A DNA stretch of 64,000 bases from Lentisphaeria bacterium (GTDB lineage Bacteria > Verrucomicrobiota > Lentisphaeria > Victivallales > UBA1829): assembly GCA_017629515.1 (NCBI GenBank), contig JAGBXB010000054.1:1-64000 (forward strand). Reading direction: 5' to 3'. Below, one piece after another: positions 1-64,000 of this stretch. The notes under the pieces are model-generated. The model was not told the origin of the DNA and did not search any database. It saw nothing but the letters and a program-made list of their open reading frames with translations. A program made the position numbers and the translations under genes. Numbering within the stretch: position 1 is the first letter of the stretch; each line of letters opens with the position of its first letter.

Positions 1-293
1 CCTGCGGCTCCGTCGATATCGGGGAAACGTTCTCCCGGAGAGTCACCGTCGATAAAGTCAGCTCTGGGATCGATCTGATTGCGGGTGACATTGAAGCCGC
101 CGCCGTGACAATCCTTGACGATAACTTCGGTCGCTCCGCCCCGGAAACACCCTTCAACGCAGGCATTGATATCTGCCGCCATATAGCGTCTTGCAGCACC
201 TATCAGATCCGGCCGGTTGAATTTTTCGCTTATGAAGCTGGGACTGCTGACTCCGCTGATCCCCTCAAGATCGGTCATGATATAGATTTTCAT
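1..293 (-). CDS. M55 family D-aminopeptidase (DppA-like), N-terminal part
   Basis: The reverse strand reads from an ATG at 293 to the left edge, so only about 97 N-terminal residues are present. The start MKIYIMTDLEGISGV and the later KDCHGGG match the metal-binding segments of the M55 zinc D-aminopeptidases (Asp and Glu of the D-x-E-G motif, His of K-D-x-H-G). Family members cleave N-terminal D-amino acids from short peptides in the cytoplasm, and a role in recycling wall-derived D-Ala peptides is inferred. It is divergent from the TetR gene at 459. The metal ligands further along the protein lie outside the window. Confidence 0.8.
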   Translation of the reverse strand, partial: MKIYIMTDLEGISGVSSPSFISEKFNRPDLIGAARRYMAADINACVEGCFRGGATEVIVKDCHGGGFNVTRNQIDPRADFIDGDSPGERFPDIDGAA

Positions 294-382
294 TTTTCAG
301 AACAATCCTTATGTTTATTGGTAATTGCTTTAATTTATCATGACAAAGAAGCTATTTCAAGCAAAAAATATCTCATCCGGAC

Positions 383-410
383 TTGAAATTTTTTATTTTT
401 GTGGTAAATT
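383..410 (+). promoter_or_regulatory. Promoter of the TetR/C_GCAxxG operon
   Basis: TTGAAA at 383-388 and TAAATT at 405-410 are 16 bp apart, with a predicted start near 417. This is a good sigma-70-type match located 50 bp before the TetR start codon. It was judged by eye. Confidence 0.45.
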
Positions 411-415
411 TAACG

Positions 416-427
416 ATATCGTGATAT
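416..427. promoter_or_regulatory. Candidate TetR operator palindrome
   Basis: ATATC-GT-GATAT is a perfect inverted repeat lying at the predicted transcription start of the TetR gene. This is a usual place for an autoregulatory operator. The arms are short, so chance occurrence in AT-rich DNA cannot be excluded. Confidence 0.35.
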
Positions 428-458
428 TGTCAGTCTGTGTCAGCCAGGGAACAAGGAT

Positions 459-1055
459 ATGCCCCGCTTATCGCCGCAAAACAAAGAACATCATACCGCA
501 GTGATGCGGGAACGGATCTGCAGTACTTTTGCAGAGATGTTTGCATCGGACGGCGATGTTTCCATGGAGCATCTGGCTGAAAGACTCGGTGTTGCCAAAG
601 GAACTATCTACAACTATTTCCGCGACAAGTCGGAGCTTACATCGGCGGTTATGGAAATACGCCGTAAAAATATGGTGGAACTGATGGAACGCACCATCCT
701 TCCGGAACTTCCGGCAGAAGAACAACTGGCGGTTTTTGTGCGTATAATGATCGATGACTTCAATTTGTACCGTCATCTGAGGATGGAGTATCTGCGTTAT
801 AATCCGCTGGCTCCGGTACCCTCGCGCCCCAGACCGCTGGATATCCTTGAACAAATCATGGAACGCAGTATCGCTTCCGGTGAATTCAGGGAAAATGATC
901 CTGCCGAAGCGGCGTTGTTCATCTTCTGTTCCCTTATCGGCAAATTCCGTCATCTGCTGCGCAACAACCAGGCTGCCGATCCGGAGTATGAATTCCGGAC
1001 TATGATGAATTTTCTGATCCCGGCACTCCGCAGCAATGCCGGTACGGAACATTAA
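459..1055 (+). CDS. TetR/AcrR family transcriptional regulator
   Basis: This 198-residue protein has the usual TetR length. Its N-terminal helix-turn-helix runs at about residues 35-65, with MEHLAERLGVAKGTIYNYF as the recognition core. The C-terminal ligand-binding half is not closely recognisable. AGGGAACAAGG precedes the ATG and supports this start. The next gene begins 24 bp downstream on the same strand and encodes a C_GCAxxG_C_C redox protein, so the two probably form one operon and the regulator may sense a redox or toxic small molecule. A short palindrome at 416-427 is a candidate autoregulatory site. Confidence 0.88.
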   Translation: MPRLSPQNKEHHTAVMRERICSTFAEMFASDGDVSMEHLAERLGVAKGTIYNYFRDKSELTSAVMEIRRKNMVELMERTILPELPAEEQLAVFVRIMIDDFNLYRHLRMEYLRYNPLAPVPSRPRPLDILEQIMERSIASGEFRENDPAEAALFIFCSLIGKFRHLLRNNQAADPEYEFRTMMNFLIPALRSNAGTEH

Positions 1056-1079
1056 GGATATCGAGAAAGGAACAGGGGC

Positions 1080-1541
1080 ATGTCCAAAGCGGAAAAAGCG
1101 CGTGAACTTTTTATGGAGGGAGCCAACTGCGCTCAGGCTGTTTTCGGAGCTTTTGCTCAGGAGTGCGGGATCTCTGAAGAACAGGCATTTATCATGAGTT
1201 CAGGTTTCGGCGGAGGCGTCGGAAGACTGCGCGAAGTGTGCGGAGCCGTCAGCGGCATGGTCATGGTACTCAACATGATATACGGCTCTGCCGATCTGAA
1301 GGACAAAACAGCTAAAGATGCCCAGTATGCCCGGATCCAGCAGGTCGCAGAGGAGTTCCGCAAAGAATGCGGCTCGATCGTGTGCCGCGAATTGCTGGGC
1401 TTGACTCCAGGACACAAGGACACTCCGGTTTCAGAAGAAAGAAATGCCGGATATTATAAAAAACGCCCATGCGCCGACATGGTCGCTCTGGCAGCGGAAA
1501 TAACCGAAAGATTTATCAATCAGGAAAGTGCTTGCCGGTAA
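1080..1541 (+). CDS. C_GCAxxG_C_C family probable redox protein
   Basis: The 153-residue protein carries the family pattern: GANCAQAVFGAF near residues 14-25, a glycine-rich GFGGGVGRLREVCGAVSGM segment at 42-60, and further cysteines in KECGSIVC and in KRPCADMV near the C-terminus. Members are small cytoplasmic proteins of strict anaerobes, thought to be redox-active through conserved cysteines, and no reaction is established. It follows the TetR gene by 24 bp and is preceded by GAGAAAGGAACAGGGGC. The family assignment is firm; the function is not known. Confidence 0.85.
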   Translation: MSKAEKARELFMEGANCAQAVFGAFAQECGISEEQAFIMSSGFGGGVGRLREVCGAVSGMVMVLNMIYGSADLKDKTAKDAQYARIQQVAEEFRKECGSIVCRELLGLTPGHKDTPVSEERNAGYYKKRPCADMVALAAEITERFINQESACR

Positions 1542-1585
1542 AAACGGTTTGAGGAATCGTGCCCCATTTTCCCCGACCTTTATCT

Positions 1586-1622
1586 GCACTTATGTTTTGC
1601 AGTTTCCGCAATATATAAGTGC
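1586..1622. other. Hairpin in the 1542-1920 intergenic stretch
   Basis: GCACTTAT (1586-1593) pairs with ATAAGTGC (1615-1622), and TTGC (1597-1600) pairs with GCAA (1608-1611) inside it. There is no T-run, so it is not a typical intrinsic terminator. It may still mark the 3' end of the preceding operon or be a protein-binding site. Apart from this hairpin and the promoter at 1793, nothing else is recognisable in the 379-bp gap. Confidence 0.35.
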
Positions 1623-1792
1623 CGCTTGAAGATTCAACAAAGCAGCACCTGGTCGTGCAGGGAACAAAACATCAAAAAAAGTGAATAAAAGCAATCCTGA
1701 ATAAATCGTTTTCAGCAGTTGGTTCACAGTCTGTCCTGCCGCGGATGTTTTTGTCAATGTGCAAAATAAAGATGATTTTTTTATTATTCCGG

Positions 1793-1821
1793 TTGTAAAA
1801 CACTGTATTGTGTGCTAAATT
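1793..1821 (+). promoter_or_regulatory. Promoter of the oxidoreductase/epimerase operon
   Basis: TTGTAA (1793-1798) and TAAATT (1816-1821) are separated by 17 bp. The predicted leader to the ATG at 1921 is about 95 nt. It ends in the clear ribosome site AGGAGTTAG. Confidence 0.5.
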
Positions 1822-1920
1822 ACATTTGACTCAAGCAAAAAAGGGGAATCTTGTGTGTTTTCGGATTCTTTTTCAATGAGCTTTTGAGTATCAACAAATC
1901 TAATCAGGAGTTAGAAAAAA

Positions 1921-3030
1921 ATGGCTGAGAGTGTTTCAACTAAAATTGAAGGCAAGAAATCAGAATACAAGGGTAAAAAATTGCGCGTTGCCATTATCGG
2001 CTGCGGCGGTATTGCCCAGACTCACATGAAGGCGTATCAGGAGATCCCGGAAGTCGAAATCGTCGCCGGTGTCGATATCAAAAAAGACCGCCTCGAACTG
2101 ATGAACAAGGAATGGGGCATTCCCAAGAAGGCTCTCTTTACCGATTGGAACAAGATGCTCAAAGAGATCAAGCCCGACGCTGTCGACGTCTGCACCCCCA
2201 ACGGAGTCCACTGCGCTCCCGTGGTCGATGCCTGTAACGCCGGCTGTCACGCAATGGTCGAAAAACCCATGGCCATGTCCCCCAAAGAATGTGAACAGAT
2301 GATCGCTGCCGCCAAGAAGAACAAAGTCAAACTTTCTGTCGGATTCCAGCAGCGTTACCGCACCAACACCCAGGCTCTGATCCAGGCCCGTGAAGAAGGC
2401 CGTTTCGGCGATATCCTGTTTGTCAAGTGCCAGGCTCTCCGCCGTCGCGGTATCCCAAACTGGGGTGTTTTCGGTCAGAAGGAACTCCAGGGCGGCGGTC
2501 CCATGATCGATATCGGCGTGCACATCCTCGAATGCGCCTGGGAATTCATGGGCTCCCCCAAACCGGTCGCAGCCAGCGGCAACTGCTGGACATATCTCGG
2601 CGACAAGCCCAGCAATATCCGTAACGCATGGCCCAACTGGGATTACAAGACCTACACTGTGGAAGACCTTGCCATCGGTCAGATCCGTTTTGAAAACGGT
2701 GCCATTCTGCAGATCGAATCCAGTTTTGCCGCACATATTCCCAAAAACGACATCTTCAACTTCACCGCTATGGGAACCAAGGGCGGATGCTCCTGGGAAG
2801 ATGTTGCCATCTATACCGACGAGCATGATATGATGATGAATATGACTCCTTCTTACATGCCCAACGACGGCTGGCTCACCATGTTCACCAAGAAGCTGAA
2901 AAACTGGGCTCAGGGATGTCTTAACGGAACTGAACTGGATGCTTCCGGTGAAGACGGTCTGGGCGTGCAGAAGATGCTCGATGCCATCTACCGTTCCGCC
3001 GAAGCCGGTAAAGAAGTCACCATCAAGTAA
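1921..3030 (+). CDS. Gfo/Idh/MocA family NAD(P)-dependent oxidoreductase
   Basis: This 369-residue cytoplasmic protein has an N-terminal Rossmann fold after a ~20-residue lysine-rich extension, with GCGGIAQTH as the dinucleotide loop. The EKP motif (VEKPMAMSP, Lys near residue 114) and the DIGVHILECAWEF segment near residue 197 supply the usual catalytic Lys and His, so it should be an active sugar or inositol dehydrogenase; the substrate cannot be read. AGGAGTTAGAAAAAA precedes the ATG. The next gene encodes a TIM-barrel isomerase/epimerase 38 bp downstream, a common pairing for catabolism of keto-sugars or inositols. Confidence 0.92.
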   Translation: MAESVSTKIEGKKSEYKGKKLRVAIIGCGGIAQTHMKAYQEIPEVEIVAGVDIKKDRLELMNKEWGIPKKALFTDWNKMLKEIKPDAVDVCTPNGVHCAPVVDACNAGCHAMVEKPMAMSPKECEQMIAAAKKNKVKLSVGFQQRYRTNTQALIQAREEGRFGDILFVKCQALRRRGIPNWGVFGQKELQGGGPMIDIGVHILECAWEFMGSPKPVAASGNCWTYLGDKPSNIRNAWPNWDYKTYTVEDLAIGQIRFENGAILQIESSFAAHIPKNDIFNFTAMGTKGGCSWEDVAIYTDEHDMMMNMTPSYMPNDGWLTMFTKKLKNWAQGCLNGTELDASGEDGLGVQKMLDAIYRSAEAGKEVTIK

Positions 3031-3068
3031 AATATTTTTACAGAATATTCCCAAGGACAAAAAACCAA

Positions 3069-3932
3069 ATGAAAATCGGTGTTATTGTCGAATCCTTCTG
3101 CGAAGATCTGCATACAGCTCTGAAATCCGCCGCTTCCATGGGGATCCAGGGCGTTCAGATCTACGCCTGCCACCACTCACACAAATCTCTGATCGAGATG
3201 AGTTCCGCAGAACGTTCTGATCTGCTCAAATACATCAAGGATCTCGGTCTGGTGGTTTCTTCGATCTGCGGAGATCTGGGCGGCCATGGTTTCCAGGACA
3301 AAGAAGGAAATCCCAAGCGTATCGAATTGAGCAAGCAGATCATCGACGCCTGCTGCGAAATGGAAACTGCTGTGATGACCACCCATGTCGGTGTGGTCCC
3401 CACAAAAGATGAATCTCCTGTTTATCAGGAAATGGTGCGCGTTGCCAAGATCGTCGGCGAATATGCCGTCGCCAACGGTGTGACTCTCGCTATCGAAACC
3501 GGTCCGGAACCGGCTGTCCGCCTGCGTCACTATCTGGAAGATATCGGGCTCAAGGGCATCGGTGTCAACTTCGACCCCGCCAATCTGGCGATGGTGGTCA
3601 AAGATGACGCGGAAACTGCTGCCGCAACTCTTGCACCCTGGATCGTCCATACTCACGCCAAGGACGGCAGAAATCTGCGTCCCTGCAACCCCGCTGATGA
3701 ATACGGATCACTGGAACTTTCCGATCTGACTCCTGCTGCAAACCGGAAAAAACTCGGTCCGGCATTCCTGGAAGTTCCGCTGGGTCAGGGCGATGTGAAC
3801 TGGGATGGTTATTTCCGTACCCTCAACAAGATCGGTTATAACGGATTCCTCACAATCGAGCGCGAGGTCGGCGACACTCCCAAAGCTGATATCCAGTTGG
3901 CTGTTGACTTCCTCAAAGCCCGTATCGGCTGA
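3069..3932 (+). CDS. Sugar phosphate isomerase/epimerase (xylose isomerase-like TIM barrel)
   Basis: The 287-residue protein begins MKIGVIVESFCEDLHTAL and contains the metal-ligand segments of the AP_endonuc_2/xylose-isomerase-like fold: AIETGP (Glu), VNFDPANLA (Asp), HTHAKD (His) and a C-terminal IEREVG (Glu). Members isomerise or epimerise keto-sugars, inosose or related compounds in the cytoplasm with a divalent metal. It lies between two Gfo/Idh/MocA genes, so it probably works on the product of one of them. A strong intrinsic terminator follows 22 bp after the stop codon. Confidence 0.88.
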   Translation: MKIGVIVESFCEDLHTALKSAASMGIQGVQIYACHHSHKSLIEMSSAERSDLLKYIKDLGLVVSSICGDLGGHGFQDKEGNPKRIELSKQIIDACCEMETAVMTTHVGVVPTKDESPVYQEMVRVAKIVGEYAVANGVTLAIETGPEPAVRLRHYLEDIGLKGIGVNFDPANLAMVVKDDAETAAATLAPWIVHTHAKDGRNLRPCNPADEYGSLELSDLTPAANRKKLGPAFLEVPLGQGDVNWDGYFRTLNKIGYNGFLTIEREVGDTPKADIQLAVDFLKARIG

Positions 3933-3954
3933 GAGATGTTGTGATCATTCACAA

Positions 3955-3985
3955 GGGCTGCTGTAAAACGCAGCCCGTTTTTTTT
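3955..3985 (+). terminator. Intrinsic terminator between operon genes 2 and 3
   Basis: GGGCTGC (3955-3961) pairs with GCAGCCC (3970-3976) around an 8-nt loop and is followed by eight T (3978-3985). It sits only 18 bp before the start codon of the next gene, so it should reduce expression of that gene. Confidence 0.85.
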
Positions 3986-4003
3986 GATACAAGGAATTGT
4001 TTT

Positions 4004-5197
4004 ATGAAAGATTTCCGTTTGGGAGTAGTTGGGCTCGGACATCGCGGACGGGCAATGTTTACCGAAGCATGCAAATGTCTTTTCGGCATCAAAGGTGTTG
4101 CCGCATGCGATATCAATCCGGCATTGTGGTACGATGACATATTGCGGGATAAAGCAGTGCATCCCTCCATGGCTTCACAGCTGCCCGATGTGAAGTTTTA
4201 CGAGAGCTATGACGAGATGCTGGAAAAGGCTGATCTTGATATCGTCATGATCGAAACTCCCGCCACATGTCATGCAGAGTTCTGTATCAAAGCTCTCGAC
4301 CGCGGGATACATGTATTTTCCGATATCCCGTCAGTCCGGGATCTGGTTGAAGCAAAAGATCTCTGGGAGGCTCATTTGCGTTCCAGTGCCAAACTTATGA
4401 CCGGAGCCACCACCATGGGCTGGGGATTCTGTCTGTCGCTGCAGGATCTTTACCATCAGGGCCTGCTGGGCAAGCCTTACGCTTTGGAAGCTGAATATAT
4501 CCACGACTGCCGCGGTCTGTGGGAGGAAACCCCGTGGCGCAAGCCGACCACAAAATTCGCTTCGGTCCCCTGTTCCTATTCGACTCACTCGCTGGGTCCG
4601 ATGCTTGCGGTGCTGGAAGAAGATCTGACCGAAGTGGTGTGCATTTCCTCCGGCAGTCATGTGACTGAATTTCCTCATGCCAATGATTACACCTGCGCGC
4701 TGTTCCGGACACCTTCAAAAGTCACCGTACGGATGACATGTTCTTTTATCAACAACTGCAAATCCGGACTCCACAGTTTCCGGGTATTCGGAACGGAAGG
4801 CTGTTTTGAACATCTTTCGCACCGCGGCGAAAAACAGCCGATGCGGACGACTTTCAGCAGCAACAAACTGGTCGGAGCAGATGCTCCGGTCGAACTGCCG
4901 GTGGGATTCTCGCCTTTTTCAGATGCAGTGAAACGGCAGTACAAATACAAAGGCACTTTCGGACACGGCGGTGCTGATTCCTATTTGTGGCTGCGCTTTA
5001 TCGAGGCCCTGCAGCGCGGCGACGAGGTGATGCCCATTTCACTCCGGGACGGTTTGCGCATGACGCTGCCGGGGATCTACGCTGTGGAATCGGTGATCCG
5101 TGACGGAGAAAAGGTGGCGATCCATTATCCGTGGCAGAAAGAGGAGTTCCAGAAGGATATCGAAACTTGCTCGCCCAGATGCACCGGACGCAAATAA
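4004..5197 (+). CDS. Gfo/Idh/MocA family protein lacking the EKP lysine
   Basis: Starting at the ATG at 4004 (ribosome site CAAGGAATTG) gives 397 residues; an in-frame upstream start would run through the terminator and is rejected. The N-terminus MKDFRLGVVGLGHRGRAMF is a Rossmann loop. At the place of the EKP motif (about residues 104-109) it has VFSDIPS, so the catalytic lysine is absent. Related proteins may be glycosidase-like or sugar-binding members of the family rather than simple dehydrogenases. It is the third gene of the operon but separated by the terminator at 3955, so lower expression is expected. The substrate is unknown. Confidence 0.85.
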   Translation: MKDFRLGVVGLGHRGRAMFTEACKCLFGIKGVAACDINPALWYDDILRDKAVHPSMASQLPDVKFYESYDEMLEKADLDIVMIETPATCHAEFCIKALDRGIHVFSDIPSVRDLVEAKDLWEAHLRSSAKLMTGATTMGWGFCLSLQDLYHQGLLGKPYALEAEYIHDCRGLWEETPWRKPTTKFASVPCSYSTHSLGPMLAVLEEDLTEVVCISSGSHVTEFPHANDYTCALFRTPSKVTVRMTCSFINNCKSGLHSFRVFGTEGCFEHLSHRGEKQPMRTTFSSNKLVGADAPVELPVGFSPFSDAVKRQYKYKGTFGHGGADSYLWLRFIEALQRGDEVMPISLRDGLRMTLPGIYAVESVIRDGEKVAIHYPWQKEEFQKDIETCSPRCTGRK

Positions 5198-5226
5198 AGT
5201 CCTGTTTTCCCCAACATCCCAACAGG

Positions 5227-5270
5227 GGCTGTTGCCAAACCTCAAAAAAGGTGAGCAACAGCCTTTTTTT
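5227..5270 (+). terminator. Intrinsic terminator after the oxidoreductase operon
   Basis: GGCTGTTGC (5227-5235) pairs with GCAACAGCC (5255-5263), with an inner ACCT/AGGT stem, followed by seven T. It also separates the operon from the convergent MATE gene. Confidence 0.9.
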
Positions 5271-5298
5271 GGCTCTGTTCCAAACAAAGACCGGACTT

Positions 5299-6684
5299 TT
5301 ACTTCGACTGTTCCGCCCCAGCCGAATGCGGGATTTTTCTTAATGCCATCCATAAAGTGATCCCCAGAATAATGGAGGTCAGCAAATAGGATGCGGGGAA
5401 ATTCATGATAAGGATCCAGTAATTCCTGGATAAAAACGGGAACAGACAAACGACCCAGAATACCCGGAAAAGACAGATACCGAAAATGGAAATGGCGGTG
5501 GGCAGCACCGAATATCCCAATCCGCGCAAAGTTCCGGACAGCACATCGAGGATCATAAAAAGGAATCCGGGCAGCAGCTGCAGAGTGGCTCTGATGTTGG
5601 CAAACTCCAGCAATTCCCGGCTGGGATCATTCACGCACCAGGGCAGCCAGATCGACAGGGTGAAACGGGCAAGTCCGCCGAGGCTGAGTCCGATAAGGAG
5701 AGCGAATCCGATATTCCAGAAAAGTCCTTTCAGGATCCGTTCTTTGTTCCTGGCTCCGGCATTCTGTCCGGTGAATGTGATCGCAGTCTGATGCTGGGCA
5801 TTGGCAATACTGTTTATCAATCCTCCTACGGAAAATCCGACTATGGTGGTCGCAGCGATCGCTCCGGGACCGAAGTCATTGTTTGCGTGGGCAACCAGAA
5901 TGTTGGAAATGGCAAAACAACCGTTCTGGAGCCCTGCCGGGAATCCATTGTAGCATACCTTGCCGAGAATGGCAAAATCTATCCTGAACAGTTTGCCGAA
6001 GAAAAATCTGTAAGCCCCATGCGATCTGTAAAGGGCACCGATAATGAGTACAAGCGAAAGGAACTGTGCCGTGATGGTGGCATAAGCCACGCCCAGCACC
6101 TCCATGTCAAAACATGCCACAAGAATGATGTTCAATACGACATTGACGATACCAGATGCGGAAAGGATCACCATCGGCAGATTGGGTTTTCCCACAGAAC
6201 GCAGTACGCAGCAGCCGAAGGCGTAGACCACAACTGCGGGCAGTCCGCACAATATCACCCGGAAATAAGCCAGCGCATCTTCCATGATGGCTTCCGGGAC
6301 CCGGAGCAGCCGGAATATATCTCTGCCGAATAGATATCCGGCAGCAAGCATGAATAAGCCGCAAACCAGCCCCAGGATGAGAGAAGAATGTACCGTCCGG
6401 TTGACATTTTTAAAATCTCTTGCTCCCATGAAACGGGAAACCATCGCACTGACACCGGCTCCCATTCCCAGAAATACCGTCACCAGAATCGAAGTTACCG
6501 GAGCTGAACCTCCGATCGCCGCCACTGCGTGTTCTGCGTTTTTGGCGAAACGGCCGACCACGATGACATCAGCGGCATGAAAAAGGATCTGGGTGATGAA
6601 CGTAATGGCAAGCGGGGTCATAAACTTGATGATCTGGATCGGGATCACCCCTTGCGTAAGATCCATTTTTCTGCTTGAAGCCAT
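5299..6684 (-). CDS. MATE family efflux transporter
   Basis: This 461-residue membrane protein has about twelve hydrophobic segments and the MATE-type N-terminus: LTQGVIPIQIIKFMTPLAI followed by the HAADVIVVGRF segment and GAGVSAMVSRFMGARD. MATE proteins export drugs, metabolites or cell-envelope compounds using a Na+ or H+ gradient. It lies 75 bp downstream of a YuiF-type transporter on the same strand and may be cotranscribed. The end is convergent with the oxidoreductase operon. The substrate cannot be told from sequence. Confidence 0.9.
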   Translation of the reverse strand: MASSRKMDLTQGVIPIQIIKFMTPLAITFITQILFHAADVIVVGRFAKNAEHAVAAIGGSAPVTSILVTVFLGMGAGVSAMVSRFMGARDFKNVNRTVHSSLILGLVCGLFMLAAGYLFGRDIFRLLRVPEAIMEDALAYFRVILCGLPAVVVYAFGCCVLRSVGKPNLPMVILSASGIVNVVLNIILVACFDMEVLGVAYATITAQFLSLVLIIGALYRSHGAYRFFFGKLFRIDFAILGKVCYNGFPAGLQNGCFAISNILVAHANNDFGPGAIAATTIVGFSVGGLINSIANAQHQTAITFTGQNAGARNKERILKGLFWNIGFALLIGLSLGGLARFTLSIWLPWCVNDPSRELLEFANIRATLQLLPGFLFMILDVLSGTLRGLGYSVLPTAISIFGICLFRVFWVVCLFPFLSRNYWILIMNFPASYLLTSIILGITLWMALRKIPHSAGAEQSK

Positions 6685-6759
6685 GGCTGTTTTACGGAAC
6701 CCAGTCCTCTTGCATTTATGTAAAAAATCTTTGCTGCTCCGGAGCTGCAGAGTGTTGTT

Positions 6760-8112
6760 TTACAACACCATTCCGGCGATCCACCCGGCAGCCAGAAGCG
6801 GCAGATTGTAGTGGATAAAGGTTGGAATGGTACTGTCGTATATGTGATCGTGTTTGCCGTCGGCATTAAGTCCGGCGGTGGGACCGAGTACCGATTCTGA
6901 AACCGGAGAACCGGCATCGCCCAAAGCTCCTGCCACACCTACGATGGCAATGGTGGCAAGGGGAGAGATCCCCAGCTTCACGCACAGCGGCACATAGATC
7001 GCGGCAATAAGCGGCACGGTGGAAAATGATGAACCGATACCCATGGTTATCACCAGACCGATAAAGAGCATAAAAAATATTGCCAGTCCTTTCTGTTCCC
7101 CGATACAGAAAGCCAGCAGTCTGACCAGTGTATCAATAGTTCCGGTAGCTTTGAGGACTCCGGCAAAACCGTTGGCGGCGATCATCACGATACCGATACC
7201 GCCCATAAGGTAGACACCTCTGGTAAAAATATCCTGACTGTCTTTGATGGAGATCACTCCGGCAATGACAAAGACAATGACTCCTGCCAATGCGGCTATG
7301 ACGAGAGAATCCAGCCATATCTGTCCTGCCAGGGCAACGGCTATGGCAACGACTCCGGCGATGATATTGAGGGGCTTGATTTCGGTTACGGTATTTTCTG
7401 CGGCAGTATTATTTTCCGACTTCCCGGAACCGGTATCGTAATCCCGTTTTTTGCGGTAGGAAATGAATACAGCGATGAGCAAACCAACCGTCATACCGAT
7501 GGCGGGGATGAACATTGCTGCTGGAGCCATGGAGTTGGTAACCTGCAATCCGCTGTTGCAGATGCCTTTGATAAGGATCTCGTTCAGATAGATCTGACCG
7601 AAGCCGAAGGGCATGAACATATATGGAGTTATAAGTCCGAAAGTCAGGATACATGCGACAGCCCGGCGGTCGAGTTTCAGTTTATCAAACAGCGGCAGCA
7701 GCGGGGGGATGAGTACCGGGATAAAAGCGATATGCACCGGAATGATATTCTGGGAGGAGATCGCCGCCAGAGTAAGGATACCTAAAAGCATATACTTGAA
7801 AAGCAGTATATTTTTCGGAGTCGCCTCACGGTCAAGTTTTTTGAACAGCATTGACGCCAGCAGTTCGGTGATGCCGGAGCGGGAAATAGCTATGGAAAAT
7901 GCTCCGAGCATGGCGTAACTGAAGGCGATCTGTGCACCATTGGCAAGACCGCTGTTGAAGGCCTTCATTATAGCCGTGCCGCTCATACCGGCGATAAAGC
8001 CGCCGCTTACAGCTGCGATGACCAGCGAAAAGACCACATTCAGCCGCAACGCCGACAGGATAAGCATTATTACAACAGAGATAAGTACCGGATTTTTCAA
8101 TATTTCTATCAT
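6760..8112 (-). CDS. Na+/H+ antiporter family (NhaC/YuiF-type) transporter
   Basis: The ATG at 8112 follows GGAG in the leader and gives 450 residues starting MIEILKNPVLISVVIMLIL; a longer in-frame start lies beyond the promoter and is rejected. There are about eleven to twelve hydrophobic segments, a cytoplasmic charged loop near the middle, and a C-terminal repeat with GDAGSPVSESVLGPTAGLNA, a pattern of the COG2056-type group predicted to carry amino acids such as histidine. Transport of an organic anion or amino acid in exchange for Na+ or H+ is inferred. The gene is divergent from an AraC regulator, which may control it. Confidence 0.82.
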   Translation of the reverse strand: MIEILKNPVLISVVIMLILSALRLNVVFSLVIAAVSGGFIAGMSGTAIMKAFNSGLANGAQIAFSYAMLGAFSIAISRSGITELLASMLFKKLDREATPKNILLFKYMLLGILTLAAISSQNIIPVHIAFIPVLIPPLLPLFDKLKLDRRAVACILTFGLITPYMFMPFGFGQIYLNEILIKGICNSGLQVTNSMAPAAMFIPAIGMTVGLLIAVFISYRKKRDYDTGSGKSENNTAAENTVTEIKPLNIIAGVVAIAVALAGQIWLDSLVIAALAGVIVFVIAGVISIKDSQDIFTRGVYLMGGIGIVMIAANGFAGVLKATGTIDTLVRLLAFCIGEQKGLAIFFMLFIGLVITMGIGSSFSTVPLIAAIYVPLCVKLGISPLATIAIVGVAGALGDAGSPVSESVLGPTAGLNADGKHDHIYDSTIPTFIHYNLPLLAAGWIAGMVL

Positions 8113-8145
8113 TGCAGCGACTCCATAGTTAGTTAGCAAAAATAA

Positions 8146-8174
8146 AAAATAGCACTCATTACGGCACTTGTCAA
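8146..8174 (-). promoter_or_regulatory. Promoter of the YuiF-type transporter gene
   Basis: On the minus strand TTGACA (8174-8169) and TATTTT (8151-8146) are 17 bp apart. The predicted leader to the ATG at 8112 is about 28 nt, which excludes the longer upstream start. Confidence 0.6.
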
Positions 8175-8301
8175 GAAAAAATTCGACAATAGAGAGATTT
8201 ATCACTGACATTTTGCGGTACGCCGTTCATAAGATCCCGCCGTTCTGTGAAACTGCACGAAACATTTTTTCTTTTTTTCCTGATGAAATATCTTTTTCAG
8301 C

Positions 8302-8329
8302 TTGATTATTTCCCGGCAGCTGTTATATT
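8302..8329 (+). promoter_or_regulatory. Promoter of the AraC gene at 8380
   Basis: TTGATT (8302-8307) and TATATT (8324-8329) have a 16-bp spacer. The start of transcription falls near 8336, so translation cannot begin before it and the ATG at 8380 is the start. Confidence 0.6.
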
Positions 8330-8379
8330 GTGATAACTCACTGGAGAAATGTTCATTTCTTGCGTATAAACTGGAAACT

Positions 8380-9201
8380 ATGAAAAATAAACATACACCG
8401 CTGCTTGTCAGTGTACCGGTCAACCGGCAGGCCCGTTTTTCGATGGTCGCGCTGTTCCGTGAAAGGGTGGAGTTCATCCGGGATTACACCTTGCCTTTTA
8501 ATTTACTGTCAGTGTGTACGCAGGCAGACGGAAAAGACGCTTCCGTCATGCGCAACTTGCGGACCGGCGAAGTGTTTTTCAGGGAGCCGGGGTTGTTTTC
8601 CCTTTGTCCATGCGGTCTGCCGATGAGATATCATCACACTTTCAGAAATGAACATATAGCGATACATTTCAAGCTGGAGCTATTTCCGGGTGTGGATGTA
8701 TTTTCGGGGCAGCAGCATGTCATTCTGGAAAAATCTCTGCCTATGATGCAGGAAGTGCAAAGTATCTTTGAAACCGGAGATCCGGTGCTGCAGCTTTCCA
8801 GAAGTCAGGAGTTCGCCCTGCGTTTCTGTCATCGCCACTGGCCGGAATATTATGCTTTTGAACTCAGAGAAATGCAGCGGTTCAGCGATGTTTTGTATTT
8901 TGTCCGCGAACAGGCAGATGCTTCGACGACTGCGGCAGAACTTGCATCGCTCATGCATTTGCCGGAGTCCGCATTTTTCCGGGAATTCCGCACCGTTTTC
9001 AATATTTCTCCGAAACAATTTCTCCAGCAGGAGATATTCAATAAGGCCGCCCAGCTGCTGCTTATGCCGGAAATGTCGGTCAAATTGACCGCTGCACGAT
9101 TGAATTTTACCTCGGAATTTTATTTTTCTCATTTCTTCAAGAGATTAAGCGGCGTTTCACCCAAAAAATACAGAGAAACACATCTGTTTTCTGCTCAATG
9201 A
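8380..9201 (+). CDS. AraC family transcriptional regulator
   Basis: The 273-residue protein has an N-terminal cupin-like sensing region (about residues 1-150) and a C-terminal double helix-turn-helix, with LASLMHLPESAFFREFRTVF as the first part and AARLNFTSEFYFSHFFKRLS as the second. CTGGAAAC precedes the ATG. It is divergent from the YuiF-type transporter gene and separated by 267 bp that hold both promoters. Control of that transporter by a small ligand is therefore the simplest proposal, but the ligand is unknown. Confidence 0.88.
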   Translation: MKNKHTPLLVSVPVNRQARFSMVALFRERVEFIRDYTLPFNLLSVCTQADGKDASVMRNLRTGEVFFREPGLFSLCPCGLPMRYHHTFRNEHIAIHFKLELFPGVDVFSGQQHVILEKSLPMMQEVQSIFETGDPVLQLSRSQEFALRFCHRHWPEYYAFELREMQRFSDVLYFVREQADASTTAAELASLMHLPESAFFREFRTVFNISPKQFLQQEIFNKAAQLLLMPEMSVKLTAARLNFTSEFYFSHFFKRLSGVSPKKYRETHLFSAQ

Positions 9202-9244
9202 TTTTTGTTCCCGGCAAAATGGCGAAATGAAAAAACGGAACGAT

Positions 9245-10132
9245 TCAGAGATTTACATTCTTTTTTCTCCAGTTCCCCGGAGTGACTCCATAATGCTCCC
9301 GGAATGCTTTGATAAAAGAAGGCACCGAAGCAAATCCGCATTCGTAAGAAAGCATTTTTGTTGAAATATTGTTTTTTGATTTCAGCAACTCCACCCCGCG
9401 GCGCAAACGCATTTCTTTGAGAAACACAAAAGGCGCAAGTTTGAATTCACGGTAAAACCACCGCCGCAAAGATGCTTCACTGCATCCGGCTATGGCGATC
9501 AATTCTTTCATATCTATGGAACGGTGGAGATTGCCTTCCATAAATTTGACCACCTTCTGCATCGAAGACAAATTGTTTTCCTGCATGACATAGCATGACA
9601 GCTCCCCCAGCAATCTGTAGACGGCACTTGAAAGTTCCACTGTCGAATTTCCGGAAGACTCCATCATCTGAGCGATCTCATCGAACATTTTCACCAACTT
9701 TTCCGGCTCAGGCACTTTTACGATACAGAAACTACAGAACCCGAAAGCACTGAGCAGAGCTTCCAAAGCCATTCCGTCAATGATCAGGCACAGTTTTCTG
9801 CGCCATTGGGTCCCGCTGTTGACCATTGTCACAGTGGTACCGGGCACAATAACAGAACAATCTCCGGCAGATGCGATATGGGATTTGTCTTCCATCCGGA
9901 ATTCAACAGCTCCTTCAAGAATCAGCTCCAGTGCAAGTTTCGGATAATTATTGTGCTTGAACCAGCGTTTGTCCCGACGGCTCTCATCCAAAAACTGGAC
10001 CGGTGAAAGGGGAAACTTGGGATTGTTCGGCAAAACGACTTTTCTGTGCAGCATACCTTTACGCACCCCGGTATCCCAGGAGTCGAAACTATCCTCTTTG
10101 AAACCGATCTGTGAACGCGTTATCTCTGCCAT
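9245..10132 (-). CDS. AraC family transcriptional regulator
   Basis: The start at 10132 (MAEITRSQIGFKED, ribosome site CAGGA) gives 295 residues. A cupin-like N-terminal domain is followed by the C-terminal helix-turn-helix pair, with KELIAIAGCSEASLRRWFYR and LSYECGFASVPSFIKAFREH recognisable. It is divergent from the pseudopilin/DUF4838 operon. The intergenic region has TTCGGAT repeats next to that operon's promoter, which suggests activation of the polysaccharide module in response to a sugar. The ligand and the binding sites are inferred, not shown. Confidence 0.88.
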   Translation of the reverse strand: MAEITRSQIGFKEDSFDSWDTGVRKGMLHRKVVLPNNPKFPLSPVQFLDESRRDKRWFKHNNYPKLALELILEGAVEFRMEDKSHIASAGDCSVIVPGTTVTMVNSGTQWRRKLCLIIDGMALEALLSAFGFCSFCIVKVPEPEKLVKMFDEIAQMMESSGNSTVELSSAVYRLLGELSCYVMQENNLSSMQKVVKFMEGNLHRSIDMKELIAIAGCSEASLRRWFYREFKLAPFVFLKEMRLRRGVELLKSKNNISTKMLSYECGFASVPSFIKAFREHYGVTPGNWRKKNVNL

Positions 10133-10178
10133 TTTATGAGTATCCTGAATTAAAATAAATTTTCCGAAAAACACACAC

Positions 10179-10320
10179 TTCGGATAACTCTGTCATATAA
10201 GATAACATTCTGATGACAAAATAGCAAGCCTTTTTTTCGCCATGAACGGATTTTTATATCAGATGACCGTTTCGGATAACTATACACTTCAAAAACAAGT
10301 TGCACAAAACAAATTCGGAT
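10179..10320. repeat. TTCGGATAACT direct repeats, candidate AraC sites
   Basis: TTCGGATAACT occurs at 10179-10189 and 10271-10281, and a shorter TTCGGAT at 10314-10320. The second copy ends 19 bp before the -35 box and the third lies between the -35 and -10 boxes. Spaced direct repeats near a promoter are typical of AraC-family activators. Confidence 0.5.
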
Positions 10321-10328
10321 TGTATATT
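10300..10328 (+). promoter_or_regulatory. Promoter of the pseudopilin/DUF4838 operon
   Basis: TTGCAC (10300-10305) and TATATT (10323-10328) are 17 bp apart, followed by a ~42-nt leader to the ATG at 10377. The start at 10242 lies upstream of it and is rejected. Confidence 0.6.
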
Positions 10329-10376
10329 TTTACAGTATGTTTCTTTTCATTAAAAAATAATTTGTCGGAGAAATTT

Positions 10377-11405
10377 ATGGAACAGCTGATTCATTGTCCA
10401 AGTTCCCGCTTTCAAGCGGAGTGTTCACACACGCATCAGACAGCATCAACGCTTCGCAAGTCCGGAACATCATTCGCCAGATCATCATTCACGCTGATCG
10501 AACTGCTGGTGGGTGCAACTTGTCAAGTATGTGTTTTTCCGTTGTATTACCTCAAAAAAAATTATAAAAACTACACATCCTTACGCCCGACAGGGCGCAC
10601 TTCACGCTTTTTTTGCGAATGCAAAAAAAGCTCTTCACACCTTCACACCTTCACTCAATCGGCGTTTACGCTGATTGAACTATTGGTTGTCATTGCCATC
10701 ATCGCCATTCTTGCAAGTATGCTTCTTCCGGCATTGAGCAGAGCAAGAGAGACAGCACGACAGGTCAACTGCCTGAACAATCTCAAACAGATTTTTGTTT
10801 ACTGGTCACTTTATGCCGATGACAGTAAAGGATATGTTTACGCAACCCATTATGAAGATGCTTCTTCCGGCCGTACCTATGGCCACTGGTACAGAGTCCT
10901 TGCCAAAGACGCGGCAGGTTATGCTCCCTATACATTGAAACAGGTGGATGACAACAAGGTGAAAAGTCTCCGCTGTGAAACGGTATTGAATGTATTTAAT
11001 AAAAACGGTTATGACATAATCTCCGGAACACAGCTTAATACTTATGCCACTTACAATGTCTGCCAGAACCTGAACAGCGAAGCCAATAACGGCTATTTTA
11101 CAGGCACAAGAGACTCAAAAAGATATTTCAATCTTTTCAGCGTGAAAAACCCTTCCCATTTGCACTATTTCAACTGTGCAAAGGATTACGCCAATCAAAG
11201 GATCTACGGACACCACGGCAACAGCAGCAAGATCCCTTTGCTTTTCTGCAGCGGAACGGCAAGAATGTTTGACTTCAAAAATGAAAAAAGACCTGCGGAT
11301 AATTACTTTCCCCTGTTTAAATCTGCCTACGGCCCATTCTGGGAAAAACAGAAATTCAACAATAGTTACTACCCCTGCAAAGGGGATGCTTTCACCGCAA
11401 GATAA
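10377..11405 (+). CDS. Type II pseudopilin-like protein with two prepilin signals
   Basis: Starting at the ATG at 10377 (CGGAG upstream) gives 342 residues. The protein has two copies of the prepilin motif in one frame: [11 protein letters not shown] (codon 10488), then a 59-codon step, then [18 protein letters not shown] (codon 10665) with the complete hydrophobic helix. The second has the usual Ala before Phe and Glu at +5, so it is the likely processing site; the first lacks the helix. The C-terminus has a degenerate H-x9-DG-type element ([13 protein letters not shown]). Such proteins are common next to secreted hydrolases in this phylum; whether they form fibres is unknown. The DUF4838 gene follows 35 bp downstream. 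Confidence 0.75.
10606..10631. other. Perfect hairpin inside the prepilin insert
   Basis: GCTTTTTTTGC (10606-10616) and GCAAAAAAAGC (10621-10631) form an 11-bp perfect stem with the loop GAAT. It is immediately followed by three copies of an 8-bp unit, CTTCACAC, CTTCACAC and CTTCACTC (10633-10656). The stretch lies between the two prepilin motifs and is in frame. Confidence 0.6.
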
Positions 11406-11440
11406 TTTTTATAAAAACATAAAAAAAGAAAGGAAAAAAA

Positions 11441-14365
11441 ATGTTATTCACCCCGGCAAAGTCTGTTATCATTCTGCTTGCTTTATCCGCACTCCTTCCC
11501 CTTTGGGGCAAAGAGTATTTCCTCATGGAAAAAGGCAAAGCACTGTGTGAGATCGTTATTCCCGCCGACGCTCCGGAAAATTACAAATATGCGGCAAAGG
11601 AACTTTCAAAATACCTTGCCCTCATCGGCAAAGGCAATGCCCCTGCCATTGTAAATAAGGCAACCGGCAAAGCCTATCCCATCTCCTTCAAGGAAACCAA
11701 AGATACTGCCCTGAAACAGGATGGATTCCGCATCACTGCAAATGACAAAGGACTCCTGATCGAACACAATACAGGTGTGGGAGCCTTATACGGGGCATAC
11801 GGGATCCTGAAAAAATATGGCGGGATCGTGTGGCTCGTTCCCGGTAAAGACGGGGAATATTATAAAGTAAAGGAAGTGATTTCCGTTCCGGAGGGTTCTT
11901 TCATACGCAATCCTTTCCGCCGCATCCGTGCCGGAAACAATCTGGGACTTTCCCGGGAAGGCAGAGAGTGGCTCCCCCGCAATAACATGAACAATCTTAC
12001 AAGCCGTCCGAAACTCAACAAAAATAAAGAGTATCAGGCACTGGGAGCAAAAGTAGCCGAAGGCTATCACTGCTTCACCCGGCTTCTTACAGGTGAATAT
12101 GATAACTGGAAAAAAATGAATGCCAAACTGGATATTCTTTATAAGGAACACCCGGAATACTTCCCTCTGATCAACGGCAAACGCACCCATCTCAACAACG
12201 CCCGGGGAACATTCAGTGACAAGCAGCCCTGCACCACCAATAAAGATGTGCTGCGTATCATGAAGAAAAATCTGGAATACTGCATCGAAAACAGGGTCTA
12301 TCCTGACGGGATCTACCTTTTCTACAATAATGACGGTACTGCCTGGTGCCAGTGCGAAAACTGTAAGAAAGTGGATTCAAAAGCGGACAGGGAAAATAAC
12401 TGGATGACCCACCGTTACTGGAAACTTTATCAGGATCTTACAAAAGATATCCTGAAAAAATATCCGGATGCCATCATCATCGGCAATCCCTACCAGAACT
12501 TCCAGGAACTCCCCGAAAACAGATCCCTTATCCAGAAATCCGGCTGGATCGAACTGGGTTTCAACCGTACCTGCTGGCGGCATAATATAGATGATCCCAA
12601 ATGCCTTACCAATCCCTCCTATCTGCGCAAATACCTTGCCTGGGGTTCTCTGGGCAACCCCATGACCAGCTGGGAACAGTTGACCTCGGCCGGACGCAAT
12701 TTTCTTCCGGTGGAATTCACTGTCCGTGACCGCCTGAAATTCTATAAAAAGATCAATTGTGAAATGTTCCCGGAAGTGATGGCACCCTATACAAATATCA
12801 AACGCTGGCCGAAAATGACACAGGATATGTGGCTTGCCATGTGGCAGAGTATGTATTTTATTGCCGGCGCCCAGTGGGATGAAAATTTCGACTTTGATAA
12901 AGAGTATGAAAAAATCAATTCTCTCTACTACGGCAAAGGCTGGGAAGGCGGCATGAAAGAATTGCGTACTTATCTTATAAAAGTTTACAGTGAAACTTCC
13001 GGCTGTGCCGGTCATGGTCACGGCAATCCGCTGGGGAAAATGCTGACCACCCCCGGAGCAAAAGGGAAAATTATTGCCCTCTTTGACAAAGCGGAAAAAG
13101 CCGCAGCAAAAGATCCGGATAAACGGGCACTCAAACATGTGAAAATGGACAGAGAATTTTTCAATCTCACCTGGGAAAACACCTATAATTCCTTCATCAC
13201 CAATTTCCGGGAGATCACCGCCTACCGCCGAAAAGGCAATATAAAGATCGACGGAATCATTGAGGAACAGGATTGGAAAAATGCGGATATCATTTCCAAT
13301 TTCACCAATCAGAGAGGGGCAGTAAAAAACGGTAAAAGCGTCTTTGTTCCCGTTCCCGATAAAGAACAGACCTTCCTGCGGATCGTCTATGAACCGGACT
13401 ACATCTATTTTGCCATTGAAGCAATGGAACCAACTCCGGACAAGATGATAACAGCGATCACAAAGAAAGATGGTCCTGTCTGGGATGACAATACTCTGGA
13501 GATCTTCCTCTCCCACCCGGATATGGGCAACAGCTACTATCAGATGATCTACAACGCCAGAGGCGTCTGCTATGACCATATTGTTGTACCCGGAAAAGGC
13601 AATGACAAAAAGTTTGATGCCAAAGGGGAGTTTGCGGTAAAAGTCCTGAAAGACCGCTGGGTACTGGAAGGAAGATTCCCCACCGATAATCTGGGAGAAA
13701 AATGCTTTGACGGAAATATCTGGAAACTCAATGTCGAAAGAAGAAGATTTCTTTCCGATGGAACAAATATCCCTTCCAGTTTGAGTACAGGAATGGGCAA
13801 AAGCGTCGCCGTATTCCAGAATGTGAACTTTACAAAAGAACGCAAGATCCACCTTGCCAGTGCAGGAAGTATGGAAACAAGGGTCTTTGCCAATGGTTCC
13901 CTCAATGAACTGGAAGATGCGAAAAATAACGGCAATCTGAAAAGATGGAAAGTTATCGGCGGCAAAGCTCCGAAAAGCTGGATGTTCGGCGGTGCGGGAA
14001 AGGATTCGGAACTGGAAATGCTCCTCCACCCCGGAAGCAGCAACAACTATTATATCAGAAGTAAGAGTGGTCTGGTATTCCAGCGTTACCGGGCAGTCCC
14101 CACCCATGTAAAATACTCTCTCAAAGCAAAAGGCAAAGGAAAACTTTGGGTCTTCTGTCTGCAGGAAACACAGAAGAAAGGAGAAAAACGGGCTAAAGGA
14201 CTCCCGGCTCATACTTTCAAAACCCTTTCCATAGATTCCAAAGACTGGCAGACTTATACATTTGAGTACAAAACCAACATCCCGGACATGCACATCTTCC
14301 CCGGTTTCAAAGTAACTTCCGGAGAAGTCTTTGTGGATGACCTGATGGCGGTACCGGTAAAATAA
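11441..14365 (+). CDS. Secreted DUF4838 glycoside-hydrolase-like protein with CBM9-like domain
   Basis: This 974-residue protein starts with a signal peptide (MLFTPAKSVIILLALSALLP) and is probably exported or lipid-free extracellular. An alpha-glucuronidase-like N-terminal domain spans about 25-140. The DUF4838 core follows, with the marker segment DGTAWCQCENCKKVD near residue 302. A CBM9-like sandwich begins at IKIDGIIEEQDW near residue 600, and a second jelly roll ends the protein. The reaction is not established; polysaccharide hydrolysis is inferred. AAAGAAAGGA precedes the ATG. It pairs with the upstream pseudopilin and is closely similar in layout to the gene at 37398. Confidence 0.85.
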   Translation: MLFTPAKSVIILLALSALLPLWGKEYFLMEKGKALCEIVIPADAPENYKYAAKELSKYLALIGKGNAPAIVNKATGKAYPISFKETKDTALKQDGFRITANDKGLLIEHNTGVGALYGAYGILKKYGGIVWLVPGKDGEYYKVKEVISVPEGSFIRNPFRRIRAGNNLGLSREGREWLPRNNMNNLTSRPKLNKNKEYQALGAKVAEGYHCFTRLLTGEYDNWKKMNAKLDILYKEHPEYFPLINGKRTHLNNARGTFSDKQPCTTNKDVLRIMKKNLEYCIENRVYPDGIYLFYNNDGTAWCQCENCKKVDSKADRENNWMTHRYWKLYQDLTKDILKKYPDAIIIGNPYQNFQELPENRSLIQKSGWIELGFNRTCWRHNIDDPKCLTNPSYLRKYLAWGSLGNPMTSWEQLTSAGRNFLPVEFTVRDRLKFYKKINCEMFPEVMAPYTNIKRWPKMTQDMWLAMWQSMYFIAGAQWDENFDFDKEYEKINSLYYGKGWEGGMKELRTYLIKVYSETSGCAGHGHGNPLGKMLTTPGAKGKIIALFDKAEKAAAKDPDKRALKHVKMDREFFNLTWENTYNSFITNFREITAYRRKGNIKIDGIIEEQDWKNADIISNFTNQRGAVKNGKSVFVPVPDKEQTFLRIVYEPDYIYFAIEAMEPTPDKMITAITKKDGPVWDDNTLEIFLSHPDMGNSYYQMIYNARGVCYDHIVVPGKGNDKKFDAKGEFAVKVLKDRWVLEGRFPTDNLGEKCFDGNIWKLNVERRRFLSDGTNIPSSLSTGMGKSVAVFQNVNFTKERKIHLASAGSMETRVFANGSLNELEDAKNNGNLKRWKVIGGKAPKSWMFGGAGKDSELEMLLHPGSSNNYYIRSKSGLVFQRYRAVPTHVKYSLKAKGKGKLWVFCLQETQKKGEKRAKGLPAHTFKTLSIDSKDWQTYTFEYKTNIPDMHIFPGFKVTSGEVFVDDLMAVPVK

Positions 14366-14389
14366 ATTTAAAAAAAATTTTTTCAACCT

Positions 14390-14435
14390 TGCGTCCGGTA
14401 AAAAGCAGATATAGATTATTACCGGACGCATTTTT
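14390..14435 (+). terminator. Intrinsic terminator after the DUF4838 gene
   Basis: TGCGTCCGGTAA (14390-14401) pairs perfectly with TTACCGGACGCA (14419-14430) and is followed by TTTTT. The next gene starts 31 bp later, so it depends on read-through or on an unseen promoter. Confidence 0.9.
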
Positions 14436-14465
14436 ATTTAGAAAGGTTCAACAGGAGTTGTTTTT

Positions 14466-15779
14466 ATGCAGATAGCCCATTTTAAAAGAAATATCACCCC
14501 GGAAATCCCCTGCCTTGTCGCAGGATATACCTATACCGATGTGGCCAAAAAAGTAAGAGATGATCTTTTTATGACAGGCTTATGCTGTGATGACGGTAAA
14601 AACAGAATCCTTATCCTCTCCTTTGATCTTCTTGCACTGGATGAGTGGTTTATAAAAAGAACAAGAAAAAACTGTGCAGAGATTCTGCAGGTACCGGAAA
14701 GTGCCGTGCTTTTTACCTGTACCCATAATCACTCCGGCCCCCAGACGATCGCAGAAGCCAATGCGGAAGATAAAGAAAATCTTCCTTATATGGAGATGTT
14801 GGAAAATGCCATTTATGAGGAAGCAAAGAAATTGAAAGAGGCTGTGTTCACTTCCTGCGATGTATATTTTTACAGTGCCCGGACCGATGAAAACCGCAAC
14901 CGCCGTTATACCTCTTGTGACAATATGGCTTCTTTCACTCCCCACCGGCGGGAAATGCTTCCTCTTGCAGACGGATTTGCCGATAAGGAGTTTGGCGCAT
15001 TGATCTTTACCCTGCCGGGAAAACATGATCCCATTTATGCCGTCGGAAATTATGCCGCCCATCCCCTTGCCGGACATTGCGCCGGATTGGGGTCATACTG
15101 CATCTCGGCAGATTTCCCCGGCGCATTCAGAAAATATGTGGAAGAAGAGTCCGGTGCCGAGTGTATGTATATTTCCGGAGCCTCCGGGGATATGATCCCC
15201 AAAGAGGATGAACTTGGTTCGGAAGCCGCAAGGCAGATGGGGGTGAATCTGGCAAAAGTCATGCTGGGAGCAATGGTGGATGCGCCCCGCAATCCGGCAA
15301 GATTCAAATTGCAGGATCCCCATACAGGTTCTCTGATCACTTCTTTCAAAGCCCCCCTGCGGAAAAGATATTATAAAAACCCGGAAAAACTTGCTTCATA
15401 TTATGTGGATCAGGAGGAGTTCTGCGAAGAGATCCAGATCGTGAATATCGGAGAGATCGCCTTTGTGGGTCTTCCCGGCGAACCTTGTGCGGAACTGGGA
15501 CAGGAAATCAAATGGCACAGCCCATTTAAAAAGACCTTTATTGCTTTTTGTGCCACTTCCTATATTGATTATATCGTTCCGGCAAACTTTTTTATTTCCG
15601 GCGGGTATGAATCCAAAGTCCACCGTTTTTCCGCCCGCAATACCATTGATTTTGTCAAATGCGCTGTTGACGGACTTTTCTCCTTGCATGACAAAGTATA
15701 TCCCGTCGCTGACGGCATGGAACCCTATCCGGATAATCTGGATCTTCCCCTGGTGAATCTCCTGCCCAACCGTCAGTAA
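14466..15779 (+). CDS. Neutral/alkaline non-lysosomal ceramidase-like protein
   Basis: The 437-residue protein opens MQIAHFKRNITPEIPCLVAG and contains FTCTHNHSGPQT near residue 82, the metal and catalytic segment of the neutral ceramidase N-terminal domain, followed by a YAAHPLAGH segment. The family's C-terminal Ig-like domain appears to be absent and there is no signal peptide. Bacterial members of this wider group often lie next to carbohydrate genes and may cleave other amide or ester substrates, so ceramide is not assumed. CAGGAG precedes the ATG. It follows the DUF4838 gene behind a terminator. Confidence 0.75.
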   Translation: MQIAHFKRNITPEIPCLVAGYTYTDVAKKVRDDLFMTGLCCDDGKNRILILSFDLLALDEWFIKRTRKNCAEILQVPESAVLFTCTHNHSGPQTIAEANAEDKENLPYMEMLENAIYEEAKKLKEAVFTSCDVYFYSARTDENRNRRYTSCDNMASFTPHRREMLPLADGFADKEFGALIFTLPGKHDPIYAVGNYAAHPLAGHCAGLGSYCISADFPGAFRKYVEEESGAECMYISGASGDMIPKEDELGSEAARQMGVNLAKVMLGAMVDAPRNPARFKLQDPHTGSLITSFKAPLRKRYYKNPEKLASYYVDQEEFCEEIQIVNIGEIAFVGLPGEPCAELGQEIKWHSPFKKTFIAFCATSYIDYIVPANFFISGGYESKVHRFSARNTIDFVKCAVDGLFSLHDKVYPVADGMEPYPDNLDLPLVNLLPNRQ

Positions 15780-15786
15780 TACCCCC

Positions 15787-15814
15787 TTGACTTTACCGCA
15801 TTTTATGCTATATT
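15787..15814 (+). promoter_or_regulatory. Promoter of the NusG-like/GT39-like operon
   Basis: TTGACT (15787-15792) and an extended -10 TGC-TATATT (15809-15814) are 16 bp apart. This is a near-consensus promoter and it gives a leader of about 55 nt. Confidence 0.65.
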
Positions 15815-15874
15815 AATGGCAAATAGGAAATATAGAAAAATACACGCAACAGAAAAAAATACGATCCAGTTGCA

Positions 15875-16435
15875 GTGTTTCAACATGGAAAGAATCCGGA
15901 TTTGACAGAAATCATCAAACAGGAAGCCCGTTTTTGGGGGTTTGGATATGTAAAACCGAAAACGGAAAAAAAGGTATGGGAAAACCTGAAAAAGAAAGGG
16001 ATCAGCTGTTATCTTCCCCTGATCCCCAGAGCAAGGATGCACCATTCCACAAAAATCGTTACTCTTGTACCGCTTCTTCCTTCCTATATATTCCTCTGCC
16101 TTGATGATGAAGAACGCCGGGAATTGAAAAAAGCAGAAAAAGAGTTTATCCGGATTGAATTATTACATGAAAAGGGACAGGAAGAGCAATTTATAAGAGA
16201 ATTGAATATACTGACAAAATGCGAAGAACTGGCAAAAACCTCCCCCGTACTGGTCAATCCGGATATTGTTGCGGGAGATGATGTAATGATTATTGACGGG
16301 CCGCTGAAAGGCTTGCAGACAAAAGTCCTGCACCGGGACGATAAAACAGACAGTATCATTATCAATCTGCCACTCTTCCATACCCACCTTGAATACCCCC
16401 TCCCCGCAGGAGAATTAAAAAAGATAACTTCATAA
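15875..16435 (+). CDS. NusG/RfaH-type specialised transcription factor (UpxY/LoaP-like)
   Basis: The protein has about 186 residues. An N-terminal NGN domain (ARFWGFGYVKPKTEKKVWE, then ISCYLPLIP and PSYIFLCL) is followed by a KOW-type C-terminal domain (VAGDDVMIIDGPLKGLQTKV). The length and low similarity to core NusG point to a specialised paralogue that rides on RNA polymerase and blocks termination in one or a few operons. No ATG is in frame: the start is GTG at 15875 or TTG at 15902, the latter having GGAAAG upstream. It is followed 33 bp later by a GT39-like gene and lies next to a polysaccharide cluster, the usual target of such factors. Confidence 0.82.
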   Translation: MFQHGKNPDLTEIIKQEARFWGFGYVKPKTEKKVWENLKKKGISCYLPLIPRARMHHSTKIVTLVPLLPSYIFLCLDDEERRELKKAEKEFIRIELLHEKGQEEQFIRELNILTKCEELAKTSPVLVNPDIVAGDDVMIIDGPLKGLQTKVLHRDDKTDSIIINLPLFHTHLEYPLPAGELKKITS

Positions 16436-16468
16436 CATTTTTATATGGATTTCCAAAAGGTCAATCCT

Positions 16469-17359
16469 ATGCTGCTTAAAGATACGATCACAAATCTCTC
16501 TCCCCGCAGGAAAACAGTTGCCGCGTTACTGGGCATCACCATGCTTTGCAGCGGTCTGCTTTTGCTCAATCATTTTCTCTTTCCCGAACAGGGAAGAGAC
16601 TCCATGCTGTATATCGGATGGATAAAATGTTGGCATGAAGGAGGATTTAAGCTGGTCCTTGCAAAACATCCCGGCTATTATCTTCCCCCATTTTATTTTT
16701 ACATTGGACATCTCTTCATGTATGCCGGGTTGTCGGCAGAGACGGCAGGATTGTGTATATCCATGCTTTGCGGTATGTTCATGCCCCTTATCACCTTTGC
16801 AATGGCGTATGAAATAACACAGAAAAAAAATATTTCTCTTATTGCCGCACTTCTTGTGGCAGCAAATCCGATCCTTATTGAGTTGGCATGCTGTGTTCAA
16901 AGAGATATGCCTTATCTGTGTTTCTTTACCCTCTCCTGTTATCTCTTTATTGCCGGGATCAGAAGAAACAAATGGTTTTGCTATCTGCTTTCGGGACTCG
17001 TTTTTATGCTTTCCTTTCTTACAAGATATGAAGCAATAGAGTTTCTCCCCCTTGTTGTACTCTATTTTGTCCTTGCGCTGCTGTTCAGACATGATAAGTG
17101 GTATTATATCTGCCGCAATTTTCTCCTTTTTCTTGCCGGTGTCACTGTTTCCGGAGTACTGCTTCTTACGGCGATGGATACTTCCGATGCAAAAATGATA
17201 AAACTGTATCAGAAATTTTATAAAGATAAAATGGCACTTACGAAAAGATTATACAGGAAAAAACCGCAAAAAACGCCAGGACAAGTCGGGAAAAAAGTTA
17301 TCCCGGCAGCAAAAAAAGCTCTTCCTGTAAAAAAATCTATTAAGGAGGTGAAAAAATGA
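16469..17359 (+). CDS. GT39-like membrane protein, N-terminal half
   Basis: About 296 residues starting at MLLKDTITNLS (AAAGG upstream; an ATG at 16445 is an alternative). It has a segment with GRDSMLYIGWIKCWHEGG, the acidic loop typical of ArnT/PMT-like glycosyltransferases that use polyprenyl-phosphate sugars, then about eight hydrophobic helices. It ends in a Lys/Pro-rich cytoplasmic tail instead of the remaining helices, which are encoded in the next, overlapping frame. It is therefore half of a split GT39-fold protein. The likely role is glycosylation of an envelope lipid or glycan. Confidence 0.72.
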   Translation: MLLKDTITNLSPRRKTVAALLGITMLCSGLLLLNHFLFPEQGRDSMLYIGWIKCWHEGGFKLVLAKHPGYYLPPFYFYIGHLFMYAGLSAETAGLCISMLCGMFMPLITFAMAYEITQKKNISLIAALLVAANPILIELACCVQRDMPYLCFFTLSCYLFIAGIRRNKWFCYLLSGLVFMLSFLTRYEAIEFLPLVVLYFVLALLFRHDKWYYICRNFLLFLAGVTVSGVLLLTAMDTSDAKMIKLYQKFYKDKMALTKRLYRKKPQKTPGQVGKKVIPAAKKALPVKKSIKEVKK

Positions 17360-18174
17360 GCGCCGTCCTTGAAGTGTTTTACAGAAAAATCCCCTCTATT
17401 ATTTTTGAACCTGTTGCAATATGCGGTTTGTTGGGACTGATTCTTGCCGTCATTTTCTTTCGGAAAGACTGGAAAAACAGGTATTATCTCTGGATAATAT
17501 TTTCCTTGCTTCTTATGCTTTCCTGGCGGAGCATTATTCAAATTGTCTCTTCCAGATATGGATTATTTCTGATGATACCTTTCAGTATTGCAGCAGGATA
17601 TTTTTTCTCGAAACTGGAATTTCTCAACTTATATTTCAAAAAAATACCCCTAAAATACTTGAAATATCTTCCTTATCTGTGTGCAGGAATGATCGTTATT
17701 GCCGGTATCGCCAAAACTCTGGCAAAAGATCCTTATCAAGCCTATAAGAAAACAGGATTGGAAACCAGACAGGATATTGAGAAAAATAAAGAGGAGAAAC
17801 TTTTTACTGCCGCCATCGGGGTATGTAACCAGGCAGCCAGACCCGGTCAACATTCCTATTATTCCTCATTGCGCACTTATTGCCACCCCGCTTTGATACC
17901 GAAAGCAGGAAAGATCAACTTGTCAAAAGTGAAAAACATCATTCAACGGGAGTGTCACCGTAAAAACAGCAAATATGATGCGGTGTACTTCTTTCTCATT
18001 CAGGAAAGGAAAGACCCTGTCATTACCTCTTCCCATGTGCAGTTACCTGAAAATTCTTTTATCCTTGTTTCCTCGGAATACCGTAACAGAAAAAAGAAAA
18101 ATATTTTGCGTGTATATAGATACATTCCTCCCAAAGGGACATTCCGGCGCCCGCTTCCGAAAATGAAAAAATAA
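17356..18174 (+). CDS. GT39-like membrane protein, C-terminal half
   Basis: This 272-residue product starts at an ATG overlapping the previous stop codon by four bases (ATGA), with a perfect AAGGAGG ribosome site. It holds about four to five hydrophobic helices, then a soluble C-terminal region of about 120 residues. It completes the fold begun by the upstream gene. Its frame is -1 relative to that gene, so it is either a separately translated subunit or the product of a frameshift at the AAAAAA run before the stop. Translational coupling is the simpler reading. Confidence 0.65.
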   Translation: MSAVLEVFYRKIPSIIFEPVAICGLLGLILAVIFFRKDWKNRYYLWIIFSLLLMLSWRSIIQIVSSRYGLFLMIPFSIAAGYFFSKLEFLNLYFKKIPLKYLKYLPYLCAGMIVIAGIAKTLAKDPYQAYKKTGLETRQDIEKNKEEKLFTAAIGVCNQAARPGQHSYYSSLRTYCHPALIPKAGKINLSKVKNIIQRECHRKNSKYDAVYFFLIQERKDPVITSSHVQLPENSFILVSSEYRNRKKKNILRVYRYIPPKGTFRRPLPKMKK

Positions 18175-18196
18175 TTATTTTCTGCTGTTTAAAATC

Positions 18197-18242
18197 AAAA
18201 ATTCCCGGAAAAGAATTTATCACATCTTTTCCGGGAATTTTT
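18197..18242. terminator. Bidirectional terminator between converging operons
   Basis: AAAATTCCCGGAAAAGA (18197-18213) pairs with TCTTTTCCGGGAATTTTT (18225-18242). Both strands have a T-rich flank, so it can end transcription from either side. The rest of the 18243-18484 gap is AT-rich and shows nothing further. Confidence 0.85.
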
Positions 18243-18484
18243 ATCTTCCTTTTTACATACACATTGTAGACGAAATGGCTATGGGGACTCCTTGAACTGA
18301 TTATTCTATTATCAAAACAAACAGAAAAAATTGTCTAAATAAAAGGCAAACAAGAGAATAAAATAGATTATAATGAGGACTTAGCACTCTCAAGCATCAA
18401 TCGCACACTATGCAAAGATTTTTGTTATAAAAAAACATTATTCACAGTAAGCCGCTTACCCAAAAGTTCATACTGTTTATAGTA

Positions 18485-19621
18485 TCAGTAATTCAATATA
18501 TATTTATTCAAAACTTCGTGATAGCGCGCAATTACGAAGTCAATATTAAACTCATTTTTCATCTTCATACGCCCTGCATATCCCATTTTCAGACGCTTTT
18601 CCTTGTTAAGTAATATAACTTTTTCTATGCATATAATTAAACTTTCAACATCCTTTGCATTACATAAAAAACCACTAACGTTATTGTCAACTGTATCACG
18701 ACACCCTACTGAGTTTGTTGTTATTAAAATTTTTTCCATTGCTGCACCTTCCATTAAAGAACGGGGAATACCTTCACGATAATAGGAGGGCAGCACAATA
18801 CAATCAAATTGTTGAATAACAGGACGGACATCATCTGCAACTCCTAAATACTCGACAAATCCTTTTTGAACCCATTGTTTCAGGTGTTCTTTCTGAATAG
18901 CACTGGGGTTATTTATGCCAACAAAACCTAACAGTGCAAAACGAGCATGCGGGTACTTTTTCTTGAGAATTTCAGCGGCCTTAACAAATTCTCCAACACC
19001 TTTATCCCATAACATCCTTGCGCACAATAAAAAAGATACATTTTGTGATTCTTGAACAGGCAATAGGGGGAGTGGTTTAAAGAATTCTAAATTAATACCT
19101 TCACTTTTAAGCAATTGGGCTTTTTCCGGAAAAACTAATTTTGATTCTACAAAAGTGTTCAAATCATCTTGATTAAGAAACCATACCTCATTTGGGAACC
19201 TAAACGCAAATTTATATAACATACGAGAGATCCAAGCAACAAAATTTTTATTGAGAAAGGTATATCCCAATCCAGTGGTAATGGCAATAACAGGAATTCC
19301 TGCAAAAAACGCAGCTATTGAACCATAAATATTGGGTTTGATCGTATAAAGAAAAATGAATGTAGGATGCATATGCCGAAAAAGAAAAAATAACCTCATC
19401 ATAAGTATTATGTCTTCAATAGGATTCACTCCCTTGGCAGAAAGTTTTACAGGTGTAAAACGACATCCTAACTCTTCAATTTTTTTTGAAAATATCTCAT
19501 CATAAGGAGCACATATGTTTACTTCATATCCCTTTTTTAAAAAACTCAAAAAAACTTCACGTCTGAAGTTATACATACTCCAAGCGGTATTGCCAATAAA
19601 CAAAATCTTTTCGACTCTCAT
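18485..19621 (-). CDS. Glycosyltransferase family 4
   Basis: The 378-residue GT-B protein begins with the Rossmann-like MRVEKILFIGNTAWSMYNF and has a C-terminal donor-binding part including a PSYYREGIPRSLMEGAAM segment, the E-x7-E-like region of GT4 enzymes. It should transfer a sugar from a nucleotide donor to a lipid-linked intermediate at the inner face of the membrane. It is the last gene of the minus-strand polysaccharide operon, 12 bp after the polymerase-like gene. The region is clearly more AT-rich than its neighbours. The donor sugar is not determinable. Confidence 0.88.
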   Translation of the reverse strand: MRVEKILFIGNTAWSMYNFRREVFLSFLKKGYEVNICAPYDEIFSKKIEELGCRFTPVKLSAKGVNPIEDIILMMRLFFLFRHMHPTFIFLYTIKPNIYGSIAAFFAGIPVIAITTGLGYTFLNKNFVAWISRMLYKFAFRFPNEVWFLNQDDLNTFVESKLVFPEKAQLLKSEGINLEFFKPLPLLPVQESQNVSFLLCARMLWDKGVGEFVKAAEILKKKYPHARFALLGFVGINNPSAIQKEHLKQWVQKGFVEYLGVADDVRPVIQQFDCIVLPSYYREGIPRSLMEGAAMEKILITTNSVGCRDTVDNNVSGFLCNAKDVESLIICIEKVILLNKEKRLKMGYAGRMKMKNEFNIDFVIARYHEVLNKYILNY

Positions 19622-19633
19622 TGCAAATTGCTT

Positions 19634-20713
19634 TCAATGTTTGTTAGATAAAATGGGTGAATGGATTAGGGATGTATCCTTGAAATAAATATAAAATTGC
19701 ATAAATAAAAGTAAAAATAAGAATATGAAATTGGTGCGGTAACGGATTGCTGACCCTGGATTAAATACGCCAAAGGGCGCATGAATAAACAGAATCCCTC
19801 CGACAGTAATAAACAACACCATAAGATATAAACAATATTTTTTACAATTAGTAAAACTCATCAGTAAAAAAGGAGTCAGTAGTTTAATAGTTGCAAATAA
19901 TATCAATAGACTTTCACACGCTGTTAAAAAATGTAAAGGAGAATTTTTCATTTCCGATACGGTAGGTCCCCAGAAAGCAATGAACATACTGTATGGCAAA
20001 TACCGGAAAAAATCACCTTCTTCTACAAATATGTTATCCCTTGTAGAATTGCCACCTGCAAAATGTTCATACATTTGCATAGCAAAATAATCAACCGTCT
20101 CCTGGATATAGTAAAGCAATACAAGTTGGCTGACAATGATAACGAAACCAATCATAAATGTCATTGCATTATTCAATTTAAATTTATGATAGAGCCAAAT
20201 TAAGAATAAGCCTTCAAATATAAAAGGCATATAGTGCTTTTTAAATATTAGTAAAATTACAAAGGCAAGCATATCACGAAAAGACACCTTAAAATCGCCG
20301 ACAAAAAAGTTTGCAAACAGCACTCCAATAACAGCACTTGCAAATAAGCCGAACACTTCCTTGCCCAAAACCGATGTCCAAATACAAAAGGAGGGGGTCG
20401 ATAACAAAAGTAATAAAAAAAGATTATTTATTTTGTTTTTAAGTTGTAATTCCTCAACTGCCCATTTAATTATTAAAAACGAAAAAAGAAAAAAAGAAAA
20501 ATTTTGTAACACAGGAAATTTGAATATACTGAACAGATAACCTATCGAATCTACTATTGATGTCGAAACATCACCTGTCAATACAACACGAAACTTATTA
20601 GCAGCTAAATAACGAGCATTATCCCCAAGCTGAGTAATATCTCCTACAAAAAATAATGTAAATAAATAGTAGAAGCTTCTTATAAAAAAATAATAATACC
20701 AAAAATATTTCAA
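19634..20713 (-). CDS. O-antigen/capsule polymerase-like membrane protein
   Basis: This protein of about 359 residues has nine to eleven hydrophobic helices and no similarity strong enough to name. The start is TTG at 20713 preceded by AGGGGA; the next in-frame Met is far inside. TPSFCIWTSVLGKEVFG in the first third resembles the conserved outside loop of EpsG/Wzy-like polymerases. Because the operon has a flippase, glycosyltransferases and a pyruvyl transferase, Wzy-type polymerisation is the likely job, but this is inference. Confidence 0.6.
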   Translation of the reverse strand: MKYFWYYYFFIRSFYYLFTLFFVGDITQLGDNARYLAANKFRVVLTGDVSTSIVDSIGYLFSIFKFPVLQNFSFFLFSFLIIKWAVEELQLKNKINNLFLLLLLSTPSFCIWTSVLGKEVFGLFASAVIGVLFANFFVGDFKVSFRDMLAFVILLIFKKHYMPFIFEGLFLIWLYHKFKLNNAMTFMIGFVIIVSQLVLLYYIQETVDYFAMQMYEHFAGGNSTRDNIFVEEGDFFRYLPYSMFIAFWGPTVSEMKNSPLHFLTACESLLILFATIKLLTPFLLMSFTNCKKYCLYLMVLFITVGGILFIHAPFGVFNPGSAIRYRTNFIFLFLLLFMQFYIYFKDTSLIHSPILSNKH

Positions 20714-20796
20714 TCAAGTCCCCTGTATAACATCATGTATGATAATATTAATGAAATTTTTTAAAAAAGAACGCTAACAAATATATTATTTTAATG

Positions 20797-21753
20797 TTAA
20801 CCTATTCTTGCTTTCATTAAAAATAATATGAAGCATGTTATAGAGTAATTTATCATCCCTGCCAATAAGAAAAGCTTTTTACTTAATGGCATATGCGTCC
20901 GGACAAATATACAATTTAAAAACTTTCTTTTGTATTGAAGAAATTCATGCTTACTTACAATTTCAGGATGCCTTAACATAACATATAAAATTATTTGTTC
21001 ATATGCCATTAGACAGGATTTAGCACATTGCCCACAACTTACTTCCGTTTCTATAAGGTCACGAATTTTTAACAAATCCTGAACATGACTGTATTTCCAA
21101 TTTTTAGAAATAGATGACACATTGACAAAGTAATGATAAAATGGAACAGAAATATGACATAAGTTGTTAGATTTACATAAATGATAAAAATTGCGAATAA
21201 AATCCTCATTCATACAGACATTTTTATCTAATAGTGTTATTGAACGACAAATATTTCTCTTATATAACTTTGTCCAAAGCGATGCATATGCAAGATTTGA
21301 ACACATACGAAACATAAAACTACTGGAAGTTGTACAAGTTTCTTGTTTTATAATCTTTTTAGATTTTATTGCATCAGCATAATAATCACAATACACCATA
21401 TCAGCATCAGTTGAGACCGCTTTATTGTACATAATTTCATACATATTCAAATCGACCCAATCATCTGAATCACAATGAATAATATAATCACCATTTGCAT
21501 GAGCAAGCCCAGTTTCACGGGCAGCTAAAAGCCCCCTGTTTACTTTATGGTGAATTATTTTTGTCTGATTTCTTCTTTGGGGATATTCGGCTAATACTTG
21601 CTCCAAAATCTCAATACTTTTATCTTTTGTACAATCATTCACAAAGATAAATTCAATTCCCTCCTGCATTGTCTGTTCAAACAGACTTCTAGCGCACCGT
21701 TCAATATATTTTTCAACGCCGTAAACCGGAATACAGACAGATACTTTAGGCAT
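20797..21753 (-). CDS. Glycosyltransferase family 2
   Basis: Starting at MPKVSVCIPVYGVEKYIE (ATG at 21753, GGGAG upstream) gives 318 residues. An earlier in-frame start would overlap the previous gene by 119 bases and is rejected. The GT-A signs are the CIPVYG beta strand, FVNDCTKD, GLLAARETGLAHANG and the metal-binding DSDDW. It adds one sugar to the growing repeat unit. It lies 16 bp after the pyruvyl transferase gene. Confidence 0.9.
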   Translation of the reverse strand: MPKVSVCIPVYGVEKYIERCARSLFEQTMQEGIEFIFVNDCTKDKSIEILEQVLAEYPQRRNQTKIIHHKVNRGLLAARETGLAHANGDYIIHCDSDDWVDLNMYEIMYNKAVSTDADMVYCDYYADAIKSKKIIKQETCTTSSSFMFRMCSNLAYASLWTKLYKRNICRSITLLDKNVCMNEDFIRNFYHLCKSNNLCHISVPFYHYFVNVSSISKNWKYSHVQDLLKIRDLIETEVSCGQCAKSCLMAYEQIILYVMLRHPEIVSKHEFLQYKRKFLNCIFVRTHMPLSKKLFLLAGMINYSITCFILFLMKARIG

Positions 21754-21769
21754 ATAAATCTCCCGACAA

Positions 21770-22861
21770 TCAAATTCCCTGCCCAATGATTTGGGCGATT
21801 TTTTTCCAATATTGTGTAAAAATTGCCGGATCGTACTTATACACCGCATCCAAACCAATATTGTCAAATGCTTCCATTGCCTCTTCAATTGTATTCACAA
21901 AATGAATATATGGTAATTTTTTCAACCACAAGGAATAAACGCCCTCAACCTTTTGAGATGAATTATTTAATGCTATACATGGAGTACCTGTGATTGCAGA
22001 AAATATCATTCCGTGTAATCTGTCTGTAATTACAAGTCTTGCAGAAGAAAACTCTTTAAACTTATTTTTCAAAACCACTTCACGACATTGCAAAGGAATA
22101 TCCGTTTTATAGACCATATCTGTAAAAGATACATTATCATATTTTCCTTGCACATAAGAAGTTAATTTCAGGCGTTCTGCAGATTTTATAACTTTTTCTT
22201 TGTCAGAGCGCAGACAAAATAATATTTTCTCCCGTTTATATTGTTGTTCTGATTTATTAAGGTAAAGAACAATATCCGGAGTTCCAATGACAGTGAATTT
22301 TTTATTGCAATTAAATACTTTCTCCATAAAATCAATAGATTTATCTCGAATAAATACTGTTAAATCCGGATGCTGCTCATAAGTATCCATGTATCTATGA
22401 AGATGCCGAGTGTGACAATTGTCTTTTTCCCAATAAATTGTTTGTGGAAAAATTATCACTCTTTGACTACAAAACTCTCGCAAAGCAACATGAACCATAA
22501 CTTCACAAATCCAATAGAGCGTCCCAAGATTACCGCCTCCATGCAATAATACGACACAGTCGTCTTTGTATTGAGACAATTTTTTATAACTTGAATAAAA
22601 TGAACGGATTGGCACTTCAATTATATCTATTCCTGGAAAATAATCCATTAAAAATTTCTTTTCTGCTGCGGCAATGGCATGATCTCCAATATTTGAGTGT
22701 TCCGGGATTCCAATGATTAAAAACTTCTTTTGACCTTTTGTCTCTGCAAGATACTTCAAAATTTTTTGATCGGCTGTTCCCATTTTGTAAAGGACTATTG
22801 ACAGGTATTCATACAAAGCGTCCGGCAAAATCTTTTTTATCGTTTTTTTCAATAGTTTCAT
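21770..22861 (-). CDS. Polysaccharide pyruvyl transferase family protein
   Basis: A 363-residue protein of the CsaB/PssM-like family. The N-terminus carries LIIGIPEHSNIGDHAIAAAE, and VVLLHGGGNLG and VITDRLHGMIF are the other conserved segments. It would transfer pyruvate from phosphoenolpyruvate to a sugar of the surface glycan. Its ATG overlaps the flippase stop by four bases, so the two are translationally coupled. Confidence 0.9.
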   Translation of the reverse strand: MKLLKKTIKKILPDALYEYLSIVLYKMGTADQKILKYLAETKGQKKFLIIGIPEHSNIGDHAIAAAEKKFLMDYFPGIDIIEVPIRSFYSSYKKLSQYKDDCVVLLHGGGNLGTLYWICEVMVHVALREFCSQRVIIFPQTIYWEKDNCHTRHLHRYMDTYEQHPDLTVFIRDKSIDFMEKVFNCNKKFTVIGTPDIVLYLNKSEQQYKREKILFCLRSDKEKVIKSAERLKLTSYVQGKYDNVSFTDMVYKTDIPLQCREVVLKNKFKEFSSARLVITDRLHGMIFSAITGTPCIALNNSSQKVEGVYSLWLKKLPYIHFVNTIEEAMEAFDNIGLDAVYKYDPAIFTQYWKKIAQIIGQGI

Positions 22862-24393
22862 GCTTTCAATTTCCTTTTTATGTACATTGAGAGTTGCAAT
22901 CTTTCAGATGCAGAAAGTCCAAACAGCACAGTTATAATTAGATTTATCAACGAAATCAATACCAAATAAAGTATGATTGTATTCCATTTACCACTAACAA
23001 AAACTTGGGTAAGGATTCCACAAACAGCACTTATTCCTCCAACAATAGTTATCGGGATTATAGCATTAAAAAAATAACTGATAACAGGGAAGTTTGCAAC
23101 ACGACACAGGTATATCAAGCGATAAAGCCACGCAAGGAAATTTATAACCGTATTAACCAAAGCAACAAAGTATGCAGGAACACCCATTTGCAGACAAATC
23201 AAAGAAAATAAGCATGTTGAACAAAGCAGTATGGACAATTCTATTTGATACCGGAGAATATTGCCAGTAGCCTGCACTGCTACCCACAGCGGTGCACTTA
23301 TTGCATCAATTATAACACAAATGACCATAAACTGTGTAAAAATCACTACGCTGTCCGGCAAATTGTTCCCCAGCCAAAGTTTCAACAAAAACTCAGTTTG
23401 CAGTAAAAGTGGAAGTGCCACCAGCCACACTAAAAAAAACGAGTATTTAGAACAACTTTGCAACAAATCAAAAAATGCTTTGCGATCCGGATCATGAAAG
23501 GATTTCAATATTTGAGGGTTAAACGCTTGCTGAAAACTTATATAGAACTGGGTTATTGCTCCTCCAACTTGTGTAGCAATTCCCCATGTTGCATTAAGAA
23601 TAACTCCACAAAATACATTCAAAAGCAGATTAAGTCCCTGTTGTCTGGATATGTTGGCAAGTGCACCAAAAAGGCTCCAGGAGAAAAATGAAGACATCTC
23701 TTTCAGATATTTTTTATCACAATGCAAGCCGATACGGCAGATAGAATATTTTTTCCAGCAATACAAGACATAAAAAAGGAGAATTATGAAATTGCTCAAT
23801 GTATAAAATCCGGCGAAAAAAATGAGACGGTTTTCAGAGATCAAAAGTAATACTGCAACAGACGCAAAATGCAAACAAACATCCAATATACTGATTTTAG
23901 CATAGGTTTGCATATTTTCATACGATGTTATTACTGCGATATAAGGGATCTGCAAAACCTTGAAAATAATCATAAAAATACTGAATTGATATACATTCAA
24001 TGCCAAATTCATTTTGCAGCACGGGATATTCAGTTTGTTTTTCAAAAACCACAAACCTATGGTTTCGGCAAACAGCACAACTAATGCAGATAGAACAATA
24101 AACAAGACAAGACTGGCAGAAAATACCCTGCGTATATTTTCTTCATTGTCTTTCCCCAGTTCACAACATAAAAAACGCTGAACAGTAGATTGCATTGCTC
24201 CACTGAAAAAACTGAATGCTGTAACTAAACCGAAAATTACATTGTAAAGCCCGTAATCTTCAATCCCCAAACTGGCAATCAACAATCTTACCGTGTAAAA
24301 GCCCAACAGCAATGCAAACAACATGCGTATATACAGTACCACCGTATTTTTGGTCATGCGTTTTTTATCAATATTATTTGAAGATGCGTTCAT
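22858..24393 (-). CDS. Wzx-type polysaccharide flippase
   Basis: This product of about 511 residues has twelve to fourteen hydrophobic helices and the opening RMTKNTVVLYIRMLFALLLG followed by GIEDYGLYNVIFGLVTAFS, typical of the MVF/PST exporter group. It should flip the lipid-linked repeat unit across the inner membrane. The ATG at 24393 is used; a TTG directly before it is an alternative. It is the first gene of the AT-rich minus-strand operon, whose promoter lies 165 bp upstream with a hairpin in the leader. No initiating sugar-phosphate transferase or sugar-nucleotide genes are in the cluster. Confidence 0.88.
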   Translation of the reverse strand: MNASSNNIDKKRMTKNTVVLYIRMLFALLLGFYTVRLLIASLGIEDYGLYNVIFGLVTAFSFFSGAMQSTVQRFLCCELGKDNEENIRRVFSASLVLFIVLSALVVLFAETIGLWFLKNKLNIPCCKMNLALNVYQFSIFMIIFKVLQIPYIAVITSYENMQTYAKISILDVCLHFASVAVLLLISENRLIFFAGFYTLSNFIILLFYVLYCWKKYSICRIGLHCDKKYLKEMSSFFSWSLFGALANISRQQGLNLLLNVFCGVILNATWGIATQVGGAITQFYISFQQAFNPQILKSFHDPDRKAFFDLLQSCSKYSFFLVWLVALPLLLQTEFLLKLWLGNNLPDSVVIFTQFMVICVIIDAISAPLWVAVQATGNILRYQIELSILLCSTCLFSLICLQMGVPAYFVALVNTVINFLAWLYRLIYLCRVANFPVISYFFNAIIPITIVGGISAVCGILTQVFVSGKWNTIILYLVLISLINLIITVLFGLSASERLQLSMYIKRKLKA

Positions 24394-24509
24394 CAAATTC
24401 TTTTTTGATAAGTATTATCCGGGATGTTCAATATTCAGGGTACAAGGAAAGATTGATCATACAGTTTCTGTAATCCTGTTTCATCCTGAAATCTTTCCAC
24501 AGCGCAGCA

Positions 24510-24538
24510 CCGTAACGGGATTTAAAATTTCGTTACGG
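24510..24538 (-). promoter_or_regulatory. Leader hairpin of the polysaccharide operon
   Basis: CCGTAACG (24510-24517) and CGTTACGG (24531-24538) form a perfect 8-bp stem within the long untranslated leader. It might be the signal for a NusG-type antiterminator. No T-run follows, so it is not a terminator by itself. Confidence 0.4.
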
Positions 24539-24564
24539 GAGGCAATAAAACACTTTTGTTTATT

Positions 24565-24592
24565 AATATAGAGGTAATAAGATAAATGTCAA
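24565..24592 (-). promoter_or_regulatory. Promoter of the polysaccharide operon
   Basis: TTGACA (24592-24587) and TATATT (24570-24565) on the minus strand are 16 bp apart, close to consensus. This leaves a leader of about 165 nt before the flippase ATG. The rest of the 24394-24794 gap holds this promoter, the leader hairpin and the terminator at 24705. Confidence 0.7.
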
Positions 24593-24704
24593 GTTTATTT
24601 ATTTTTTTTTTGATGGAAATGCTGTTTTTTCCGGGATGAAAGTAAAACGGGAACTTACTTTATAATAAGTTGGATACAGAAAATTTCATTGTATTCAAAA
24701 AGTA

Positions 24705-24741
24705 AAGGAATGAGTCCACTTGAATAGTAAACTCATTCCTT
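24705..24741 (-). terminator. Terminator of the QueG-like operon
   Basis: AAGGAATGAGT (24705-24715) and ACTCATTCCTT (24731-24741) form an 11-bp stem. On the minus strand it is followed by TACTTTTTG. It lies about 54 bp after the stop codon of the last gene. Confidence 0.7.
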
Positions 24742-24794
24742 CCAATTTAAACATTCTTTTCCCGGAATACCCGAAAAGACAACGGATATTTTTC

Positions 24795-25727
24795 TTAATC
24801 CAAAGGTAATTTCCAAACGGGCCTTTTCCGGAATAAAGTTTTGAATTTGCGTTTCAATACCCCTTTTTCTTCCAGATGCACATAACAGGCTGTATCACAT
24901 GCCCTTCCGCACATGGAAGAAACATAGCCATGCTTCATGGGAGGATAGAAATTGATCTGATCAATGATCTCTCTTGCCCGTTCCGGGGAGAGATCCGCTT
25001 CGCCTGCAATAACTTTCAAGCGTTCAGGATCATTGAAAAAGGCATTAGGCGGCATAAAGGGATTTTTACTGCGGTTTGCCCCTTTGTAATAAGCAGAACA
25101 CTGCCAGGAATCCCGTTTCCCATCCTCATAACGCAATGCATGTCCGGGGCAGGCTTTGACGCACTCTCTGCAATCATCGCAAAGATGGGGAGTTACAAGG
25201 GGATCCGGGGGCAATTCTGCGTCGGTAATAATAAATCCCCAACGCTGGGAAGGACCGAAATCATCGGTCAGGACAGAACCGGAAAAACCTATTTCCCCCA
25301 ATCCGCAATCTACGGCACACGTTTCAAAATCCAATATGGTTTCCGCTTTTTTCCCACGGAAGACTTCATGGTGATCCACTTCAAAATTATTTTCCTCTTC
25401 TTCATTCATCACAAGTTGGAATCTCCTCTGGGGCAGTGCTTCAAAACCGGCTTCTTCCAGAACGGAACAACCGGCAAGCAATGCACCGGGGATCATGATC
25501 TCTTCCAATGTCTCAACGGATGTGGAGTACTGATAATATACCGTCCCTTCCTCGATCCCTCTGCGGGTTCCCCGCAACTGACGGTAGGCTATACAGATCA
25601 CGCTTTTTGCTTCCGGCATCAATTTAATGATTGCCGGATCCCGCATACGGCTGATATTTCCGCAGCAGACGATATCTGCACGGCATTTTCTCAATGCCGC
25701 GAACAATTTTTCTTTCAGTTCTGTCAT
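24795..25727 (-). CDS. QueG-like Fe-S protein, paralogue 3
   Basis: The ATG at 25727 gives 310 residues starting MTELKEKLFAALRK; it overlaps the preceding stop by four bases. A COG1600/QueG-like N-terminal part (KSVICIAYRQLRGTRRG, GLGEIGFSG) is followed by a ferredoxin motif, CDDCRECVKACPGHAL. The second cluster is not the standard ferredoxin repeat but is represented by SWQCSAYY and a C-terminal CGRACDTACY. In QueG the N-terminal part binds cobalamin for epoxyqueuosine reduction; whether this protein does so is unknown. It is the last of three related genes in one operon. Confidence 0.8.
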   Translation of the reverse strand: MTELKEKLFAALRKCRADIVCCGNISRMRDPAIIKLMPEAKSVICIAYRQLRGTRRGIEEGTVYYQYSTSVETLEEIMIPGALLAGCSVLEEAGFEALPQRRFQLVMNEEEENNFEVDHHEVFRGKKAETILDFETCAVDCGLGEIGFSGSVLTDDFGPSQRWGFIITDAELPPDPLVTPHLCDDCRECVKACPGHALRYEDGKRDSWQCSAYYKGANRSKNPFMPPNAFFNDPERLKVIAGEADLSPERAREIIDQINFYPPMKHGYVSSMCGRACDTACYVHLEEKGVLKRKFKTLFRKRPVWKLPLD

Positions 25728-26629
25728 AATACACCTTTTTCTTTCAAGTGGCGGTAACATGCCATATCACAGGCTTTCCCGCAGATACAGGGGATATATC
25801 CGGTTGTTTTACTGGGCAGGAAATTGATCTTTTTATAGATCTCTCTTGCGGATTGCCTGTCAAAGCGTTTATTACCGGAAAGGATGGCTTCTTTCTCCGG
25901 ATCATCCATTAGGAAATCTTTCTCCATAAAGGGATTTGTTCCATGCGCCCCCCGGTAATAAACGGCGCACTGCCAACTGTCCACGCCGTCATCGTCAATG
26001 GCTTTCCCGGGACAGACTTCTTTGCATTTTCCGCAATGATCGCACAAACTTTCCGGAAAAGGAGCATCACATTCCAGCGGCGCATCTGTCACAATGAAAG
26101 CCATACGCAGGAAAGGCCCCACCCCCGGCGCAATAAGATGACCGGAATCCCCCACTGCGCCCAATCCGCAGACTTTTGCGGCAAAGTTGAAGTCCATAAT
26201 GATTTCCGGAGCGGGTTTATTTGGAGAAACGGCTTCGGCGTGGGCAAGTTCGTAAGTATCCACTACTTCCGGATTGGTGGAGTGATCTCCTTTGATACGC
26301 AAGTTGGAAATATTTCTCTGCAAACAGGCGTCATAGCCTGCATTTTCGATCATGGAACCGATTTTAAAAAGAAAGATCTCTGCAAGATCCTCATCAATAT
26401 ATTTCACCCCCAGCTGGGTATATTGCATAAATTGTTTTCCCTCTTCCATCGTGCGGTACAATGCACGGGGAACGCGGAAAAGGAATCCGATGACACATTT
26501 GGCATTGGGCAGGATCATTTTCGGATCCCGCCGGGGGTCAACGCCTTTGAAAAGTTCCACATCCCCGATCCCTGTGGCGACTGCCCCCAGTTCTCTGGCT
26601 TTCTCTTTAATGATTTGAGCATTGAGCAT
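25724..26629 (-). CDS. QueG-like Fe-S protein, paralogue 2
   Basis: 301 residues from MLNAQIIKEKARELGAVA; AAGGATG precedes the ATG. The order of segments is the same as in its neighbours: CVIGFLFRVPRALYRTMEEG, GLGAVGDSGH, the ferredoxin motif CDHCGKCKEVCPGKAI, SWQCAVYYRG, and CGKACDMACYRHLKEKGVL at the C-terminus. It lacks the C-terminal basic tail present in the other two. It lies 13 bp after paralogue 1 and overlaps paralogue 3, which indicates co-translation and possibly a complex of three. Confidence 0.8.
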   Translation of the reverse strand: MLNAQIIKEKARELGAVATGIGDVELFKGVDPRRDPKMILPNAKCVIGFLFRVPRALYRTMEEGKQFMQYTQLGVKYIDEDLAEIFLFKIGSMIENAGYDACLQRNISNLRIKGDHSTNPEVVDTYELAHAEAVSPNKPAPEIIMDFNFAAKVCGLGAVGDSGHLIAPGVGPFLRMAFIVTDAPLECDAPFPESLCDHCGKCKEVCPGKAIDDDGVDSWQCAVYYRGAHGTNPFMEKDFLMDDPEKEAILSGNKRFDRQSAREIYKKINFLPSKTTGYIPCICGKACDMACYRHLKEKGVL

Positions 26630-26642
26630 ATTTCATCCTTTC

Positions 26643-27710
26643 TCAACGGTCCATGACCCAGGGTTTACCTTTTCGCAAAGGCTCTTTGAATTTTCCCTCC
26701 ATACAGCCGCCTTTCTTTTCCAGCATACTTACACATGCCCGGATACAGCCGCCGCATTTCGCCATATTATATCCCACCCATGTAGGGAAATATTTTTCCA
26801 GTGCCCGGTAAACTTTCAGGATCTCTTTTTCATTGGCAGTTGCTTTCCCTTCCAACAGATCCAGATCACCGTTTTCGTTTTTATCCCACACTTCTTTCGG
26901 GACAAAGGGATTGAATTTTCTGCCCCCATGAGTATAGAAAGCATAACACTTCCATTCGTCGAGTTTTCCCCATTCACAGATCTTGCCGCCTACATTCACC
27001 CTGATACTTTCTGTTTTGCTCAAACAATTGCCGGGGCACTCCCGGACACAAGCCATACAACGGCGGCAGAGGGGTTCTCCGTCATAAAGGGGGTCGGCAG
27101 TCAATTCCGCATCGGTAAAGATGAACGCAACGCGCTGCATGGGGCCGAAATCTTTTGTAAGGAACATTTTACTCCAACCGATCTCCCCCAGTCCGCATGC
27201 CACAGCGGCAAGCCGGAACTGGAATTGAAGATCCGGGGGGATCTGACCGGGACGGGCGGCACGGGTAAACTGGACAGAACGGTGGTGATTGGTTTTGCGT
27301 TTTGCCTGATTCATCACTTCGATCTGTTCTTCCGGAGAAAGAGTATTCCCCGGAGAGCCATCCATATCGGAAACGCAGCCCCGTGCGCCGGTATTGCGGT
27401 AGATGAATGCTTCGTACCCGTTATCTTCGATCATCTGGCCCACCTGATACAATACTGCCGGGGCAAAGATCTCATTGATCCCTCCGTATGCCATGGAGGG
27501 GTACTGGTAGAATTGTGTTCCCTCCTCGATTCCCCGCTGTACTCCTCTGGGAATGCGGAAGACCATACCGATCACACTTTTTGCTTCAGGAAAGATATAC
27601 CGGGGATCCATCTCTTTCGGAGCCCCTTCAAATCTGTCCATACTGCCGATACCGCACATATCGGCTCCGGCGGCAAGAGCGGCCTCTTTCACCATTTCAT
27701 TTGTCAGCAT
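26643..27710 (-). CDS. QueG-like Fe-S protein, paralogue 1
   Basis: The ATG at 27710 with AGGAG upstream gives 355 residues starting MLTNEMVKEAALAAGADMCG. It has KSVIGMVFRIPRGVQRGIEEG, GLGEIGWSKM, the ferredoxin motif CRRCMACVRECPGNCL and a C-terminal CGGCIRACVSMLEKKGG. It is the longest of the three, with an extra loop after residue 110 and another around the second cluster. Reductive chemistry with Fe-S clusters is inferred from the motifs; no substrate can be named. It is the first gene of the tandem set. Confidence 0.8.
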   Translation of the reverse strand: MLTNEMVKEAALAAGADMCGIGSMDRFEGAPKEMDPRYIFPEAKSVIGMVFRIPRGVQRGIEEGTQFYQYPSMAYGGINEIFAPAVLYQVGQMIEDNGYEAFIYRNTGARGCVSDMDGSPGNTLSPEEQIEVMNQAKRKTNHHRSVQFTRAARPGQIPPDLQFQFRLAAVACGLGEIGWSKMFLTKDFGPMQRVAFIFTDAELTADPLYDGEPLCRRCMACVRECPGNCLSKTESIRVNVGGKICEWGKLDEWKCYAFYTHGGRKFNPFVPKEVWDKNENGDLDLLEGKATANEKEILKVYRALEKYFPTWVGYNMAKCGGCIRACVSMLEKKGGCMEGKFKEPLRKGKPWVMDR

Positions 27711-27800
27711 TTTTTCTCCTTTATTGAAGCGTTTCAAAAGTTCTCAAAAAAAGGCAAACGCAGCCCTTTGATTTTTTGAATGACTTCTGAAATCACCTCT

Positions 27801-28820
27801 TTATACACCTTTATCCATACTTATTATGTCATTCAATTTCACCATCGCATTTTCCAATACAGAAACACAATAGGAACAATTTTCACATTTTTTATCACAT
27901 GCCAGGCGTTTTGCAAGGTAATCAGCCGGGATCTTTCTATTGTCAAGGATTGCGGAAGGGAATTTTTCCGAATGAGCGGGTTCCGTAAGATCCAGAAGAT
28001 TGCCATGCCATTTGCCGTTGAAATAGGCAGTGACTACGGCAAGTGGATTGTAATTTGTCCTTGTGGCAAGTTTCATTCCGTCACAAAGTTCTTCATAGGC
28101 CGATACATCCTCCGGCCGGATGAAATTACTTTTCCCCAGCAGTTTTTTGCGTTTTTCTTCATCATCCAGATAGAGAGAACACAGTCCCTGAAAAAGAAAG
28201 GCATTGTCCATTTCCGCGATCTGATGCTGATGGGCAACAAGATTATCATGAAAAGTCCTCGCGGAACAATAATTGAGGCAGCCGCTGTTGGCTAATAAAT
28301 ACATTTTTTTGCCCTTGTTTCTACTGAACTGCCTCATACGCGATAAAACATTTCTGTCATAATTATATTCCCTTTTCAGATAGAAACTGTGGAAATATTC
28401 TTCCAGATATTCTATTGCCTCCACTGTTCCAAGTTCCATATTGACGGAAGCACGCACTTCAAGAAAAGGGAAATTACTGCAAATAAACTTTGCAATAACA
28501 GGCGATGCTGTTGTAACGGAAGAAAGAGTGTAGGTGGAATGGATGAGATCGATACTGTCTCCAAGTTTCCGGAAAAAACTTCTGCCGAGAGCATTTCTCC
28601 CGTAACAGTTCCCATTTAAAAGCAAACAAAGTTTCACTCCTTTTTCAGAAAAAATTTTCAAATCTTCTTCCATGATTTTCTGTTCATCATACCCCTGAAC
28701 GACTCCCCTTCCTGTGGTAAAATCCCCCCAGGGGAAATATAATTCCTGAATCTTTTCAGAGTGCTGCACAATGTATTGGATAAAACGCCTGTCGCTCTGG
28801 TATCCCACTTGAAATTTCAT
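27801..28820 (-). CDS. U32 peptidase-like TIM-barrel protein with clustered cysteines
   Basis: This 339-residue protein starts MKFQVGYQSDRRFIQYIV. It has a central LANSGCLNYCSARTFHDN segment and a C-terminal cysteine group, CDKKCENCSYC, which resembles the U32-type proteins that carry a [4Fe-4S] cluster (UbiU/UbiV, YhbU). The exact U32 signature is not present, so assignment is tentative. It is the first gene of the minus-strand operon with the three QueG-like genes 90 bp downstream. A divergent LacI regulator shares its promoter region. Confidence 0.55.
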   Translation of the reverse strand: MKFQVGYQSDRRFIQYIVQHSEKIQELYFPWGDFTTGRGVVQGYDEQKIMEEDLKIFSEKGVKLCLLLNGNCYGRNALGRSFFRKLGDSIDLIHSTYTLSSVTTASPVIAKFICSNFPFLEVRASVNMELGTVEAIEYLEEYFHSFYLKREYNYDRNVLSRMRQFSRNKGKKMYLLANSGCLNYCSARTFHDNLVAHQHQIAEMDNAFLFQGLCSLYLDDEEKRKKLLGKSNFIRPEDVSAYEELCDGMKLATRTNYNPLAVVTAYFNGKWHGNLLDLTEPAHSEKFPSAILDNRKIPADYLAKRLACDKKCENCSYCVSVLENAMVKLNDIISMDKGV

Positions 28821-28867
28821 AAGAAGAACTGTCCTTTTTTATTAACTGTCTCCGTAATACATTTAAT

Positions 28868-28895
28868 AATATAATTCCCCGCAATAAAAAATCAA
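28868..28895 (-). promoter_or_regulatory. Promoter of the U32-like/QueG-like operon
   Basis: On the minus strand TTGATT (28895-28890) and TATATT (28873-28868) are 16 bp apart. The -35 box overlaps the palindrome at 28892-28907 that also touches the divergent LacI promoter. Confidence 0.55.
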
Positions 28896-28907
28896 GTGTT
28901 TACTTGA
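28892..28907. promoter_or_regulatory. Shared operator palindrome TCAAGTGTTTACTTGA
   Basis: TCAAGT and ACTTGA are perfect inverted arms around GTTT. They overlap the -35 boxes of both divergent promoters, so one protein could control both directions. LacI binding is inferred from position. Confidence 0.55.
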
Positions 28908-28932
28908 AAAAAGACGGGAAAGATGCTATATT
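28904..28932 (+). promoter_or_regulatory. Promoter of the LacI gene, with inverted repeat at the start codon
   Basis: TTGAAA (28904-28909) and TATATT (28927-28932) are 17 bp apart. A perfect inverted repeat, ACGGGAAA (28914-28921) and TTTCCCGT (28931-28938), spans the -10 box and ends at the base before the ATG at 28939. Transcription should begin at or within a few bases of the start codon, so the messenger would have almost no leader. Confidence 0.6.
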
Positions 28933-28938
28933 TCCCGT

Positions 28939-29952
28939 ATGATAAGCATAAAAGAGATCGCCCGTCTGGCGGGTGTATCCGCAAAAACTGCGGAACGTGC
29001 GCTTTCCGGCGCAACGAAAGATAAAAGGCGCGATGCCAGAGAACGCGCAGGGAAAGTCAGAGAGATCGCCGCGTCCCACGGCTACCAGCCAAGTGAACTT
29101 GCGCTGGCGTTGCGTCGCGGCAGTACGCAAAGTATCGGTTTTTTAAGCGATGTCCTCACCGACCAGTTCCTTGCAGCGGCGGCAGAAACCATTATGGATG
29201 AAGCGGCAAAAAATCATTACCGTACCTCTTTGAAAATCGCAAGATTTGATAAAGGCCAGACTGAAGAAGAGATCAAATCTTTTCTTGCGTCCGGGGTGAA
29301 TGCCATCATTACTTCCTGCGTCTCCCGGCAGCTTCCGGAACATATTTTCCATACACTGGAAAAAAATTCCTACCCGGTTTTCACCCTCTGCGGCAGAAGC
29401 ACTTTTGATTTTTCCTCCGTTGCACCCGATTATTCTTCCGCATTGCCGCAAGCAGTGGGATTTCTTGCAGAAAAAGGGCATAAAAAAATCATTCTTTCTC
29501 TTTTTGACGGCAAAGAATATGATAATAAGGTAACAGAAAATCTCTTCCGGAAAAGTTGCAGAAAAAACAAAGTGGATGGGGAGGTCCGTATCCATACCTC
29601 TTTACAGCAGGCAGCAGATCTTGCCGGTGAAATGCCCAAAGCAGTGATCCTGTACGGAAAATACTCCATGCGGCTTTTTATAGACCGGTGTATGCAGAAA
29701 AATCATATTCCTGACATCATTGGCTTTTACAATGAATGGACGTCTGCTTCCGCATTGAAATTCCCTTTGCAGGGGATCATTCTGGAACAGGCGGAAAATG
29801 CCGTGCGTTTTGCCGTAAGGCAGGTGATCGGAGAACTCAATGGGGAAAAACGCTGTCACAAACTTTTTACAGCAAAATTTGTAAAAAAAGAAGAATTTTC
29901 CTGTTTAAAACTCCCGGATCTTGCCAATCAGCGGCTTTTTGATATACAATGA
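28939..29952 (+). CDS. LacI family transcriptional regulator
   Basis: The 337-residue protein has an N-terminal helix-turn-helix (SIKEIARLAGVSAKTAERAL) that needs this start, and a periplasmic-binding-protein-like sugar domain from about residue 70 (SIGFLSDVLTDQF, CGRSTFDFSSVAPD). The linker is longer and more basic than usual. No ribosome site precedes the ATG and the promoter leaves almost no leader, so it looks like a leaderless message. It is divergent from the U32-like/QueG-like operon and likely regulates it; glmM follows 34 bp downstream. The effector is unknown. Confidence 0.88.
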   Translation: MISIKEIARLAGVSAKTAERALSGATKDKRRDARERAGKVREIAASHGYQPSELALALRRGSTQSIGFLSDVLTDQFLAAAAETIMDEAAKNHYRTSLKIARFDKGQTEEEIKSFLASGVNAIITSCVSRQLPEHIFHTLEKNSYPVFTLCGRSTFDFSSVAPDYSSALPQAVGFLAEKGHKKIILSLFDGKEYDNKVTENLFRKSCRKNKVDGEVRIHTSLQQAADLAGEMPKAVILYGKYSMRLFIDRCMQKNHIPDIIGFYNEWTSASALKFPLQGIILEQAENAVRFAVRQVIGELNGEKRCHKLFTAKFVKKEEFSCLKLPDLANQRLFDIQ

Positions 29953-29986
29953 GATTTACCCGGAAAACATACATGAGGAAAAGAAA

Positions 29987-31342
29987 ATGACAAGATTATT
30001 CGGACATGACGGCATCCGGGGGCGTGCCAATGAATACCCCATCACCCCGGAAGTGGCATTAAGCGTGGGAAAAGCCATTGCGACATATTTTACCAGCATC
30101 AGCGGCAAAAAACGCCCACGCGCCATTATAGGCAAAGATACACGGTTATCCGGTTATATGCTGGAAACAGCTCTCACCAGCGGTCTTGTCAGTGCGGGCA
30201 TGGATGTTTTTGAGATAGGTCCTCTGCCCACGCCGGCTGTGGCGCATCTTACAAAATCCATGTGTGCGGATTGCGGCATCATGATCACCGCTTCCCACAA
30301 TCCCGCCAGCGACAATGGAATAAAAATTTTCACCTCATCCGGCTATAAACTGCCCGAAGAACTGGAAACAAAAATTGAAGATCTTGTTTTCACCCAGCAG
30401 AAAAATCTTTTCAGTCCCTCCCCCAACAATATCGGCAAAGCCTTCCGTATAGATGACGCCAGAGGCAGATATATCGAGTTTGCCAAAAGCAGTATCCACA
30501 ACCATTCTTTAAGCGGGATCAGGGCGGTACTGGATTGCGCAAACGGAGCTGCCTACTATATAGCCCCCCTCATCTTCAATGAACTGGGCATGGATATATG
30601 CCGTACAGCCACAAGCCCGGACGGAAGCAATATCAATGATCAATGCGGAGCCATCCATCCCCAGAATATTGCAAGACTGGTAAAGGAACATAAAGCCGAT
30701 ATAGGCATCTCCTTTGACGGAGACGCAGACAGAGTCGTTTTCTGCGACGCTGGGGGCAACATCATTGCCGGGGATAAGATCATTGCTTTATGTGCATTGG
30801 ATTACAAACGGCGCAACCGCCTTGCCAAAAACACCCTTGCCCTTACCTGCATGAGCAATATGGGATTGGTGGAATCCCTGGGGAAAGAGGGAATAAATTG
30901 TGAAGTAACGCCTGTGGGGGATTTCTTTGTTATTGACCGTATGCGGGAAAAAGGTTTGAATTTCGGAGGAGAGAATACAGGGCATTATGTTTTCCATGAT
31001 TACACCACAACAGGAGATGGCATTATTTCCGCACTGCATGTGGCAAATATCATGAAAGAACGCAATATGTCCTTGCAGGATCTTACCGGAAATATTTTTG
31101 AAGAATATCCCCAGATCCTCACCAGCCTTTCTGTAAGGCAGAAAGTACCGTTTGACCAACTGCCCAAAGTCACAAGTATCATTGCTGATGCAGAAAATGC
31201 TCTGAAAGGTGTTGGCAGAGTCCTTGTGCGTTACGCCTGTTCCGAACGCAAATGCCGTATTCTGGTGGAAGCGAAAAGAAAGGAAGAAGCGGAAAAATGG
31301 AGCAGAAACCTTACAGGAATCCTTGCAAAAGAACTTGTATAA
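29987..31342 (+). CDS. glmM: Phosphoglucosamine mutase
   Basis: The ATG at 29987 (GAGGAAAAG upstream) gives 451 residues, the usual GlmM length. Diagnostic segments are the N-terminal LFGHDGIRGRANEYPIT, the phosphoserine loop ITASHNPASDNGIK near residue 102, the metal loop DGDADRVVF and the C-terminal phosphate-binding region. It interconverts glucosamine-6-phosphate and glucosamine-1-phosphate for peptidoglycan and lipopolysaccharide precursors. Coupling to a LacI regulator is unusual for a housekeeping gene; an own promoter was not seen. Confidence 0.93.
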   Translation: MTRLFGHDGIRGRANEYPITPEVALSVGKAIATYFTSISGKKRPRAIIGKDTRLSGYMLETALTSGLVSAGMDVFEIGPLPTPAVAHLTKSMCADCGIMITASHNPASDNGIKIFTSSGYKLPEELETKIEDLVFTQQKNLFSPSPNNIGKAFRIDDARGRYIEFAKSSIHNHSLSGIRAVLDCANGAAYYIAPLIFNELGMDICRTATSPDGSNINDQCGAIHPQNIARLVKEHKADIGISFDGDADRVVFCDAGGNIIAGDKIIALCALDYKRRNRLAKNTLALTCMSNMGLVESLGKEGINCEVTPVGDFFVIDRMREKGLNFGGENTGHYVFHDYTTTGDGIISALHVANIMKERNMSLQDLTGNIFEEYPQILTSLSVRQKVPFDQLPKVTSIIADAENALKGVGRVLVRYACSERKCRILVEAKRKEEAEKWSRNLTGILAKELV

Positions 31343-31361
31343 TTTTCAAAGGGACAGAAAA

Positions 31362-32081
31362 ATGAATCTCCTTCTGCTGACAGAAAAAAACAAACTGGAA
31401 AAAAATCTTTTCCTTGTGGATGATGAACGCGCGGAACATATCAAATGTACTCTTCACGGCAAAGAGGGGGACTCTTTGAAAGTCGGGTTTCTCAACGGCA
31501 ACCGGGGGACAGGCATACTAATCAGCGTGGATAAGAAAAAAGTCATTGTAAAATGTGATGATTTTTCCCTGCCGCCGCCTCCGGAATCTCCTGTCATTCC
31601 CATTATCAGTCTGCCCCGCCCCCAGAGTTTCAAAAAGACGCTGCATTTTATTGCGTCAAGCGGGATAAAGAAGGCATATTTCATCCATTCCGACGGTGTA
31701 GAAAAAAGTTACTGGAAGAGTTCGGCACTGGAAGAAAAAGCCATTGAAAAAGAATTGTTTCTCGGTCTGGAACAGGGGTGCGATACCATCATGCCCCATC
31801 TTGTATTCAAACGATCTTTCCAACATTTTCTTGCGGGAGAGGAATTTGCCTCTTTGTGTGAAAATAAGGAAAAACTTATTGCCCACCCCTACCATACCGC
31901 CGTCCCCTGTCCGGTGAAAGCGGAAAGACCCACCCTCCTCGCCATAGGACCGGAAAGCGGGTATATTGAGGAGGAGGTCAGAGCTTTTGTGGAAAAAGGT
32001 TTTCAGGCGGTCACATTGGGCAGTCACATTTTGAGAGTGGAATTTGCTCTTGCCGCCGCCTGCGGCAGATTGATGTTTTAA
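31362..32081 (+). CDS. rsmE: 16S rRNA (uracil-1498-N3)-methyltransferase RsmE
   Basis: 239 residues from the ATG at 31362 (AAAGGGACAG). The N-terminal PUA-like part is followed by a SPOUT methyltransferase domain with LAIGPESGYIEEEVRAF and LGSHILRVEFALAAACG, the S-adenosylmethionine-binding knot; GPES replaces the more common GPEG. It methylates U1498 of 16S rRNA. It lies 19 bp after glmM and converges with hemW with only 9 bp between the stops, so there is no room for a terminator. Confidence 0.9.
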   Translation: MNLLLLTEKNKLEKNLFLVDDERAEHIKCTLHGKEGDSLKVGFLNGNRGTGILISVDKKKVIVKCDDFSLPPPPESPVIPIISLPRPQSFKKTLHFIASSGIKKAYFIHSDGVEKSYWKSSALEEKAIEKELFLGLEQGCDTIMPHLVFKRSFQHFLAGEEFASLCENKEKLIAHPYHTAVPCPVKAERPTLLAIGPESGYIEEEVRAFVEKGFQAVTLGSHILRVEFALAAACGRLMF

Positions 32082-32090
32082 GAAAAAATC

Positions 32091-33233
32091 TTACAAAAAG
32101 GATTCTGCCAGATCGTTCCAGAACTCCAAACCTTTTTCTGTGGGAAAAAGGCTCTCCCCTTTCCGGTGCAGCAAATTGTGCAGAATATTTTTTTCTATGG
32201 TTTTCCGCCAGAGAGAATCGAAAGAAATCCCGCCGGAAACTTTTTCCCAGTCTTCTTTTGTCCATCCGGAAACTTTCCGCAAACCCATAATAAACATTTC
32301 CGCAAGGCGGGTTTCATCTTCCACGATATCTTTTTCCGGTTCTTTTCCGGCAAGAAATCCCCCGAGGGGACTGTATTGCGTCCAGCGGTCTTTCCCGTCA
32401 AAGGAACATGCGGAAGGGCCGAGTCCCAGATAGGCGGCTCCTTTCCAGATATTGTCATTATGCCGGCAATGGAAATTTTCTTTCGCATAATTGGATATTT
32501 CGTACCGGGAAAAACCTTTTTCTTTAAGATATTCTCCGGCAAATTCCCACATATCCGCCGAAAGACTTTCATCCTTTTCTGTTATATATTTTTCCGCAAG
32601 AAGAGTCCCCTCTTCCAATGTGAGGGAGTAACAGGATAAATGCTTTACAGGAAAGGAAACAGCCGTTTGCAGATCCTTCTTCCAATCTTCCAGAGTTTGT
32701 CCGGGCAGGAAGTAGATCAGATCCAAACCGATATTGAAAATGGAATTTTTATTCAAAAGAGTGATGGCATTTTCCACCGTTTTTTCAATATTTTTATTGG
32801 GTTCTCTTCTTCCGATCCTTTCCCGGAAAACAGGGGAAAAACTCTGTACTCCCATACTTACACGGTTGACAAAAGAACCCATGACCATACTTTTTTCTTC
32901 TGTAAGGGAAGAGGGATTGCACTCCATGGTGATCTCAATATTTTCTTCAAAAGTAAAATTTTGCCGGATCTTCTGAAAAAGTTTTTCCATTTTTTCCGGC
33001 GGAAGGAGCGTGGGAGTACCGCCGCCAAAGTAGATGGAACGCAACACCTTGCATAATGGCGCATTTTCTTCCATGTGGGAAAAGAGTTTTTCCAGATATT
33101 TTTCCAACAGAGTTTCCTCCATATTTTTTTCTGAATAGAAAGCGCAGTAATCACACTTTCCGGCACAGAAAGGAATATGGATATACAACTCTGTAAAAGG
33201 ACGTTTTTTCAGCATAGGACACAAAAAACTCAA
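32091..33233 (-). CDS. hemW: HemW-like radical SAM protein
   Basis: Up to 380 residues. The radical SAM motif IHIPFCAGKCDYCAFYS (CxxxCxxC) is followed by YFGGGTPTLLP and a C-terminal HemN/HemW part. HemW is a haem chaperone in anaerobes rather than a coproporphyrinogen oxidase, and the short N-terminus with the Cys after the third one absent fits that. The start is TTG at 33233, overlapping the NtrC-type stop by four bases, or ATG at 33215. The TTG has GGGAT five bases upstream; the choice is uncertain. Confidence 0.85.
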   Translation of the reverse strand: MSFLCPMLKKRPFTELYIHIPFCAGKCDYCAFYSEKNMEETLLEKYLEKLFSHMEENAPLCKVLRSIYFGGGTPTLLPPEKMEKLFQKIRQNFTFEENIEITMECNPSSLTEEKSMVMGSFVNRVSMGVQSFSPVFRERIGRREPNKNIEKTVENAITLLNKNSIFNIGLDLIYFLPGQTLEDWKKDLQTAVSFPVKHLSCYSLTLEEGTLLAEKYITEKDESLSADMWEFAGEYLKEKGFSRYEISNYAKENFHCRHNDNIWKGAAYLGLGPSACSFDGKDRWTQYSPLGGFLAGKEPEKDIVEDETRLAEMFIMGLRKVSGWTKEDWEKVSGGISFDSLWRKTIEKNILHNLLHRKGESLFPTEKGLEFWNDLAESFL

Positions 33234-34612
33234 TCTATCCCGTACTGGGCTATTTTTCTATGTAAGGTTCTTCTGCTGATCCCCAGTTTTTCCGCTGCTT
33301 TTGTCCGGTTTCCGCCGCACTCATCCAAAGCGCGTAAAATGAGCAGTTTTTCATTTCTGGTAAGATCGCAGCTGGACGGGCTCAAAATCTTTCTGGTGAT
33401 CCCCGGATCGGATTTTTCCCGGATATTTACAGGCACATTATCCAGATCTATAAGTTGGCCCCTTGTGAGGACCACCATCCGTTCAACGCAATTTTTCAGT
33501 TCCCGGATATTGCCGGGCCAGGAATAGGAACAGAGTGCGGACATGGCACTTTCGGATATACGCATATTGCTTCTGCCGTTTTCCTTTGAAAATACTTCGA
33601 TATAATGATTGACGATGGGGGGGATATCCTCCAATCTTTCCCGCAAAGGTGGCAGTTTGATATTCACCACATCCAGACGGTAGAAAAGATCTTCCCGGAA
33701 TGTCCCCTCCCGCACCATCGCTTCCAGATCCCGGTTTGTGGCAGTGACCACTCTCACATCCACCCGGATCGTTTCTGTCCCCCCCAGTCTTTCAAAGGAA
33801 CGGTTTTCCAGCACCCGGAGGAGTTTTACCTGAATGGAAAGAGGGATCTCTCCTATTTCATCGAGAAAAAGTGTTCCGCCGTCGGCAAGTTCAAACCTGC
33901 CTTTTTTCTGTTCCACAGCACCGGTAAATGCGCCTTTTTCGTGTCCGAAAAGTTCACTTTCCAGCAAAGTTTCCGGCAGAGCGGCACAATGCACCGGCAC
34001 AAAACGGCCGCTTCTGCCGCTCAACTCATGTACTGCCTGGGCGATCAACTCTTTTCCCGTACCGCTTTCGCCGGAAATGGTGACAGTAGCCCGACTGGGG
34101 GCGACCTGCCGGATATTGTCAAGGATATTCTGCAAAGCGGCAGAATTTCCCAGAATATTGCTTACACCGAAACGGTTGGAAAGCTGTTTTTTCAATTCCC
34201 GGTTCTCCTCCCTGATCCTGCCGGACTCCAATGCCCGTTCCATAAGGATCTCCAAGCGGTCGAAATTCACCGGCTTTTCCATAAAGTCGAATGCGCCTTT
34301 TTTCATCGCCTCCACGGCACTTTCGATGGAACCGTAAGCCGTAAAAACGATACAGGGCGGAGGATTTTCCTTTGCCAGAGCTGTTTCCAATACCGTAAAA
34401 CCATCTGCACCGGGCATACGGATATCCGTAAGGATAAGGTCATAGGAGTTGCGCTTGATAAGATTGATCCCCATCAGACCATCTTCTGCAGTGGTCACAT
34501 CATATTTCATACGCAGAAAGCGGTTGAGTACATCTCTTGTTCCCCGTTCATCATCCACAATAAGGATGGAGGGTCTTTTTTCCTGTTCATACATATCTTT
34601 TTCCCTGACCAT
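33230..34612 (-). CDS. NtrC-family sigma-54-dependent response regulator
   Basis: 460 residues in three parts: a receiver domain (ILIVDDERGTRDVLNRF, phospho-acceptor in LILTDIRMPG), a central AAA+ domain with GESGTGKELIAQAV (Walker A), an intact GAFTGA loop for contacting sigma-54 and LFLDEIGEIP (Walker B), and a C-terminal Fis-type helix-turn-helix (NRTKAAEKLGISRRTLHRKI). It should activate sigma-54 promoters when phosphorylated by the kinase encoded just upstream. The start is at 34612 (AAGGAAT) or 34594 (AGGGAA); both have ribosome sites. Target genes are not evident. Confidence 0.93.
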   Translation of the reverse strand: MVREKDMYEQEKRPSILIVDDERGTRDVLNRFLRMKYDVTTAEDGLMGINLIKRNSYDLILTDIRMPGADGFTVLETALAKENPPPCIVFTAYGSIESAVEAMKKGAFDFMEKPVNFDRLEILMERALESGRIREENRELKKQLSNRFGVSNILGNSAALQNILDNIRQVAPSRATVTISGESGTGKELIAQAVHELSGRSGRFVPVHCAALPETLLESELFGHEKGAFTGAVEQKKGRFELADGGTLFLDEIGEIPLSIQVKLLRVLENRSFERLGGTETIRVDVRVVTATNRDLEAMVREGTFREDLFYRLDVVNIKLPPLRERLEDIPPIVNHYIEVFSKENGRSNMRISESAMSALCSYSWPGNIRELKNCVERMVVLTRGQLIDLDNVPVNIREKSDPGITRKILSPSSCDLTRNEKLLILRALDECGGNRTKAAEKLGISRRTLHRKIAQYGID

Positions 34613-34615
34613 ATT

Positions 34616-35860
34616 TTATTCCTTTTCCTGTATGGCAATACTCCCGGCGGGGAGGCTTTTTCTTTTTCCGCTTTTTTCGGAAGTGGGCAGTACGCGGCAC
34701 TGCACATCTGCACGTGGAAATGCTATGATAAATTTTGTCCCCTCCCCCACTGTACTGGCAAAGGAGATGTGGCCGCCATGTTCCCTTACGATGCGTTCCA
34801 CCACCATAAGTCCGATACCGCTGCCTTTTTCTTTTGTGGTGAATCTGGGGGAAAAGATCCGGGAGGCATTTTCACTTTTTATACCGCTGCCGCTGTCGGA
34901 GAAAGCAATAAGAACGCTTCTGTCATCATTGGAACAGCTTATACGCAGTTCCCCGCCGCCGGTCATGGCCTGTACTGCATTTTTGATAAGGTTGTAGAAC
35001 GATTGCTTCAACTGTTCCCTGTCGCCCCGGATCATGGGGAGAGTATCGCTCCATGAACAGTTTACTTTGATCCTTCTTCCTTCCAGTTCGATCCGCATGA
35101 AATTCAGGGTTTCCAGCACACAATCCTTTACATCCAGAAGCTGAAACACCCCTTTGGAGGGGCGCAATGCCCCCAGGAAATTATGGATGATATGATCCAG
35201 TCTTTCCACTTCCCCTCTTGCCGCAGCAGTCATTTCAGAAGCTTCCTCCACATCGAAATTGCCGCTGTCAAGGAGCCGCTGGAAAAGTTGCAGATGCAGA
35301 TAGATACTGTTCAGGGGGTTCCCGATCTCGTGGGCTACTTCTGCGGCAAGGAGACTGATGAGAGCGGTTCTTTCGGTTTCTGCGGCATTATGGAGTCTGT
35401 CGTAGGTATTGGTGATATCGTTAAAGATAAGGGTGACACATTTTTCTGTTTCTGTCAATTCCTTTCCCGGCATCCTGCCGGGGGCGTGGGAACGGTGCAG
35501 AGCATAAAAACTCAAAACCCGCCGTACGGGATAAAAAATCTCCACTTCCGTGCGTACAGTATGATCGGAGGAATCTGCGGAAGCGAAAATATTTTCCCAA
35601 TCCACGCCTTTCACAAAAGAATTGATACTCACTCTGGAAAAATCGTCCGGGATACCGAAAATCTCTTTGGCAACGGCGTTATGGTATAAGATCCTGCCGT
35701 TTTCGGAGATGACTACTATCCCCTCCCGGATGGCATTGAAAAGATTTTCCAACATCCCGTGTTCCCTGGAAAGCAGATGGATGTAGGATTGGATACTGCC
35801 CGGATCAAAGGATTCCAGACGGGTCCCGAATTTACTGAAAAATGGGTTTTTCTTTGCCAT
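34616..35860 (-). CDS. Sensor histidine kinase (NtrB-like, PAS domain)
   Basis: The ATG at 35860 with AGGAGATCT upstream gives 414 residues; a longer start lies in a region with no coding sense. No membrane segments are seen, so it is cytoplasmic. A coiled N-terminal region precedes a PAS domain (FNAIREGIVVISENGRILYH), followed by the H-box EVAHEIGNPLNSIYLHLQLF and a HATPase domain with NLIKNAVQA, DSGSGIK and GSGIGLMVVER. It phosphorylates the NtrC-like regulator, whose gene starts 4 bp after its stop. The signal is unknown. Confidence 0.92.
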   Translation of the reverse strand: MAKKNPFFSKFGTRLESFDPGSIQSYIHLLSREHGMLENLFNAIREGIVVISENGRILYHNAVAKEIFGIPDDFSRVSINSFVKGVDWENIFASADSSDHTVRTEVEIFYPVRRVLSFYALHRSHAPGRMPGKELTETEKCVTLIFNDITNTYDRLHNAAETERTALISLLAAEVAHEIGNPLNSIYLHLQLFQRLLDSGNFDVEEASEMTAAARGEVERLDHIIHNFLGALRPSKGVFQLLDVKDCVLETLNFMRIELEGRRIKVNCSWSDTLPMIRGDREQLKQSFYNLIKNAVQAMTGGGELRISCSNDDRSVLIAFSDSGSGIKSENASRIFSPRFTTKEKGSGIGLMVVERIVREHGGHISFASTVGEGTKFIIAFPRADVQCRVLPTSEKSGKRKSLPAGSIAIQEKE

Positions 35861-35908
35861 AGATCTCCTCTTTGTGCAATTCTGTCCCGATAAAAAATCA
35901 TTTCCATA

Positions 35909-35925
35909 TGTGTAATTTTGACACA
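35909..35925. promoter_or_regulatory. Palindrome in the kinase leader
   Basis: TGTGT and ACACA flank a 7-bp centre. The site lies just downstream of the predicted start of the kinase transcript. It could be an operator or a hairpin in the leader. Confidence 0.35.
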
Positions 35926-35937
35926 CTACACCGTAAT

Positions 35938-35965
35938 AATATACAGGAAAAAAACCAAAAAGCAA
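35938..35965 (-). promoter_or_regulatory. Promoter of the two-component operon
   Basis: On the minus strand TTGCTT (35965-35960) and TATATT (35943-35938) are 16 bp apart. On the plus strand a competing TTGACA (35918-35923) and TATACA (35940-35945) overlap it, so the assignment is not unique. Confidence 0.5.
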
Positions 35966-35991
35966 GAGCGGATAAAAGACTCCTCCGCAGA

Positions 35992-36160
35992 TTTTACAGT
36001 AAAAAGAAAGTGAAAACATAAAAAAATACAGTTTTAATAACAGATTATACAGTTTTTACAGTTTGCCATACGGAAAAACGGTGTTATATTTACCGTAATA
36101 AAGGTTCTTCAAGAAATGATAAACAGAAAAAATTTGCAGGAAGGACCTCTTTTTACAGTT
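35992..36160. repeat. Cluster of TACAGT repeats upstream of the rhodopsin-transducer homologue
   Basis: TTTTACAGT occurs at 35992-36000, TACAGT near 36027, 36048 and 36057, and TTTTACAGTT again near 36151. Several lie just upstream of the promoter at 36063. This is a dense cluster in a 319-bp gap and may bind a regulator. Confidence 0.4.
36063..36090 (+). promoter_or_regulatory. Promoter of the transducer-like/pseudopilin/DUF4838 operon
   Basis: TTGCCA (36063-36068) and TATATT (36085-36090) are 16 bp apart. The predicted leader is about 83 nt long and ends in AAGGAGAGG. Confidence 0.55.
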
Positions 36161-36179
36161 TCAAAAAAGGAGAGGTAAA

Positions 36180-36551
36180 ATGATGGAAGGCGGAAAAAAA
36201 GTATGGTACTTTGCTGACGGTTACATTCCGGAAAAAGTAAAAAACGGTACGATGGAAGCCCATGAAGCCCTGATGCTTTTCAACACGGCTTCCTCCGATG
36301 CGGATGTTGTGATAGATATTTACTTTTCCGATCGTGCGCCAATAAAAAATATCCATGTGAACGTTCCGGCAGAAAGAATCATTTCCCTGCGGATGGATGA
36401 TCCCAATGACCTTAACGGCAATGTGATCCCTCTTCTCACCCAGTATGCAGTAAGGATCAGTTCCTCCATTCCCATTGTCTGTCAGTTCGGCAGACTGGAT
36501 ACCACCCAGAACGCCATGTCCTACTATGTGGGGATCGGTTACGCAGAATAA
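36180..36551 (+). CDS. Anabaena sensory rhodopsin transducer (ASRT) superfamily protein
   Basis: This 123-residue protein matches the small beta-sandwich ASRT family: VWYFADGYIPE, EAHEALMLFNTASSDADV, IDIYFSDRAPI, NVPAERIISLRMDDPND and PIVCQFGRLDTTQNAM appear in the same order as in the Anabaena transducer. There is no rhodopsin gene nearby and the window shows no sign of phototrophy. Homologues outside the cyanobacteria have been proposed to bind small molecules, including sugars. It starts a plus-strand operon that continues with a pseudopilin and a DUF4838 protein. A sugar-sensing or binding role is inferred from this context. Confidence 0.8.
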   Translation: MMEGGKKVWYFADGYIPEKVKNGTMEAHEALMLFNTASSDADVVIDIYFSDRAPIKNIHVNVPAERIISLRMDDPNDLNGNVIPLLTQYAVRISSSIPIVCQFGRLDTTQNAMSYYVGIGYAE

Positions 36552-36587
36552 AAAATCATAATGAATATACAAATCAAGGGGAAAAAA

Positions 36588-37367
36588 ATGAAAAAACAAC
36601 CACGCAGTGTGAAAAACTTTACTCTTATCGAACTCCTCGTTGTCATTGCCATCATCGCCATTCTTGCCGGGATGCTTCTTCCCGCATTGAACAAGGCAAG
36701 GGAGAAGGCAAGGGATATAGCCTGCACGAGCAATCAAAAACAACTCGGGCTGGGATTTTCTTTCTATCTTTCCGACAGTAAAGATATTTATCCCGGCGGC
36801 GGCAGTAATATGGAAAACTACCGGAAATGGCCATGGCACCACGTTTTCCTTATGCAGAAATATATTACACACAAAATCCTTGTTGACCCATCTCTGAATG
36901 AAACCGATGCGGAAGAAAAAAAATACGGTCAGCCGGGAAGAGGAAAAACGGAAGTAGCCATTTCCGATACAGCCGTCAACGGCTGCGGTTATCCCGGATA
37001 TGGTTACAATTATTTCAATATCGGCTCGGATTTCGGCGGACGCAATGACTGGCTTAAAGGAACCAATGCCAGAGTAAGAGAGATCAAATATCCCAGTATC
37101 GTGTATATTGCGATGGATACAAAAGATGCCGCAATGAACTGTGGAAACGCCCTCGCCCGCAGTACCACAGCGACCAGTTCAGGAAACGGAGTAATCGATG
37201 CCCTTCGTCACAAAGGCAAAACCGCCATTCTTTTCGGCGACGGCAGCGTGGGGTACAAAAAAGCCCATCCCTTTAACCCCTATGCCCAGAACGGCTTGGA
37301 TACCAGTAAGAAAACCGATCAGGCAAAATGCTGGACAGGCGGCCGTTTCGGCGGGGATGTACGGTAA
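36588..37367 (+). CDS. Type II pseudopilin-like protein with H-x9-DG motif
   Basis: From the ATG at 36588 (AAGGGGAAAAAA) the protein has 259 residues. The prepilin signal [19 protein letters not shown] follows a 12-residue basic leader, and the C-terminus has [13 protein letters not shown], the H-x9-DG motif of the prepilin-processing-associated class (DUF1559-type). It is exported and probably anchored or assembled at the outer face of the inner membrane. Unlike the gene at 10377 it has only one prepilin signal. The DUF4838 gene starts 30 bp downstream. Confidence 0.88.
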
Positions 37368-37397
37368 AAGTATAAATGATAAACTACGGGAAAAAGT

Positions 37398-40349
37398 ATG
37401 AAAAATACAATCAAAGTTGCTGCACTCCTTATTGCATTGATTTTTACAGAAACTTTTCTCCATGCCTTTGATGTAGTGAAAGAGGGGAAAGCAAAAAGTT
37501 ATATCCTTCTTTCAGAAAACAGCACCAAAGCAGAGGAATTTGCCGCAGAAGAGTTTGCAAAATATGTAAAAAAGATGACCAAAGCGGATCTTGTCATATC
37601 AAAGAAACCTCTCAAAAGTCTTGCTCCGGTGAAATTCCGTCTGGCAGATTCCCCTGACATCAGAAAAGATCCTGCTTACGGAAAATTGCCCCAGTTGGGC
37701 AATGTGGGTTATATCGTTTCCGCCAATACCGGAGCTCTTACCATTATCGCCCGTACAAAACAGGGCATCCATCACGGCAATTATTTTCTTCTGAAAAAGT
37801 ACGGAGAGATCTATTTTCTCCATCCGGATGAACCGGAGATCGTTCCGGAAAAAAGTTCTTTCATCATCCCGGATCAGGTAACAGTACGCAATCCTTATTT
37901 CACCGACATCCGTCCTGCGGGCAATGCTCCCTACTGCGTCCCCGCCCACAGAGTTTTGTGGCGTATGCGCAACGGTTCCACGGTCACAACCCGTCCTGCA
38001 ATACAGAGAAAAGGCAGAAAAGATCTTGTTGATCTGGAAGAAAAACTGGGACACGCTTTTTCTGCCGGCGGTCATTGTTTCACCCCGCTTCTTGTCGGTT
38101 CCTGGTCTGTAAAGGAGATCAAAAAACTGCATAAGGAACATCCGGAATATTTCGGGTTGCGCAATGGCAAACGGATCTGGTCGGATCTCTCCCTTTCCAA
38201 CAAAGAACAACTCTGCCAGCCCTGCCTTTCCAATCCGGAAGTAATGAAACGCATTGCAGACAATCTGCATAAGGAACTCAATACCACCTACGGCGGTCAG
38301 CCCATCACCTACCGTATCTACAATGACGACCATACATTCTGGTGCGAATGTGAAAACTGTAAAAAGATGGATGACCCCAAAGCAGGGAAACTTGGCAAAA
38401 ACTCCAACCGTTACTGGGCACTTGTCAATTATCTTGCCAAAGAACTTCTGCCGAAAAACCCCAATCTTACCCTTCTTGCCATCGCCTATCAGGATTACCG
38501 CGATGTGCCGACAAAGGTGAAACCCGATCCCCGTGTCCCCATCCAGATCGCCCCTCACGGAGATTGCTACAACCACACTCTGGACGATCCCAAATGTCCC
38601 ACCAATCCCCGTTACCGGAAAATGTTTGAAGATTGGAAAAAGACCGGAGCAAAACTCTATGTCTTTGAATACCACAACCAATTGCCCGGAGAGTGCAGAT
38701 ACATTCCCATTGAACGCAAATGGGTGGAATTTCTCCGCTACTACCATAAAAACAACGTTCTTTCCGCCAATGCTGTGATCTGTGACGGGGAATCCCCTCA
38801 TACGAACCTGCCCTACTATTCCACATACAATTACAAAAATTCCTGGTATGCAAGATGGCAGATGGCGTATATGACCGGTCACTTCGCCTGGGATCTGTAT
38901 GATGATTACGAGAAAGTATGGGAGAAGATCAATTCCCTTTACTATGGAAAAGCATGGAAATATATCCGTCCCTACCGTCTGCTTCTGGAAAAATCCCTGA
39001 AAGAAACAGGGGTCTGCTTCGGTTACGGGACAAGTGCCGTTTCCTCCATCGGGAAATGTTATGAGTATAAAACGGTCGCCAAAGACTCTTCCGCCCTTTT
39101 GAAAAAAGCCGTGGAAAGCGTGAAAAATGATCCGCTTTACCTCAAAAGAGTATTAAGGGAAAAGGAATATTTTGAAAAGAACTGGGCATCTGCCGGATAT
39201 AGTTCCATAAAAAATTCCGGTACTATTTATAAAGTCAACCGTGCCAAGACCCCCATCATCATTGACGGAAAGTTTGATGAAAAAGCATATCTTTCGGCAA
39301 CGGAACTTCCCGAACTTTTCGTCAACACCAACCGGGGCAAAAGATTTACTCCGGATGCCAAAACGAAAGGAAAAATCCTTTTTGATCCCAAAAACATTTA
39401 TTTTGCCATTGAATGCAGCAAATATCAGGGCAAAGTCAATGACAGGGCAAAGGCAGACGGTCTTAAAGCCCTTACCGGAAGCCATATTGAACTCCTGCTT
39501 ATGAGTGAACACCTTGAAGGCAAATATTACCATATCGGGATCACTCATAACGGTCATACATACAGTGCCCTCACCACAGACGGTACAAAACGGGATCTGA
39601 ACAGAAAACTTGATTTTGAATACAAACTGATTGATACGCCCGATAAATATTTTCTGGAGATCCGTATTCCCGCCCATCTTCTGGGAGGGATCCGGGAAGG
39701 GGATTGCTGGAAGATCAATTTCATGCGTACTTCCGTAGATAAAAACGGCAGGATGCAGCACGCCACAACTTCCAGAGATACCCACTTCCACGATATCCCC
39801 AATGCCCCTGTCTTCACATTCGGAGAAGGCGGAGCATTGCTTCTCAACGGGGATTTCAAAACCACAGTAAAGGCTGTTCCCCCGAAACCTCCGAAGAAAA
39901 AGCCCGGATATGTCTGGAAATTTGAATCGGAAAAAATGCCTGCCCACTGGAAATTCCTCCCCGGCAATCCGGGAACTGCCGCATTGAAAAAGGATCCTGA
40001 CGGCAAATCTTTCCTTTACTTTGCCAGCGGAGCAAATAATTATCCCATGATCTGGCAGCCCCTGCGTAATACAGGGGATGAAGTCAAAGAGTATTTTCTC
40101 TCCTTTACCGCAAGGGGAAAAGGCTCTCTTTCTGCCACGATATATTATAATGCAAACCGCAAACAACTCCCCGCAAAGACTTTCAGACTGGGGAAAGAAT
40201 GGAAAGATTATTCCTGCAATATAGATATTTCCACTACATTGGGTACAAAATCCCTTTTCCTGAAAATCAATAAAGGAGTTGCAGAGATCAAAGACATCAA
40301 ACTTGTCCCGGTCATTCTTGCTGATAATCCCGACGCATTGAAACATTGA
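37398..40349 (+). CDS. Secreted DUF4838 glycoside-hydrolase-like protein with CBM9-like domain
   Basis: 983 residues with a signal peptide (MKNTIKVAALLIALIFTETF). An N-terminal GH67-like small domain (about 25-160), a DUF4838 core with FWCECENCKKMDD near residue 314, a CBM9-like domain beginning IIIDGKFDEKAY near residue 617 and a final jelly roll beginning YVWKFESEKMPAHW near residue 837. The layout equals the gene at 11441, but the sequences differ strongly outside the core, so the substrates may differ. Secretion and polysaccharide breakdown are inferred. CGGGAA precedes the ATG. Confidence 0.85.
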   Translation: MKNTIKVAALLIALIFTETFLHAFDVVKEGKAKSYILLSENSTKAEEFAAEEFAKYVKKMTKADLVISKKPLKSLAPVKFRLADSPDIRKDPAYGKLPQLGNVGYIVSANTGALTIIARTKQGIHHGNYFLLKKYGEIYFLHPDEPEIVPEKSSFIIPDQVTVRNPYFTDIRPAGNAPYCVPAHRVLWRMRNGSTVTTRPAIQRKGRKDLVDLEEKLGHAFSAGGHCFTPLLVGSWSVKEIKKLHKEHPEYFGLRNGKRIWSDLSLSNKEQLCQPCLSNPEVMKRIADNLHKELNTTYGGQPITYRIYNDDHTFWCECENCKKMDDPKAGKLGKNSNRYWALVNYLAKELLPKNPNLTLLAIAYQDYRDVPTKVKPDPRVPIQIAPHGDCYNHTLDDPKCPTNPRYRKMFEDWKKTGAKLYVFEYHNQLPGECRYIPIERKWVEFLRYYHKNNVLSANAVICDGESPHTNLPYYSTYNYKNSWYARWQMAYMTGHFAWDLYDDYEKVWEKINSLYYGKAWKYIRPYRLLLEKSLKETGVCFGYGTSAVSSIGKCYEYKTVAKDSSALLKKAVESVKNDPLYLKRVLREKEYFEKNWASAGYSSIKNSGTIYKVNRAKTPIIIDGKFDEKAYLSATELPELFVNTNRGKRFTPDAKTKGKILFDPKNIYFAIECSKYQGKVNDRAKADGLKALTGSHIELLLMSEHLEGKYYHIGITHNGHTYSALTTDGTKRDLNRKLDFEYKLIDTPDKYFLEIRIPAHLLGGIREGDCWKINFMRTSVDKNGRMQHATTSRDTHFHDIPNAPVFTFGEGGALLLNGDFKTTVKAVPPKPPKKKPGYVWKFESEKMPAHWKFLPGNPGTAALKKDPDGKSFLYFASGANNYPMIWQPLRNTGDEVKEYFLSFTARGKGSLSATIYYNANRKQLPAKTFRLGKEWKDYSCNIDISTTLGTKSLFLKINKGVAEIKDIKLVPVILADNPDALKH

Positions 40350-40363
40350 GATATTTTTTCTGT

Positions 40364-40412
40364 AAAGGGAAAGACTTTTCCTGTCAAAAGGAATCAGTCT
40401 TTCCCTTTTTTT
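40364..40412 (+). terminator. Intrinsic terminator after the DUF4838 gene
   Basis: AAAGGGAAAGACT (40364-40376) pairs with AGTCTTTCCCTTT (40396-40408) and is followed by a run of T. Confidence 0.9.
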
Positions 40413-40530
40413 CTCCCGGAAAAGGGGATCAAAAAACTGTATTCCAAGCCCGTAAAGGACAGAGAAGGAATCTCTTTTTGAAAAATTATGGGATAGAGGT
40501 GAAAAAAAAAGATTTTTTTTGATTTTATAT

Positions 40531-40560
40531 TTGAAATTTTAAAAAGTTGTGTCATATTAT
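40531..40560 (+). promoter_or_regulatory. Promoter of tRNA-Thr
   Basis: TTGAAA (40531-40536) and TATTAT (40555-40560) with an 18-bp spacer. The predicted start is about 10 bp before the tRNA. Confidence 0.45.
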
Positions 40561-40576
40561 AGTATCTTAATGATTT

Positions 40577-40651
40577 GCCGGCATAGCTCAGTGGTAGAGC
40601 TACGGTTTTGTAAACCGTCGGTCGTTGGTTCGAATCCGACTGCCGGCTCCA
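40577..40651 (+). tRNA. tRNA-Thr (TGT anticodon)
   Basis: GCCGGCA (40577-40583) pairs with TGCCGGC (40641-40647). The anticodon stem ACGGT/ACCGT encloses a loop with TGT, the T arm has GGTTCGAATCC, and CCA is encoded at 40649-40651. It reads ACA and, by wobble, other Thr codons. An open frame runs across it and was rejected as a gene start. Confidence 0.96.
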
Positions 40652-40731
40652 TTTTTTTCTTTTCCTTTATTTTTCTGAACAGTTTTTTTGTATCGTTACG
40701 GCATATTATCCCTGCTTTTCCGGAAAATGTG

Positions 40732-40760
40732 TTGCATTTTTCCATTGGCGGCAGTATAGT
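40732..40760 (+). promoter_or_regulatory. Promoter of the acyltransferase-like/GH2 operon
   Basis: TTGCAT (40732-40737) and TATAGT (40755-40760) are 17 bp apart. This places the start of transcription near 40767, so the ATG at 40762 cannot be used and 40801 is the start. Confidence 0.6.
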
Positions 40761-40800
40761 AATGACAGAATTTTTTCATACACAAAACCGGAAACAGGCG

Positions 40801-45206
<4,406 letters not shown>

Positions 45207-45319
45207 TCCATTCCGGGAAAAAGATCAAGGGGGCGGGGACGCAGGCTCTCAACTCTGTATTTCTCGCATATAAACAAGCCCTGAATGGACGGCAGAACGA
45301 AAAAACACTGCCCCCCTCT

Positions 45320-45449
45320 TTCTGTCGCTCTTTCAGAGATTGTTTTTTTATTTTGTACTCCTACCCGGGGGTACGGTCCCTTACAGGTCCCTACCCGCCG
45401 GGCTATGTTCCTGCGGGGCTTTCAGCCCCTCCTGCCCTTTCAGGGCTGG
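45320..45449. repeat. Interspersed repeat, copy A (inverted with respect to copy B)
   Basis: About 130 bp beginning TCTGTCGCTCTTTCAGAG and ending CCCTTTCAGGGCTG, rich in small GC palindromes. The reverse complement of copy B at 45759-45885 aligns along its whole length with mismatches. No transposase is present. It resembles short palindromic repeats of the REP or MITE type. The flanking 45450-45758 stretch is AT-rich and shows no gene. Confidence 0.7.
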
Positions 45450-45758
45450 TTTTGATATTTATTTTTTAATCCATACAATGAACCGGCAATAACCAATTTT
45501 GCAAAAATCTGCCTGAATCATTTTCCTGAACAACTAAATATACACTCCTCAAATATAAAGAAAAATAACGGGGTATTACAAAATGATAAGATAATTGTGA
45601 TTTTTATTCACAGGTATCCCATAATTTTAGAAAAACACATTTTTCTCCAATATTTGAACAGAGGATTTTCTGGTTTAAAAAAGTGATTTTGTCAGATTTC
45701 AATATTTGAGTCGGAGTAAAAGGATCAAAAAAGAATTTTATTCCACGGCGAAGCAAAA

Positions 45759-45885
45759 CAGCCCTGAAAGGGCAAAGGCTCTGTAAGAGCCGTAAGCAAA
45801 CAGCCCGGTGGTAAGTCCTCTGAAGGAGGACGCAGCCCCGGGGTAAAATCCCGAAAAAAAATCAAGCTCTGAAAGAGCGGCAGAA
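45759..45885. repeat. Interspersed repeat, copy B
   Basis: Opposite orientation to copy A: it starts CAGCCCTGAAAGGGCA and ends CTCTGAAAGAGCGGCAGAA. It contains the extra internal palindromes CTCTGAAGGAGG and GGCTCTGTAAGAGCC. A third, partial copy of the outer end (TTCTGTCGCCCCTTTGGGGC) lies near 45908-45930. Copies A and B together may have formed from a small mobile element. Confidence 0.7.
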
Positions 45886-46200
45886 TATATCAGACACACT
45901 TTTTCCTTTCTGTCGCCCCTTTGGGGCTTTGTAAGGCTTTAAAATTTGATTTATAGTCTGATCAGTTGTGACAGCCTTACAGGAAACAATAAACTTCCAA
46001 CTTGACATAAAAAAGTTTTCACAGGATATTTGTGATTCATTTCAGTAAATTTACTTTTTATGGGATCGTTGTGATTTTTATTAGATAATTGCGTTATTTT
46101 TTTATTATCTGCTTGCATTTATCGTTTTGAAGCAGTAACTTATTTATGCTGCCAATTGTGGCAGTGGCTAATTGACAACTGTTCATATTTTACGGCAAAT

Positions 46201-46380
46201 ACGTCCAAAACCGACCAAAATAAAACGTTTTTTGTCTTCTACACCCACAGGTGAATTGTGTCCAGCGGGATTGTGCCTTGATTTTTGCACAGTCTTGCCG
46301 GATGTTCCTTTTTGCATTGGGTGTAGTGGGCTCTTGGTCGGGCCTTGGACGTAGTGCAAATCTGGAATATCCGGCTTTTT
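46201..46380 (+). ncRNA. Rod-shaped structured RNA candidate (6S-like shape)
   Basis: Nested pairing: ACGTCCAA (46201-46208) with TTGGACGT (46345-46352), CCGACCAA (46211-46218) with TTGGTCGG (46334-46341), CTACACCCA (46239-46247) with TGGGTGTAG (46318-46326), and the apical stem 46262-46276 with 46287-46301 (14 of 15 pairs including three G-U on this strand). A 14-by-16-nt internal loop lies in the middle. A short hairpin CTGGA/TCCGG and nine T follow at 46362-46384. Two possible promoters are upstream (TTGCAT-17-TAACTT at 46113-46141, TTGACA at 46172). No Rfam match is claimed. The shape recalls 6S RNA, but a cis-acting leader for the gene at 46490 is possible. Confidence 0.5.
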
Positions 46381-46489
46381 TTTTGCCTTGAGTATTCTAT
46401 GATCTTGCGTTATTCACTGAAGACCTGTTTGTCCTTTGAATTTTCTTGCTGTTGATTATTGAACGGTAAAAAGAGAAAGGATTAAAAAA

Positions 46490-47026
46490 ATGCACATCTT
46501 CGCAAACTTGATTGGAACGCAGGCACTTGCCATCATGGAAAAACAAATTAACTATGACGGTCCCTGCTATGTACGTCTTGTAGGCCGCAAATCCGGGGTT
46601 GTTGATTGGATTTTGACAATCTTCAAGGTTAATACAACAACAGTTCTGGAAGTTTATGCGGACAGAATAGAATATTCTTATGGTTCTTTATCCGGCTCTG
46701 TTTTAGAAGTAATTCCTCTTTCAAAAGTAAGTAATTTACTTTGTGGTTATTTCAAACCCGTTATTTTGTTAGTTATCGCTGCTATTTTTGTCCTTCTTGC
46801 GTTGCCAACATTCGGTACATCTCTTATTCCTGCTGTTCTTTGCCTCATTTATTATTTTCTCAAAAAATCTGTATTGATTTCTGTCATTCCCAACAGTGCA
46901 AGCGGCTGCGCCGTGGCATTCAAACGTTCCATTATTGAAAATCAAGACATTACCGAAAAAGAAGGAGAAGAAATCATCAAAGTGATAACACAATTGGTTG
47001 AAAATGCCAATAAAAAGAACTACTGA
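46490..47026 (+). CDS. Hypothetical membrane protein with PH-like N-terminal part
   Basis: 178 residues; AAAGGA precedes the ATG. I do not recognise the family. An N-terminal segment of about 80 residues looks like a compact beta domain (TTVLEVYADRIEYSYGSLSG), followed by two hydrophobic helices (PVILLVIAAIFVLLALP and LIPAVLCLIYYFL), then a hydrophilic helix with EKEGEEIIKVITQLVENA. A bacterial PH-like domain with membrane anchor is one possibility. It follows the structured RNA by about 110 bp and converges with the addA gene. Confidence 0.6.
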   Translation: MHIFANLIGTQALAIMEKQINYDGPCYVRLVGRKSGVVDWILTIFKVNTTTVLEVYADRIEYSYGSLSGSVLEVIPLSKVSNLLCGYFKPVILLVIAAIFVLLALPTFGTSLIPAVLCLIYYFLKKSVLISVIPNSASGCAVAFKRSIIENQDITEKEGEEIIKVITQLVENANKKNY

Positions 47027-47094
47027 AAAAGGTTTTATAAAATCAGGGGAGCGGGCAAAAGTAAATATTTTGCATCAGCCCCCCCTTATTTCTG

Positions 47095-50000
47095 TTATGC
47101 CATGGGAACAATTATCACCTTTCCGCAACGCAATGCAAGAATTTTACATTCCACTTTTTCCAGCGGGATCTTCAATAAACTTGACGCCGCTCTTCTGTAA
47201 ATATTCAACTGCGGGGAATATCTTTCCAGAAAGATTTTTTCCTCTTCCTCCCGGTCACTTTTATAGTCGATGACCGTTGCACTTATGCAAATACCCTCTT
47301 CATCATATTCCGCAACAAGACGGTCAAAAATCCCGGAAATATAATTGCCCGCCTCCTTATCCGGAAGCAGAAAGGAGCGTTCTTTCCGCAAAGAAGCAGA
47401 AAAACTGCCCGGATGTTTCAAAGCGTTCCGTATGGCGGAACTTTCCCAGGCATATGCCAGAAGTTTCCCCTCTTCTGTTGCCAGCAGTTCTTTTCCGAAA
47501 GTCTTTTGCAAATATTCTTCCGGAGGAGAATTATCATAAAAATTGATCTTGCAGAAGAGTTCATGCACCTTTGTCCCAAGATCTGCTGCTGTACCAGAAA
47601 GAGAAAATCTTTTTGTTTGTGTGATCTTTGTAAAAATATCCGTATGTTGAGAAGGTTTGGGCGCATTGGATAATCTCTCCTTTTCAGGGAAATGAATAAG
47701 ACTCAAACTGCTTGCGGAAGAAACTTTTTCACAACTTTGCGCATATTTTGCAAGGCATTTTCCGGTAAGGAGATTATTGCGTTCCACAAGTTCATTTTTT
47801 TTCTGCTCATTTTCTTTTTCAGAACGCTTTTTCTCTTCAAAAAGGCGTCTTTCCTCTATTTCCCAGTTTTCATTCCCTCTTTCCCATAAGGAAACCATAT
47901 CTGCATCAATATTCCTTACGGGCAATTGTTTACTTTCAAATATGCTTGCGCAAAGAGTTGCCATATTGATACTTTTACTGCTTTCGGTTTTTTCCTCGCC
48001 GAAAAGATACAAAGAGTGTTTCGCCCGGGTCATCCCCACATAGAGCATACAGCAGCTTTCATAGGCGCCTGCATCTTTTAATTTCGTTGCAAACTCATCC
48101 AGAACAGGTACACTTTTCAAATACTGTTTTGCCGGAAATGCCGTAAGGAAACGGGGGGAAAAATCTTCCGGATCTTTATTGAGGAATATTCCCTCATGCA
48201 ATTTTATCCCAGCCATACTGTCCCCATTGATATCCGGCATGATCACGATATCAAAGGCAAGCCCTTTGGATTTATGATAGGTCATACACTGTACAGTATT
48301 GCGTAAGGAGATCTCATTGCCAGCCTCCTCATAGGCAAGGAGAAGGAATGTATCTATATCCGTCATCCCCTGCTTGTCATATTTCCCTGCAGCCTCCGCA
48401 AGGCTTCTTAATCTTCGTTCATCGAAAGAAGTCAAGTTCTGCCGGAATGCCTCCATAAAGGAGCGGAAAAAGAGTTCAAAGCCCCCGTTGGCAAGATCGG
48501 AACGCACTCCATTATACAATGCCTCCGCTCCGGAAAGATCGGCAGGACACATATATCCCATTTTCTCTGCCAGAACTTTCTCATCCACTTTTTCCTCTCC
48601 CAGTTCCAGCATTTCAAACATTTTTCCAACAAAAATATCTCCGGGATGTGCCGTTCCCAGAAGCACATAATAGGCAAGCACACAGAAAAGACTGTCTCTC
48701 ACAGATAAACGGCTGTCCAGAGAAACCGGAAGATTGACCTTTTTCCCGGCAAGAAGATCCTGTATGGTAAATTGCCGGATATATTCGGCAAATTCCCCTG
48801 CCGCCGAGTTTGTCCGGAAAAGCACCCCTGTACTGAAAGGACATTTTTCATTGAATGGATCCAGTTTGACCAACAGATCATATACTTTCCGGTACTTTCT
48901 TTCTCTGGCACTTTTTGTTTCCCCCCGACTGACGGCGGGAAGTTGATAATAACAACTGTACCCTTTCTGTTTTGCGGCGGAATCGGAGGAAATATGTTTT
49001 TCATACTGCATTTTTTTCATTGCAGAATACAAAATCATTTTATCCTCCGCCTTTTTGATACCGACTATGGCATCCGGATTCATGAAAACCGTATTGACCA
49101 TATCCAGCACCTCATTGCAGGAACGGTAGGATCTGATAAGCGTACTTTTTCTTATCCCCCGCTGACCATAAATACTTTCCGGAAATTTTTCCAGGATCAT
49201 ATTGAACAATCCCGGATTACCATTACGCCACTGGTAAATGGACTGCTTGATATCCCCCACGTAGAAAAAGGATCTCCCTCCATCCGGATCGGTGATCGCC
49301 TCTTCCGCAAGGCGGGAAATGGCGTTCCACTGGTTGTCGCTGGTATCCTGAAATTCGTCGATAAGGTAATGATCGGTCTTTTCATCCATCCGTTCCTCTA
49401 TCCCTGCCCGGTCGGAAAAGGGAAGAGCCAGTCCGCTTTCTCTGCTGTCGGAGGAGGGCCTCAATAAATAGGGGATATCGGAAAAGGTGATCTTGCCGGA
49501 ACTGCGTACAAGAAGAGCATATTTTCTGTTGAAAAGATCCAGAAGTTTCCAGAGAGCCTCATTGCGTCTTACAAGACTTTTTATATTGCAGTAAAGGATA
49601 TGCCGCATAAGAATAACAGTATTCTGATAAAAATCCCCCTGCAGAAGATACTCTTTCCGGTTGTAGGGAAGAAGCAGATCGCTTCTCCCCTCTTCCGTTA
49701 CCGGAAACGCAGGAAGTGCAGAGGTGAATTTTTCCCATATACGGAGAGTATTTTCCTCTGCTTTGGGGTTATCCTCCGCTTTCAGGGCATCGGCGAGAAT
49801 GGAGGAAAAATTGTTATATAGTCTTTTTGTATCAGTATTCTCTCTGTACGGGGAAAGGAAGTCATTCAGTTCGTCTATATAAGTTTCAGCGATTTTCTCC
49901 AATTTTTTCTTACTTGCAAAATAACTTTCCGGAACAAGATGCCGTAACTCTTCCGAACACCAGAAGCAATAATCCGGACAGGCAAGAAAACAGTCATACA

Positions 50001-50679
50001 GAGAAAAAACAAGTTCTTTTACCGTCCCGTAAAGATATTTATTATTTTCCCCGAAGGAAATTTCTTTGATGAGTTCCATGATCTCCCTGCGGTCTTCCTG
50101 CCCCAGTTCTTTCAAAAGTTCCAGAAGAGTATTGACCCGGTTTCCGGTATCACTTTCCTCCATGATGGATAACTGCCCGTAAATACCGCATTCCAGAGGA
50201 AAGGCACGGATGATATTGACAAAGAAACTGTCCAGGGTACTGATCTGCAATTTTTCTTTGCTTTTCAATAATCTTCCCAATATACCGCAGGCGCGTTTTG
50301 AATCAAAATTGCCGTTATGGAAAAGTGGGAAGTTTTCAGCAAACTTCTTTGCCTTTTCTTCCGATGAAGCCAGTTGGATCAATTCTTCTGCGATCTTGTC
50401 ATAGATCTCGCCTGCCGCCTTTTTGGTAAAGGTGGAGGCAAGGATCCTGCCCGGATTCACTCCGGCATGGAGCAGGGCTATATACCGCATGGCAAGGGAA
50501 AAAGTCTTTCCCGTTCCGGCAGAAGCCATGATAGCTTCATTTCCGGGAAGCATATTTCTGCATTCGGGAAATTCCTGTTCAAAAAGATCAGAACAGTCTC
50601 TTCCGGCTTCTTCCGGATATTTTTCTGAAGAGTTTTTTTCCATTGTCTCTTCAAAAAAGTATTCTTCTTCTCTGTCCAT
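47095..50679 (-). CDS. addA: AddA-like ATP-dependent helicase/nuclease
   Basis: About 1194 residues. UvrD-type motifs: Walker A ASAGTGKTFSLAMRY near residue 50, DEFQDTSDNQW (motif II), and YVGMTRAKHSLYLFG (motif VI). The C-terminus has the RecB-type nuclease: GIFDRLVAEYDEEG followed by VIDYKSDREEEEK. With AddB it should process double-strand breaks for RecA-dependent repair. The ATG at 50679 shares bases with the addB stop (TGATG), with AGGAGGAG upstream; a GTG at 50682 is an alternative. It is the last gene of the minus-strand operon. Confidence 0.9.
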   Translation of the reverse strand: MDREEEYFFEETMEKNSSEKYPEEAGRDCSDLFEQEFPECRNMLPGNEAIMASAGTGKTFSLAMRYIALLHAGVNPGRILASTFTKKAAGEIYDKIAEELIQLASSEEKAKKFAENFPLFHNGNFDSKRACGILGRLLKSKEKLQISTLDSFFVNIIRAFPLECGIYGQLSIMEESDTGNRVNTLLELLKELGQEDRREIMELIKEISFGENNKYLYGTVKELVFSLYDCFLACPDYCFWCSEELRHLVPESYFASKKKLEKIAETYIDELNDFLSPYRENTDTKRLYNNFSSILADALKAEDNPKAEENTLRIWEKFTSALPAFPVTEEGRSDLLLPYNRKEYLLQGDFYQNTVILMRHILYCNIKSLVRRNEALWKLLDLFNRKYALLVRSSGKITFSDIPYLLRPSSDSRESGLALPFSDRAGIEERMDEKTDHYLIDEFQDTSDNQWNAISRLAEEAITDPDGGRSFFYVGDIKQSIYQWRNGNPGLFNMILEKFPESIYGQRGIRKSTLIRSYRSCNEVLDMVNTVFMNPDAIVGIKKAEDKMILYSAMKKMQYEKHISSDSAAKQKGYSCYYQLPAVSRGETKSARERKYRKVYDLLVKLDPFNEKCPFSTGVLFRTNSAAGEFAEYIRQFTIQDLLAGKKVNLPVSLDSRLSVRDSLFCVLAYYVLLGTAHPGDIFVGKMFEMLELGEEKVDEKVLAEKMGYMCPADLSGAEALYNGVRSDLANGGFELFFRSFMEAFRQNLTSFDERRLRSLAEAAGKYDKQGMTDIDTFLLLAYEEAGNEISLRNTVQCMTYHKSKGLAFDIVIMPDINGDSMAGIKLHEGIFLNKDPEDFSPRFLTAFPAKQYLKSVPVLDEFATKLKDAGAYESCCMLYVGMTRAKHSLYLFGEEKTESSKSINMATLCASIFESKQLPVRNIDADMVSLWERGNENWEIEERRLFEEKKRSEKENEQKKNELVERNNLLTGKCLAKYAQSCEKVSSASSLSLIHFPEKERLSNAPKPSQHTDIFTKITQTKRFSLSGTAADLGTKVHELFCKINFYDNSPPEEYLQKTFGKELLATEEGKLLAYAWESSAIRNALKHPGSFSASLRKERSFLLPDKEAGNYISGIFDRLVAEYDEEGICISATVIDYKSDREEEEKIFLERYSPQLNIYRRAASSLLKIPLEKVECKILALRCGKVIIVPMA

Positions 50680-53573
50680 CACCGTTCTCCTCCTTCCCTG
50701 TTTTCCGCAGAAGGATTTTCCTTTGATTTATTTTTCTCTGCCGCATCCGGGAATTTTACTCCCCGCAGTACAAGAGAGGGCATCTCCTGAAAGAGATCCG
50801 CAAAATCATCATATTTTACTTTCTTATCCGGGTCACCTTTGAAAAGTTTTTCTTTCATCATCTGTAATTCAGACCCTATCGACTGTACTTTTTCTTCCGC
50901 TTTTTCCAGAATTTCCTCCATATCCTCCCAGATTTTTATTCCGGTGGAAGTAACGGCTTTGGGCAGATTGAAGTATCCGCACTCGATCTTCATTTTTTCC
51001 ATATCCGGGAGGGAATATTTTTTTCTGAAAAAAGCGTCTTTTCTCAAAAGAATGGCATATAAAGGCAGCTGTAAGGAGAGAAATTCCATCTTTTCCCCGC
51101 TTCCTTTACAATGGGCGTTTTCCGGTTCGATCCCGGAATTGGCGGTTTTGAAATCCAGTACCCGCAAAACTTTTTTATCCTTTGAGATTTCAATTCTGTC
51201 GATCCTTCCCGTTATATCCATTCCGGCAAAATGGATCGCCCCTGTGCCGCCCTCCTCTTTCTTTCCTCCGAGAGTATATTCCTGACACAATAAGGAATAC
51301 TTTTCCTCCTCCCGGAGCAGAATGGGAACAGCAGCATACAATCTTTGTAAAATAAGATCTTTCTGTAAATCCACAAGGAAAGAGAGTTTCTCCCCGTAAT
51401 TTTCTGCAAGATATTTTTCCAGAAGTTCCCGCATCTTTTCCTGCAAAGAAAATATATCCCGTCCCTGACTTTCTTTCAAAGATTCAAAAACATAATGACA
51501 GGCGTTTCCGAAAGCGGCATCATCCATCTCCTTTGCTGTATAATCTTTCATCTCCATTTTCATAATGTGTTTCAGGAAAAAATGCAGCGGACTTTCCAGA
51601 TAGGTGGAAAAAGCAGTAACAGATATCCGGATATTTTCCAGTTTATTTCTGTATTTTTCCACAGGCAGACGGAAATAAAAATCGTTGGGCAATATACTTT
51701 CCTGCTGCCTTTGTTCCGGCATGGGCAGAGGTGCGGAAAATAAAAGAGAAGCTCTGGAAAGCATATTTTCTCTTTTTCCGCGGAAAAGAAAGGGGGAAAA
51801 TCTTGCAGGCGTACCGTCGGCAGAAAATTTGGAAGCAAAAAATCTTACTTTCCCACCTTTTTTTCTTCTGCGTGCAATACTTTCATAAAGGTAGAAAGCA
51901 TCTCTTGCCGCCCTCTGGGGATTTCCGGGAAGCCCCAGGGCAAGACGCTGGGAATCATTGATAAAAGGATTGGGGTCGATCTTTTCCGGCACAAAACTTT
52001 CACTCATCCCGCAAAGAAGAAGTTCCTCCGCTTCCAGATTGGGCAGTTCCAGAAAACCATGCAGTTCCACCCTGCGGGAGGCAAGTTCCCCGTAAAGCAC
52101 ATCCGAAGCACACATTTCTTCCAGCAGGGAGAAAAATTCCTCCTTTTCCAGTGCACGCAATACGGGACTTGCCATACACTTTTTCAGAAACTCTTCCAGA
52201 TGACGGCATTGGGCTTCAAAAGAGATATTTTCCGTATCTTTTCTATCGCAGGGGATACTGTAAATATCGGTAAGGATGGAGGCAAGATTTTCCGGAAGAG
52301 ACCCGGAAGACATCTTTGCACATAAATAGTTACATTCTTCCAGAACCTTTTTCATTTCCTTATCTGCAAAGGGGATCAGTGCGGCAGGGTCTTCCGGAAG
52401 ATGTTCCAGAAAAATGGTATCAAGTTTTGCCAGAAACGCATTTTCCTTCACAGAGGCAAGGTGACAGCAATAAAGAAGAAAATCCTCATGATGCACCAAT
52501 TCCCGGAATGAATCAAAGGAATTGTTTCTCACAAACCGGATGAGGGCGGAAAGCAGTTTTCCTGTTCTCGTTCTGCCGAAACATACGCCGGAAGGATCAT
52601 AAAACTGAATATTTTTCCCGCCCAGGTTCTGTAATTCTTCTTTGAAAAAGGGCATGAGGGAGGCATCAGCACAGGCAAAGGCACTTTTTTCCATTTCCAG
52701 CCCCCCTTTTCTTGCGGCAACTGCTACAGCAAGTTTTGCCAGATCCGCCGCCTTTTCCGTATGAAAAAATGTTTCCTCATCTTTTCCCTGTTCAAAGGCG
52801 GTATTTTCCCATTTTTCCGGAACAGGATTGCCCCATTCATCAAAATATTCTTCCATGGAAGAGGGTGCCTGTATCCATATTTCCACTTCTTTTGTATCCG
52901 CAAAGCGTTCCAGCCTTGCCTGTACCGCAGGGAGCAGTCCCGGAACAGCACAAACAATGATCTTTTTATATTCCTCCAACTCTTCTTTTTTTTCCAATGC
53001 TTCCTGCCGGCTTTGGGGCAGAGTAAAATGCAAAAGAGAAAAACGGTCCACTTTCCCATAGGCAGCCAATTCCTTATGGTAGAGTTTTTCCAGTTCCCGT
53101 ATCTCTTTTCTGCGTTCGGGGTCGATTGCGGGAGTCCGGATAATGGCATCTTCCAGAGTCATTCCGCCGAGACTCAATTCTTTCAGGAAAGAAAAAAGCA
53201 TTTTGCTTAAATAGAAAGCATCGGAAAATGAGGGGGCTTTTTCTTCCGTAAAAAGCGTTGGATATTTTCTGTGATCGCAGGAAGCCAGTACTCTTGCCAA
53301 AAGAATATTGCTCTCATATTCCGTTGCCGCATTTTCCAGATTTCTCCCTTTTTCCAGAAAACTCCCCTGGCTCATCACCTCCGGCACAAAAAGTCCATCC
53401 GGTACCTTTTGCGCCAGATGCCGGAAAAATTCCCTTATGGCAAAACTTCCCGGCATGATCATCAATATCTGTCCCAAATCAGGACACGAAGAACTCAACT
53501 CTTCCGTCAGGATCTTTTCGGAAGCAAGAAACGGCAAGGCCCCCTCAAAACCTAAAAATACTCTTTTTTTCAT
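50679..53573 (-). CDS. addB: AddB-like PD-(D/E)XK nuclease/helicase-like subunit
   Basis: 964 residues. The N-terminal helicase-like half is divergent and lacks a usable Walker A motif (GALPFLASEKIL). The C-terminal nuclease part has ITGRIDRIEIS and LRVLDFKTANSG as the Asp and Asp-x-Lys elements. The four cysteines that form the iron-sulfur staple in Bacillus AddB are not seen near the C-terminus, so the nuclease probably folds without the cluster. It is coupled to addA and overlaps the AraC gene by four bases. Confidence 0.82.
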   Translation of the reverse strand: MKKRVFLGFEGALPFLASEKILTEELSSSCPDLGQILMIMPGSFAIREFFRHLAQKVPDGLFVPEVMSQGSFLEKGRNLENAATEYESNILLARVLASCDHRKYPTLFTEEKAPSFSDAFYLSKMLFSFLKELSLGGMTLEDAIIRTPAIDPERRKEIRELEKLYHKELAAYGKVDRFSLLHFTLPQSRQEALEKKEELEEYKKIIVCAVPGLLPAVQARLERFADTKEVEIWIQAPSSMEEYFDEWGNPVPEKWENTAFEQGKDEETFFHTEKAADLAKLAVAVAARKGGLEMEKSAFACADASLMPFFKEELQNLGGKNIQFYDPSGVCFGRTRTGKLLSALIRFVRNNSFDSFRELVHHEDFLLYCCHLASVKENAFLAKLDTIFLEHLPEDPAALIPFADKEMKKVLEECNYLCAKMSSGSLPENLASILTDIYSIPCDRKDTENISFEAQCRHLEEFLKKCMASPVLRALEKEEFFSLLEEMCASDVLYGELASRRVELHGFLELPNLEAEELLLCGMSESFVPEKIDPNPFINDSQRLALGLPGNPQRAARDAFYLYESIARRRKKGGKVRFFASKFSADGTPARFSPFLFRGKRENMLSRASLLFSAPLPMPEQRQQESILPNDFYFRLPVEKYRNKLENIRISVTAFSTYLESPLHFFLKHIMKMEMKDYTAKEMDDAAFGNACHYVFESLKESQGRDIFSLQEKMRELLEKYLAENYGEKLSFLVDLQKDLILQRLYAAVPILLREEEKYSLLCQEYTLGGKKEEGGTGAIHFAGMDITGRIDRIEISKDKKVLRVLDFKTANSGIEPENAHCKGSGEKMEFLSLQLPLYAILLRKDAFFRKKYSLPDMEKMKIECGYFNLPKAVTSTGIKIWEDMEEILEKAEEKVQSIGSELQMMKEKLFKGDPDKKVKYDDFADLFQEMPSLVLRGVKFPDAAEKNKSKENPSAENREGGER

Positions 53574-54373
53574 TTATCCTCCCCCTGATGCAAGTTTCTG
53601 TACCTGCCTGGCGGAACCCCGAACATTTTACGGAACATTCTGGAAAAATGAAACCGGTCATGTACGCCAATAAGTTCACAGATCTCATCAATATTCTTTT
53701 CCCCCTCCTCCAGAAACTGGGCGGCCTGCATATACCTCATATTCATAAGATACTGGTGGGGCGTACTGCCTGTAAACGCCGTAAAACGGCGCAAAAACGA
53801 CCGTTTGGTCATATTGGCTTTTGCCGCAAGAAAATCCAGACTCAATTCTTCCGCCATGTGACTGCGCAAAAGATCGCATATCTTTGCTGTACGCATATCG
53901 GGCAGCAGCCTTGTCAGGGCTTCTTCCGGAAGTTTGGAAAGAGCCAGAGACGCAAGGGCGGTGGCAAGGAGGATCTGCCGGTTGGAACTCTTTGATTCAG
54001 TCGCCGGAACAAGAGAACGCAGTTCATCCAGCAAAGCAAAAAGTTCCGGAGTGATTTTCACACTGTTGCACAAATGGGAACTGCTGCCGGAATATAAAGA
54101 GGTCTCAAAATGAAAATACAGCTGTTTCGGATTTTCCGTACACCAGGAAACAAGGTCATTATTCGGGGGGAGAAGGTAAATATATCCCGGCAGAAGTTCG
54201 ATTTTCTTTCCACCGGTGATCACCCCCGCTCCGGGAGCATCATGGCAGTATAAACGCCAGAAATGGGAAGATAAATGCAGTTTATCCCAGAAGGAACCCA
54301 ATCTCACCTGCCCGCAGCCCACAATACGGAACCGGAAACTTTCCCTTAACGCATTTATGTCACTATTCTTCAT
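53570..54373 (-). CDS. AraC family transcriptional regulator
   Basis: The ATG at 54373 gives 267 residues starting MKNSDINALRESFRFR. A cupin-type sensing domain is followed by two helix-turn-helix units (LDFLAAKANMTKRSFLRRF, ICELIGVHDRFHFSRMFRKM). It is divergent from the GH29 fucosidase gene, whose promoter overlaps its own, so control of that gene by a fucose-related ligand is likely. Oddly its stop codon overlaps the addB start, placing DNA repair genes in its operon. Confidence 0.88.
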   Translation of the reverse strand: MKNSDINALRESFRFRIVGCGQVRLGSFWDKLHLSSHFWRLYCHDAPGAGVITGGKKIELLPGYIYLLPPNNDLVSWCTENPKQLYFHFETSLYSGSSSHLCNSVKITPELFALLDELRSLVPATESKSSNRQILLATALASLALSKLPEEALTRLLPDMRTAKICDLLRSHMAEELSLDFLAAKANMTKRSFLRRFTAFTGSTPHQYLMNMRYMQAAQFLEEGEKNIDEICELIGVHDRFHFSRMFRKMFGVPPGRYRNLHQGEDK

Positions 54374-54404
54374 AATAAACCTGCAAAAATTCATGGAATC
54401 CAGT

Positions 54405-54433
54405 TTGCTTTTTTCATATTTTCTTGCTATAAT
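54405..54433 (+). promoter_or_regulatory. Promoter of the fucosidase gene
   Basis: TTGCTT (54405-54410) and a perfect extended -10, TGC-TATAAT (54428-54433), with a 17-bp spacer. Its -10 overlaps the -10 of the divergent AraC promoter. Confidence 0.75.
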
Positions 54434-54458
54434 ATACAGTAAAACTTTTTTATTGCAA
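54431..54458 (-). promoter_or_regulatory. Promoter of the AraC/addBA operon
   Basis: On the minus strand TTGCAA (54458-54453) and TATATT (54436-54431) are 16 bp apart. The two divergent -10 boxes share bases, so the promoters should exclude each other. Confidence 0.6.
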
Positions 54459-54513
54459 ATCACACATAACAAAAACGGAAGAAAAGAATCAATCAAAAGA
54501 GAAAGGATCCTTT

Positions 54514-55779
54514 ATGATCAAAGATTATCAGAAATGGTTCGTCCACGACAGATTCGGTATGTTCATCCACTGGGGACTTTTTGCAGTTCCTGCAAGACAC
54601 GAATGGCTGAAAAATCTGGAAAAACTCAATGACGAACAATACCAGAGATTTTTTGATGCATTCAACCCGGATATGTTCGATCCGAAAGCATGGGCGAAAG
54701 CTGCCAAAGATGCAGGTATGAAATATTTTGTGGTCACCACAAAACACCATGAAGGATTCTGCATGTTCGATTCCCACTACACCGATTTCAAGATCACCAA
54801 TACCGCTTACGGAAAAGATGCCATAAGAGAGATCGTGGATGCTTTCCGGGCAGAAGGGATCAAAGTGGGGCTTTACCACTCCCTTATCGACTGGCATCAT
54901 CCGGATTATGTCATCGACAGTGTGAACTACCCCTCCGGCCTGGGCAAGACAAAAGAAGAACTTGCTGAAATGAATAAAGGAAGAGATCAGAAAAAATATA
55001 TCAAATATCTGCATGACTCTGTCCGTCAGCTTTTGACCGAATATGGTAAAATCGATATCATCTGGTTCGACTTTTCTTTCCCCGAACCCAAATATCCCAC
55101 CGGTAAAGGCAAAGATGACTGGGATTCTGAAACCCTGGTCAAAATGATCCGTGAATTGCAGCCGGGGATCCTCATCAACAACCGCCTTGATCTTCCCGAT
55201 GAAGCCGATATCCTCACTCCGGAACAGGTCATGCCGGATGAAAAAGTCACCAAATCCCGCGGCGCAACCGGAGAAGTATGGGAAGGGTGCCAGACCTTCT
55301 CCGGGCCTTGGGGTTATGGCAGGGATTTCAATAACTGGAAAAGCCCCAAACAGTGTATCGATCTTCTCATCAACCATGTCTGCCGGGATGGTAATCTCCT
55401 GATGAATGTAGGCCCCAACGGTCGCGGTTACATTGAAGAAAGAGCCATGGAACGCCTTGCCGCATACGCAAAATGGATGAAATATCACTCCTCTGCCATT
55501 TACGGCTGCGGTATGGCTCCGGCAGAATATCCCGAACCCAGAGATTGCCGCTATACCTACAATCAGGAAACCGGACAACTCTTCCTGCATGTAATGAACT
55601 GGCCCTGCTTTGCCATTCATCTTAAAAATATGTACGGCAAACTTAAATTTGCCAAATTGATGCTTGATGGAAGTGAAATTGGTTTCTCTGAAGATGAAGA
55701 AAGAAATACTGTGACATTGAAAGTACCGATCATCAAACCGGATACGGAAGTACCTGTTATCGAACTTTTCCTGAAATAA
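54514..55779 (+). CDS. GH29 alpha-L-fucosidase
   Basis: 421 residues, AAAGGA before the ATG. GH29 segments are GMFIHWGLFAVPARHEWL at the N-terminus, VVTTKHHEGFCMFDS, GLYHSLIDWHHPDY and IDIIWFDFSF, whose Asp near residue 186 is the likely nucleophile; NLLMNVGPNGRG is also conserved. There is no signal peptide and no C-terminal carbohydrate-binding domain, so it acts in the cytoplasm on imported fucosylated oligosaccharides, probably from mucin or host glycans. It is divergent from an AraC regulator. Confidence 0.95.
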   Translation: MIKDYQKWFVHDRFGMFIHWGLFAVPARHEWLKNLEKLNDEQYQRFFDAFNPDMFDPKAWAKAAKDAGMKYFVVTTKHHEGFCMFDSHYTDFKITNTAYGKDAIREIVDAFRAEGIKVGLYHSLIDWHHPDYVIDSVNYPSGLGKTKEELAEMNKGRDQKKYIKYLHDSVRQLLTEYGKIDIIWFDFSFPEPKYPTGKGKDDWDSETLVKMIRELQPGILINNRLDLPDEADILTPEQVMPDEKVTKSRGATGEVWEGCQTFSGPWGYGRDFNNWKSPKQCIDLLINHVCRDGNLLMNVGPNGRGYIEERAMERLAAYAKWMKYHSSAIYGCGMAPAEYPEPRDCRYTYNQETGQLFLHVMNWPCFAIHLKNMYGKLKFAKLMLDGSEIGFSEDEERNTVTLKVPIIKPDTEVPVIELFLK

Positions 55780-55804
55780 GAAAAGCCGGGAACAAAAAAT
55801 GGAA

Positions 55805-55840
55805 AGGCTTGCTCCGGACTGTGGGAGCAAGCCTTTTTTT
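55805..55840 (+). terminator. Intrinsic terminator after the fucosidase gene
   Basis: AGGCTTGCTCC (55805-55815) pairs with GGAGCAAGCCT (55824-55834) and is followed by TTTTTT. It separates the gene from the convergent ispE. Confidence 0.92.
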
Positions 55841-55866
55841 GTCCTGATTTATCCTTTTACCCTTTT

Positions 55867-56736
55867 TCAACCTTTGAAAAAGCGGATGTTCAGAGAAGAA
55901 AAATATTCTCTTTCTTCTGTAAACATTTTTTCTTGCGCTTTGTCATCCTCAAAAAGTGCAAAAACGGTGGGGCCGCTTCCACTGACAAGAGGAGTGCCCC
56001 CATATTGACGGAATTTTTGAAAAATCATTTCCAGAAGCGGGAATTTATTCAATAACGCCTTTTGTAAATCATTGCGTAAAGAATTTTTCAGTAAAAATAT
56101 GTCCCCTTCCTCCACAGCTTTTATTGCATCAGAAAAAAGAGGAAAAGTTTCCAGAGAATCCCAATGGATATTCTGGTACGCCCATTTCGCACTTACAGGA
56201 AAAAGGGGAGCGGCAAAAAGCAGGGGAAAGTGCATTTCTTTCCGGATGGATAAGGGGGTAAGTTTCTCCCCTCTTCCGGTAGCGGCACAGGGGATGTTTT
56301 TCAGGAAAAAAGGCACATCCGAACCTATGGAAAGAGCGATGGGAAAAAGTTCCTCTTCCGGCAATGCCTGATAATATTGCTGCATGGCAAGCAATGTGAG
56401 AGCAGCATCGGAAGAGCCACCGCCCATTCCTGCGGCTACCGGATTGTTTTTTTCCAGGAAAATATGTATTCCTTTATCTTTCAAAGCACTTTTTTCATAA
56501 TATTTTCCGGCAGCTTTCCAGCAAAGATTCCTATTGTCACAGGGGACGCTTCTTTCATCACACTTTATGGTTATTCCGGGTGAATTTTCAAAGGTAAAGG
56601 TAAGAATATCGCAAACGGAGGCTACCGGATAGAAAAGAGTTTCTATTTCTGTAAAAGAATCCGGTCTTACTGCCACAGTGCGCAAAAAGAAATTTGTTTT
56701 GGCATGAGCCTTTTTTGTAAGAACATTTTTTTGCAT
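55867..56736 (-). CDS. ispE: 4-diphosphocytidyl-2-C-methyl-D-erythritol kinase
   Basis: The ATG at 56736 (AAGGAAAATCT upstream) gives 289 residues, the usual length. GHMP kinase signs are AHAKTNFFLRTVAVRPD at the N-terminus, NPVAAGMGGGSSDAALTL as the ATP loop and a C-terminal SGSGPTVFALF. It phosphorylates CDP-methylerythritol in the non-mevalonate isoprenoid pathway. It stands alone here, convergent with the fucosidase gene. Confidence 0.93.
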   Translation of the reverse strand: MQKNVLTKKAHAKTNFFLRTVAVRPDSFTEIETLFYPVASVCDILTFTFENSPGITIKCDERSVPCDNRNLCWKAAGKYYEKSALKDKGIHIFLEKNNPVAAGMGGGSSDAALTLLAMQQYYQALPEEELFPIALSIGSDVPFFLKNIPCAATGRGEKLTPLSIRKEMHFPLLFAAPLFPVSAKWAYQNIHWDSLETFPLFSDAIKAVEEGDIFLLKNSLRNDLQKALLNKFPLLEMIFQKFRQYGGTPLVSGSGPTVFALFEDDKAQEKMFTEEREYFSSLNIRFFKG

Positions 56737-56871
56737 AGATTTTCCTTTTTTTCCTTTATAATCTACCTCCTGCCCCGTCATTATGCAAATTCCTGTTGTA
56801 AAACTTTTCCATTTTTCCCTATTGTCCGGAGCAGAAAGCGGAGAATTTTTAAGAAAAAAGCAATTTTACAC

Positions 56872-56899
56872 TTGACAAAACAAAAAACAAGTGTATATT
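56872..56899 (+). promoter_or_regulatory. Promoter of tRNA-Pro
   Basis: TTGACA (56872-56877) and TATATT (56894-56899) are 16 bp apart, about 15 bp before the tRNA. It is close to consensus. Confidence 0.7.
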
Positions 56900-56913
56900 A
56901 GATGTCATCAAGT

Positions 56914-56991
56914 CGGGATGTAGCGCAGCCTGGTTAGCGCGTTTGTCTGGGGGACAAAAGGTCGTGAGTTCGATTCTCATCATCCCGACCA
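56914..56991 (+). tRNA. tRNA-Pro (GGG anticodon)
   Basis: CGGGATG (56914-56920) pairs with CATCCCG (56981-56987). The anticodon loop between TTTGT and ACAAA reads CTGGGGG with GGG at positions 34-36. CCA is encoded at 56989-56991. It is followed at once by a T-rich stretch and the repeat element. Confidence 0.96.
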
Positions 56992-57024
56992 TTTTTTTTG
57001 CCCAAATTCCGGGCAAAAAAACAT

Positions 57025-57109
57025 GAAGCCCATCAGGGCTTCGCTTCATGGCACGCAGTGCCGCTTCATACGGCGCAGCCGTGTTTCATGCACCGCAGGT
57101 GCGCTTCAT
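57025..57109. repeat. Tandem mini-hairpin repeats with changing stems
   Basis: After a first hairpin, GAAGCCC-ATCA-GGGCTTC with GCTTCAT behind it (57025-57049), three units of exactly 20 bp follow: 57050-57069 (GGCAC-GCA-GTGCC), 57070-57089 (ACGGC-GCA-GCCGT), 57090-57109 (GCACC-GCA-GGTGC). Each has the same GCA loop and a GCTTCAT or GTTTCAT linker, but a different perfect stem. Sequence is not conserved in the stems, pairing is. It is not a CRISPR array, as no spacers are present. Confidence 0.85.
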
Positions 57110-57124
57110 AAAACCGCTTTTTCA

Positions 57125-57273
57125 GACTTGTCCCGCCGTAGCCTATGGCGAAGGAGGATAAAGCAGCACTATATTCATTCCACCATGAAGTATTGTTCCG
57201 CTATGCTCCACAACATGAAGCACTCACGATCGTCCGTATGACTTGTCCTCCGTAGCTCACAGAGCTACGAGGA
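57125..57273. repeat. Second part of the repeat element, two GACTTGTCC hairpins
   Basis: GACTTGTCC begins two similar hairpin segments, 57125-57158 and 57240-57273. The second has CGTAGCTC-ACA-GAGCTACG as a perfect stem enclosed by TCCT/AGGA; the first is shorter and imperfect. Between them lie AT-richer bases with ATGAAG and no gene. Together with the tandem hairpins this makes a composite non-coding repeat of about 250 bp. The rest of the gap up to the tRNA promoter at 57430 shows nothing else. Confidence 0.6.
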
Positions 57274-57429
57274 TGAAAAAATGAAAAACAAGAATTTTCC
57301 CATTTGTAATATATACCTCATACTGACATCATCTCCGTTTTGATCCCAAAATCTCCGATTCATCAGCAGCGATTCTGATCTATAACACAGAGGAATCTCA
57401 TAAAATTTAAAGTTTTTTCATTTCCGGGC

Positions 57430-57457
57430 TTGACTTTTCTATTTTCACATGTATATT
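57430..57457 (+). promoter_or_regulatory. Promoter of the tRNA-Glu pair
   Basis: TTGACT (57430-57435) and TATATT (57452-57457) are 16 bp apart, 20 bp before the first tRNA. Confidence 0.7.
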
Positions 57458-57477
57458 ATTTGCCATTGTAACGATCA

Positions 57478-57553
57478 GTTCCTATCGTCTAGAGGCCTAG
57501 GACACCAGGTTTTCATCCTGGTAACACGGGTTCGAATCCCGTTGGGAATGCCA
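57478..57553 (+). tRNA. tRNA-Glu (TTC anticodon)
   Basis: GTTCCTA (57478-57484) pairs with TGGGAAT (57543-57549). The anticodon stem CCAGG/CCTGG holds the loop TTTTCAT with TTC, and CCA is encoded at 57551-57553. Confidence 0.96.
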
Positions 57554-57570
57554 TTTATGTACCTGTGCCT

Positions 57571-57646
57571 GTTCTCATCGTCTAGAGGCCTAGGACACCA
57601 GGTTCTCATCCTGGTAACACGGGTTCGAATCCCGTTGGGAATGCCA
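57571..57646 (+). tRNA. tRNA-Glu (CTC anticodon)
   Basis: GTTCTCA pairs with TGGGAAT. The body is almost identical to the preceding tRNA, with the loop TTCTCAT giving the anticodon CTC. CCA is encoded at 57644-57646. It lies 17 bp after the first copy and looks like a duplicate that changed its anticodon. Confidence 0.96.
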
Positions 57647-57732
57647 TTTTTTCCCGAACATGGATTTATTCTTGACCATTGTTTGATTTTATTTTACCAC
57701 GACAAAAATCAGGCAGGATTCTTTTTCGGTTA

Positions 57733-57772
57733 TTGAAAAATAAAAAAATTGTGTTATTGTAAACAGCTGTTT
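57733..57772 (+). promoter_or_regulatory. Promoter and palindrome before the membrane protein gene
   Basis: TTGAAA (57733-57738) and TATTGT (57755-57760) are 16 bp apart, and the perfect 12-bp palindrome AAACAGCTGTTT (57761-57772) lies at the predicted transcription start. The palindrome may be an operator. Confidence 0.45.
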
Positions 57773-57884
57773 CAAAATTGCTGAAAAATCCAGATCATTT
57801 TACAAAATTTCTATTCAGAAACAAGTAATCCGGAAATCAGTCTTAATTTTATCTGAAATAACGCCCTTTAAGAGTGGAGAAAAA

Positions 57885-59543
57885 ATGATAACAGCAGGAT
57901 ACATTATTTGTGGAATATTTCTTTTTCTGATGACCGCTTTGAGTTTGTTTGGCTGGGGAACACTTCTTGGAAAAATTTGTAAAATCAAATTTTCAGATGA
58001 AAACAGACGGGAAGAAAAGATTCTTATGGGCTTTTTTATTCTGTTTTTGACTGCAAGTACATGGAATTTATTTTTGCCACTCGGGAAATTATTTGCAATT
58101 TTATTTCTTCTCACCGGATGTTTCCTGACATTAATTTACAGAAAAGAGGCAAAATGGAACAAACATGATCTCTGGCTTATTATTCCCTTATTCTTATTTT
58201 CCTTTTTTGCACTCGGCAAAACAACCGTTTATGATGCAATGCTTTATTACTACGATACGATCCAATGGATCAACGAATATGCGGTTATACCGGGTTTAGC
58301 GAATATACACGGACGTTTGGGATTCAATCAATTTTATTTTTACTTTCCGGCACTTCTGGAAGCAATCTTCCCCAATTATGGTATAAATCTTGCCAATCCA
58401 TTTCTGGGATTTCTGGCAATAAGTTTCTTTATCAGTTTAAGCAAAAATGCTTCCGCAAGATGGTTATCTGCATTGATGACAGGTTATATTGCTTCTTACA
58501 GTCTCCGGGGTGAACTTTCATCCGCATCCCCGGATACTGCCGCTACCTTTTTTATGCTGATCATGCTCACATCATTTACTTTGCAGCTTAAAGAAAAAAG
58601 AGACGACAAATTTCCGTTCTTTCTTTTTCTTGCAATCATTTGTGTTTTAACAAAACTTTCTCTTGCCGTTACGGCCGGAGGAATTGTATGCATCCTGTTT
58701 CTTCTGGAAAAAGAGAAGAGAAAAAGTTTGCTCTGCTGTTTACCTTTTGCGAGCATTTTAACTGGACTATGGATATTGCGCAGTATATATTTAACCGGTT
58801 ACTTTGTCTATCCGCTTATTTGGCCCAGTATTGCTGTCCCCTGGCGTTTATCCGGGGAAACGGTAAGCAATGAAGTTCTCAGCATTACAGGTTGGGCAAG
58901 AATGCCGGGGGAAAATTATCTTAATGCCGCTACACAGGGAATGTCATACTGGATCAAAAACTATTTTATGGAAAAAGGACACCTTTTTTTAACATATTTC
59001 CGTTGTTTTACAGCAGCTGTTGCGTTATGGTTATATTTTGCGGAAAAAAGAAGAGAAAATTTCATTAGACTTCTGCTCCTTTATTTACCACTTACAGCAG
59101 GCATTATCTTCTGGTGGTTTACTGCTCCGGATCCCCGTTTTGCTTATGCCATATTGATATTTTTTATTCTTTACCCCGTTGCTTCTGCATTTGAAAAATT
59201 CAATTGTTCCAATAAAGCATTACTGATAATTTCTATGACGATATTTTTGATTTTTTTCCCAACCCTTGCGGCTCCTGAATTTTTAAGGCAACTCTTTTCT
59301 ACAGGTTATTCCCCCCGACCGGAACGGAAATATGACACAAAAATATCTGATCACGGAGTTGTTTTGAATATAACATGGGATATGAAAAATGAAGAATTAA
59401 ATAAAAAAAATCTTGGTAAAAACTCATCTTCCAAAGTACCTTTACCCTCCTCACCTTACTACAATGCAAATTTAAAATTACTCGGCAATAATATTCAAGA
59501 TGGATTTACAGTACAAAAAGGCATTAAAACAACTGTAAAATAA
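57885..59543 (+). CDS. LIC_10190-like polytopic membrane protein
   Basis: 552 residues with GGAGAAAAA before the ATG. About twelve to thirteen hydrophobic helices and a large loop with YYDTIQWINEYAVIPGLANI and HGRLGFNQFYFYFPALLEA; this segment is characteristic of the LIC_10190 family of bacterial membrane proteins. The fold resembles GT39/GT83-like glycosyltransferases, so transfer of a sugar from a polyprenyl carrier is possible but not shown. It stands alone; AT-rich codon use is like the polysaccharide cluster. Confidence 0.6.
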   Translation: MITAGYIICGIFLFLMTALSLFGWGTLLGKICKIKFSDENRREEKILMGFFILFLTASTWNLFLPLGKLFAILFLLTGCFLTLIYRKEAKWNKHDLWLIIPLFLFSFFALGKTTVYDAMLYYYDTIQWINEYAVIPGLANIHGRLGFNQFYFYFPALLEAIFPNYGINLANPFLGFLAISFFISLSKNASARWLSALMTGYIASYSLRGELSSASPDTAATFFMLIMLTSFTLQLKEKRDDKFPFFLFLAIICVLTKLSLAVTAGGIVCILFLLEKEKRKSLLCCLPFASILTGLWILRSIYLTGYFVYPLIWPSIAVPWRLSGETVSNEVLSITGWARMPGENYLNAATQGMSYWIKNYFMEKGHLFLTYFRCFTAAVALWLYFAEKRRENFIRLLLLYLPLTAGIIFWWFTAPDPRFAYAILIFFILYPVASAFEKFNCSNKALLIISMTIFLIFFPTLAAPEFLRQLFSTGYSPRPERKYDTKISDHGVVLNITWDMKNEELNKKNLGKNSSSKVPLPSSPYYNANLKLLGNNIQDGFTVQKGIKTTVK

Positions 59544-59693
59544 AAAAATAACGGACAAAAGTAAAAAGAAATCTTTTATTTCTTTGTTTTGTGATGTTTT
59601 TTTTTGCTTCTTAAAGGCCTTTTTCCATTTAAAAAAATCTCTTCCGTGCTATATTATCTTATTATGATATATAAATACGGAGAGTCGGGAATA

Positions 59694-61877
59694 ATGAAAA
59701 GTACAGTTTTTCAATTGGGCGCAACTCTTTTTCAGGCAAATGGAGAAAAAGAATTTCTTGCAGAAAAAAACACCCCGGTATTCATGGCTGAAAATGCTTC
59801 TGTTACCGGAAAAATACAAAAGGATTTTACACCTGAAGGAATAGAATCTTTCCGGAGTTCTTTTTCAGTTTCCAAAGAAAAACAGGGCAGATTTTTTATT
59901 GATCTGCTCTTCCCCTCCTATCAGAAAGACTGGTTTATTTTCATCCCTTCCGCCTGCTATGACGGAAACAGGTTCACCCTTATCCCGGCCCCCCCCATGA
60001 AACTGTTTATGGTGGATTTCACTCCGGAAGATCCCCTTGATCCTCCTGTCACCATGTTGGAACTGCCCTCTCTGGACAATGGGTTCAACAGGCAGATCAC
60101 TGATGGCTCTGCGCCGGTAGTGGGAATCTGGAAAAAGAATGAAAATGAGGCTGTTTTTCTCTCCTTTGAACAGGGAACAAGTCTTGGTTTCCACGGGATC
60201 GAAATGCAGGTAAATGAAGATAATGCGTTGAAAATACGCCTTTCCATCCCCTCTTTACGCAGAAAAGTATTCCCCATTTGCAAAAATCTGGATACTCCTG
60301 CCCGTCTTGTTGCAGGTACAGAAATTGAAACAGCTTTCCAGATCCGGAAGTATGAAGTAAAAGATTTTGCTTCTTTCTACCGATTCTTTGCGGAGATCCG
60401 CAATAAATTCCCGGAACAGAAGGAATATTGCAATACCCGTTCTTTCTCCCATGCGGCAGATATCATGATGGAGCATTTCAACAAAGACAGATGGAATGAA
60501 AAATGGGGCTTTTACGGCAAAAGTATCAAGAATAATATGAGAGTTGATTTCGGCTGGGTCTCCTTTGTGGAACTTCCTGCCATTCTTGTCCGTGGCGGGG
60601 AGGAAGAAACGGAAAGAGTCTGTAAACAACTTACCGGATATTTTGAAAATGCCCCCCGGGAAAGCGGCCTTTTCCATCCGGCAGTACAGGAACGGGATGG
60701 CGTTCTTTCCTATGAACACTCTTTTGTGCAGAGAAGTCTTCCATCCTTCCCCCGGCCCTGGGGGTATCTGCGTCATCAGTGCGAATCCCTTCTCACCTGC
60801 CTGAAATGTCTGATGATCCTTGAAGAAAAAGGCAGAAACATTCCGGAAAACTGGAAAAACGCTCTTACCGGATTGGCTGATGCGTTGCAGGGGATCTGGG
60901 AAAAATACGGTCAGCTGGGCTTTATGGTGGACTTGGAGACAAAAGAGATCCTCTGCGGAAATTCCGACAGCGGCTGTACTGCTCCCGCAGCATTGCTTCT
61001 TGCTTCAAAATATCTGGGAAGAAAAGATTTTTACCATACGGCACTGGAAATGGGGGATTTTTATCTTGCACGGCTGAATAAATATGGCTATACCTTTGGC
61101 GGCCCGGGGGACGCTCTTATGGCTCCCGACAGTGAATCCGCCTTTGCCATGCTGGAAATGTTTACCCTTCTTTATGAAGATACGCAGGATGAAAAATGGC
61201 TTTCCGCCGCTGAATTTTCTGCGGACTACTGTTCCAGCTGGACTCCTGCCGTTGCATGGAAGTTTCCGGAAAACTCCCTCTTTGACCGCATGAAGATCGA
61301 CTGCCGCGGGGCAGTTCAGGCAAACTTGCAGAATCAGCATGGAGCTCCCGGCCCCTGCACACTTTCCGCATCGGCTTTGATGAGATTGTACTGTTATACC
61401 GGCAAAGAGCGTTTCCTGCTGCTTTTACAGGAAATCGCCCATAACTGTGTGCAGTATATTTCCACAAAAGATCATCCCATGCGTTGCGATGCGACAGGAA
61501 AAGAACTGGAATACGGGGCGATCTGTGAAAAAGTCTTCTTCCAGGATTACAGCGGTCAGCAGGGGGACAATCCCAGTTATGACGGCGGCTGGACGGAAAG
61601 CAGTGTACTGCTTACCATTACCGAAGATCCGGGCATACTCTGGGATCTGGAAAAGAACAAAGTCTTTGTTCTTGACCATGTGGAAGCAGAGATTTGCAAC
61701 AGCGGTATAAAGGTGAAAAACCCTCTTTCCTATCCTGTTTCTGTTACCTGCAAGATTCTGGATAAGGAAGCACGCATCCCCTCTCTGGAAAAAGGTTTGT
61801 TCCCCTGTAACGCATATAAACAACTCACCCTTGCTCCGGGGGAGACAAAAACTTTTACTGCACTGGAATTGAAATAA
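59694..61877 (+). CDS. Uncharacterised glycosidase-like protein (six-hairpin-type barrel)
   Basis: The start at 59694 (GGGAATA) follows an extended -10 at 59650 and gives 727 residues. I do not recognise a named GH family. The N-terminal third (to about 220) looks like a beta sandwich, and the rest like an alpha/alpha barrel with segments such as GFMVDLETKEILCGNSDSGC, APAALLLASKYLGRKDFYHT, GGPGDALMAPDSESAFAMLE and SYDGGWTESS. No signal peptide is seen. A role as intracellular glycosidase is inferred from the repeated helical hairpins and the surroundings. gpmI starts 24 bp downstream. Confidence 0.6.
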   Translation: MKSTVFQLGATLFQANGEKEFLAEKNTPVFMAENASVTGKIQKDFTPEGIESFRSSFSVSKEKQGRFFIDLLFPSYQKDWFIFIPSACYDGNRFTLIPAPPMKLFMVDFTPEDPLDPPVTMLELPSLDNGFNRQITDGSAPVVGIWKKNENEAVFLSFEQGTSLGFHGIEMQVNEDNALKIRLSIPSLRRKVFPICKNLDTPARLVAGTEIETAFQIRKYEVKDFASFYRFFAEIRNKFPEQKEYCNTRSFSHAADIMMEHFNKDRWNEKWGFYGKSIKNNMRVDFGWVSFVELPAILVRGGEEETERVCKQLTGYFENAPRESGLFHPAVQERDGVLSYEHSFVQRSLPSFPRPWGYLRHQCESLLTCLKCLMILEEKGRNIPENWKNALTGLADALQGIWEKYGQLGFMVDLETKEILCGNSDSGCTAPAALLLASKYLGRKDFYHTALEMGDFYLARLNKYGYTFGGPGDALMAPDSESAFAMLEMFTLLYEDTQDEKWLSAAEFSADYCSSWTPAVAWKFPENSLFDRMKIDCRGAVQANLQNQHGAPGPCTLSASALMRLYCYTGKERFLLLLQEIAHNCVQYISTKDHPMRCDATGKELEYGAICEKVFFQDYSGQQGDNPSYDGGWTESSVLLTITEDPGILWDLEKNKVFVLDHVEAEICNSGIKVKNPLSYPVSVTCKILDKEARIPSLEKGLFPCNAYKQLTLAPGETKTFTALELK

Positions 61878-61901
61878 ATAAACCTAACGAAAGGAAATAT
61901 T

Positions 61902-63548
61902 ATGTTGGAAAGTCTGAAAAAAAATCCCGCTTTCACCAAAAGACGGGGACCGGTTGTATTGATGATCATGGATGGCGTGGGCATTGGAAAATATGCCGAA
62001 GGGGATGCAGTTCTGGATTCCCCCACTCCTTTCCTGCACAAACTTATGAAAGAAGAACCCATGACCCTTCTCAAAGCCCATGGTACTGCTGTGGGACTGC
62101 CCTCCGATGATGATATGGGCAACAGTGAAGTAGGACACAATGCCATGGGTTGCGGAAGAGTTTTCGCCCAGGGCGCAAAACTGGTCACCCAGGCTATTGA
62201 AACCGGCAAAATGTTTGAAGGAGCCACCTGGAAAAAGATCGTGGATAAAGTCAACAATGCTTCTTCCACACTTCATTTCATCGGACTCTTTTCCGATGGA
62301 AATGTCCACAGTAATATAGCCCACCTTAAAGGCATGATCGAACAGGCAAAGAAAGACGGCGTCAAATGCGTGCGTATCCATACTCTCCTTGACGGCCGTG
62401 ACGTGCCTGAAACTTCCGCCCTTGATTATATCGATCCCTTTGAAGAATATCTCAAAAATCTGGGGGAAGATTATGCCATTGCCTCCGGCGGCGGCCGCAT
62501 GACCATTACCATGGACCGTTACGGTGCCAACTGGGATATGGTCAAACAGGGTTGGGCTACCCATGTGAAAGGGGAAGGCAGATTCTTTGCTTCCGCCCAT
62601 GAAGCTGTGGAAACATTGCGTGCTGAAAGTAAAGCCATTGACCAGGATCTTCCTGCATTTGTGATCTCCAGAGACGGCAAAACTCCTCTGGGAGCCATCA
62701 AAGACGGCGATGCAGTCATCTACTTCAACTTCCGCGGTGACCGTGCCATTGAGATCAGTCAGGCCTTCGATCAGGGGGATGAATTTGACAAGTTCGACAG
62801 AGGGGCAAAGCCCGATGTACTGTATGCCGGTATGATGGAATATGACGGAGACTTGCACATCCCCAACAACTTCCTTGTAAATCCCCCGGAAATCGACCGG
62901 ACTCTGGATGAATATCTCTGCTCTTCCTCCATCCGTCAGTTTGCCGTAAGCGAAACCCAGAAATACGGTCATGTGACCTACTTCTTCAATGGTAACCGTT
63001 CCGGAAAATTCGATGAAGCAGCTGAAGAATATGTGGAAGTCAAATCCGATGTGGTTCCCTTTGAACAGCGTCCCTGGATGAAATGTGCGGAAATCACCGA
63101 TATCGTCTGCGATACCATCAAAGAAGGCAAATTTGATTTCATCCGTCTCAACTACCCCAACGGGGATATGGTGGGTCATACCGGAGATTATCAGGCTGTC
63201 CAGGTCTCCATGGGCGCATTGGATCTCTGTCTGAAACGGGTCTATGATGCGGTTACTGCCGCAGGCGGTGTCCTTGTCATCACCGCCGACCACGGAAACG
63301 CCGACGATATGTATGAACACAATAAGGACGGTTCTGTGAAACGGGGCAAAGACGGTGCCATCAAACGTAAAACCAGTCACTCCCTCAATCCTGTTCCCTG
63401 TATCATCTATGACCCGGAATACAAAGAGGACTATTCCAAAGAACTCAATACCGGTCTCGGGATCAGTTCTGTTGCCGCAACCTGCATGTGTCTGCTTGGA
63501 CTCGTTCCTCCCGCAGATTATGATAAAGCGGTCATCAATGTAAAATAA
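61902..63548 (+). CDS. gpmI: 2,3-bisphosphoglycerate-independent phosphoglycerate mutase
   Basis: 548 residues, slightly longer than usual (about 510). The alkaline-phosphatase-type core is complete: LMIMDGVGIG with the first metal Asp, DDMGNSEVGHNAMGCGRV with the phosphoserine near residue 74, HTLLDGRDVPETSAL, and the C-terminal VITADHGNADDM metal site. It interconverts 3- and 2-phosphoglycerate in glycolysis. GAAAGGAAATATT precedes the ATG. A few extra residues lie between VYDAV and the end. Confidence 0.94.
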   Translation: MLESLKKNPAFTKRRGPVVLMIMDGVGIGKYAEGDAVLDSPTPFLHKLMKEEPMTLLKAHGTAVGLPSDDDMGNSEVGHNAMGCGRVFAQGAKLVTQAIETGKMFEGATWKKIVDKVNNASSTLHFIGLFSDGNVHSNIAHLKGMIEQAKKDGVKCVRIHTLLDGRDVPETSALDYIDPFEEYLKNLGEDYAIASGGGRMTITMDRYGANWDMVKQGWATHVKGEGRFFASAHEAVETLRAESKAIDQDLPAFVISRDGKTPLGAIKDGDAVIYFNFRGDRAIEISQAFDQGDEFDKFDRGAKPDVLYAGMMEYDGDLHIPNNFLVNPPEIDRTLDEYLCSSSIRQFAVSETQKYGHVTYFFNGNRSGKFDEAAEEYVEVKSDVVPFEQRPWMKCAEITDIVCDTIKEGKFDFIRLNYPNGDMVGHTGDYQAVQVSMGALDLCLKRVYDAVTAAGGVLVITADHGNADDMYEHNKDGSVKRGKDGAIKRKTSHSLNPVPCIIYDPEYKEDYSKELNTGLGISSVAATCMCLLGLVPPADYDKAVINVK

Positions 63549-63556
63549 AAGTCCTC

Positions 63557-63579
63557 CGGGTACGGTTCTTCCGTACCCG
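63557..63579. other. Hairpin between gpmI and polA
   Basis: CGGGTACGG and CCGTACCCG form a 9-bp stem with loop TTCTT. No T-run follows, so it is not a typical terminator. It ends 20 bp before the next ATG and could stabilise or process the messenger. Confidence 0.5.
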
Positions 63580-63599
63580 TTCAAAAAGAAAGGTTTGTC

Positions 63600-64000
63600 A
63601 TGGTTTCAGAAAACAGCGGAAAAAAGCCCCTTCTTCTTGTGGATGCTTATTCCCAGATCTACCGGGGATTTTATGCGGTACGCTCTTTAAGCAATTCAAA
63701 GGGCCTGCCCTCCAATGCTGTTTTTGCCATGGCAAAACTTCTTTTGAGACTGGAAAAAGAGTATCCTGCTTTCGACGGGGCATTTGTTTTTGATAAAGGA
63801 AAAATAGAAAAACGCCTTGCCGTTGCCCCGGATTATAAAGCAAACCGCCCCCCCATGCCGGAGGAACTGAAAATACAGATCCCTTATATCCGGGATCTTA
63901 TCCGTGCTTTCGGCTGGAATATTATTGAATATGAAGGCTATGAAGCCGATGACCTTATGGGGGCAATGGCAAAATCTTTTGACGGAAGAAAAGTATTGAT
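63600..64000 (+). CDS. polA: DNA polymerase I-like 5'-3' exonuclease domain, N-terminal part
   Basis: The reading frame from 63600 (AAAGG upstream) runs off the right edge after about 133 residues. LLLVDAYSQIYRGFYAVRSL, NSKGLPSNAVFAMAKLLLRL, APDYKANRPPMPEEL and EYEGYEADDLMGAMA match the FEN-type 5'-3' exonuclease of PolA, with the conserved Asp residues. Whether the polymerase domain follows is not visible; a stand-alone exonuclease is the alternative. It lies 51 bp after gpmI. Confidence 0.82.
   Translation, partial: MVSENSGKKPLLLVDAYSQIYRGFYAVRSLSNSKGLPSNAVFAMAKLLLRLEKEYPAFDGAFVFDKGKIEKRLAVAPDYKANRPPMPEELKIQIPYIRDLIRAFGWNIIEYEGYEADDLMGAMAKSFDGRKVL

Follow-up and report, generated by a model that had tools for sequence, protein, structure and literature searches.

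A multicopy RNA with two mutually exclusive conserved folds in Lentisphaeria as a candidate transcription-attenuation leader

The locus and its nested-stem RNA

The window, i.e. the whole stretch of DNA analysed, comprises 64,000 nucleotides of contig JAGBXB010000054.1 from a Lentisphaeria bacterium (assembly GCA_017629515.1). An RNA of nested stems lies on its plus strand upstream of a gene coding for a protein of 178 amino acid residues, for which Pfam gave no match. Upstream of the RNA, at 45401-45950, are several short hairpins that are palindromic and related to each other in sequence. Two long adjacent open reading frames on the minus strand (47095-50682 and 50679-53573) resemble by eye an AddA/AddB helicase-nuclease pair. 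The Rfam family RF01687 (Acido-Lenti-1) matched below threshold at 45907-45927 and above threshold at positions 1029-1074 of the homologous locus L017.

The features of the locus are listed below. Changes on both sides of a pair were counted in alignment A4, which comprises 74 copies of the RNA.

46113-46141, plus strand: promoter-like TTGCAT-N17-TAACTT, seen by eye where 93/110 copies carry the motif; putative leader promoter
46149-46164, plus strand: P0, small 5' hairpin CTGCC/GGCAG of the predicted fold; sequence variable among copies
46194-46236, plus strand: P6, hairpin of the terminator state (GGCAAA + ACGT / ACGT + TTTGTC), present in the window's forced-terminator fold
46200-46208 / 46345-46353, plus strand: P1 (5' strand / 3' strand), predicted fold; both-side changes in 7/8 pairs
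46211-46218 (CCGACCAA) / 46334-46341 (TTGGTCGG), plus strand: P2; 98.3% of cells paired, both-side changes in 4/9 pairs
46234-46247 / 46318-46331, plus strand: P3; top covariation score among all helices
46251-46315, plus strand: P4, apical stem-loop (strands 46251-46276 / 46287-46315), predicted fold and covariation
46297-46308, plus strand: terminator 5' arm GCCGGATGTTCC, within P4; 12 bp with 46364-46375, both-side changes in 9/13 pairs
46329-46344, plus strand: P7, hairpin GGCTC-TTGGTC-GGGCC; excludes P2, covariation in A4
46364-46384, plus strand: terminator 3' arm GGAATATCCGGC (46364-46375) followed directly by nine T (46376-46384), from window sequence and fold
46490-47026, plus strand: gene for the 178-residue protein with hydrophobic stretches, starting 105 nt after the T run; putative regulated gene

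The region 46195-46400 folds at -82.7 kcal/mol versus -51.9 ± 4.3 kcal/mol in 200 dinucleotide shuffles (z -7.1, none of the 200 as good) with stems P1 to P4 predicted, which bears out the first-pass annotation of a nested-stem RNA; the structure is real. Between P2 and P3, the predicted fold leaves 15 nucleotides unpaired on the 5' side versus 2 on the 3' side and hence contains a one-sided bulge. The central loop of 14 by 16 nt described earlier corresponds to the interval between P3 and P4, although only when the weak pairs within this interval are ignored. The three G-U pairs reported in the apical stem are present. G-U outnumbers A-C in all helices of the 74-copy alignment except P2 (P3 185 v 17, P4 133 v 22, P5 252 v 3, P2 2 v 5), which identifies the plus strand as the RNA. 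The nine T had been attributed to a short local hairpin; the T run stood, but the hairpin (CTGGAATATCCGG, 5 bp) is a weaker pairing of the same arm and was rejected in favour of the 12 bp pairing between GGAATATCCGGC and GCCGGATGTTCC. Inverted repeats occupy the place equivalent to P0 in other copies, as seen by eye. A leader peptide in the window (ATG ... TGA frame across P0) was rejected because by eye the frame is not kept in other copies.

Copies in other genomes and conservation of two folds

At the DNA level, a search across 41 genomes identified related sequence in several genomes of the same family. The covariance model R1, built from nine copies, matched in 30 of 36 genomes of the family, with up to eight copies per genome. 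At the level of the order, 77 of 137 genomes matched, nearly all of them from two families. A sample of the phylum contained matches in 58 of 387 genomes, five of them outside the order, and a second model including distant members (R2) matched in 94 of 197 genomes of the class. The exact core pattern was present in 91 stretches of named genomes. Among the 80 of these that were listed, most derived from Lentisphaerae, Lentisphaeria or Victivallales of rumen and gut, together with one Thermoguttaceae MAG (L223, model score 141.6 bits) and two Bacteroidetes MAGs (L169, 39.7 bits, and L196, 45.3 bits). Single outliers, for example L223, might result from errors in MAG binning. A link to phages was rejected, since two core patterns had no match in viral_contigs. 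Many copies lie at contig ends (L065, L066, L122, L136 and others), as if near-identical sequence had broken the assemblies there. Two copies differ in architecture: on the minus strand of L016 (G009:C96, approximately 223-275), the middle is missing and hardly any sequence separates the P2 5' strand from the terminator 3' arm, and the copy at L089 (4993-5199) carries a palindromic insert of approximately 57 nt near P4.

The RNA family is new, is absent from Rfam and belongs to none of the families tested. At curated thresholds, Rfam 15 matched nothing in the whole window besides four tRNAs, and no match covered the RNA in the homologues L002-L005, L017, L169, L196 and L223. No description of the family was found in the literature searched, including PMC2864571 and PMC8040213.

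Alignment A4 was calculated with MAFFT from the sequences of 74 copies with no structural information, and covariation was scored for all possible helices. The eight best helices were P3, P1, P2, the terminator helix P5, P7, P6, P4 and PK; after the eighth, PK, the score drops from 27.6 to 14.1, about half. P1 to P4 constitute the rod, and P8, P6, P5, PK and P7 the terminator set. P5 is a helix of 13 pairs formed by the P4 3' strand and the next nucleotides with the segment that immediately precedes the U run, and is by its sequence a predicted intrinsic terminator of 12-13 bp. As the P4 3' strand contains the terminator 5' arm, P4 has the antiterminator role, and the two elements are mutually exclusive and both kept by covariation. 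The second exclusion concerns P7 (consensus GGNUC-loop-GRN'CC), which reuses the P2 3' strand, TTGGTCGG in the window; its N/N' pair (columns 210-221) is UA in 49, CG in 24 and other in 1 of the 74 copies (98.2% of cells paired). P6 is mutually exclusive with P1 and with the base of P3 and covaries at columns 37-82 (UA 32, AU 18) and 41-81 (AU 22, GC 22, CG 4). Part of the covariation in P6 and P8 may be a lineage effect.

In A4, 90.5% of the rod cells are paired, with both-side changes in 25 of 41 pairs and a covariation of 0.486 versus 0.185 in shuffled and at most 0.092 in slid controls. The stems of the first-pass annotation are thus kept across homologues via compensatory changes. For the terminator set, which is absent from the model R1 by which the copies were collected, 93.7% of cells are paired, both-side changes occur in 23 of 39 pairs versus 11.9 in shuffles (0/500), and the covariation is 0.327 versus 0.236 shuffled and at most 0.124 slid. 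The shuffle control ignores the relatedness among copies, hence the slid control and the cases of shared bases weigh more. In L149, L257 and L259, bases in the columns common to P2 and P7 co-vary with both partners. Three positions change in L149 and L257, where the shared base turned to U and both partners to bases pairing with U; in L259, coordinated differences at four positions leave nine pairs of P2 and five of P7 intact. Such co-changes are otherwise hard to explain and argue that both P2 and P7 are used. An automatic search recovered terminator arms in L254 (13 bp) and L196 (11 bp), and none adjoining a T run in L260, L257, L223 and L169. By eye, the arms are visible in L260 and L257; the T run of L223 is interrupted and that of L169 lies further down.

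Energies were compared by forcing the terminator arm alone. In the window, the rod reaches -87.8 kcal/mol versus -81.1 kcal/mol for the forced terminator fold. In 73 of 74 copies, no fold had a lower energy than the rod. The terminator fold was a median of 18.7 kcal/mol above the minimum, coming within 10 kcal/mol in only 9 of 74. P7 formed unprompted in all 74 forced folds, P6 in 47 and P8 in 43. Because the rod is the more stable fold, a leader at equilibrium would read through, and termination would need co-transcriptional timing and kinetics or a trigger.

Promoter-like motifs and downstream genes

Of 110 copies, 93 carry a promoter-like motif (TTG..N15-18..TA...T) at a distance of 45-130 nt upstream of the core, versus 8 of 110 in a control region and 18.6 in shuffles; its -10 end lies at a median of 65 nt upstream of the core. 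The -10 element of the window deviates from the family motif and is a weak match. A promoter scan of the window did not list 46113-46141 and listed 46002-46030 instead, and its two sites are no excess over the 1.7 in shuffles. From the promoter-like TTGCAT-N17-TAACTT, the RNA probably starts near 46148. A promoter directly before the core (TTATATT linker) was dropped for this better motif further upstream. Runs of at least five T occur within 45 nt after the core in 97 of 109 copies, versus 26 of 106 in controls. After the U run, many copies (L009, L010, L064, L123, L134 and others) carry a conserved stretch GCTGGATTTCGCAGC, often followed by GTTGNGGAATCGGC.

Gene orientation was evaluated with a crude caller of longest non-overlapping frames. 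The first downstream reading frame of at least 150 amino acids is co-oriented with the RNA in 63 of 67 cases, the upstream one in 33 of 51. With a minimum of 60 amino acids, the next frame is co-oriented in 86 of 102 copies and on the opposite strand in 16; none was present in 8 of 110 copies. Promoter-like motifs between terminator and gene were present in only 7 of 59 spacers, the chance level (shuffles 4.35 ± 2.0). By motif and orientation counts, the RNA thus has the position of a leader: most downstream genes seem to rely on the promoter before the RNA and hence to be transcribed through the terminator.

The 68 downstream proteins fell into 45 clusters, the largest with 14 members (zinc-ribbon and Sel1-repeat proteins), followed by one of 7 (AIDA-type adhesins). 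Pfam (30 downstream proteins) and PADLOC (7), applied also to proteins at distant loci, indicated Sel1, AIDA, ankyrin and BspA repeats with a caspase domain, a WYL regulator, a permease, radical SAM proteins, Mrr-type and PD-(D/E)XK nucleases, N6 methyltransferases and a TibC glycosyltransferase; some proteins were matchless. A related methyltransferase gene lies downstream in both L098 and L257, although the two come from different families. The downstream genes are accessory (adhesins, Sel1/zinc-ribbon proteins, restriction-like nucleases) and affiliate with no single pathway. This diversity does not allow a ligand to be named. In one of the Bacteroidetes MAGs (L169, region 2545-4063), the RNA begins 82 nt after a tyrosine integrase gene, which hints at a link to mobile elements; in the other (L196), a relaxase-like gene and one for GmrSD are found in its vicinity.

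A putative attenuation leader and its alternatives

The conserved dual folds and their mutual exclusion, computed from the alignment, combine with the leader-side promoter-like motif and the co-oriented genes. Together they make it probable that the RNA is a cis-acting, riboswitch-like transcription-attenuation leader before variable accessory genes. As a second option, the first-pass annotation had suggested that the RNA is a leader regulating the gene at 46490; orientation, promoter-like motif, terminator and covariation all fit this assignment. Switching in the cell would proceed as follows. RNA polymerase would start approximately 50-60 nt upstream of the conserved core. The nascent rod of P1, P2, P3 and P4 would occupy the P4 3' strand, no terminator would form, and the accessory gene would be transcribed. 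Upon loss of P2, its 3' strand would close into P7; the segment between P4 and P3 would then serve as a toehold for the downstream arm, by which P4 would be pulled open. Completion of the 12-13 bp terminator before the U run would turn the gene off. The trigger is most likely a protein or small molecule binding the region of P2 and the A-rich bulge, which is a guess. Several observations stand against a leader: the much higher energy of the terminator fold than of the rod, the copies with an opposite-strand or no next frame, the formation of P6 and P8 in only part of the forced folds, the weak promoter match of the window, and the four loci in which the automatic search found no arm.

Leaders of NusG paralogues or antiterminator proteins answer to proteins. 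The attenuator may likewise answer a protein instead of a small molecule, a version of the leader reading that we regard as possible without favouring it; its probability is contained in that of the leader and does not add to it. The diverse and accessory nature of the downstream genes is consistent with a protein signal, as are the integrase, relaxase-like and GmrSD genes near the Bacteroidetes copies, although this context comprises two loci only. Still within the attenuation reading, we tentatively propose a leader class that is widespread, occurring in Lentisphaeria as well as in further families of the phylum and in some mobile elements of Bacteroidetes. By a double strand exchange, with individual bases taking part in two helices, it would place accessory and conflict genes, namely those for adhesins, restriction-like nucleases and repeat proteins, under the control of a single cellular signal common to all. 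If true, a phylum that has received little study would harbour an orphan class of switch RNAs, present in many copies per genome and placed before interaction and defence genes instead of metabolic ones. Mutation of the covarying shared bases would give a direct test of the switch mechanism that requires no knowledge of the ligand.

An unlikely alternative is a trans-acting small RNA, for which the terminator merely ends the transcript and the released RNA refolds to the stable rod as its working form. The far greater stability of the rod, the RNA's own promoter-like motif and terminator, and the multiple copies per genome agree with this explanation, but it does not predict the stronger co-orientation of downstream than upstream genes or the few promoter-like motifs between terminator and gene, and it offers no clear reason for the conservation of P7. 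6S RNAs form release hairpins, and a diverged 6S RNA mimicking an open promoter and released when P7 forms during pRNA synthesis would account for the long rod with its A-rich one-sided bulge and the hairpin on the 3' strand; it is nevertheless very improbable, given that RF00013 (cut-off 46.4 bits) exceeded its cut-off neither in the own genome (0/1) nor in any of 137 genomes of the order, versus 4 of 14 named genomes in a control search, that one genome contains up to eight copies, that the downstream genes are co-oriented, that the bulge of 15 nt versus 2 nt lacks the two-sided opening of a central bubble flanked by two long stems, and that the apical stem supplies the terminator. The 6S resemblance noted in the first-pass annotation was therefore abandoned: the covariance search it had suggested returned neither 6S nor any other Rfam model, with only chance-level matches and no 6S family at 45900-46600 for E values up to 10.

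Among described candidates, HMP2_4205 is terminator-like as well, occurs mostly in Bacteroidetes and lies near tetratricopeptide-repeat genes; the likeness is one of description (PMC8040213). The RNA resembles 6S RNA in its long rod of nested stems and in the unpaired region within this rod, but differs by its cis position before genes, its multiple copies, its apical-stem intrinsic terminator and the lack of a covariance match. SAM and T-box leaders are transcription-terminating riboswitches and attenuators. They resemble the RNA described here in having their own promoter, a mutually exclusive antiterminator and intrinsic terminator, and a gene just downstream. In contrast, the present family has no match in Rfam, combines two linked strand exchanges (P2/P7 and P4/P5) and precedes very mixed accessory genes with no metabolic theme.

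Follow-up and report, generated by a model that had tools for sequence, protein, structure and literature searches.

The array of small hairpins at positions 57,025 to 57,109 of the window (the whole stretch of DNA analysed, 64,000 nucleotides long) is interpreted, with a probability of about 0.62, as the left half of a small insertion element, lodged between the 3′ end of a tRNA gene (sometimes of tmRNA or 5S rRNA) and the sequence that usually follows it, whose foldback ladder would act as a folded nucleic acid in recognition and movement. The architecture is demonstrated, as far as comparison of sequences can do so: two arrays of mini-hairpins carry mutually reverse-complementary heptamers, a promoter-like box and one gene, often of the S23 family, complete the intact copies, and occupied and empty sites coexist. 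That the array belongs to an insertion element is well supported, although movement has never been seen; the use of the foldback ladder as the structure for recognition and movement is only inferred.

The first-pass annotation had described three consecutive stem-GCA-stem units with a constant GCTTCAT-type linker, and a larger hairpin opening the array. This description was accurate: the 15 stem pairs are without exception Watson-Crick, a single linker of the four carries a C-to-T change (GTTTCAT, 57083-57089), and the core of the opening hairpin, GAAGCCC-ATCA-GGGCTTC, occupies 57025-57042; it covered, however, the left half only, and the adjoining tRNA was missed. The three hairpins in register are not attributable to chance (about 7e-9 if independent), since just 120 of the 63,987 13-mers of the window (0.19%) have five perfect pairs around 3 nt; the folding z-scores of the array (-2.6 to -3.8 versus shuffles, on both strands, as DNA and as RNA) are weak evidence taken alone. 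The window copy comprises the following features:

56914..56991, plus strand: host tRNA-Pro(GGG) gene, with the insert at its 3′ end (ARAGORN, Rfam)
56992..57021, plus strand: T8-GCCC..GGGC-A7 hairpin from the tRNA CCA to the array, judged from its sequence to be most likely the left end of the insert
57023..57042, plus strand: head hairpin ATGAAGCCC-ATCA-GGGCTTC (sequence)
57043..57109, plus strand: left half of the ladder, four GCTTCAT-type heptamers between and around three 5-bp hairpins (sequence, covariation and a sub-threshold Gut-1 match)
57110..57126, plus strand: tail AAAACCGCTTTTTCAGA, complementary to the head loop in relatives but not in the window copy
57127..57158, plus strand: nested hairpin insertion CTTGTCCCGCCGTAGCCTATGGCGAAGGAGGA, missing at the equivalent spot in uninterrupted relatives, e.g. 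L038
57159..57241, plus strand: right half of the ladder, three hairpin units and the degenerate reverse-complement heptamers TAAAGC, ATGAAGT, ATGAAGC and TATGA (comparison with intact relatives)
57242..57273, plus strand: second nested hairpin insertion CTTGTCCTCCGTAGCTCACAGAGCTACGAGGA (comparison with relatives)
57274..57340, plus strand: remnant of the right segment, TGAAAAAATGAAAAAC and the promoter-like box TTTGTAATA (comparison with L038, L075 and L084)

In the left half the heptamers are GCTTCAT (57043-57049, 57063-57069 and 57103-57109) and the variant given above, and they alternate with the hairpins GGCAC-GCA-GTGCC (57050-57062), ACGGC-GCA-GCCGT (57070-57082) and GCACC-GCA-GGTGC (57090-57102). 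A hairpin of the T8-GCCC..GGGC-A7 type stands ahead of most ladders, even of the one that in L317 immediately follows another ladder. No S23 gene follows the right-segment remnant, and the sole S23 match in the window genome lies on a different contig (C32); locus L020, overlapping the window copy, shows no complementary match of 5 nt or more between head loop and tail. Since the cargo gene is lacking, the head-tail pairing is lost, the right-half heptamers are degenerate and two nested hairpins have been inserted, the window copy is best regarded as a decayed relic. The nested hairpins belong to a family of about 30 nt, of the form CTTG[TG]C..CGGCGTA or CCGTAGC .. GAAG..GGA, which is found inserted at A^TGA points within ladders in both orientations (at 57127-57158 and 57242-57273 of the window, and also in L040, L061, L115 and L140) and looks like a very small mobile hairpin in its own right.

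Selection on stem pairing is demonstrated by covariation in a set of 79 distinct 13-nt strings taken between GCTTCAT-type linkers (with exact GCTTCAT flanks in the alignment), for which complementarity was not required and which come mostly from gut Lentisphaeria, Kiritimatiellae and Clostridia. Standard pairs fill 86.8% of the cells versus 52.2% after shuffling, and double-sided stem changes number 159 versus 68; the covariation score of the stems is 0.866, while shuffles give 0.241 (sd 0.023) and none of 500 reaches the observed value. When the partner is slid by one to three columns the score is 0.18 or less, a near-total loss. The proposal that selection acts on pairing only is supported as regards pairing, but "only" fails, the loops being constrained and the stems shuffled as modules. 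Indeed, the stems draw on a limited repertoire of about 29 distinct 5-mers and the units recur in differing order among elements, so that modules are exchanged besides drifting by compensation. On the GCTTCAT strand, C-GNA-G accounts for 37 of 73 triloops and C-GNNA-G for 16 of 30 tetraloops; retrieval of the unit loci by a pattern with a GCA loop inflates the share of GCA, whereas GAA, GTA, GGA and GNNA loops are free of this bias.

The earlier suspicion that related sequences occur in other gut bacteria proved correct, with pattern matches in Lentisphaeria, Kiritimatiellae and Clostridia, and the search of genomes for an excess of complementary stems, which had been suggested as a check, was run. 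In a scan of GTDB species genomes, five of five positions pair in 60 of the 66 matches from these three gut taxa, while the 23 matches from other taxa, which form a natural control, pair at 0-4 positions and none at 5. Within the order of the window genome, GCTTCAT-N5-GCA-N5-GCTTCAT is present in 35 of 137 genomes and the reversed control pattern in 0. Only one of 15 viral contigs with the pattern has 5/5 pairing, and the searches of plasmids and phages gave no match. In a contig of the viral-contig collection, classed as viral (L361, 13250-13911), a ladder was seen behind a detached tRNA-Ser-like end, with an apparent remnant of an S23 gene. The window genome itself holds at least five ladders: the one in the window, those on C44 (tRNA-Val), C78 and C113 (tRNA-Ser), and a CTTCAC-type ladder on C32; a loose pattern (TTCAT..GNA..TTCAT), whose matches are mostly due to chance, yet revealed the copies on C44, C78 and C113. 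One Kiritimatiellae genome carries multi-copy GCTTCAT hairpin arrays in which the second half is not visible (L105, L111, L118, L124, L161 and L169), often located shortly beyond the 3′ end of an opposite-strand protein gene.

In relatives, the left array is followed by a short tail and then by another series of hairpins whose linker, ATGAAGC, is reverse-complementary to GCTTCAT; by this comparison the window array is the left half of a palindromic foldback ladder. The right-half units, read on the opposite strand, have covarying outer stems (ATTGT/ACAAT, AGC/GCT, ATC/GAT, ATTT/AAAT), a G[GA]A/G[GA]A internal loop, a 2-bp inner stem and often a GNA loop. Head loop and tail also form covarying pairs (CTGAAAAGGC with GCCTTTTCAG, CGTCAGGC with GCCTGACG, CTGTCAAGGC with GCCTTGACAG, CGACAGGC with GCCTGTCG); they are complementary over at least 7 nt in 43 of 51 parsed elements, with a mean, over 31 distinct combinations, of 7.7 nt versus 5.9 with permuted tails (maximum 7.06 in 500 permutations). 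The heptamers differ in sequence among elements, but the halves stay complementary: besides GCTTCAT/ATGAAGC, the pairs are CTTCAC (left)/GTGAAG (right), upstream of S23 genes about 70% identical, AACATCGTT/AACGATGTT, upstream of one S23 gene about 50% identical, and ATGAAAT/ATTTCAT, in Clostridia after tRNA-Cys. This complementarity is taken to mean that the halves pair or are at least recognised in a mirrored way; since the heptamer pairing crosses the head-tail pairing, both cannot be nested simultaneously. A single nested RNA fold was tried and rejected, the minimum-energy folds having no consistent structure; for the whole element they did not clearly choose heptamer-heptamer pairing.

The location of the ladders was determined on 58 of them, fetched by the unit pattern alone, each with 150 nt of upstream sequence. 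In 43 the ladder starts 22-48 nt after the CCA of a tRNA gene on the same strand, 14 anticodons being represented; among the other 15, L103 follows tmRNA and most of the rest follow a CCATTTT-like tRNA end without a complete tRNA. The ladder of L051 stands after 5S rRNA. In L322 and L323 the detached tRNA end results from another insertion within the tRNA T-loop: downstream of tRNA-Pro, an element of about 230 nt, apparently in the T-loop, duplicates TCGAATCTC..CCCGACCATTTTTTTGCC and displaces the ladder, and remnants resembling it were seen in L076, L146, L231 and L361. In five loci (L038, L053, L072, L103 and L146) an inverted copy of the host tRNA's own end was observed directly beside the tRNA, such copies being GCCA/TGGC (Ser), CACCA/TGGTG (Val, Ala) and GACCA/TGGTC (Pro). 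The literature search uncovered no account of arrays like these downstream of tRNA genes in bacteria.

Synteny at the neighbouring ispE is not kept, so tRNA-Pro itself was used to find empty sites. Among the tRNA-Pro(GGG) loci with enough sequence, nine carry the ladder directly at the tRNA, in two it has been displaced downstream, and 15 are empty; two genomes of one genus (G094 and G098) differ in occupancy. The tRNA end CGACCATTT is duplicated around the inserts of L330, L331 and L333, and CCGCCATTTTTTTTGCAA is duplicated in L096. In G086 a second CGACCATTT occurs about 1 kb downstream, past both the ladder and the S23 gene; next to it comes GCAGTGTATACGGAATTT, the sequence that natively flanks the empty site of G132. 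The corresponding distance in G016 is about 1.2 kb, and the right flank beyond the repeat (L331) matches the empty site of G022 (L305) at 90% over 99 nt. The duplications measure 9-18 nt and are clean in four loci only, and, by MITE criteria, no single pair of terminal inverted repeats has been defined. Nearly all the genomes are metagenome assemblies, with many of the ladders situated at the end of a contig. Both L321 and L102 have the native tRNA terminator on the far side of the ladder, which places the insert between tRNA and terminator; since it precedes this terminator, the insert would likely be co-transcribed as a tRNA trailer.

The last parts of intact type-A elements are a conserved stretch, ATGAGAGTT, and the promoter-like TTTGCAATA..TATATT, often followed by the gene of a 119-residue protein matching PF05635 (S23 four-helix bundle; E 2e-24) and TIGR02436. 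A ladder is present upstream of all 14 near-full-length S23 homologues of more than 80% identity that were fetched with upstream DNA; homologues occur in 53 of the 137 genomes of the order, many of them truncated or with stops. In the Clostridia locus L139, tRNA-Gln and a ladder are accompanied by an S23 protein that shares 66% identity with the Lentisphaeria copy, which suggests transfer between phyla. Downstream of other elements are genes for membrane proteins, a lipoprotein and a TIR-like protein (named by eye, without domain search); S23 as the sole cargo was rejected, as the downstream ORFs vary, and some of these genes may be ordinary neighbours, not cargo. A ladder at every PF05635 gene was rejected too, the best 30 loci phylum-wide being without a GCTTCAT-type ladder and without a tRNA. 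Upstream of the best-scoring S23 genes of the phylum stand degenerate period-7 repeats, with a best 21-nt identity of 0.706 at lag 7 versus 0.45-0.51 at lags 4-6 and 8-13. For the PF05635 genes of L239-L268, degenerate 7-nt tandem repeats were seen ahead of the gene and inverted copies near or after it in about half; in L258, GTGAATC repeats occur together with GATTCAC repeats. The S23 protein, known to form pentamers in other systems, could plausibly bind the ladder.

Action of the ladder as single-stranded DNA rather than RNA is slightly favoured, because the hairpins of the heptamer strand prefer C-GNA-G and C-GNNA-G loops, which are unusually stable in DNA; several unit tetraloops (GTCA, GCCA, GACA) are not GNRA. 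On the other side, the authors of Gut-1 judged their motif to be RNA, and transcription of the tRNA would be expected to include the insert. The array may instead be a structured non-coding RNA related to Gut-1, produced as a tRNA trailer or from the opposite strand and acting as RNA, with dispersal being secondary. Alone among described RNA families, Gut-1 (Rfam RF01706) matches the window array: its model aligns over its full length (positions 1-77) with the minus strand at 57111-57039, with 34.7 bits (E 2.5e-5), and the best-scoring relative, a Clostridia ladder 42 nt after tRNA-Cys, reaches 49.1 bits; the minus-strand RNA fold has a z of -3.64, all the pairing evidence is equally compatible with RNA, and insertion before native terminators predicts co-transcription. 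Both matches, however, remain below the gathering score of 50, presence is patchy even inside one genus, the same ladder stands behind many different tRNAs, and the loops of the heptamer strand described above speak against RNA; this explanation is considered unlikely.

The same tRNA ends would also suit a non-autonomous passenger, similar to a miniature integrative element, inserted by the host XerCD or another tyrosine recombinase, with the ladder being passive. Integrases classically target the 3′ ends of tRNA genes, some inserts are bordered by short direct repeats of the tRNA end, and many ladder genomes have only 2-3 tyrosine recombinases (PF00589 totals); no integrase is found within the element, however, and the strong covariation of the ladder argues for an active role, which makes a passive passenger a rather improbable explanation.

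No transposase candidate travelling with the element was found. Y1 transposases and reverse transcriptases as mobilisers are unsupported by genome distribution: by inspection of 137 genomes, without a phylogenetic test, Y1 transposases are not enriched in ladder genomes (Y1_Tnp in 53 of 137, without an evident relation to ladders, and no Y1_Tnp match in the ladder-bearing G022, G060 and G081-G086), and reverse transcriptases, also by inspection, are not enriched, with none in the window genome and none seen beside ladders. G022 contains several near-identical ladders and has neither a Y1 transposase nor a reverse transcriptase match. The missing mobiliser is weak evidence, because the genomes are incomplete. 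The distribution of Y1_Tnp bears on a BIME/REP-like origin, in which a Y1 (RAYT-type) transposase would scatter the arrays by acting on single-stranded hairpins; this would agree with mosaic arrays of short hairpins having constant linkers, both orientations and shared modules in varied order, but the enzyme is not linked to the ladders, and these occur at tRNA ends, not in scattered intergenic regions, leaving such an origin very unlikely. Least credible is an ordinary, non-mobile decoration of a tRNA terminator or attenuator, which would account for the constant position behind tRNA genes and for the T/A-rich hairpin adjoining CCA, but not for a T7-GCC..GGC-A7 order that is not that of a canonical terminator, for the empty homologous sites, some with their own native terminator, or for the extra coding gene and the tRNA-end duplications.

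The insertion-element reading may be extended, tentatively and with doubt prevailing, to a class of tiny mobile cassettes of at least three gut bacterial groups, which would enter tRNA 3′ ends via a folded palindromic ladder of very stable mini-hairpins, with heptamers co-evolving between the halves, the S23 family as partner and the orphan Gut-1 "RNA" as one half of the ladder. Gut-1, a non-coding RNA without described organism or function, would gain a concrete context of tRNA ends, partner half, associated gene and host lineages. The widespread S23/four-helix-bundle proteins, whose role is unknown, would be linked to heptamer repeat arrays, with a phylum-wide 7-nt period matching the Coxiella IVS heptamers. 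Should the ladder prove to be a mobility site of folded DNA, it would represent a recombination system outside those known to us, and the filled and empty tRNA-Pro sites make direct testing possible.

Several known systems share traits with the ladder. Avd, the accessory protein of diversity-generating retroelements, belongs to a related four-helix-bundle family and works with structured RNA; no reverse transcriptase, however, was seen adjacent to the ladders, and the window genome has no match to one. Integron attC cassettes have a folded site conserved in structure and not in sequence, usually one gene, and variable cargo, all of which recall the ladder, and a GTTRRRY core; the inserts, in contrast, end like CGACCATTT, their junctions reading AAAAATGGT/CGACCATTT without a GTTRRRY-type core, they target tRNA ends, and no integron integrase was identified, on PF00589 totals alone. 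BIME/REP elements are likewise mosaic arrays of short hairpins with a conserved flanking motif, from which the ladder differs by the absence of a link to Y1 transposases, the location at tRNA ends and the hypervariable stems.

The S23p IVS of Coxiella and Leptospira is also a small selfish element at a stable-RNA gene and has a PF05635 gene, which is present in the intact relatives and absent from the window copy; in Coxiella, tandem heptamer repeats lie upstream of the S23 ORF (PMC4990558). Unlike the ladder, which stands 3′ of tRNA-Pro in the window and of tRNA, tmRNA or 5S elsewhere, and which has hairpins between the heptamers and a foldback, this IVS interrupts 23S rRNA and is excised by RNase III. 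Gut-1 is presented, in the parts of its description consulted here, as a stand-alone non-coding RNA of the human gut only, from environmental sequences only, without mention of an organism, a partner half or a tRNA (Weinberg et al. 2010, PMC2864571). The window array shares with it the three tandem hairpins, the variable stems, the constant linker and the gut origin, the linker being (G)UGAAAU or AUGAAAU in Gut-1 versus AUGAAGC on the minus strand of the window. Since 34.7 bits is below the gathering score although the anatomy agrees, the window array is classified, on the strength of this alignment, as Gut-1-like rather than as a member of the family.
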